DNA from: Candidatus Uhrbacteria bacterium RIFCSPHIGHO2_02_FULL_46_47
Lineage (GTDB): Bacteria > Patescibacteriota > Patescibacteriia > GWA2-47-26
NCBI GenBank assembly: GCA_001790815.1
Contig: MGDU01000005.1
Span: forward strand, 1-33,161
Length of the DNA stretch: 33,161 nucleotides
Direction: 5' to 3'
Shown here: positions 1 through 33,161 of the stretch, one piece after another
Layout of the letters: every line of letters starts with the position of its first letter
How positions within the stretch are numbered: the stretch's first letter is position 1
The notes under the pieces: model-generated
What the model saw: only the letters and a program-made list of their open reading frames with translations
Databases searched by the model: none
What the model was told of the DNA's origin: nothing
Translations under genes and position numbers: made by a program

Positions 1-48
1 TTTGTTCCATGTTCTTGCGTTACACGTTACACGCTACAAGCTACACAA

Positions 49-1341
49 TCAAAAGCGTAGCTTTTGATTTAGCTCCATTATAGCATGAAACTCGTCAGGA
101 GTCAGGGAGGGTTTGCCAGTTTGTTCCTGTAACTTAAGCACTTGCTCGGGAGAGGCGCGACTAATCATGGTCTTGTGCACAATTTGAAAATACTCTTGGT
201 TAAGCGGCGATTTGCGCCAGGCCTCAATGCCTTGCGCGCGCCGCACAATTGATTCCTTTTGCAAAAACTCTATTTTAGAAACAATCTTTTGCGCGCGCTC
301 CTGCGAAGTCCCGGCCAGCCGCCTGAAATCTTCAAGGGTGAGGATTGCTAGTTCCTCAATCGGCCCCACAAATTTCGGCGCCATCCGCACATCGGTGACT
401 TTTGAAGAAGGGGTAGAACGTAGTATGTAGGACGTAGTGGAAGATGGTGTGGCAGGCGGGAGTACGGTTTTCATTGTAGTGACCTGGTCACGGGTTGCGC
501 CTGCGGCAGTGACCTGGTCACGAACAATATTTTTTACTGCATTCACTTGTGGCTCCTTTTTAGGAATTTCCACTTTTGGTTTTGGAATTTCCTTGGGAAT
601 TGGGATTTGTTTGGAAATTGGTAATTGGGATTTGTAAATTCCGCCGGTAAGGCGGCTATACCGCTCTTCCAACTCCTGCTCCTCTTTCTTTCTGCTTTCC
701 TCATCCCGCCTTCCCGCATCCTCTGCCTGTTTCTTTTTCCACTCCTCAATCCGCTTTGCTTCCAGCGCCTTCCATTTTCCCTGAAACTCCCCAAATGCTT
801 TCTCAATAATTTTCATCACCCGAATTACATCTAATTCGCTAATCTCTAATCCGCCAATTCGCTTATTCCGATTAAGCATCTCACGCGTCTCCAACGTATC
901 CCGCACATCCCGCAAACGCGATGACACAATAGTTCGAAACCGCTTTTGCAACAATGAATCGCCTCCAAAAAGCTGAGCTTCTGCCGCAGGCGCAACCCGA
1001 AGCTCAGCTTTGACATTTTCAATAACCCGATCAATCACTTCTTCCAACTCAACGCGCAAAGGATGCTCCTCATGCGAAACCGGAACCACAGATTTTTGAA
1101 CCACAGATGTTGGTAACACAGATTTCACAGATGATCTTTGTGTTATCTGTGCTGGTTGTATCTGTGGTTTTGCCTTCTCCATCTTCTCATATTCCTCCTG
1201 GCTAACCCCCTTCGGCAAATCAACAACTCCTAATTCCTGATTCCTAATTCCTAATTCATCTTTGCCATACGGCAAAAGCTCTTCCCCGCGCAGGATATAC
1301 CATTTTCCATCTTGTCCTTTAACTAAGATTTCATCATTCAT
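49..1341 (-). CDS. Conserved-hypothetical-type charged/coiled-coil protein; likely ATG at 1341 (the 1365 start in the track is TTG)
   Basis: Long ORF; ATGAATGATGAA (MNDEILVKGQDGKW) start; several repeat-derived low-complexity segments in the middle. Confidence 0.7.
   Translation of the reverse strand: MNDEILVKGQDGKWYILRGEELLPYGKDELGIRNQELGVVDLPKGVSQEEYEKMEKAKPQIQPAQITQRSSVKSVLPTSVVQKSVVPVSHEEHPLRVELEEVIDRVIENVKAELRVAPAAEAQLFGGDSLLQKRFRTIVSSRLRDVRDTLETREMLNRNKRIGGLEISELDVIRVMKIIEKAFGEFQGKWKALEAKRIEEWKKKQAEDAGRRDEESRKKEEQELEERYSRLTGGIYKSQLPISKQIPIPKEIPKPKVEIPKKEPQVNAVKNIVRDQVTAAGATRDQVTTMKTVLPPATPSSTTSYILRSTPSSKVTDVRMAPKFVGPIEELAILTLEDFRRLAGTSQERAQKIVSKIEFLQKESIVRRAQGIEAWRKSPLNQEYFQIVHKTMISRASPEQVLKLQEQTGKPSLTPDEFHAIMELNQKLRF
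479..521. repeat. Modular element: GTGACCTGGTCAC - GGGTTGCGCCTGCGGCA - GTGACCTGGTCAC
   Basis: 13-nt palindromic arms flank a 17-nt core; in-frame VRDQVTAAGATRDQVT. Confidence 0.9.
969..1011. repeat. Modular element: AAAGCTGAGCTTC - TGCCGCAGGCGCAACCC - GAAGCTCAGCTTT (core is the exact reverse complement of the 492-508 core)
   Basis: Same 13/17/13 architecture; in-frame KAELRVAPAAEAQLF. Confidence 0.9.
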
Positions 1342-1358
1342 AGTATTGTGGATAACTC

Positions 1359-1387
1359 TTGACAACTCCCCCTTTTAGTTGTATATT
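1359..1387 (+). promoter_or_regulatory. sigma70-like promoter: TTGACA (1359-1364), 17-nt spacer, TATATT (1382-1387)
   Basis: Near-consensus boxes with optimal spacing in an intergenic gap. Confidence 0.6.
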
Positions 1388-1392
1388 AATAT

Positions 1393-1460
1393 TGCAAGTG
1401 ATCGCAGGGTCATTTGTTATCAACTGCAGGATCCCGCTCAAAAGGCGGGATTCTTTGCGT
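1393..1460 (+). ncRNA. Candidate small RNA: stem-loop 1393-1402/1419-1428 followed by hairpin ATCCCGC(1431-1437)/GCGGGAT(1445-1451) and a T-rich tail
   Basis: Promoter upstream, two hairpins, terminator-like end, no ORF. Confidence 0.45.
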
Positions 1461-1471
1461 TTCGCCCCCTC

Positions 1472-1499
1472 TTGACAGTAATTATACATGTGATAGAAT
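1472..1499 (+). promoter_or_regulatory. sigma70 promoter: TTGACA (1472-1477), 16-nt spacer, extended -10 TGATAGAAT (1491-1499)
   Basis: Perfect -35, TGn extended -10, near-consensus -10. Confidence 0.75.
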
Positions 1500-1505
1500 G
1501 ATAGT

Positions 1506-1599
1506 GAAAGCAACAGCCGAATACTTCCCTTTAGGTAGGTGCTCCGAGTTACATCGGAGATAGGCTGCGCCCCCTAACCATGGGGGTTTTGTTTTTTTT
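1506..1599 (+). ncRNA. Candidate ncRNA (~94 nt) with a predicted three-way junction and its own terminator
   Basis: P1 CAGCC(1514-1518)/GGCTG(1563-1567); P2 around 1523-1540; P3 CTCCGA(1542-1547)/TCGGAG(1554-1559); terminator CCCCC/GGGGG plus T-run 1570-1599. Confidence 0.6.
1570..1599 (+). terminator. Intrinsic terminator CCCCCtaaccatGGGGGttttgtttttttt
   Basis: GC stem plus T-run. Confidence 0.75.
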
Positions 1600-1613
1600 G
1601 ATCATTACATTGG

Positions 1614-2197
1614 TCAGATTTCTTCAATCAGATCATTACTCATACCCTGTTCATATAATTCTACCATGACTTCATCGCCTTCCGTAGCATCTCTAACAAA
1701 ACCGGCTATTGCATCGGCAAGGCGAAGCAATGGATCACTTTGCTCTCGCCCTCCTCGTACCTTGCGTACTTCAATGTTAAGTCGCCTAAGTCCTGCGGCA
1801 AATCGATGCCATTCAGATTGTAGTAACCCATCAACCATTATAGTAGTTTCATAAGGATGCTTTGCTTTTTGAAGAATTGCTTTTGCGGTTGTAAAAATAG
1901 TCAAATCAAGGTATGATTTACCATCCTCATATTTCGAATAAAATAATGATCTTCCGAATGCGCCGCTGGCGATGAGTTCACGAATATATTGTGTCTGCGC
2001 ATCTTGTTGGTATGGAACCATTTGCGCGTCCCTTTACGGCTGACTCGCTCAATTAATTCAAGCTTGGCCTGTAGGGTTTCTCTATCATGGTCTAATACTA
2101 CGACTGCCACAAGAAAAAAGTTTCCTTTAGTATCTTGCCCGGTCTCATCAACGTAACAGTATATTTTCTGCATACTTTTGTTTTTATACCTTTTCAC
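1614..2197 (-). pseudogene. DUF3800-like protein interrupted by a frameshift near 1995-2020
   Basis: N-part MQKIYCYVDETGQDTKGNFFLVAVVVL...KWFHTNKMRR continues in another frame as ...YIRELIASGAFGRSLFYSKYEDGKSYLDL...; the two overlapping ORFs together make one DUF3800-like chain. Confidence 0.65.
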
Positions 2198-2329
2198 TTA
2201 TTCTTCGCCCTGCATTCTACATTCTACATTTTCAATTCTTCCATTTAAAAGCTCCACTTCCTTGATCAAAGTACGCCATGTCAAAATATTCCGGTTTGCC
2301 TTTTTCCTTTAAGGTACATACCAGCCCGC

Positions 2330-2358
2330 TTGACATAATGGACAAACTATACTATCCT
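2330..2358 (+). promoter_or_regulatory. Promoter TTGACA (2330-2335) - 17 nt - TATCCT (2353-2358)
   Basis: Consensus -35 and acceptable -10 upstream of an RBS and small ORF. Confidence 0.5.
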
Positions 2359-2386
2359 ATGGGCGTATCTAGATAAGGAGGGAACC

Positions 2387-2638
2387 ATGGCAGATCCCGG
2401 CGGACACAGCAGTGGAGACAGCTACGTCGCAACGATTGTCAGCGTAGGAATACCCTTTGTGTTGCTCCCTGTCGCTATCGTAGTCATTGCGGTGAAAGAT
2501 GGCCTACAGGCGCTTCTTGCCAAAAAGGAGGTGCGCGAGGATCCGCACGAAGCCGCTCTCAAACGGATCCGATTCTTCATCAACAATCCTGACTACCGCC
2601 ACCCCGATCCCCCTGCCAGCCGCTCCGATCATCACTAG
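2387..2638 (+). CDS. Small single-TM hypothetical protein (83 aa)
   Basis: AAGGAGGG RBS at 2375-2382, ATG 2387, one hydrophobic segment (IVSVGIPFVLLPVAIVVIAV), promoter upstream and terminator downstream. Confidence 0.65.
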   Translation: MADPGGHSSGDSYVATIVSVGIPFVLLPVAIVVIAVKDGLQALLAKKEVREDPHEAALKRIRFFINNPDYRHPDPPASRSDHH

Positions 2639-2671
2639 GGAACGCCCGCACGCGTTCCCTTCTTTTTTTTA
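2637..2671 (+). terminator. Intrinsic terminator GGGAACGC...GCGTTCCC plus T-run
   Basis: Hairpin followed by TTCTTTTTTTT. Confidence 0.8.
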
Positions 2672-4000
2672 TAATTTCCACACAAACATCTTTAATTGCG
2701 CGTCAAAATAGGCCATGCCAAAATATTGCGGCTTGCCCGTGCTTTTCATAAGATTTCCAAGCCGTGCGGCGAATTTTGCCGATTCCGCTTCAGTCATTTT
2801 CAGCGCGCCAATAAGAAGCGCGCGCAAAAATTGCGCCGCATACTGCGGGGCAGACGGCTGAATCTTAAATCCTTCAAGCGCGGCGTCTTTTCCTTGGCCG
2901 CGAAGATATTCCTCATAAAACGCGCGCCATTTTTCCGATTGGCCAAGCATCATATCAAGAGCACCGCGCTGCGCCAGCAAAACCAACGCGGCAAGCGCCT
3001 TGTTTTTAAGCGGCCCTTTGCCAGGCCCCGGAAGCGCCGCGTCATAACAAATATCCGATATCAGCTGGGTTGACTGCGCAGTGGTTTTTAGTTTTTCAAG
3101 CTCACTTGCAACCTCTTTTGGCAATGGCTCGGAAAATGCGCGCCGCGCCCGCGCAATAAGCTCGGTTTGATCTTTTTTAAACCGCTCCACGCGCTCAATA
3201 AGCGGAAGATTTGGATAAGCAAAAAATCCTTTTTGCTTCATTCGCGCCAGCACTTCTTCAGTTTTTTTGTCGCGCACCTCCTCAGCGCGCCCCTTGCGAA
3301 ATACTACCAGCTTTCCATTGCGTTCAAAAACATAGTCTTCTTCAATCCCTCCGGCTTCCATGGATGAAATTTTCAATTGCTCGTAAACATCAATTAATTT
3401 TTTCACTTTTCCCCGATCCGCATCCTTAAGCCCTTTGGTATTAAGAGAGCTGGTAAGGTATGTTGTTTTTATAAGAGTGGACGCTCTTCCACCTCCTACT
3501 GCTTTTACATAGTCGCCAGTCCAATTTCCAACAGTGCCGAGCACGCGCCTTTCTCCTTCCTGGAGAGTTACCTCAGTTAGCGGCTCGTCGTTTGCCGCAA
3601 GCGCGGCGCGCAATTTTTGTTTAAACGGATCGCGTTCTTCAAATACATAGATGCGCACAAGTTTTGCTTCAATTTTTTGCCAAAGATCAATATCCGGGTG
3701 CAAAAGCGCAACTGTCGCATGCGTTCTTAAAAATTCCTCAACTTCCTGCTCGGAAAGCGCAGGAAGTGCGCAAGCGGCAAGCAGACGCGCGAGGCGCTCA
3801 TACTCCGCGGCCGCGGTTTTTTCTTCCAAAGAAGCGCTTTTTTTCGCCTCCTCTATCAGCCACGCAAGATAACGATAAGATTGCAAAGCTTCAGCGACAT
3901 CATCATCAAAAACCAGGTTGTTAACCAATTCATTCCAAGTGTCGCGCACATACGACGGCGCTAAAGCCATGGGTTCTTTGGAAATAGTAGGAAGTGGCAT
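2669..4000 (-). CDS. Hypothetical protein (443 aa)
   Basis: Long ORF, 4 nt from the neighbouring co-directional ORF. Confidence 0.75.
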   Translation of the reverse strand: MPLPTISKEPMALAPSYVRDTWNELVNNLVFDDDVAEALQSYRYLAWLIEEAKKSASLEEKTAAAEYERLARLLAACALPALSEQEVEEFLRTHATVALLHPDIDLWQKIEAKLVRIYVFEERDPFKQKLRAALAANDEPLTEVTLQEGERRVLGTVGNWTGDYVKAVGGGRASTLIKTTYLTSSLNTKGLKDADRGKVKKLIDVYEQLKISSMEAGGIEEDYVFERNGKLVVFRKGRAEEVRDKKTEEVLARMKQKGFFAYPNLPLIERVERFKKDQTELIARARRAFSEPLPKEVASELEKLKTTAQSTQLISDICYDAALPGPGKGPLKNKALAALVLLAQRGALDMMLGQSEKWRAFYEEYLRGQGKDAALEGFKIQPSAPQYAAQFLRALLIGALKMTEAESAKFAARLGNLMKSTGKPQYFGMAYFDAQLKMFVWKL

Positions 4001-4003
4001 ATT

Positions 4004-5338
4004 TTATGCGGCGGCGCGTTCTCGTAATTTTTGCGCCTCGTACACTTTTCGGGCTTCTCCTATGCGCGTGATTAATTTTTTCAATCCATCCATGGTAATA
4101 GTTTGCGCTTTTACTTTTTCTTCTGTTTCCTCCCCTGCCAAACGCTTAACCAGCGGTTCAGGTAATCCGGCATCGCGCAACAGTTGCTTATGACGCGCCG
4201 GATCTTTGTCAATAAATTCCTTAAACTTTGTTCTCAAATTTAAATTAAATTCCTTTTTATCAAACTGCGCAGTCATGTATTCCGCTTCTTTTGCAAAAAA
4301 TAACAATCCCAAAAGCGCAGGAGTAAAGCTTCGGCCAATATCTCCTCGGCGATAATCTCCAAGATTTCCTTCTTCCCAATCAATCTCTTCTCCGCCGTAA
4401 GCCAGCCGATTCAGTCCACGGGCAATAGCGCGAGGATCACGCGTTTTTCCTATTTCAATCGTGCATTCCAGCGCATGTTCCTCTTCGGACATTTGCACAA
4501 ATCTTCCGCTCACATCGCGCTTGACCACGCGCGCAACTTCCCAATGCCCGATTTTTTCAGCCGCATAAGATATGTCGCTTTGGAGCATATACGCTTCCTG
4601 CTCGCCCATGCCCAATGGATGAGTGCTGGGATCTTGCGGAAGATGGTCCAGTTTTCTCCAAATGGGTTCGCCGGCTTCATCGCGCATGCTTCTGCCCGTT
4701 ACCGGATCTTTATCTGTACGGCCAATCAGCACTTCATTAACAAAATCATGCATTCCCTGCATGGTTGAGGGATAGCCAAACCAGTTAGTAAGTTCATTTT
4801 CATTTCCGTCATTGGTAAGCTTTCTCATAATCGCATCCGCGCGCGGCACATCTTTATGATGCAAAGCATCTTCAAAAAATCCCACCAGTTCCGACCAGTT
4901 GTCAGTGGCCAGCTCCTTGAATTTCTTAAGCGAAGTTTCGCGAATCTGGCGCATGGCTTCAAACATTTCCGGCGCTTTAAAGGTCCGCGCCTCACGCTCA
5001 AGCTGTTCTGCTTCAGCTTTAAGCCGTTCCATTTCTGCTTTATTAAGCGCGATGACTTTTTTGCGCTCGGCATCCGGAAGCGCGGCAAGGCGCGCTTGCT
5101 CTTGCATAAGCGCGGTTTGAGTATCAAACTCTTTCATTTTCTTTGTCCGCTCCTGCTCATCCGGAATAGCCGCGATTCTCTCAAGCTCCTCGGAAGTTGT
5201 CAAAATCATCTCTAAATACGCGGCCTCATCCGCGCTTAATCTTGACCGCGCCTCTTCTGCTTCAAGTTCAGCTATATTAAGCTCAAATCCTTCCTCAGCG
5301 GGTTTTTTTTCTTCTTTTGGTCTTTTTGGCTCTGCCAT
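4004..5338 (-). CDS. Hypothetical, charged N-terminal coiled-coil protein (444 aa)
   Basis: Long ORF; MAEPKRPKEEKK... Glu/Ala/Lys-rich. Confidence 0.75.
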   Translation of the reverse strand: MAEPKRPKEEKKPAEEGFELNIAELEAEEARSRLSADEAAYLEMILTTSEELERIAAIPDEQERTKKMKEFDTQTALMQEQARLAALPDAERKKVIALNKAEMERLKAEAEQLEREARTFKAPEMFEAMRQIRETSLKKFKELATDNWSELVGFFEDALHHKDVPRADAIMRKLTNDGNENELTNWFGYPSTMQGMHDFVNEVLIGRTDKDPVTGRSMRDEAGEPIWRKLDHLPQDPSTHPLGMGEQEAYMLQSDISYAAEKIGHWEVARVVKRDVSGRFVQMSEEEHALECTIEIGKTRDPRAIARGLNRLAYGGEEIDWEEGNLGDYRRGDIGRSFTPALLGLLFFAKEAEYMTAQFDKKEFNLNLRTKFKEFIDKDPARHKQLLRDAGLPEPLVKRLAGEETEEKVKAQTITMDGLKKLITRIGEARKVYEAQKLRERAAA

Positions 5339-5387
5339 ATCTTTAATCTATTTCAATTATACGCTAAAAATATCCTGCTGTCCATAA

Positions 5388-7946
5388 TTACTTGCGCACA
5401 TATTTGTTCAAAATCGCTCGCGCTTCCGACGAGTTAATTGCGCGATCAAGAGCTTCCGCGTCGCTTGGCGCCAATTTATCTTGGAGTGTGGTTTTAATTT
5501 CATTTCTGAGCTCTTCCAGTGTTTTTCCAGTTGCGGAGGCGGCAGTCATTCTAATCCGCATATCAATGCCTTTGTTCCTATCCTCAAGCCAGCGTGCGGC
5601 CAACGCGTCTGCATCCAGCCCGGACGTACTTTCCGCATCGCGCTGGCGCTGGCGATAATTCTGAACCATGCTTAAAAGCTTTTTTTCAGCATCCGTGCCT
5701 GATGCCACGCCGCCCATTTCCGCGTTTACTTTTATCCTTGTGCGCTCCATTTTCTTTTTAGTAACCTCCCCTTGCGCTCCTTTTACATCAGTATGCGCGT
5801 TTTCTACATCAGGACTAATACTTCTAAGCGCGTCGGAAAACTTAGAATAAAGATCATCTCCTTTGTCAGTAATACTTGCCGTTTTATCATCATGATCTTT
5901 TTTGCGCTTTTCAAGCGCTTGGCGCGGTTCTTCATATTTTTTGTCATGCTCATCTGTTCTATTGTCTACCTCAATTTGAAGCTGTGGCAGCTTATTTTCA
6001 ATATCCTTAAATTCTGCTTCTTCTTCATCAGTGCGCGCATATCCCGTCGTTTCTAATTCGCTTTTGCGCGAGGTTAGACGCTCTTGTTGCGCTTTTAATG
6101 GCGCCGTGTCTATTTCCAGCTCCAGATTAATCTGCGCTTCTTCATTTTCAATGCGCGCGCCTTCTTCAGTATTGTCCATAAACTCTGCTTCCACTTTTTT
6201 TCTGTCTTTTTCAAAATCCTTAATCAAACCGCTTGCTTTGCCGCGATCATCCTTGGAAAGGCCGCCCAGCGCGCTGTCCAGACCTTTACGCGCGTCTTTT
6301 TCCTCGCCTTCAGCTTCTTCAACTGCTTCCCCGGCTTTTTTGCCTTGATCTTTCCAATGTTGCTGTCTAGATCTGACAAGATTGCTTTTTCCTTGCTTAA
6401 CCATGGCGCCGGAATGTCCCGCATCCTGTTCCTGCATTTCACTATATGCTCCCATGCCGCGCGATATTATTTGATGATCCATCATTTTTGTGCGCAACTC
6501 CTGCGCCTTAAGCAAACGATCACGCGCCTCGCTCGGACCGCCTTTAGCCGCGCTTTTTAAAAATCCCATGGGATTTTCCAACGTGTCAATTGGAGAAGCA
6601 CCCGCGGCTAAAAGCCGGACTAGGCCGCTCTTGGATTGCAATCTTTGCATTCCTTTTTGCGCAATTGATCTTTGCCGCTTAAGCTGTGAAGTTTCGCGCA
6701 TATGCTTATATGCTTCTTTCCATTTTGAAGGCCGCATTTCAATGCCGGTAGCCGCGGAAAGTCGTTCCACCCCATACCCTACTGCTGGTTTTGCCGCTTT
6801 ATAGGCAAGCCCCGCTGCTAACTTGGTTCCTCTTCGTAATGCGCTCTTGGCCTGGCCAGCTACCCCGGCAATGGCTCCGCCCATTTGTTGCGCCATTTGC
6901 ACGCCGGCCAAAAGCATCATGTTGCCAATGATAAATGAAATAATCGCGTCGGTGTTTCCGACATTTGTACAGGCAAATTGTATTTGGTCTGTGGAAGATA
7001 CTTTTGCGGAGCCGAGCTGTGCCGCCGCGTTTCCTCCACCCACCGTTACAAGCGAAAGCCACAAGAAAAACGCGAGCATTGGCCCAACCATCACATTATT
7101 TTTAAATTCATCCCACCATTGCGTGTAATATTTTTGCCCTTGCGGAAAAGTTCCGGCTAAAAACGCGATCGGCGAAAGCACAGTTAAAAGCCACAGCGAA
7201 ATAATGCGCAAAACCAAAACCGCCAAAATCACCGCGGTGGTAATAATTGAAATAACAACAAAAATAAGCGCCAGAAGCGCTCCGATAAGTATGCCCTGGT
7301 CGCCTGACAATGTGCCCTGCGGACTTGCCGTGCTTTTACAGGCATCTTGATTATATTGAAGCAAATCAATAATTTGAAAAATAGCCGCAAAGTTTCCACC
7401 CGCCGCGGCTTGATAACCATTGACAAAAGTCAGCATGATGACCTGAGAAAAATCAATCATTACTCCCACAATCGTGCGTGAAAAATTCACCAGCACAGCA
7501 AGGATAAGCATTTTAGGAAGGAGTTTTTTATAATGATACTCTTCCTGCCCTAAAATCGTGCCAAACGCGATAATCAAAAGCACCACAATAAAAAACATGT
7601 TGGCAATATCGCGCACAATCACCCAGCCATTAACCACGGCCAAAGAATTTACAAAATCGTTGTATTTTGAAAATGAAACAATGCCGGAAACCAAAATATT
7701 CAAAAGATTGCCTAACAATTTGATCAAAGCCCAGATAATATTGGTAAGCACCCGCAAAATCCAATTACTGCCATCATCGCCGGCATTTTTATCACCTGGT
7801 GTTGCCTCCGCATAAACCGGAGAGACCGCCAAAAACACCGCAAAAACAACTGCCAAGACAACCAAAAAAGTAATCCACTGCTTCTTGTTCCTCTTGAAGC
7901 ATTGCATCATACAGTTATTAAGTATACCACTTCCTGACTTAGGCAC
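5388..7946 (-). CDS. VirB6/TrbL-like polytopic membrane protein with a long C-terminal coiled coil (852 aa)
   Basis: Signal/TM N-terminus and multiple TM segments (RDIANMFFIVVLLIIAFGTIL..., LPKMLILAVLVNFSRTIVG, LTVLSPIAFLAGTFP) typical of T4SS VirB6-like proteins, then a ~450-aa charged coiled coil. Confidence 0.65.
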   Translation of the reverse strand: MPKSGSGILNNCMMQCFKRNKKQWITFLVVLAVVFAVFLAVSPVYAEATPGDKNAGDDGSNWILRVLTNIIWALIKLLGNLLNILVSGIVSFSKYNDFVNSLAVVNGWVIVRDIANMFFIVVLLIIAFGTILGQEEYHYKKLLPKMLILAVLVNFSRTIVGVMIDFSQVIMLTFVNGYQAAAGGNFAAIFQIIDLLQYNQDACKSTASPQGTLSGDQGILIGALLALIFVVISIITTAVILAVLVLRIISLWLLTVLSPIAFLAGTFPQGQKYYTQWWDEFKNNVMVGPMLAFFLWLSLVTVGGGNAAAQLGSAKVSSTDQIQFACTNVGNTDAIISFIIGNMMLLAGVQMAQQMGGAIAGVAGQAKSALRRGTKLAAGLAYKAAKPAVGYGVERLSAATGIEMRPSKWKEAYKHMRETSQLKRQRSIAQKGMQRLQSKSGLVRLLAAGASPIDTLENPMGFLKSAAKGGPSEARDRLLKAQELRTKMMDHQIISRGMGAYSEMQEQDAGHSGAMVKQGKSNLVRSRQQHWKDQGKKAGEAVEEAEGEEKDARKGLDSALGGLSKDDRGKASGLIKDFEKDRKKVEAEFMDNTEEGARIENEEAQINLELEIDTAPLKAQQERLTSRKSELETTGYARTDEEEAEFKDIENKLPQLQIEVDNRTDEHDKKYEEPRQALEKRKKDHDDKTASITDKGDDLYSKFSDALRSISPDVENAHTDVKGAQGEVTKKKMERTRIKVNAEMGGVASGTDAEKKLLSMVQNYRQRQRDAESTSGLDADALAARWLEDRNKGIDMRIRMTAASATGKTLEELRNEIKTTLQDKLAPSDAEALDRAINSSEARAILNKYVRK

Positions 7947-7984
7947 ACAATAATGCTATTGTACAGGCAGGTTCAAACCAAAAT

Positions 7985-8039
7985 CCCCTCACCGGCCTAA
8001 CGGCTCTCCCCTCCCTTAGGAAGAGGGTAGGGTGAGGGT
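7985..8039. repeat. CCCTCACC...CCCTC...GAGGG...GGTGAGGG palindromic repeat
   Basis: cccctcaccggcctaacggctctcccctcccttaggaagagggtagggtgagggt; near-copy at 10745-10804. Confidence 0.8.
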
Positions 8040-8228
8040 CAACCAGGTGGTGTACACCCGTACCAAACGCCACAGGGCCGGCTCCGAACTTTTCGGACCC
8101 GGTCTTTTCTAATTTAATATTTTTCATCAACAAAAAGCTAGAAAATTAAAAGAAAAACTAAAATAAGAAAAACTAAAAAACACTAAAAAACAAGAAAGCT
8201 AAAATATCTTAAAGCTAAAATGCTTCGC

Positions 8229-8262
8229 GTCCAAAAAAGCGACGGCCGCATCTTTTCTGGAT
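8229..8262. repeat. CGGCCG-centred imperfect palindrome, inverted copy of 9035-9068
   Basis: gtccaaaaaagcgacggccgcatcttttctggat; about 31/34 identical to the reverse complement of 9035-9068. Confidence 0.8.
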
Positions 8263-8348
8263 ATGGAATATCTTTGAGATATTTAAGACGCAGATTGAGT
8301 TGGCTTGAGATACAAAACTTTTTATCACTACCACCCTTCCCATTCTTC

Positions 8349-8915
8349 CTATGTTTTGTAATTTTGCCGAATGACAAGACGATCCAAGGGTGAGGCGGCA
8401 ACAATCTTCCCCACGACAATGCGAATCCATCGCTCTAATTTTTTTCTCTGCAAAAGTTGCCGCAGAGGTTCAACCACATCTCGATCGGTTACCCATACGC
8501 TATGTTGTAAACGAATAAAACCGCTTTCCTTCAAAAATTGGCGCAACATATTGCGCATAGCGCGTTCCTTCTCGGGAATATCAAAAATCACAAAACATTT
8601 TCCGTCGGAACATTGCGCTTTTGATGTTTTGATTTTATCGCGTAGCGCTTGCGTCCATCCTTTTTCCGTAAGCCGGTAGCATAAGCGTTTGCCGATCTTG
8701 CGCATCTCAATCAACTTTTGTTGCTTAAGATACCGAAGCCGTGCGCGCTCCTCTTTAGTAATTTCACGCTGTCTCAACTCTTGATACTGCTCAATATTTA
8801 GATACTGTTTACCGGAAGTTGCCCAGGAGAAAAATTCGGCGAATTCTTGCAACATTCCGCGCGCAACGCTCAAGCGCGCATTTAACCGAGATGACTTTTG
8901 TGCTTTCTTGGCCAT
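8349..8915 (-). CDS. PaaX-like / Cas2-fold winged-helix protein (188 aa)
   Basis: FVIFDIPEKERAMRNMLRQFLKESGFIRLQHSVWV motif preceded by a wHTH-like region. Confidence 0.6.
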   Translation of the reverse strand: MAKKAQKSSRLNARLSVARGMLQEFAEFFSWATSGKQYLNIEQYQELRQREITKEERARLRYLKQQKLIEMRKIGKRLCYRLTEKGWTQALRDKIKTSKAQCSDGKCFVIFDIPEKERAMRNMLRQFLKESGFIRLQHSVWVTDRDVVEPLRQLLQRKKLERWIRIVVGKIVAASPLDRLVIRQNYKT

Positions 8916-9034
8916 ACATTACAAATTATGAGATTACTTCCGTGAATGACTTATTCAATGATTTATCCACAGTTATATATCCGGCACCGGAGTTGTAACA
9001 ACGGGTATACATACATACTACCACAAAATATGGT

Positions 9035-9068
9035 GTCCAGAAACGATGCGGCCGTTGCTTTTTTGGAC
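9035..9068. repeat. CGGCCG-centred imperfect palindrome
   Basis: gtccagaaacgatgcggccgttgcttttttggac. Confidence 0.8.
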
Positions 9069-9116
9069 GCGAGGTATTTTTTGTAATTTTCTTACACAGT
9101 ATTTTCTTACACGGTA

Positions 9117-9146
9117 TTGACAACAACCCCAAAAATCAGATAGGGT
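9117..9146 (+). promoter_or_regulatory. TTGACA - 18 nt - TAGGGT, putative promoter of the first MopE-like gene
   Basis: Same TTGACA/TAGGGT pair occurs before the paralog at 10910. Confidence 0.45.
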
Positions 9147-9176
9147 GCAGGTAGGTGAAAACAAACGCGGGGCCAC

Positions 9177-9239
9177 TCCTCACCTGCTCCGACCATGGTC
9201 TGAGCTTCCTCTCCCTGGGGGAGAGGGTTGGGGTGAGGG
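9177..9239. repeat. CCTCACC.../...GGTGAGGG palindromic repeat in the 5' UTR
   Basis: CTCACC...CCTCTCCCtgggGGAGAGGG...GGGGTGAGGG. Confidence 0.7.
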
Positions 9240-9267
9240 CGCTTCGCAACAAAAAGGAGAGAGACCG

Positions 9268-10092
9268 ATGCGTTCTTTCACAAGTTCCCTGCTGTTCGCG
9301 TTCATCCTGTCCATCCTGGGGCTGACCACCATTTCCTGCGGCGGAGGAGACGATGACTCGTCGTCCAATGAGGGCGAAAGCGAGGCGGAGGGTGAGGACA
9401 ACGTTTGTGTGGTAGGCACTCCGTCTACCTGCGAATCGCAAAGCCAGTGTGCTCAATTTGATCACTGTGATCAACTTCTGGTCAAGGCGGATGACGGCGG
9501 GGACGATAGTGACAACGTGACCGAAGATAGTTATCAAAGTTATAAATCTTGTATCGCGGCAGAGGAACATTCTCCCTGCACCCTGCGTTGCGGCGATGGA
9601 CAAACTCATCCGGGCCAGTGGACGCCTAATGAAGGGTGCTATTGCCGTTTCCTCGACGATGATTTCACTTTTGGACGCATTGAGGAAACTTGCAACGGGC
9701 TAGACGATGATTGCGATGGAGAAGTTGATAACGGCTTTGATGTCGGCCAGCCGTGCGACGGAGACGATGACGATCGCTGTGAGGAAGGCGAATGGGTGTG
9801 CAGTGCAGACGGCACAGATCAGGTCTGCACGGATGAAACCGACACGATTCCAGAGCTTTGCAACGGGCTTGACGATGACTGCGACGAGCAGGTAGATGAC
9901 GGCTTCTACGATAGCGGTTACCTCGGCCAACCGTGTGGCAAGGAGGGTAGCAACATGTGTTACATGTGCAACTCCGATGGCACAGGCACCATCTGCACGG
10001 ACTACCCTGGCCCATACGAAGAGATATGCGGCGACGGTATGGACAACAACTGCAATGGTGTCATCGATGGTGGCGGCGACGACGGCTGCTAA
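9268..10092 (+). CDS. Lipoprotein with MopE-like Asp/Cys motifs (275 aa)
   Basis: RBS AAGGAGA; signal peptide with lipobox-like LTTISC; CNGLDDDCDGEVDNG, CNGLDDDCDEQVDDG, CGDGMDNNCNGVIDGG. Confidence 0.8.
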   Translation: MRSFTSSLLFAFILSILGLTTISCGGGDDDSSSNEGESEAEGEDNVCVVGTPSTCESQSQCAQFDHCDQLLVKADDGGDDSDNVTEDSYQSYKSCIAAEEHSPCTLRCGDGQTHPGQWTPNEGCYCRFLDDDFTFGRIEETCNGLDDDCDGEVDNGFDVGQPCDGDDDDRCEEGEWVCSADGTDQVCTDETDTIPELCNGLDDDCDEQVDDGFYDSGYLGQPCGKEGSNMCYMCNSDGTGTICTDYPGPYEEICGDGMDNNCNGVIDGGGDDGC

Positions 10093-10111
10093 TCAGGAGA
10101 GAGAAACAACA

Positions 10112-10149
10112 AGACCGGCCCGCCTTGCGGCGCGCCGGTCTATTTTTTT
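10112..10149. terminator. Terminator AGACCGGC...GCCGGTCT plus T-run
   Basis: Strong hairpin followed by attttttt; same hairpin after the paralog. Confidence 0.8.
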
Positions 10150-10162
10150 CATCACAAAATCC

Positions 10163-10197
10163 AAAGCTGAGCTTTGGTTGGGGAAAAGCTCAGCTTT
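10163..10197. repeat. Nested palindrome: AAAGCTGAGCTTT - ggttgggga - AAAGCTCAGCTTT
   Basis: Same arm as the element at 969-1011 with a different core. Confidence 0.75.
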
Positions 10198-10199
10198 TT

Positions 10200-10613
10200 C
10201 TATGGAGCTATTACAATATCTCCGGCAAATGAAGTCCAAGGATTATCCGAAGTAAACGGATTAACATCATCGCATTCCGCATCAATACAATTGCTTCCGT
10301 CAGATGGACTTAGCAACTGCCCTGTTGCGGGCGATATAACAACTGTCGGACAAGTTCCATTGCAAAATCCCCAATTATCTACGACCTGAATTTTTGGCGT
10401 AAACACACAGCACCCGCCATATAGTCCATTAAAATCAGCATCTGGACAGGCATTAGCGCCCGTAGCCGCTTTCCAATTCGGATCGCCCGGACCACTGCAA
10501 GAATACACATGGTCATAACGGTAATACGCGTCTGGCCCTTCCTGGCACGCGCCCGCGCTTTTTCCAAATGTACTGTTATCACACTTGCCGGCCCCGAGAC
10601 GGTTTTTATACAT
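10200..10613 (-). CDS. Orphan C-terminal fragment homologous to the C-terminus of the 2953-aa giant protein (137 aa)
   Basis: Shares YSC-G--DPNW, LYGGCCVF-PKIQVVDNWGFCNGTCP, NCID-ECD-VNP, DNPWT-FAG-IVIAP with 11778-12190; no signal peptide. Confidence 0.65.
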   Translation of the reverse strand: MYKNRLGAGKCDNSTFGKSAGACQEGPDAYYRYDHVYSCSGPGDPNWKAATGANACPDADFNGLYGGCCVFTPKIQVVDNWGFCNGTCPTVVISPATGQLLSPSDGSNCIDAECDDVNPFTSDNPWTSFAGDIVIAP

Positions 10614-10620
10614 TCCATTG

Positions 10621-10656
10621 CGTCCAAAAACGAGACGGCCGTCTCGTTTTTGGACG
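10621..10656. repeat. Perfect 36-nt palindrome centred on CGGCCG
   Basis: cgtccaaaaacgagacggccgtctcgtttttggacg. Confidence 0.95.
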
Positions 10657-10700
10657 TTTGGTATCTCGAGTGCAAGCCATGTTCAACCCCACGAACATAA

Positions 10701-10729
10701 TTGACAGTCAAATGCAAATGAGTTAGGGT
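10701..10729 (+). promoter_or_regulatory. TTGACA - 17 nt - TAGGGT, putative promoter of the second MopE-like gene
   Basis: Parallels 9117-9146. Confidence 0.5.
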
Positions 10730-10744
10730 GGAAGCAGGTTCAAA

Positions 10745-10804
10745 CCAAAATCCCCTCACCGGCCTAACGGCTTTCCTCTCCCTACGGGAGAGGGTAGGGT
10801 GAGG
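10745..10804. repeat. CCCTCACC palindromic repeat in the 5' UTR
   Basis: cccctcaccggcctaacggctttcctctccctacgggagagggtagggtgagggg. Confidence 0.8.
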
Positions 10805-10909
10805 GGCCAACAAGGCGTAGCGTAGCGAAGTCCTCCGAGTATGCGGGTGCCACAGACCCGCAGCCCGAAGGGCAAAGGCATGCGCGGCGCCAAAAGAGGA
10901 GGAAGAGAG

Positions 10910-11719
10910 ATGAAGACGTTCTTTTTCAGCATGATCCTGGGGCTGATCATCATCGGCTGTGGCGGCGGGGACGATGACTCGTCGTCCAATGAGGGCGAAT
11001 CCGAGGCGGAGGGTGAGGACAACGTTTGTGTGGTAGGCACTCGGTCTACCTGCGAATCGCAAAGCCAGTGTGCTCAATTTGATCATTGCGGTAAATTGTT
11101 GCCCAAGGAGGACCTCAACGACAAGTGGGACGCCAGCGACTACGATAGTTATTACGCTTGTATGGAGGCAGAGGAATATTCTCCCTGCACCCTGCGTTGC
11201 GGCGATGGACGAACTTATCCGGGCCAGTGGACGCTTCCCGATGGAGTCGGTGGAGACTGCCATTGCTATTTCCTAGAAGATAATAATTTCGATTACCCGG
11301 AGGAGCTCTGCAACGGGCTAGATGATGACTGCGATGGAGAAGTTGATTACGGCCAGACTGACGGAGACCATTGGCGTCCCGGCGGATCCTGCGACGGAAA
11401 TGACGATGACAGTTGTGAGGAAGGCGAATACGTGTGCAGTGCAGACGGTATAGGTGTGGTCTGCACGGATGAAACCGACACAATTCCAGAACTTTGCAAC
11501 GGACTGGATGATGACTGCGACGAGCAGGTAGATGACGGCTTTTGGGATTATCCCTACGGGCTTGACGGCAACTGTGACGGCGACGACGATGATCTCTGTG
11601 AAGGTGGTGTTTATGTTTGCGATTCCTCCGGCACAGGAACAGTCTGCTCGGATACCGACGAAAATACCCCGCTTGAAGAAAAGCTCAAAAAGTACCAAGA
11701 CTCGTGCTACTATTTCTAA
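10910..11719 (+). CDS. Lipoprotein with MopE-like motifs, paralog of 9268-10092 (270 aa)
   Basis: MKTFFFSMILGLIIIGC lipobox; near-identical CGGGDDDSSSNEGESEAEGEDNVCVVGT block; two CNGLDDDCD motifs. Confidence 0.8.
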   Translation: MKTFFFSMILGLIIIGCGGGDDDSSSNEGESEAEGEDNVCVVGTRSTCESQSQCAQFDHCGKLLPKEDLNDKWDASDYDSYYACMEAEEYSPCTLRCGDGRTYPGQWTLPDGVGGDCHCYFLEDNNFDYPEELCNGLDDDCDGEVDYGQTDGDHWRPGGSCDGNDDDSCEEGEYVCSADGIGVVCTDETDTIPELCNGLDDDCDEQVDDGFWDYPYGLDGNCDGDDDDLCEGGVYVCDSSGTGTVCSDTDENTPLEEKLKKYQDSCYYF

Positions 11720-11737
11720 GAAGGAGATAGAACAACA

Positions 11738-11772
11738 AGACCGGCCCGCCTTGCGGCGCGCCGGTCTATTTT
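11738..11772. terminator. Terminator shared between convergent genes
   Basis: AGACCGGC...GCCGGTCT hairpin identical to 10112-10141. Confidence 0.75.
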
Positions 11773-11777
11773 AATTG

Positions 11778-14700
11778 CTACGGAGCTATGACGATATTCC
11801 CTGCAAATGGAGTCCAGGGATTATCTCCTCCAATTACTGGATTCACTTCATCACATTCTACATCAATACAGTTGGCTGCATCGTTAGCTAATCCGACATC
11901 TCCAGGACAGGTTCCATTGCAAAATCCCCAATTATCTACGACCTGAATTTTTGGATTGAAAACGCAACACCCACCATAGAGCGATTTAAAATCAGTGCTC
12001 GGACACGCAACTCCTGTTTCCCAATTCGGATCATCAGTGCCGGCGCAGGAGTATAAATGCTCCACAGTGTATGGCTCGGTTTGACACGCTCTTGAGCTTG
12101 TACCAAGTCCGTGAGTTGTGTCTTCTCGTTTGCATTCTGTAGTACCAGGGGCGGCCGCTTTGGCATTTTTATACAATCCATCCGCGCTTCCGGTAATATA
12201 GCCGTCGTCCCAATCAATTCGCATCCGGCGAATAGGCAAATGCTGATCCGCGGCAAAGGCAAAATATCGCGCGGTGGCCACTAAGAAACCATTGACGCCA
12301 ATGACTTGTGATCCCACAGCATACTCACCATTGATGGCCAGCGGTTCAGTCGCACTGCCCTGCGTTAAGGACGGCGCTGTGCCTATCGCGGCCCGAATCT
12401 GAGGCGCTCTTGCGCTACTACCAGAACCTGCTATTAGTCCGGTAGTATTAATTCCCATGCGGTTGTCCCATGTATTTCCTGCAAGAAAATACCATTTATT
12501 TGTCGTACTCCAGCCAAAGAGACCCCCCAAACCCGACGATTTGGCAAAAAGTTTTTCAAAACGTGCTATTCCACGAGTTACGGTTCCAACAGTTAAGGTT
12601 TCTTCGTCGCTTACCGGCAAAGGTGGGGTTTGTGGAGTAATTTCACCAGTTAAGTCTGAACCTGATGGTGCAAGATATTGCACTGCGCAGTCTTCTATAC
12701 CACCTTCACCCTCGGCATCCTCTATATCGGCGCAAGCCCAGGGCCAGCCGGCAAACGGCACTACATTTCCTGCCACATCAAGGGCAAACGAATCAAGCCG
12801 ATTATGATTCAAAAACCAGGGATTAGAATTTAAAGCAGTAGGCGGATCATTTTGTCCCAATGAGCTTGCAAAAGGCGTTGGCTGTTTATTTGAGAGATAA
12901 ATACTAGCGACACCATCTAGCAAACATCTCTCAATTCCGTTACCGCCTCCGCTTCCACTGGATCCGGCATCACCTGAACCGCACTGTGACCAAAGTTTTT
13001 CCGTATCCGGCGCGCTGGCGCGAGCTCCAAGGGCCTCATCAATTTTTGCAATATAGTCGCAGTGAGGATGATAATGAAAATTTACATCAAACTCAACAGG
13101 ATAGGAACCACCCCCCGTATTGCAAAGTGCTAGACGCAACCAAAGAAGTTTTTGAGTTTCATTATCAAAATTTAGGAGAACAAAAGCACCCTCGTATTGT
13201 TCAACACCCACATCATCCCATGTTCCATCTGCTTCACAGCTCACTGCACTGTTGCCATTATTCATAAGAGGAAAGCTGCTTTCATTTTTAAGCAAAGGAA
13301 TAATTTTATTGGTCATGACATGTTCATTCGCTTCATTAGGTCCGCGATCATTTCCGCTCTCTCCATCAAAATTATTATCCGCACCCCAAGCCCACCAAGC
13401 TTCCTCCGGATTAAAGCGCATATCAAACATGTAGAAAGCTTCATCACTAATCTCTACATCTCCGTCGGTGTGTTGAGCAGGAAAGGTTGCATTGTACGAA
13501 CCCTTCAAAATTCTTCCTGTCCCGGGATTAATACTAAACTCCCCATCCCGCTCGCTTGTATTACTCCCATTTTTTCCATTTACCCTAATCACAACTCTTT
13601 GAATATCATACCGATAAATATTCTTACTGCGCATGTCATAGGTTAAAGCGCGCAATTCTCCATCGCTGGTGCTTAACGCCCGAAACTCAATATCCTCTTT
13701 GATTCTTTCGAAAGAACTCTCCCCTCCCAACAAACAATAATATCTCCCATACGGCCCTTCAGCCAAACTGTCAGGATTGCCAACAGTATAGCTGGCCTGA
13801 ACCGCGCGGGCGTAAATATCCTGCTCAGAGGGCAATTGGTCAACCGGAAGCCATGTAAGACAAGGATAGGTCGTTTGATCGCCATTTAAGACAGAACGAT
13901 TTTGCGCCATATCATCCTCAAGACAATATCCGGCCAAGCCAATAACCGTGCGCGCGGCTCCTTTTGTTTGCCAGGTTCCTCCGGCGGTTTCGCACGCCAG
14001 TTTAGTGCTATTAAATGCCGGAAATCCAACACAGAGATTGTCCGGAATTTCAACTGAGCTTCCCGCGGTTCCGGCCAAAAGCGGGAAATAACGCGTCTCC
14101 CCGCCGTATTCAACTTTTTGATACTTGCATTCGCAGTTTGAAGAATCTGACAGTTCGCGCGCGTGTTCAGGTTCCACTTCGTTTTCACACAGCTTTATAT
14201 TTTCATAGCTTAGATTATTTTTTGTATTTTCCGTTTTTGGAAATGGGGAGGCGCGCTCCGGATAGGCACGGCAGAATTTTTCTTCCGAGTGCGTTGTATT
14301 GAAACTCACTCCATCAGGAGAAATCACGCATCGGCCATCCGCGGTACAATCCTGTGAACCCAGACATCCTCCTGCACCGCTCCCCGGCGTGCAAGGAGTG
14401 CTAAGTACATGAGCAAGCACGTATTTTGGAGCTTCTCGCGTACCAACATTTACTTCCTGAAGCTGATCAATCCGGTAAAGGTTGGCAATTGAGTAACCAG
14501 TATAGTCTTGTCCTGAAAAAGTACGGTCGCGCAAGCGATACATAGTTTCCTTAAGAATGCCTAACTCACAGCGGGAAGGCGAACCGCCAGAGGCGGGGTG
14601 CCAAATGCCGCCTAACTCTCCGCATTTTGCCGAATCGTTAATTGTACATCTCTGCGCCAGGCCATCCCAATCAAATCCGGCATTGGCGCATGAGGCGGGA

Positions 14701-17700
14701 TCAACTTGCGGCCGAAGATTTAAAAGCGGGCGCGGAACCCAAGAACCGCAGGTATTAATGGAAACGCTTCCTTCCTCCGGAGTTGCGGCCGAAGCATTAC
14801 AGCGGCCCAAAATATCGCATACCGTCTTAAACCGTCCAAGCTGATCATCATAGGTAAATCGCGCGGAGGCGCATTGGAACCACTCCGCGCAAACCCGATC
14901 ACGCTGAACTTTGAGCACCGTATTGGTGTTATTGGCCGCCCCTGCTCGGCATATTCCGCCGCCGCCTGTACATGCTGAGGAAAGAACTTGCCCAACTCCT
15001 GCTCCGCTTGCGACACAAACTTTTCCATGCTGGGTTCCTCCTACACAAATAGTTTCCTGAGAAGAAACGGTATTGACCAGCGCGCCTCTTTGCGCGTCGC
15101 TTAAGAAATAGGTTTGCTCCGCGCTCCAAAGTTTTGACGGATTTTCTTTGTTGTCAAATAAAACACATCCTTGCGCGCGCGAAACTTGTCCTTTGCAGGC
15201 CGAGCGCGCATCAATGAGCCGCGTGTTGTCTTTAAGGTAATAGGTTTTGCCAACTCCATTTACATCAACATCCGTAGGATCAGTAAGCGCGGTACAGGTT
15301 GCCTGCGGAGCCGGACAGGCCCCGGCTTTGCCGCCATAGCTTGGATCGGCGTTTTGCCAAAGTCCAAAGGTCGTGCCGCCAATTAAGTAGGTGTTTATCA
15401 CATCAACTTTAACGCGCGGCCGCACATCTCCGCCCGGAGCACCTTCAAGATCTTCAACCGTAACCGCGCCATAGCAGGGCGTTTCAGCTTCGCACTGTCC
15501 AGTTGTGGGAGTAAGTTGTTTCCATTTTCCGCCCGCGCCTTTGGTGCAGGTTTCCACATTGCAATCAACCCCGCCGCATTCTCCGGGATCAAGTGTATTT
15601 CCACCCGGATCAACGCAGGTGCCGGTTACAAAATTCCACGCGCCAAATCCTTGACACTCTTCTTTGGTATTAAAATATATTACGGCAAGAGTTGCGGGAT
15701 CAGTATCAGTGGCTCCATCTACCACGGGCTGTTTTTGCGCTCTAAACCACCCCAGATAAGTGCCGGCGCCAATTGCCACATTTGTTTTCCACTCGCATCC
15801 GGAAGCGCCGGGATTTTTAAAGTAGGCCGGACTGTTGTCTGAGCGCGTCCAGGCCTCGCACCCTCCGGCTTCAAACGTACAAAGCGTTTCATTGTACTTG
15901 TTTGGATTATTGATGCGGCGCAGAGTGATATCCGGCGCAGACTCTGCGGCAAACGCAGTACATCCTTTTTGTTTTTCATTGCAAGCTTTGGCAGAGGCCT
16001 TGTCAATGACCACAAAGCGATGAAGGTCATTTGGAACTGTCCAATCATCAACTGTTAAATTAAGATTATATGAGCAATAAGTCTCATCTGTTCCAATGTC
16101 ACAAACATTTATACTATTAACAAAACAGTCACCCGGCGCGCCGCGACAGATGCCGGAATTGGTGGTATTGAATTGTTGACTATACTGAGAATCCAAACCG
16201 CGCGTGTCAATCAAATCCGTACAGCCCACAGCTTCCTTGCGGCAAAGCGAAGAGAAGGATTTTAGATATTGCGGCGGCGTACCGGCACGATCTTTGTACT
16301 CGCGACAACCCAGCATTGCTCCGCGCAAATATCCTCCGCCGGCTTCAGAGGAAAGCGTATCGCAAGAAGCCGGAATTCTTGATGAGTTTTTCACCAGATA
16401 AACCGTGTCGCGGACTTCGCGTAAAATCACATCATCAAGATAAAAAGTCGCGGTTGATCCGCTCACATTGCGGAAAAGAAGTTTTGGATCATTTAGATAA
16501 TTGCAAGTTGAGGTGCCTTGAGGAATTGTACAGCGCACCTCGCCTCCAATTGAACAGGGAGTAGAGGCAGTAACAGTAACTGCGCCGGTAGAAGGACAGG
16601 GCAAAATATCAGCTTGAGCAACAGTTGAGAGTGCTAATGGTCCTAATTCAAATCTTTGCCAATCCGGAGTAAGCGCTACTGCGCCGAGAGCTCCGCCGAA
16701 AATATCTTCCGGTGCGCCAGTTCCGCCATGGTTTTTTAGGAGCGCGCGCAGTTTGCTTCCCGCAGTGCCTTTGGCATTGAAGGAAACAAAGTAATTGCCT
16801 CCGGGAGTAAGGAGCGGGGAAGCCCCAGTCGGATTATTCAATCTCCTATCCGTGCCGCCATCATTTGGCACACTGCCGTTTTTGAGCGAATGCCCTTGCA
16901 CTGTAAGCGCCTCACTGGAATATTCACCGTAAAGGGAAGGCCAGCCAATTGTGCTAAGCGGAGTGGTAATAGATTCAAAATCTTCGCTAAATACTTGCGC
17001 GATATTTGATCCTGTATTTCCCTTAAATCCGCGACAACCGTTAAGAGCCGCAGAGCATCCTTTGGAAAGTGACGGCGCGCCAAGATAAAGACATTGCTTA
17101 AGTATTCCATCCCATGAACCATGCGAAGCCAAGCAAGCTGTTTCTTCCAATCGCAAACGCAAAGCATCAGGTGTTTCTCCAGTTTTTGGCGCAATTTCCG
17201 GCAGGCGCGGCAGTCCAGTCCAGCGGAAGCTTTGACACTCATCAGTGGAGATAATCGTGCGGCTTAAGAAACGATTAAAGATATTGCCATTTGCGTCATA
17301 AAATGCGCGGCAATCAGTGCGCTCCTCAGGAGTCAGATCTGAATCCGGGGCAGGATCGCAAATAGCTTGATTAGTTCCTGCGTCTGTTGCAGTATTGTCT
17401 TCACAATTAACAGTAACAATGCCGCCGGTCGTAGTGGGAGGAGTTACTGAATAATTCGTACAAGGCGGTATTGCAGGGCCAGCAGTAAAGGTTTTAATCA
17501 AGTCGTTACCGGCGCTATACGAACGGTTAGATCGCTTAAAGCTCCAGGTTTTAAGTTGATACCCGGTTGTATCTGATCCTTCCCAAGTAAAGTAGGTTTG
17601 AGAATCAGGCGCGGGAACTTGACAAGCGCGCAAATCTGAATAGTATTGTCTTTGCTCGGTGCGCAAATTGGTAAATTCTTCACAGCCGTCATTTTCCGCG

Positions 17701-20639
17701 TTGCAGACAGTAGATTTTTGTGGAATAATCGGATACAAATCCTCTTGCGGAGTTGGCGGAGTTGTAGGCCAAAGACGATCAAGATCAGCAGTGGAAAGTT
17801 TTGTCTGCAAAGCCACGCGCGTAAAGGCCGGTTCAAACTTGGAAGGCAGTTTCAAATATGTATCATAACCAACGCATTCGCCCGGACATTTGTCCAGGGC
17901 AGTGGCAATGGCGGAAATAGGGCTTAGCCCTGCGGCAGGGCTAAGCCCTGAAGGCGTGTATAATTCGCACCCAACTTCTTCGCCTCGGCAGTAGCGCGTA
18001 TAACCTTCACAAAGAGAATTTTGATTGGCTTCACCAGTACAGCCAAGGTAATCCGGCGGAATGCGGTAATATGATTTTTTAATCTCAGTTGTAGTACCAT
18101 AACCTTCACGATAATTTGTGGCCTGCGCACCTGCTTCAAGTTGGACTGCGTCAGCATAAATATCAATAAGGATAGTTGAACTGCCACTTCGTAAAAGAAA
18201 AACTTGCGCTTTTACTGCATTTTGTGGCGCAGTAAATCGGCAAGAGCGACGAACATAACTTGTTGTATTTCCTGCCTCAGTTGAAGGTGCAAATTCAAGT
18301 AGGGCGTCATTACCTGGTGTTGTTAAAGTACAAGTAGTATCTGCGCTACTCAAGTCAATCAAACTACTACTCTCGGTTGAGAGCCTAACAAGTGCATGTG
18401 CACGTTCAGTAATATCACTCCCTCCTTTGGCTGACAAAGAAATTGCATAGGTTAAACCGCCTTGAATAGGAATATTAGCTTGATGAACTGCACCTGAAGA
18501 AAGTTTTATTGCGCCTCTGCCTTCAAATGATTGCGCTCCATCTGAAGACCATTGCCCAGCAGCTACTACATCTAGCCAATCATCCGGCGCGCCTGTTGGA
18601 GCAACATCATCCTTTTCAAACCCGGGATTTTTAATAAGATTTGGCGCCGGAGACGAGATAAATTCCGTACAGCCCTCATTTGTTGCGTCGCATTTTGGAG
18701 CATCGCGATCAAGATAAAGCCGCGAAGAGTTTGGATCCCACGTGCCGGCAGGAGTTTGCGCGGTAAGTAGCGCTGTGCATCCGGCGTTTTCCGCATTGCA
18801 TGAACCAAAGTCCACGGTATTTTCCAAAATTGAAACCACACTTCCTTCTTTTGGCGTAAACGTATCGCAACTCGCGTATTGCTTATCGCAAGTATCCGCG
18901 TCAAACCGCCAAGTATTTCTCTCGCGCGTGCAATATCCCCAAGCTTGGCATCCTCCCTGATTATCCTCGGCCACGCAGTGTTTCAAATCCGCGCAGGTAT
19001 CTTGCCGACCGCTTTGCAATCCGTCCAGGCTGGCGCCGGAGACAATCGCGCCGCAGGTTGCTGGAGGCGCGTCAAGAACCCAATTTGGATCAACCAGTCC
19101 GCAAAAACGATCTTCCGCAGGATCAGCGGTTTTTCCTTGGCATCCGGGACTGTCTCCTTCTTTGGTATAGCCGTCAAGCACGTCGCCAAACGTTGCAGTG
19201 GATACAGTGGATGCAGTGGATGCGTCCTGTAAAATCCTTTGCGCGGCAAATTCCCAACCCAGCGGAATGATACGCAATAATCGAAGTTTCTTAAGTGATG
19301 AATTAGGATAGGCAGTTAAATAGTCTCCTTCATTTGGTGTTCCTTCATTAGCAGGACTGATATATCCAAACGGCCGGTTGCGTTCAAGATACCCTTTTTG
19401 CACTGCCTCAGAAACTGTAAGCGGCGTCCCGGCAAGCGCTTGTTGAATCGCGGCCATAAACTTAGTGTCAATGGTGCATTGAAACTGCGTGGCAAATTTT
19501 TGTTCATTAATACCTGTAGGACAAGAGCCAAGTTCAGTTACATAATCAAAACCGCCATTGCTTACCCGAATTTGGGGGGTAAGGAGCGAAGCAACAACTG
19601 GCGAAAGTCCGGGCGCAACCGCGACTCCAGCCGATGGCGACGGCCCGCCTACTTCACTGGCTAGATTGGGAAAAGTAGTTGGCTCGTCAGAAACCAGTCC
19701 GGCCATAATAGACTTAAGCACGCGGGAAATCAGGGTGTTGGTAAAGGTTGACAAAATTGTCGTGCCAACCGCAGACCAAACCGCGCCTGAACGCGAACCA
19801 ATAAGACCGCTTGTAATATCGCCTGTTGTAATATTATTGCCACCTTTTTCTTTGGCAAGTTCGTCAAATTTTGATTTTATCGCCGTAGATGGCGTGGTAA
19901 TATTGCCTGAAATAATCCCGCTTTGCGGCAAAATCCCTTCGCTTTCCTTGCGTTTATTCGCCGCTTCTTCTTTTTTGCGCTTAATGACAATGCGAAATTC
20001 TTCATTCGCTTTAAAGGCCTGGCCAAGATCAGTATTATCCGAATCAAATGAGAGCGAAGCGTGCTTGAGCAGTTCTTCTGAACTGGTCAATTGCCGCGAA
20101 AAATTTTGCCAATTGCCAAGGGTTTGGACAAAATCGCATTTTGGCTTTGGCCTTTGAAACCGCTCAGCAAGACCAAGCGCGATAGAAAGGGCAATATTGG
20201 GAAGCGCTGGACCACACAGACTAAATCCAAGATCGCCCCAAATCGGATTTTCTGCAAGCGTGCCAATAAATTCTCCAGCGCCATCATAAGCCACAGAGGT
20301 AAGATAAGTTCCCCAATCTTCCCTTTCAAAACAGGCATTTTCGCCTTTGCAACCCGAAGCTAGTCCAACAGCCAAATCATAGGCAAGCTGTTGACCCATT
20401 AATGTTACTGTATTAACCAGCCCCATTAGAGCTGAAGCCCAAAGTGCGTCCCATACACCAAATTCAATGTTTTCTTTAATTTCTTGCGTAGCATATATAG
20501 CAACTGGCGAAACAGGCGCTTCTTCTGTCGGAATAGCAAAAACTGGCCGCGGCGCAAATACCGTTGCGACAACAAAAACAAAAGAAAAACAGACGAGCAG
20601 GGCTGAAATAGTAATGCGACGAGCAAAACGACTAAGCAT
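11778..20639 (-). CDS. Giant secreted Cys-rich surface protein (2953 aa)
   Basis: Signal peptide (ISALLVCFSFVFVVATVFAPRPVFA); many C-x(n)-GC-x2-[FYL] motifs; CBM-like NLIKNPGFE segments; PKD-like WDDG near the C-terminus. Confidence 0.85.
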   Translation of the reverse strand: MLSRFARRITISALLVCFSFVFVVATVFAPRPVFAIPTEEAPVSPVAIYATQEIKENIEFGVWDALWASALMGLVNTVTLMGQQLAYDLAVGLASGCKGENACFEREDWGTYLTSVAYDGAGEFIGTLAENPIWGDLGFSLCGPALPNIALSIALGLAERFQRPKPKCDFVQTLGNWQNFSRQLTSSEELLKHASLSFDSDNTDLGQAFKANEEFRIVIKRKKEEAANKRKESEGILPQSGIISGNITTPSTAIKSKFDELAKEKGGNNITTGDITSGLIGSRSGAVWSAVGTTILSTFTNTLISRVLKSIMAGLVSDEPTTFPNLASEVGGPSPSAGVAVAPGLSPVVASLLTPQIRVSNGGFDYVTELGSCPTGINEQKFATQFQCTIDTKFMAAIQQALAGTPLTVSEAVQKGYLERNRPFGYISPANEGTPNEGDYLTAYPNSSLKKLRLLRIIPLGWEFAAQRILQDASTASTVSTATFGDVLDGYTKEGDSPGCQGKTADPAEDRFCGLVDPNWVLDAPPATCGAIVSGASLDGLQSGRQDTCADLKHCVAEDNQGGCQAWGYCTRERNTWRFDADTCDKQYASCDTFTPKEGSVVSILENTVDFGSCNAENAGCTALLTAQTPAGTWDPNSSRLYLDRDAPKCDATNEGCTEFISSPAPNLIKNPGFEKDDVAPTGAPDDWLDVVAAGQWSSDGAQSFEGRGAIKLSSGAVHQANIPIQGGLTYAISLSAKGGSDITERAHALVRLSTESSSLIDLSSADTTCTLTTPGNDALLEFAPSTEAGNTTSYVRRSCRFTAPQNAVKAQVFLLRSGSSTILIDIYADAVQLEAGAQATNYREGYGTTTEIKKSYYRIPPDYLGCTGEANQNSLCEGYTRYCRGEEVGCELYTPSGLSPAAGLSPISAIATALDKCPGECVGYDTYLKLPSKFEPAFTRVALQTKLSTADLDRLWPTTPPTPQEDLYPIIPQKSTVCNAENDGCEEFTNLRTEQRQYYSDLRACQVPAPDSQTYFTWEGSDTTGYQLKTWSFKRSNRSYSAGNDLIKTFTAGPAIPPCTNYSVTPPTTTGGIVTVNCEDNTATDAGTNQAICDPAPDSDLTPEERTDCRAFYDANGNIFNRFLSRTIISTDECQSFRWTGLPRLPEIAPKTGETPDALRLRLEETACLASHGSWDGILKQCLYLGAPSLSKGCSAALNGCRGFKGNTGSNIAQVFSEDFESITTPLSTIGWPSLYGEYSSEALTVQGHSLKNGSVPNDGGTDRRLNNPTGASPLLTPGGNYFVSFNAKGTAGSKLRALLKNHGGTGAPEDIFGGALGAVALTPDWQRFELGPLALSTVAQADILPCPSTGAVTVTASTPCSIGGEVRCTIPQGTSTCNYLNDPKLLFRNVSGSTATFYLDDVILREVRDTVYLVKNSSRIPASCDTLSSEAGGGYLRGAMLGCREYKDRAGTPPQYLKSFSSLCRKEAVGCTDLIDTRGLDSQYSQQFNTTNSGICRGAPGDCFVNSINVCDIGTDETYCSYNLNLTVDDWTVPNDLHRFVVIDKASAKACNEKQKGCTAFAAESAPDITLRRINNPNKYNETLCTFEAGGCEAWTRSDNSPAYFKNPGASGCEWKTNVAIGAGTYLGWFRAQKQPVVDGATDTDPATLAVIYFNTKEECQGFGAWNFVTGTCVDPGGNTLDPGECGGVDCNVETCTKGAGGKWKQLTPTTGQCEAETPCYGAVTVEDLEGAPGGDVRPRVKVDVINTYLIGGTTFGLWQNADPSYGGKAGACPAPQATCTALTDPTDVDVNGVGKTYYLKDNTRLIDARSACKGQVSRAQGCVLFDNKENPSKLWSAEQTYFLSDAQRGALVNTVSSQETICVGGTQHGKVCVASGAGVGQVLSSACTGGGGICRAGAANNTNTVLKVQRDRVCAEWFQCASARFTYDDQLGRFKTVCDILGRCNASAATPEEGSVSINTCGSWVPRPLLNLRPQVDPASCANAGFDWDGLAQRCTINDSAKCGELGGIWHPASGGSPSRCELGILKETMYRLRDRTFSGQDYTGYSIANLYRIDQLQEVNVGTREAPKYVLAHVLSTPCTPGSGAGGCLGSQDCTADGRCVISPDGVSFNTTHSEEKFCRAYPERASPFPKTENTKNNLSYENIKLCENEVEPEHARELSDSSNCECKYQKVEYGGETRYFPLLAGTAGSSVEIPDNLCVGFPAFNSTKLACETAGGTWQTKGAARTVIGLAGYCLEDDMAQNRSVLNGDQTTYPCLTWLPVDQLPSEQDIYARAVQASYTVGNPDSLAEGPYGRYYCLLGGESSFERIKEDIEFRALSTSDGELRALTYDMRSKNIYRYDIQRVVIRVNGKNGSNTSERDGEFSINPGTGRILKGSYNATFPAQHTDGDVEISDEAFYMFDMRFNPEEAWWAWGADNNFDGESGNDRGPNEANEHVMTNKIIPLLKNESSFPLMNNGNSAVSCEADGTWDDVGVEQYEGAFVLLNFDNETQKLLWLRLALCNTGGGSYPVEFDVNFHYHPHCDYIAKIDEALGARASAPDTEKLWSQCGSGDAGSSGSGGGNGIERCLLDGVASIYLSNKQPTPFASSLGQNDPPTALNSNPWFLNHNRLDSFALDVAGNVVPFAGWPWACADIEDAEGEGGIEDCAVQYLAPSGSDLTGEITPQTPPLPVSDEETLTVGTVTRGIARFEKLFAKSSGLGGLFGWSTTNKWYFLAGNTWDNRMGINTTGLIAGSGSSARAPQIRAAIGTAPSLTQGSATEPLAINGEYAVGSQVIGVNGFLVATARYFAFAADQHLPIRRMRIDWDDGYITGSADGLYKNAKAAAPGTTECKREDTTHGLGTSSRACQTEPYTVEHLYSCAGTDDPNWETGVACPSTDFKSLYGGCCVFNPKIQVVDNWGFCNGTCPGDVGLANDAANCIDVECDEVNPVIGGDNPWTPFAGNIVIAP
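17919..17949. repeat. Perfect 31-nt odd palindrome inside the giant gene: GGGCTTAGCCC-TGCGGCA-GGGCTAAGCCC
   Basis: Encodes in-frame SGLSPAAGLSP. Confidence 0.9.
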
Positions 20640-20676
20640 AAATCCGAATGACGAATTTCGAATGACTAATCAATCT

Positions 20677-21066
20677 TTAATGATCTAATGATTTAACTTT
20701 ATTTGCTCTACTAGTGCGTACAATACTGGCAAATATAAGATTGAGCTCATGCGCTTCTTTCCAAAGTCTACGCGCCTCTTCTTTACATTCTAAAACTGTA
20801 ATGGCTAGCATACGCAACCAATATTTTACTTCTCTAGACTCCTTTCGGCAAATGCCTATTTTATGGGTAAAATCATTCCGTGATTCTGCATCGTCAGCCT
20901 CGCAATAATTCGCACCTACGCTTGTCCCCGCTCGTATACCTTGACTTATAAGCGGCATAGTAATCGGATTCATTGGTACTTTTTTATAGAATTTGATAAT
21001 TTCCTCACCAAATCGGGCTGTTCTTTCCTCCAAATCAAATTTCTTTTCCATATTTTGGCTCGTCAT
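20677..21066 (-). CDS. Four-helix-bundle protein (S23/TIGR02436-like)
   Basis: LEERTARFGEEIIKFYK...SQGIRAGTSVGANYCEADDAESRNDFTHKIGICRKESREVKYWLRML. Confidence 0.85.
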   Translation of the reverse strand: MTSQNMEKKFDLEERTARFGEEIIKFYKKVPMNPITMPLISQGIRAGTSVGANYCEADDAESRNDFTHKIGICRKESREVKYWLRMLAITVLECKEEARRLWKEAHELNLIFASIVRTSRANKVKSLDH

Positions 21067-21115
21067 TCGTCATTCGAATTTAGTCATTGATTAGTCATTC
21101 GTCATTCTGGTTTCG

Positions 21116-21901
21116 TCATTTCTTATTCACATCTTTCAACGTCTCCTGATATAATTTCACAATCTGTTCGTCAGTAAATTTTGCCAGCAGATTTTTATCA
21201 ATCCCGCCTTGCAAAAGCAGATCGCGAATTGCTTGCGGTGAGGGATTTTTCGGAAGCTCCTCAATTTGCGGCTCTTGATTTTGAGGGCCGCTCACCGGGG
21301 CAATGCCGCTTTGAGCGGCCGCTTGTTCAAACATTTTTCTCAGTGCCGCATCATCAAACTGGCTTAAGACATCTTCAGATACTCCTGCTTGCCGCAAAAA
21401 ATTTCGTATTGAGGCAGGATCGCTAAATCCCGGTACCCCTATCTTTTCAAGCTTGGCCGTAATTGATGTCTGATAAAGACTTTTGGTAATTTCGTTTTGT
21501 TCAGTTTCGCGCGCGGACGGAAGCGCCAGCGCGCGGCAATCAGTACCTTTGGGACAATTAGGATCTGTCCCTGCTTCAATCTCTGCCTTATCAATTATAC
21601 CGTCAGAATCAGTGTCTTCCAAAAAAGGGCTGGTGCGATAAATTTGAAGCTCTTGCGCATCCGGAATTCCGTCGCGATCAGTATCTTTGGTGGAGGTAAA
21701 AAGTTCCTCCTCCGCAGTTCTGCTTTGCGAAAGCGATTTAAGCTCATCTGCGCTTAAAAGATGAAATGGCGCGCGCAAACGCTCCGGAAAAGTAGACATT
21801 GCCAGCGCAAATGTTCCCAGCCCCAATACAATAACCGCACCAAACCCGGCGGCTATTATCCATGGCTTTTGCTTCTTCATAGTAGCATTATTATGATGCA
21901 A
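21116..21901 (-). CDS. Single-TM protein with DxDxDG calcium-binding (thrombospondin type-3-like) repeats
   Basis: TKDTDRDGIPDAQE, LEDTDSDGIIDKAEIEAGTDP; TM near the N-terminus. Confidence 0.8.
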   Translation of the reverse strand: MHHNNATMKKQKPWIIAAGFGAVIVLGLGTFALAMSTFPERLRAPFHLLSADELKSLSQSRTAEEELFTSTKDTDRDGIPDAQELQIYRTSPFLEDTDSDGIIDKAEIEAGTDPNCPKGTDCRALALPSARETEQNEITKSLYQTSITAKLEKIGVPGFSDPASIRNFLRQAGVSEDVLSQFDDAALRKMFEQAAAQSGIAPVSGPQNQEPQIEELPKNPSPQAIRDLLLQGGIDKNLLAKFTDEQIVKLYQETLKDVNKK

Positions 21902-21995
21902 ATCTACAAATCTAATGCTAATCCTCGAATTGCGAATCTATTTGCTATTTGTAGATTGGCATGAAATTCGTATATTGGCATTATATACCAGTATA

Positions 21996-23012
21996 TCAAA
22001 GCAAACGCGCAAGCGCAATCCAATTTTCCACGCTTAACTCCTGGGGGCGCGCCCGCGCGGAAAGACCTGCGCGTTTCAAGGCCTCAAATACCTTGTCCCG
22101 AGGCATTTTCAGACCGGCAGAGAGGTTATTTTGAAGCTGTTTTCTGCGGCTTGAAAACCCAATTCGGACGATTTGAAACAGGTGTTTCTCAAAGTTATGA
22201 GTTGATGGAGCGCCGGGGACGCCTCTCTTTTTGTCTTGGGCAAAAAGAGAAGTGTCCCCTAGCTCAATTCTCAAAATCGCAGAATCCACCTCCGGCTCTG
22301 GCCAAAACGCACTGCGCTCCACATACGCTACAATCTCGGGCTTACCAAAGTATTGTACTGCCACCGAAAGGATTGACATCCCCTCACCCTTTTTCCCTCT
22401 CCCTAAAGGAAAGGGCACGGAATCAATTCCCTCTCCCCGTGTGGGAGAGGGTGGCCGCAGGCCGGGTGAGGGGCTTGCGCATACCCTTTGCGCCACTTCT
22501 TTTTGCACCATCACCACAATGAGTTCTGGCTTAGGTTCTTGCTCGGTAAACTTCCTAAGCACCGCCGAGGTGATGGAGTACGGAAGATTAGCTACAACTT
22601 TATAAGGCGTCCCCTCACCCTCCCCTCTCCCCAAGGGAGAGGGTGGCCGCAGGCCGGGTGAGGGAGGATGGGTGGGGTTATGCAACATCTCCACTAGTTT
22701 CTTATTTGGAATTTTCAAAATATCGCCAAGCACTATATCCGCATTTTTATAAAGCGCAAGCAATTCGGTTGCCGCGCGATACATCTTTTGGTCAACTTCC
22801 ACTGCAACTACCTGTTTTACCTTTTGTGCCAGCTCTTGCGTAAGCGCTCCCAACCCCGGCCCAACCTCCACCACGCAGTCATCCGCGTTCAGCTTCGCGG
22901 CATCCACTACCATTCGCGTAATTCGCGCGTCAACAACAAAATTCTGTCCGAATTTTTTACTCGGCCTAATACTATATTTATCGCACAATGATTTAATTTC
23001 ATCTATTTTCAT
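21996..23012 (-). CDS. rsmA: 16S rRNA dimethyladenosine transferase RsmA/KsgA with two in-frame repeat insertions
   Basis: KKFGQNFVVD, VEVGPGLGALTQEL, VVANLPYSITS, ELIVVMVQKEVAQR; MKIDEI start at 23012. Confidence 0.9.
   Translation of the reverse strand: MKIDEIKSLCDKYSIRPSKKFGQNFVVDARITRMVVDAAKLNADDCVVEVGPGLGALTQELAQKVKQVVAVEVDQKMYRAATELLALYKNADIVLGDILKIPNKKLVEMLHNPTHPPSPGLRPPSPLGRGEGEGTPYKVVANLPYSITSAVLRKFTEQEPKPELIVVMVQKEVAQRVCASPSPGLRPPSPTRGEGIDSVPFPLGRGKKGEGMSILSVAVQYFGKPEIVAYVERSAFWPEPEVDSAILRIELGDTSLFAQDKKRGVPGAPSTHNFEKHLFQIVRIGFSSRRKQLQNNLSAGLKMPRDKVFEALKRAGLSARARPQELSVENWIALARLL
22380..22473. repeat. CCCTCACC palindromic repeat inside rsmA (copy 1)
   Basis: ccctcaccc...ccctctcc...gggagaggg...gggtgagggg; encodes ASPSPGLRPPSPTRGEGIDSVPFPLGRGKKGEG. 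Confidence 0.9.
22611..22665. repeat. CCCTCACC palindromic repeat inside rsmA (copy 2)
   Basis: cccctcaccctcccctctccccaagggagagggtggccgcaggccgggtgaggg; encodes PPSPGLRPPSPLGRGEGEG. Confidence 0.9.
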
Positions 23013-23158
23013 AAAGCGAAACTGGTCGCGGAGGTGGCTGCCAGCAAAAATGTTGCGGAGGCCGAGCGGGCACGGTGTCCCGCCTTGGCGGGACGAGCGA
23101 GGCTGAGCACAAGCACCGCTTTGCACGCTGGGCAAAGCGAGTGCGGTTTTTGCGGTAG

Positions 23159-24350
23159 CTACCGCCGAGAATCAGTTGAGCGACCCTTCTTCCATCGTAA
23201 AAAGCTTTCCACAAATGGTTCTAATTTACCATCAAGCACACTGTCTGTGTCAGAGGTTTCGTATTTTGTGCGCAAATCCTTAACCATATGATATGGCTGC
23301 AAAACATAAGAGCGAATCTGATTTCCCCACGCCGCTTCTTTATATTCTCCGCGCACTTTTTTTAATTCTCTGGTCTGCGCCTCATCAGCCAGCAAATGCA
23401 ATTTGCCGCGCAAAACTTTCATGGCGGTTTCTTTATTTTGCTGCTGACTGCGTTCATTTTGGCAAGTGACTACAATTCCGGTTGGAATATGCGTAATCCG
23501 CACAGCGCTGTAAGTTGTTTGCACGCTTTGCCCGCCATGCCCTGAAGACAAATATGTATCAATGCGCAAATCTTTGGGGTCAATGGTAACCGCCACTTCT
23601 TCCAGTACCGGCAAAATTTCTACCAGCGCAAAGGAAGTATGACGCATTTTCTCCGCGTCAAATGGCGAGATGCGCACCAAGCGATGTACTCCCCGCTCGC
23701 TCTTTAGCCAGCCATACGCAAAGCGGCCACTTATCTCAAGCACAATAGATTTTATTCCGGCTTCCCCACCGCGCGACTGAGAAATCTCACGCGCAAACAG
23801 TCCGCGCCGCTCGCAAAAGCGCGTATACATGCGCAGAAGCATTTCTGCCCAATCTTGCGCCTCGGTCCCGCCAGTGCCGGCATGAATTGCTAAAATACAA
23901 TCGCTCTTGTCGTAATCGCCGGAAAACAGTACAAAAAATTCTAAATCTTCAAATTTCTTTTTTGCCTCCTCATATTGAATGTGCAACTCTTCTTCAAGGG
24001 ACACGGTCTGGCGGCGCGGGTGAGCGGCATTGGGAGCGTCTGCAGCGTTAGCGAAAGAGGACCCTTGCAGCCGCGAATCCTGCGCTGCCGGGCCATGTCC
24101 CGCCGTGGCAAGATCGATCAACATTTTTACTTCTTCTTTTAATTTTTTCCACTCCTCAAGTTCGCTTACCAATTCCTCGCGCCGCTTGGATTTCTTTTTT
24201 GCCTCTTCAGGCAAAGACCAAAAATCGGGGCGCGACATCTGCGCCTCGATCGCGGTGATTTCTTTTTGAGAAGAATCCAGGTCAAAGCAGCCTCCAGGTG
24301 TTTTCTATCCTGGAGGCAAGGTCATTAAGTTGTTTGAGAAATTCTTTCAT
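23159..24350 (-). CDS. prfB: Peptide chain release factor 2 with programmed +1 frameshift at CTT-TGA-C (TGA at 24284-24282)
   Basis: ORF 23159-24238 is RF2 (AGTGGTEAQDWAEMLLRMY, SSGHGGQSVQTTYSAVRITHIPTG); upstream ATG 24350 MKEFLKQLNDLASRIENTWRLL, then TGGAGG-CTG-CTT-TGA-C, then +1 frame DLDSSQKEITAIEAQMSRPDFW. Confidence 0.9.
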
Positions 24351-24351
24351 A

Positions 24352-24702
24352 CTACAATTTAATCTGCCTCGCGTACTTCCCCAGTACCGGCATTTCCCAA
24401 TACTTCCCTTGCATGGCACTTTGAATTCCCAAGACAGCCAGTACTAAAAGTCCAATAGTGCCAAAAAATCCTACAATCCATCCGATAAGCGGGACCCAGG
24501 CCACAAGCCAAACAATAAATGAAGTAATGGTAAGCACAAGACCTTGCTTGCCATGAAACTGCGCAAACTCTGATTGGCGTTTGCCCAAAAGCGGCAAAAG
24601 ACACAAAATCCACAAATATCCAATCGCGGCTAAAATCTTCTCATCTTTGCTCGGGTTTTTCCGCCCTGCTTCTTCCTGAACAATTTTTTCTTTTTGAGCC
24701 AT
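24352..24702 (-). CDS. Tic20/DUF4870-like small membrane protein
   Basis: DEKILAAIGYLWILCLLPLLGK...QFHGKQGLVL...; stop lies 1 nt from the prfB start. Confidence 0.7.
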   Translation of the reverse strand: MAQKEKIVQEEAGRKNPSKDEKILAAIGYLWILCLLPLLGKRQSEFAQFHGKQGLVLTITSFIVWLVAWVPLIGWIVGFFGTIGLLVLAVLGIQSAMQGKYWEMPVLGKYARQIKL

Positions 24703-24894
24703 AATTTCTTATTTTTATGGTTTATTTTACTAGTATATCATAAAAAAGAAAGCAGGGCAACCAGCATACTGGTGCCCAGACTACCGAAGGGCAGGCCGCA
24801 GCGAAAACCCTGGCGCAGCCGAACAAAGTAGAACGATTTTGAAATCTCTATAAGAGTATTGTGAGGCGAGCCGGAGCGCGGGCGGGCAAGTCCA

Positions 24895-24936
24895 GAAAAA
24901 CGAAAACAGCCCGACGCGTGTTTTCGCGCGGGCTGC
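24895..24936 (-). terminator. groEL downstream terminator
   Basis: On the minus strand: CAGCCCGCGCG-aaaaca-CGCGTCGGGCTG followed by TTTTCGTTTTT. Confidence 0.7.
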
Positions 24937-24958
24937 TCGAGGTAGTCTCCCTCTTTCT

Positions 24959-26716
<1,758 letters not shown>

Positions 26717-26720
<4 letters not shown>

Positions 26721-26998
26721 ATTATTATTCCCATTATGTCTGATTCCTCCAAAATAAGATATTCTTTTCCTTCGACCTTGACTTCATCCGGGCTATACTT
26801 TTTAAACATCACTGTATCGCCCACTTTTACATCCATAGGCGCGCGCTGGCCATTATCCATTAGTTTGCCTGGCCCACAAGCAATAACCTTGCCCTTTTCC
26901 GACTTTTCTTTATCTGCCGTTGCCGGCAAGATGATTCCTCCCTTTATCTCTTCCTTAATGGGTTCCACAAGAACCCGATTTGAAAGCGGTTTAAGCAT
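26717..26998 (-). CDS. groES: Co-chaperonin GroES
   Basis: MLKPLSNRVLVEPIKEEIKGGIILPATADKEK...GDTVMFKKYSPDEVKVEGKEYLILEESDIMGII. Confidence 0.97.
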
Positions 26999-27005
26999 AT
27001 ACTTG

Positions 27006-27096
27006 TGATACGAATCTACAAATGTTACGCGAATCTACCAATATACGAATTCGCATATTCGTTGATTCGTTCGAAATTCGCTGATTCGTATCGTAT
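27006..27096. repeat. Second copy of the AT-rich palindromic repeat, upstream of groES
   Basis: tgatacgaatctacaaat...gaatctaccaatatacgaattcgcatattcgttgattcg...ctgattcgtatcg. Confidence 0.85.
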
Positions 27097-27114
27097 TAAG
27101 GGTTTATTAGGAGG

Positions 27115-27141
27115 CTAGCACTTGGACCTAACGAGTGCTAA
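27115..27141 (-). promoter_or_regulatory. CIRCE (HrcA operator) upstream of groES
   Basis: Minus strand TTAGCACTC-N9-AAGTGCTAG versus consensus TTAGCACTC-N9-GAGTGCTAA. Confidence 0.85.
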
Positions 27142-27179
27142 CCCAACTGGCCCTATCTTGCTACAAAGCTAAAAATCTG

Positions 27180-28637
27180 TCAAGAGGCCGGCTTTGTGGG
27201 GTTTGTGGATAAACCAAGGACACTCCAGAAAAGCAGGGCACCAAACGGTAATGTCCACAGATAATGATCAAAAACTAAGAGTATGTAGAAAGTAGTAAGT
27301 AGTATGTAGTTTGGTGATTGACGCCAGAGAATATATAGTACAAATATAAACAACGCTAGGCCAACCACCCCTAACTCTGCCCACACAAGGAGTGGCACAC
27401 TATGCACGGGTTGGTAGCTATAGAGTGGATCATTTGGGCGCAGATCACGGCGTACGGCTTGCGTGTAGTTTCCAATCCCCACTCCGGCAACCGGATGCTT
27501 TTTAATTAGCGTCCACGCTTCACGCAATCCTTCCATTCTTTCCGCGCGCGACTTAACTTCCAGACGCGCGTCCCCCGCAACCCGCGCGCCTATAAGCGGG
27601 CGATATAGGAATGCAAGTATGAATATGTAGAATATAGTAAGTAGTATGTAGGGGTTTGTCACTCTAAAACGTTGCGGATGATTTGATGCGGCCGCACGCT
27701 TTTCTCCGCACCATAAAAAGACCAGTAGAAGCAAAGTTGCGAACCATGCCGCGCGAGAAAAAGTAAAAAAAATACCAGTGAGTAAAACAGGGATAGCAAC
27801 CCTGATGGCTACCTGACAAAATACAGTGCGGCCGCACTGTATTTTGTCAGGTAATGTTTTGTTGATTTTTCGCCATACAATAAACACAACCGCCAATGCC
27901 ACTGCTAAATACCCTCCCAGCACATTGGGATGCGGCAGTCCGCCATAGGCGCGTAGCCAGCGCTCCGTCCCAAACTCCACAACTGAAGTACCCAACGCGC
28001 GCGGATCATGAAGCGCCATACCTAGAAGGGTTGATGCAAAACTAGATTGGGTGAGAAATTGATAAATGCCAAGCCCGGCTTGTACGACTGCGCCAATGAT
28101 AAAAGCCCACATCACACCCTCACCCTGCCCTCTCCCATGAAGGGAGAGGGAACTTGTTTTTACTTCCTCTCCCCTTGCGGGAGAGGATTGAGGTGAGGGG
28201 TTACGCAATATCAAATACAACAGTACTCCCTCCAATAATACTAACGCACCTTGCAGTGCTACCGCGCGATCCGGAGACCAGAGCATGGAGAGAAATGCCC
28301 AGCCAGCAAACGTCATCCCGAGCACAGCGAGGGATCTCGCGCGCATGTGTGATCGCGATATAGCAATATAACAATATAGCAATATTACAATCCACCCTAC
28401 AATCTCAATCCCATACACCGAAAGCGTGCCATACTCATAAAACGGCACTTCCCGAATAATATACCTTGTCTGCAAAGGCAATAAAAAAAAGAAAAGCATT
28501 AACCCCCACCTTCTCCCCCTTAGGGTAAGGCCCGCTTCGCCCGCAAAGCGAGGCGAGGGGAGGGAGAGGGGGTTACGCCACCGTTGCCAATCGCGCCTCG
28601 TACTCTTTTCGATATTGCTCTCGTTTGTCATGGTCAT
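27180..28637 (-). CDS. O-antigen ligase-like (Wzy/WaaL) polytopic membrane protein; true start may be MLFFFLLPLQ downstream of the annotated start
   Basis: SMLWSPDRAVALQGALVLLEGVLLYLILRN, FFTFSRAAWFA, HPVAGVGIGNYTQA, HSVPLLVWAELGVVGL. Confidence 0.8.
   Translation of the reverse strand: MTMTNESNIEKSTRRDWQRWRNPLSLPSPRFAGEAGLTLRGRRWGLMLFFFLLPLQTRYIIREVPFYEYGTLSVYGIEIVGWIVILLYCYIAISRSHMRARSLAVLGMTFAGWAFLSMLWSPDRAVALQGALVLLEGVLLYLILRNPSPQSSPARGEEVKTSSLSLHGRGQGEGVMWAFIIGAVVQAGLGIYQFLTQSSFASTLLGMALHDPRALGTSVVEFGTERWLRAYGGLPHPNVLGGYLAVALAVVFIVWRKINKTLPDKIQCGRTVFCQVAIRVAIPVLLTGIFFTFSRAAWFATLLLLVFLWCGEKRAAASNHPQRFRVTNPYILLTIFYIFILAFLYRPLIGARVAGDARLEVKSRAERMEGLREAWTLIKKHPVAGVGIGNYTQAVRRDLRPNDPLYSYQPVHSVPLLVWAELGVVGLALFIFVLYILWRQSPNYILLTTFYILLVFDHYLWTLPFGALLFWSVLGLSTNPTKPAS
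27810..27853. repeat. Perfect 44-nt palindrome centred on GCGGCCGC inside the ligase-like gene
   Basis: tacctgacaaaatacagtgcggccgcactgtattttgtcaggta; encodes LPDKIQCGRTVFCQV in frame. Confidence 0.95.
28116..28200. repeat. CCCTCACC palindromic repeat inside the ligase-like gene
   Basis: ccctcaccctgccctctcccatgaagggagaggg...cctctccccttgcgggagaggattgaggtgagggg. Confidence 0.85.
28501..28575. repeat. Related CCCCACC.../...GGGAGGGAGAGGGGG repeat at the gene junction
   Basis: Inverted C-rich/G-rich arms at the ligase N-terminus / nucleotidyltransferase stop. Confidence 0.65.
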
Positions 28638-29508
28638 GAAATTTAAGAAATTTATCGCTCACAACCACACTAGTATTTTTGTTCGCGGCATCCTTGAGAT
28701 ATGGCGGCATGATGCGCATTTGCACATTCCTTAAAATGCGCTCTATTACATCTCCGATTTTCCAACCCCCCGATCCCCTTTGCTCTTTTAAGACCATTAC
28801 ACACTTAGGCGGGTAAATCTCTTCTGCTTGCGGAAGTTCTTTATGCACCCAGCTATTGCTCCGCCAAAAACGCGCTTGCGCCTCTGCGCGCGCAAATACT
28901 GGCCTAAGCTTGCTCATCCAATAAAGATAGTATACATCATTTGGAAGTGCGAGAGTCTCCATCGGCGCCCCGGAAGCGGCAAAAAATGAAAGACAGAGTC
29001 CATCTTTTGCGTGATCGCTCTTTGGGCGAAATCCTGTGAGCTCTGCAAGCAGTACCGCGAAAAATCGCGTACTCCAAATCCTTCCGTTTCGCGTCACTAT
29101 AAATAAATCAATGTCGCTCTCCGACTTTGCGTGTAGAAATCCAAGTGAATTGCAGACGTAGACGGCTTCAATGCCGGGAAACCATTGAAGCAAACGCGCA
29201 AAACGAACCGCCTTTTCAACTTTTGACTTTGACCCTCGATAGCGCAACTCCCGCTCTTTTATACATTGATCGCCTCCGCGCAGATGCCACATTCCATTTA
29301 CGCATTGCAATTTCTTTTTTAGAAGCGCGCTCTTCTTTAGCGCCTCATATACACTTGCGTAGGTAGTACGCGTCCGAAGATTTTGCCAGACCTGAAGAGT
29401 AGTCAATGGGTAAGAAAAGACATCGAAGTACGTTATTGCCTCAAGAATTGCCCGCTGCAGACGCTCTTGGTTTGAGGAAAACATATTGCTGTATGATAGT
29501 GAGTACAT
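28573..29508 (-). CDS. Nucleotidyltransferase-like protein
   Basis: VYVCNSLGFLHAKSESDIDLFIVTRNGRIWSTR: S-x-SDIDLFIV catalytic-like motif. Confidence 0.65.
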   Translation of the reverse strand: MYSLSYSNMFSSNQERLQRAILEAITYFDVFSYPLTTLQVWQNLRTRTTYASVYEALKKSALLKKKLQCVNGMWHLRGGDQCIKERELRYRGSKSKVEKAVRFARLLQWFPGIEAVYVCNSLGFLHAKSESDIDLFIVTRNGRIWSTRFFAVLLAELTGFRPKSDHAKDGLCLSFFAASGAPMETLALPNDVYYLYWMSKLRPVFARAEAQARFWRSNSWVHKELPQAEEIYPPKCVMVLKEQRGSGGWKIGDVIERILRNVQMRIMPPYLKDAANKNTSVVVSDKFLKFHDHDKREQYRKEYEARLATVA

Positions 29509-30178
29509 TTGTCACAAACCAGTACAGTATCACGCCGCCCGGTAAAGATGCGCCAATAAACACAGTAAAGACTGGCATCACATAAAGCATTTGCTTGTTC
29601 ATCATGCCAAGCATTGCCTCATCTTTGCTTGCTTCCGTAATCTTTTTCGGCTTATGAAAGGAGAGCATCTTCGCCTGCCAGAATTGTGAAATGCCGGCAA
29701 GTATTGCGATTGGAATACTTGCTTTTGCTAAATTTAAAAATCCAAACGCTAATACATTGATTGCATCCGGCTTATTTATAAAACCATATAAAAGTTCAGC
29801 TCCCCCGTTTTTAAGGCCAATCTGCATTGCTTGATAGAGCGCGATAAAAATCGGCAATTGTACCAGGAGTGGCAGGCATGAAGAGGCAGGATTTACTTTT
29901 TCCTGCTTATAGAGTTCCATCGTCGCCTTCGCTAGACCTTGCTTATTGCCTTTGTATTTTTCCTTAAGCGCGTTAAGCTTTGGCTGAAGCGTCTGCAAAG
30001 ATTTTTGCGACTTCATGGACTGCAATGTCACCGGCAAAATTATGAATCGCACCGCTAGTGTAAGCAGAATAATCGCAACGCCAACATCGCCAACAAGATT
30101 ATAAAGCGCGATAAGAGCGTTGAATGTTGGTTTGAGAAAAATGGTATTGTAGAGAAAAATCATAATATAAAATCCCAA
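29441..30178 (-). CDS. yidC: YidC/Oxa1 family membrane protein insertase
   Basis: LVGDVGVAIILLTLAVRFIILPVTLQSMKSQKSLQTLQPKLNALKEKYKGNKQ...NPASSCLPLLVQLPIFIALYQ. Confidence 0.95.
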   Translation of the reverse strand: MGFYIMIFLYNTIFLKPTFNALIALYNLVGDVGVAIILLTLAVRFIILPVTLQSMKSQKSLQTLQPKLNALKEKYKGNKQGLAKATMELYKQEKVNPASSCLPLLVQLPIFIALYQAMQIGLKNGGAELLYGFINKPDAINVLAFGFLNLAKASIPIAILAGISQFWQAKMLSFHKPKKITEASKDEAMLGMMNKQMLYVMPVFTVFIGASLPGGVILYWFVTNVLTIIQQYVFLKPRASAAGNS

Positions 30179-30230
30179 TGATCAATTACCAATGACCAAT
30201 CAATGTTCAAATATCAAAATCCACAATTGG

Positions 30231-31460
30231 TCATTGAACATTGAGATTTGGGGTTTCTGCCGCTGGGGCTTCCTCTGAGCTTGCTACGGCTTGTCCTCCT
30301 TCACCCAAAATATTAATCCTCCAGCCGGTAAGTTTTGAAGCCAGACGCACGTTTTGCCCTGCGCGCCCAATAGCAAGTGAAAGTTCAACATCAGGAACAG
30401 TTACATTGGCAATTTTAGTTTCTGAATCAAGCGCTACTTTCTTTACTTTTGCCGGAGAAAGTGCGGCAGAGATAAACTTCTCCGCGTCCTCATACCATTG
30501 TATCACATCTATCTTTTCTCCGCCTATCTCCGCGATAATCGTCTGGATACGGCCGCCACGCTGGCCAATACAAGAACCAATCGGATCAATATTAGGATCT
30601 TTGGAGATCACCGCGAGTTTTGAGCGAGATCCAGCTTCACGCGCCACGCCTTTAATTTCAACCACTCCGCTTTGCACTTCGGGTATTTCCAGCGTAAAAA
30701 GCGCGGAAACCATGCGCGAGTCAGCACGCGAAACAATAATCTCAGGTCCTTTTGAACCCATCCCAACTGACTTTACATAAAACTTCATGCGTTCACCCGG
30801 ACGATAGGATTCCTGCGGTATCTGTTCACCGAGCGGCAAAATCGCAGAAGTGCGACCAAAATCCACAAACTGAAGCCGCCCTTCACGCCGCCCGGAAACA
30901 CCGATCATGATTATTCCTTCTTTTCCTGACCATTCTTCAAAAATGGACTGCCGCTCTGCTTCACGGAGTTTTTGAGTAATAACTTGCTTGGCAGTCTGCG
31001 CGGCCATGCGTCCAAAAGCGTGCGGAATTTCAAGCTCAATGCGCAATTCTTCGCCAAGTTCCGCATCCGCTTTTATTGCACGCGCCCCGGAGACCATCAT
31101 CATGGTCTTGGGATTGAATTTTTCAACCTCTTTTTCAATCTCTCCCTCTACCTCGGTGGGAGAGGATTGGGGTGAGGGGGCCAACTGCGACGACACATTG
31201 CCCTGGCGTGCTTCGCCCTCTCCCTCTTTCATGGCCTCCAACTCCTCCTCCGTAAAATCTCGCGCCACGATCTTAATATCAAACGCGCGCATAGCGCCGG
31301 TTTCCGGATCAAACTCCACTTTGATATTCTGATTTTTTGTGCCAAAATCCTTGCGGTATGCCGCCGCCAGCGCCGCTTCAATAGTTGTTAAGACAGACTC
31401 ATAGGAGAGCCCTTTTTCCTCACAAATTTGTTTTATTGCTTGGACAATTGGGGAGGCCAT
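30231..31460 (-). CDS. nusA: Transcription termination/antitermination factor NusA
   Basis: AIKQICEEKGLSYESVLTTIEAALAAAYRKDFG, SRADSRMVSALFTLEIPEVQSGVVEIKGVAREAGSRSKLAV, DPIGSCIGQRGGRIQTIIAEIGGEKIDVIQW. Confidence 0.97.
   Translation of the reverse strand: MASPIVQAIKQICEEKGLSYESVLTTIEAALAAAYRKDFGTKNQNIKVEFDPETGAMRAFDIKIVARDFTEEELEAMKEGEGEARQGNVSSQLAPSPQSSPTEVEGEIEKEVEKFNPKTMMMVSGARAIKADAELGEELRIELEIPHAFGRMAAQTAKQVITQKLREAERQSIFEEWSGKEGIIMIGVSGRREGRLQFVDFGRTSAILPLGEQIPQESYRPGERMKFYVKSVGMGSKGPEIIVSRADSRMVSALFTLEIPEVQSGVVEIKGVAREAGSRSKLAVISKDPNIDPIGSCIGQRGGRIQTIIAEIGGEKIDVIQWYEDAEKFISAALSPAKVKKVALDSETKIANVTVPDVELSLAIGRAGQNVRLASKLTGWRINILGEGGQAVASSEEAPAAETPNLNVQ
31140..31181. repeat. CCCTCACC-family repeat inside nusA
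   Basis: ctctccctctacctcggtgggagaggattggggtgaggggg; encodes LAPSPQSSPTEVEGEIE. Confidence 0.8.
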
Positions 31461-31647
31461 ATATCGCTGAATTATGCCGTGCTCGCTATGCTCGCCTACG
31501 CCGCTTTACGCTGAGTCAATCGGCGTGTTTCGGCGTTGGTTCCGTAAAACGGAACATAGCGTTTTATCGGCGGTTATTAAAAAACCAGTTCCTTATGGGA
31601 ACTAGTGTAATGTGGATATGTTACCATCCAGCCATATTTCTGTCAAA

Positions 31648-32049
31648 TCAGCGACCACCAATTACATTTTCTAGGTGACGAACTGTAGTTTCTTTGCGCA
31701 TCAGGTCATACATCACGGCCACTGAATCAATTTGATATGGAGTATCATGCAATCTATGCTTGAGCATATACACATTTGCCATACGGCGCAATTTTTCCTG
31801 CTTGGACCAGCCAATGCCATCTTCCGGCGCCCCAAAATGCGCGTTCGTGCGGGTCTTTACTTCCACAAATACAATGCGGCCGCCTTTCCCAGCCACAATA
31901 TCCAGCTCGCCAATCCGATGTGTCCAATGTCGCGCGATAATCTTATATCCCTTTTCCTGCAAATGCAGTACGGCAGTCTCCTCTCCCCACTGCCCTACTT
32001 CCCTGCGTGAGGACCAATTGGGATCTTTTAATTTCCTCCTAAAAAACAT
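31648..32049 (-). CDS. YraN/UPF0102 family endonuclease-like protein
   Basis: [40 protein letters not shown]; likely start MFFRRK at 32049. Confidence 0.92.
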   Translation of the reverse strand: [133 protein letters not shown]

Positions 32050-32280
32050 ATTTTTTCTTTTTTCTCCTTCTAGAAGGCTCGGCGGATACCCTGCTGAGGA
32101 GACCCGCAGGCCCGCTGGAATTGCTTCTTTTAAGAGTTGGGTTGTGCGGGCCGAGGACGGAGCGACCCGCGCACCAGAGCAAAGCTCGGTGCGGGGCAAG
32201 GGCTGAGAGCGCCTGCCCCGCATCATGCGAAGCATTGGTGCGGGGTATCCGAAGCAGGGTGCCGTCGAGTCTTCGTTCCT

Positions 32281-32967
32281 CTATCTCTTATGCTCTATCA
32301 TGATATCATGAAATAATTTTTCCTGCTTCACCTCCACAATCCTTTGCTTGCACAATTCCAATAGCGCCAGGAAGCTCACGATAATTTCGGTTTTTTCTTT
32401 TGAAGAACCCACAAAATGCTTAAACGACATCATAGCTTTTTCCACAATCATGGCTTTGAGCCGATCAATGCGCTCGCCAATTGAAATCGCCTTGAGCACG
32501 ATTTTTTTGGGAATGCGCACCAGTGGCTCCAACGCCTTGATCACTGCCAAAAATGTTTCGTGCAAAACATTTACCGTAACTTTTTGTGGCGGACGAAATA
32601 CGCGCTCCACCGGCATTTTTTCCCTAAAGTAGACAAAATTGCCTTGCTTAATTATGGCTTCAATTTGGCGCGAAGCATCATGATAGAGTTTCAAAATCTT
32701 CAATTGTGCTTCCAACGGTACGCCATCATCTTCTACTTCCAAATTGGGAAACAGCGCTTGCGATTTTATAAGCAAAAGTTTTGAAGCGACCAGCAAAAAA
32801 TCCGCCACCTCTTCCGGGGGCAATTTCGCCTCCTGCACGTATTTCAAAAAGTCCTCGGCAATTTTTGCCAAAGACACGGTGGTAATATTCAGCTTCTCCC
32901 CTTCAATCATGGAAAGTAGCAAATCCAACGGCCCTTCAAATTGTTGTGATTTCACGGCAAACGACAT
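32281..32967 (-). CDS. scpA: Segregation and condensation protein A
   Basis: FEGPLDLLLSMIEGEKLNITTVSLAKIAEDFLKYV...FLLVASKLLLIKSQALFP; start MSFAVK at 32967. Confidence 0.93.
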   Translation of the reverse strand: MSFAVKSQQFEGPLDLLLSMIEGEKLNITTVSLAKIAEDFLKYVQEAKLPPEEVADFLLVASKLLLIKSQALFPNLEVEDDGVPLEAQLKILKLYHDASRQIEAIIKQGNFVYFREKMPVERVFRPPQKVTVNVLHETFLAVIKALEPLVRIPKKIVLKAISIGERIDRLKAMIVEKAMMSFKHFVGSSKEKTEIIVSFLALLELCKQRIVEVKQEKLFHDIMIEHKR

Positions 32968-32974
32968 AAAATAT

Positions 32975-33060
32975 AATGCCAATTTACAAATGTCATTCAA
33001 ATCTACAAATACGAATTCGCAATTTGTAGATTGGCATAAGATTCGTAGATTTGCATTGCA
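32975..33060. repeat. AT-rich palindromic repeat upstream of scpA
   Basis: caaatctacaaatacgaattcgcaatttgtagattggcataagattcgtagatttgca. Confidence 0.7.
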
Positions 33061-33161
33061 CTCTATTGTACCAAACCCCGCCGCCCTTGACAAAGAGAGA
33101 ATGTTCCCGCCCGCGCGTCTCACGACCAGGGCGGCTCTTTTTTTTATTTCCCCTCACCCTC

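Follow-up and report, generated by a model that had tools for sequence, protein, structure and literature searches.

Two palindromic elements within one gene

The window, by which we mean the whole 33,161-nucleotide stretch of DNA analysed, contains two palindromic elements (479 and 969, named for their first positions) within a single open reading frame. This host ORF has no match in Pfam or NCBIfam, and its orthologs are found, at about 46-53% identity, in both same-family genomes used for comparison, G001 (Parcubacteria group bacterium GW2011_GWA2_47_26) and G002; the organism's own genome is G000. An Rfam search of the window gave no match. The relevant features are as follows.

49..1365, minus strand: host ORF, 438 aa, carrying the 479 and 969 elements
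479..491, plus strand: left arm GTGACCTGGTCAC, a REP of the GTGRCC class; the same arm class borders and interrupts the G001 RAYT gene
492..508, plus strand: 17-nt core GGGTTGCGCCTGCGGCA
509..521, plus strand: right arm GTGACCTGGTCAC of the 479 element
969..981, plus strand: left arm AAAGCTGAGCTTC, a REP of the AAGCT class; the same class borders and interrupts the organism's own RAYT-A gene (contig C10)
982..998, minus strand: 17-nt core, as at 492..508, in opposite orientation
999..1011, plus strand: right arm GAAGCTCAGCTTT of the 969 element
10163..10197, plus strand: further AAGCT-class doublet, AAAGCTGAGCTTT GGTTGGGGA AAAGCTCAGCTTT
17919..17949, plus strand: GGGCT-class doublet, AGGGCTTAGCCCT GCGGC AGGGCTAAGCCCT

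The letters at 479-521 and 969-1011 read exactly as originally predicted, with a 13/17/13 layout, a core at 969 that is the reverse complement of that at 479, and both elements in frame within ORF 49-1365(-). The core has two perfect matches in the window and occurs nowhere else in it, against 0.15 expected when up to three mismatches are allowed. The description of the arms as 13-nt odd palindromes is accurate for the 479 element; those of the 969 element are perfect over 11 nt only (AAGCTGAGCTT), their outermost A/C pair being unmatched. The 479 arms are direct copies, leaving the centre base mismatched in the hairpin, and the 969 arms are perfect inverted copies. For DNA and RNA alike, the predicted minimum is one long hairpin in which the two arms pair and the core forms a small stem of its own; z lies between about -3.3 and -4.0 for the two elements, and the earlier proposal of a cloverleaf was rejected on these grounds. 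The GGGCT doublet is also read in frame (SGLSPAAGLSPI), inside the 2953-aa ORF 11778-20639(-).

Repeats of other kinds were observed in the window. A perfect 44-bp palindrome (TACCTGACAAAATACAGTGCGGCCGCACTGTATTTTGTCAGGTA, 27810-27853) inside ORF 27180-28637, an O-antigen-ligase-like gene, may represent another class of intragenic repeat. The inverted repeat GGGGACGCCTCTCTTTTTG/CAAAAAGAGAAGTGTCCCC (22215-22259) lies inside the rsmA (ksgA) gene, which encodes 379 aa and matches its model in two stretches, so that an in-frame insert seems to be present. AT-rich inverted repeats with units like ACGAATCTACAAAT occur at 21896-21962, 26630-26721, 27007-27092, and 32966-33066, and a 36-bp perfect palindrome (CGTCCAAAAACGAGACGG/CCGTCTCGTTTTTGGACG, 10621-10656) is perhaps a two-way terminator.

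Families of dispersed doublets

Stretches covering about 71% of the genome (~726 kb) were scanned for the arrangement palindrome - loop - inverted palindrome, and pattern searches were run genome-wide. The first 346 kb yielded 21 arm-loop-arm elements, against 0, 1, and 0 in first-order Markov sequence. The full 726 kb holds 59 doublets, 382 kb of G001 holds 17, and 343 kb of G002 holds 8; second-order Markov sequence gave none for any of the three. The main arm classes in the organism's own genome, which take in most of its doublets, are AAGCTSAGCTT (20), GGGCTWAGCCC (15), and CACTSAGTG (6), followed by AGGACWGTCCT (5) and TGRCCWGGYCA (5). Genome-wide pattern searches recovered 19 AAGCT doublets and 5 of the GTGRCC class; reversing the patterns gave no matches.

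As in REPINs, the elements consist of two palindromic REPs in inverted orientation that form a hairpin, and are dispersed through the genome in many copies. The GTAG/GTGG tetranucleotide that tags REPs 5' of the palindrome is not a feature of these arms, occurring at 4 of 130 positions on the outer side and 5 of 130 on the inner, and location is not extragenic: 42 of 52 REP-type doublets in G000 and 9 of 12 in G001 fall within ORFs of at least 150 aa. The former figure also excludes terminators as an explanation for most copies. Column counts for a conserved 5' tag (AATCC, TCCG) gave weak preferences only, and no such tag is therefore claimed. Two identical AAGCT doublets with loop GAGCGTGAA lie 200 bp apart within one ORF (L115:4007-4242; contig C18:44007-44242), and are probably part of a tandem protein repeat.

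Combinations of cores and arms

The core occurs elsewhere in the genome, as the original prediction had anticipated: four exact copies and one with a single mismatch were found in all, those outside the window being C16:29591 and C23:507 (exact) and C20:33556 (one mismatch). All three of these have GTGRCC arms, making the 479 element the usual form and the 969 element the odd one. With the three copies in G001, the tally for both genomes (n=8) is seven GTGRCC and one AAGCT, and an identical core is thus combined with two unrelated arm types. Two further loops each recur with different arm classes, GAGCGTGA with AAGCT, GGGCT and, in G001, GTGAC arms, and CGTTGCAACG with AAGCT and GAGACC arms.

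Loop pairs sharing at least 8 nt across arm classes number 16, where two kinds of control averaged 0.7 and never exceeded 4, and all 16 trace to three loops (the 17-nt core, GAGCGTGA, and CGTTGCAACG). As these pairs are not independent of one another, and CGTTGCAACG is itself palindromic and could have recurred by convergence, the 17-nt core makes the strongest case. Its combination with AAGCT arms is represented by one example (969), in which the exchange is exact at both arm/core borders. Together with the two other loops, the core with its two arm types supports a modular relation between cores and arms. What the data show is that cores and arms occur in different combinations; movement as modules would be a further step. 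No element was found with arms of two different classes (one mixed-class pair of neighbors is not a doublet), and no arm switch in situ, with the loop retained at an orthologous locus, was seen.

Insertion into genes and orthologous sites

Like Rickettsia palindromic elements (RPEs), the doublets are inserted in frame into coding genes. Depending on the gene, translation of the GTGRCC+core element gives either RDQVTAAGATRDQVT or VARPLPQAQPVAWPR, and this use of different reading frames indicates that a DNA element has been copied, rather than a peptide motif. The host ORF orthologs in G001 and G002 lack both the 479 and the 969 segments, so the segments are not conserved at the protein level and the sites are empty in both relatives; two reading frames and orthologs without the segments together exclude peptide-level conservation. 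The G001 ortholog carries a core element of its own at another place.

Across 44 comparisons of elements with orthologs, many sites are shorter by at least 8 residues, that is, empty. A different hairpin (stem of at least 9 bp) occupies the ortholog site in 11 of the 44, compared with 28 of 765 control windows in the same ORFs, which fits the re-use of tolerant loops by different element families. The clearest case is L119:1216 (GGGCT arms) versus L131:18085 in G001 (GTGAC arms), where arms and loop both differ at the same site, arguing for repeated insertion in tolerant loops.

Two other hairpin families were noted during these comparisons. In G001, a hairpin CTAATTTTG...CAAAATTTAG with flanking extensions (L136:11924-13234, L130:14530-16392, and L131:12851-14749) is found at sites that hold CACTG, AGGAC, or GGGCT doublets in G000. 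A longer palindromic family of about 95 nt, CCTTACCTTAAGG...CCTTAAGRTAAGG within ATAACCC..GGGTTAT, is common to G000 (L018:5915, L118:446, L125:6312, and L121:6824) and G002 (L152:657, L156:19222, and L157:6974), with several copies inside genes whose orthologs are empty.

RAYT genes and their REPs

The genome encodes three Y1_Tnp proteins, and palindromic repeats lie at the borders of all three genes. An AAGCT-class arm precedes RAYT-A (C10), which contains an in-frame AAGCT doublet (GSSASVASTEAELP) and is followed by another just past the stop codon. At RAYT-B (C25), CAGGGCTWAGCCCTG arms are found on both sides of the gene and within it (VQGLALS), and RAYT-C (C27) is surrounded by classic GTAG REPs. 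The Y1_Tnp domain scores over the PF01797 cut-off and contains the HUH motif (MPNHFH/MPNHYH). RAYT-A and RAYT-B, the larger two of these RAYT-type genes, score 33.6 and 47 bits against NCBIfam NF047646 (REP-associated tyrosine transposase), under its cut-off of 80, and a search of solved structures with the RAYT gave no match at E 0.01.

A RAYT gene bordered by the same REP is thus present in the organism's own genome for the AAGCT and GGGCT classes. That of the GTGRCC class is found in the relative G001 only, and with no RAYT of its own the class may be inactive here. The G001 RAYT, which appears to be truncated at the N-terminus, is syntenic with RAYT-B, both adjoining an S8 peptidase gene. 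Its GTGRCC-class (GTGRCY) arms flank the gene on both sides and interrupt it at the protein site that holds the internal arms of RAYT-B. In two genera belonging to one family, this syntenic RAYT locus is associated with different sets of REPs. The 479 arms belong to the class of the G001 RAYT's REP, and the 969 arms are the REP of the organism's own RAYT-A; the arms of the two elements are REPs of two different RAYT-type transposase families, a relation missing from the original prediction, as was their membership of large repeat families.

With a profile built on the three RAYTs, relatives were identified in 50 of the 246 genomes of the class. At about 20 of 51 examined loci, a loop word of 12-30 nt matches the gene's own flank (a first count of 23 included a few low-complexity or short words, which are not relied on), whereas words shared with flanks of other loci are at most 14 nt. 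The word occupies a variable loop that follows the YLRF helix and precedes PLVxIxxFCLMPNHFH, thus lying upstream of the HUH motif, and it differs by lineage (for example, TGTCCAACACTTAGTGTTGGACA in L082 and ATGTACGAGGTTCGACCTCGTACATTT in L068). Given 42 in-gene doublets in 71% of the genome and ~1000 genes, a number assumed from the size of the genome, the rate of near 40% among RAYTs is far above the general one. This may reflect local hopping into a loop that tolerates inserts, or a function of the internal copy.

Discussion

The REP classes found at the flanks and in the interiors of RAYT genes indicate that the elements are REPIN-like and non-autonomous. We consider it probable that the 479 and 969 elements are mobile elements of this kind, mobilized by RAYTs, that landed in frame and whose loop can be combined with more than one REP class. 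Two short inverted REP palindromes around a loop would form a hairpin in single-stranded DNA, and a cognate Y1 (HUH) transposase of RAYT type, which we infer to be the mobilizing enzyme, would recognize, cut, and copy it. The 479 element would have used the GTGRCC class, with its cognate RAYT in G001, and the 969 element the AAGCT arms of RAYT-A, both landing in tolerant linkers of the host gene. The simplest route to an arm switch would be replacement of the REP arms on an existing element, by a RAYT or by recombination.

Palindromes provoke template switching, and it is possible, though on present evidence the less likely course, that the elements are mobile and their loops came to be shared when palindromes underwent such switching or ordinary homologous recombination, without a role for RAYTs in arm exchange. 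In keeping with this, a single REP family is known to have spacers of several types (PMC3733652). However, the sequences of AAGCT and GTGRCC arms share no useful identity, and exchange driven by homology does not predict the exact arm/core borders of the 969 element.

Alternatively, the hairpins may be selected features of the host, either RNA structures that control how mRNAs are translated or degraded, or DNA sites bound by a chromosomal protein, in which case the arms would be protein-binding sites and their association with RAYTs incidental. The strong RNA hairpins, the resemblance of the perfect short palindromes to dimer-binding sites, and the way in which inverted arms vary yet stay complementary (GTGACCAAGCCAC/GTGGCTTGGTCAC in G001) are in keeping with this. 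It is nonetheless improbable, as most orthologous sites are either empty or occupied by unrelated sequence or repeats, different arm classes coexist within one genome, and it is specifically at the borders of RAYT genes that the arm sequences recur. Convergence, whereby tolerant protein loops gather self-complementary in-frame inserts and the 17-nt identity arises from coincidence or coding constraint, might account for short loops such as CGTTGCAACG and is hardly credible for 17 identical or nearly identical nucleotides in eight elements of two genera, with two reading frames in use and 16 loop pairs shared across classes where controls gave no more than 4.

The nearest kinds to these RAYT-associated elements are REPINs, REPtrons, and TIR-bordered RAYTs (PMC3116915, PMC3733652, PMC6006769, PMC8266576). 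REPINs and BIMEs with their RAYT (TnpA-REP), described from Pseudomonas and enterobacteria (PMC3116915), share the inverted pairs of short palindromes that form a hairpin, the many copies, and the cognate Y1 gene bordered by the same REP. In contrast, the present elements lack the GTAG tag, have arms of 11-15 nt that are mostly perfect palindromes, and lie mostly in frame within genes, while REPINs and BIMEs are extragenic; the REP is also found inside the transposase gene, and one loop is combined with two REP classes. By analogy, they would work like REPINs while lying outside the GTAG superfamily, having no tag and being mostly intragenic.

TIR-bordered RAYTs (TIRYT/TIRtron) and TnpA-Y1 subclass 2.6 with its atypical hairpins have been described mainly from Acidobacteria, Stenotrophomonas, and Bacteroidetes. 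In these, too, the repeats at the borders of the Y1 gene are of a non-GTAG type, are partly self-complementary, and have further copies in the genome; the excerpts of these accounts make no mention of internal repeat copies in a fixed gene loop (PMC3733652, PMC6006769). RPEs and intragenic REPs, as described in PMC3733652, resemble the present elements as in-frame palindromic repeats in many genes, with dimers common and sometimes the same gene site occupied in two species. CGTC repeats, including RPE-4 and RPE-6, are presented in the same paper as having no transposase partner, whereas partner transposase genes are identified here. Intragenic REPs, like multiple spacers per REP family, are thus already on record there. 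In the small sample of literature searched, neither one spacer common to unrelated REP classes nor a lineage-specific own REP in a fixed RAYT loop was found, and nothing relevant joined RAYTs or REPs with Patescibacteria.

The analysis places REPIN-like elements in the conserved genes of a Patescibacteria genome of 1 Mb and finds many RAYT genes with an internal copy of their own REP. The natural chimeras of arm and loop offer a means to ask how a RAYT recognizes its REP. It is interesting, if rather speculative, to consider that RAYTs of this group keep their own REP in a fixed loop just upstream of the HUH motif, and that from one lineage to another a new palindrome is adopted by all copies together, whether upstream, internal, downstream, or dispersed, with loops and insertion sites left in place. 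If true, the internal REP would be a functional address (target, template, or autoregulator) by which the transposase stays matched to its REP, and switched arms on old elements, as in 969 versus 479, would be the visible trace of such a change.
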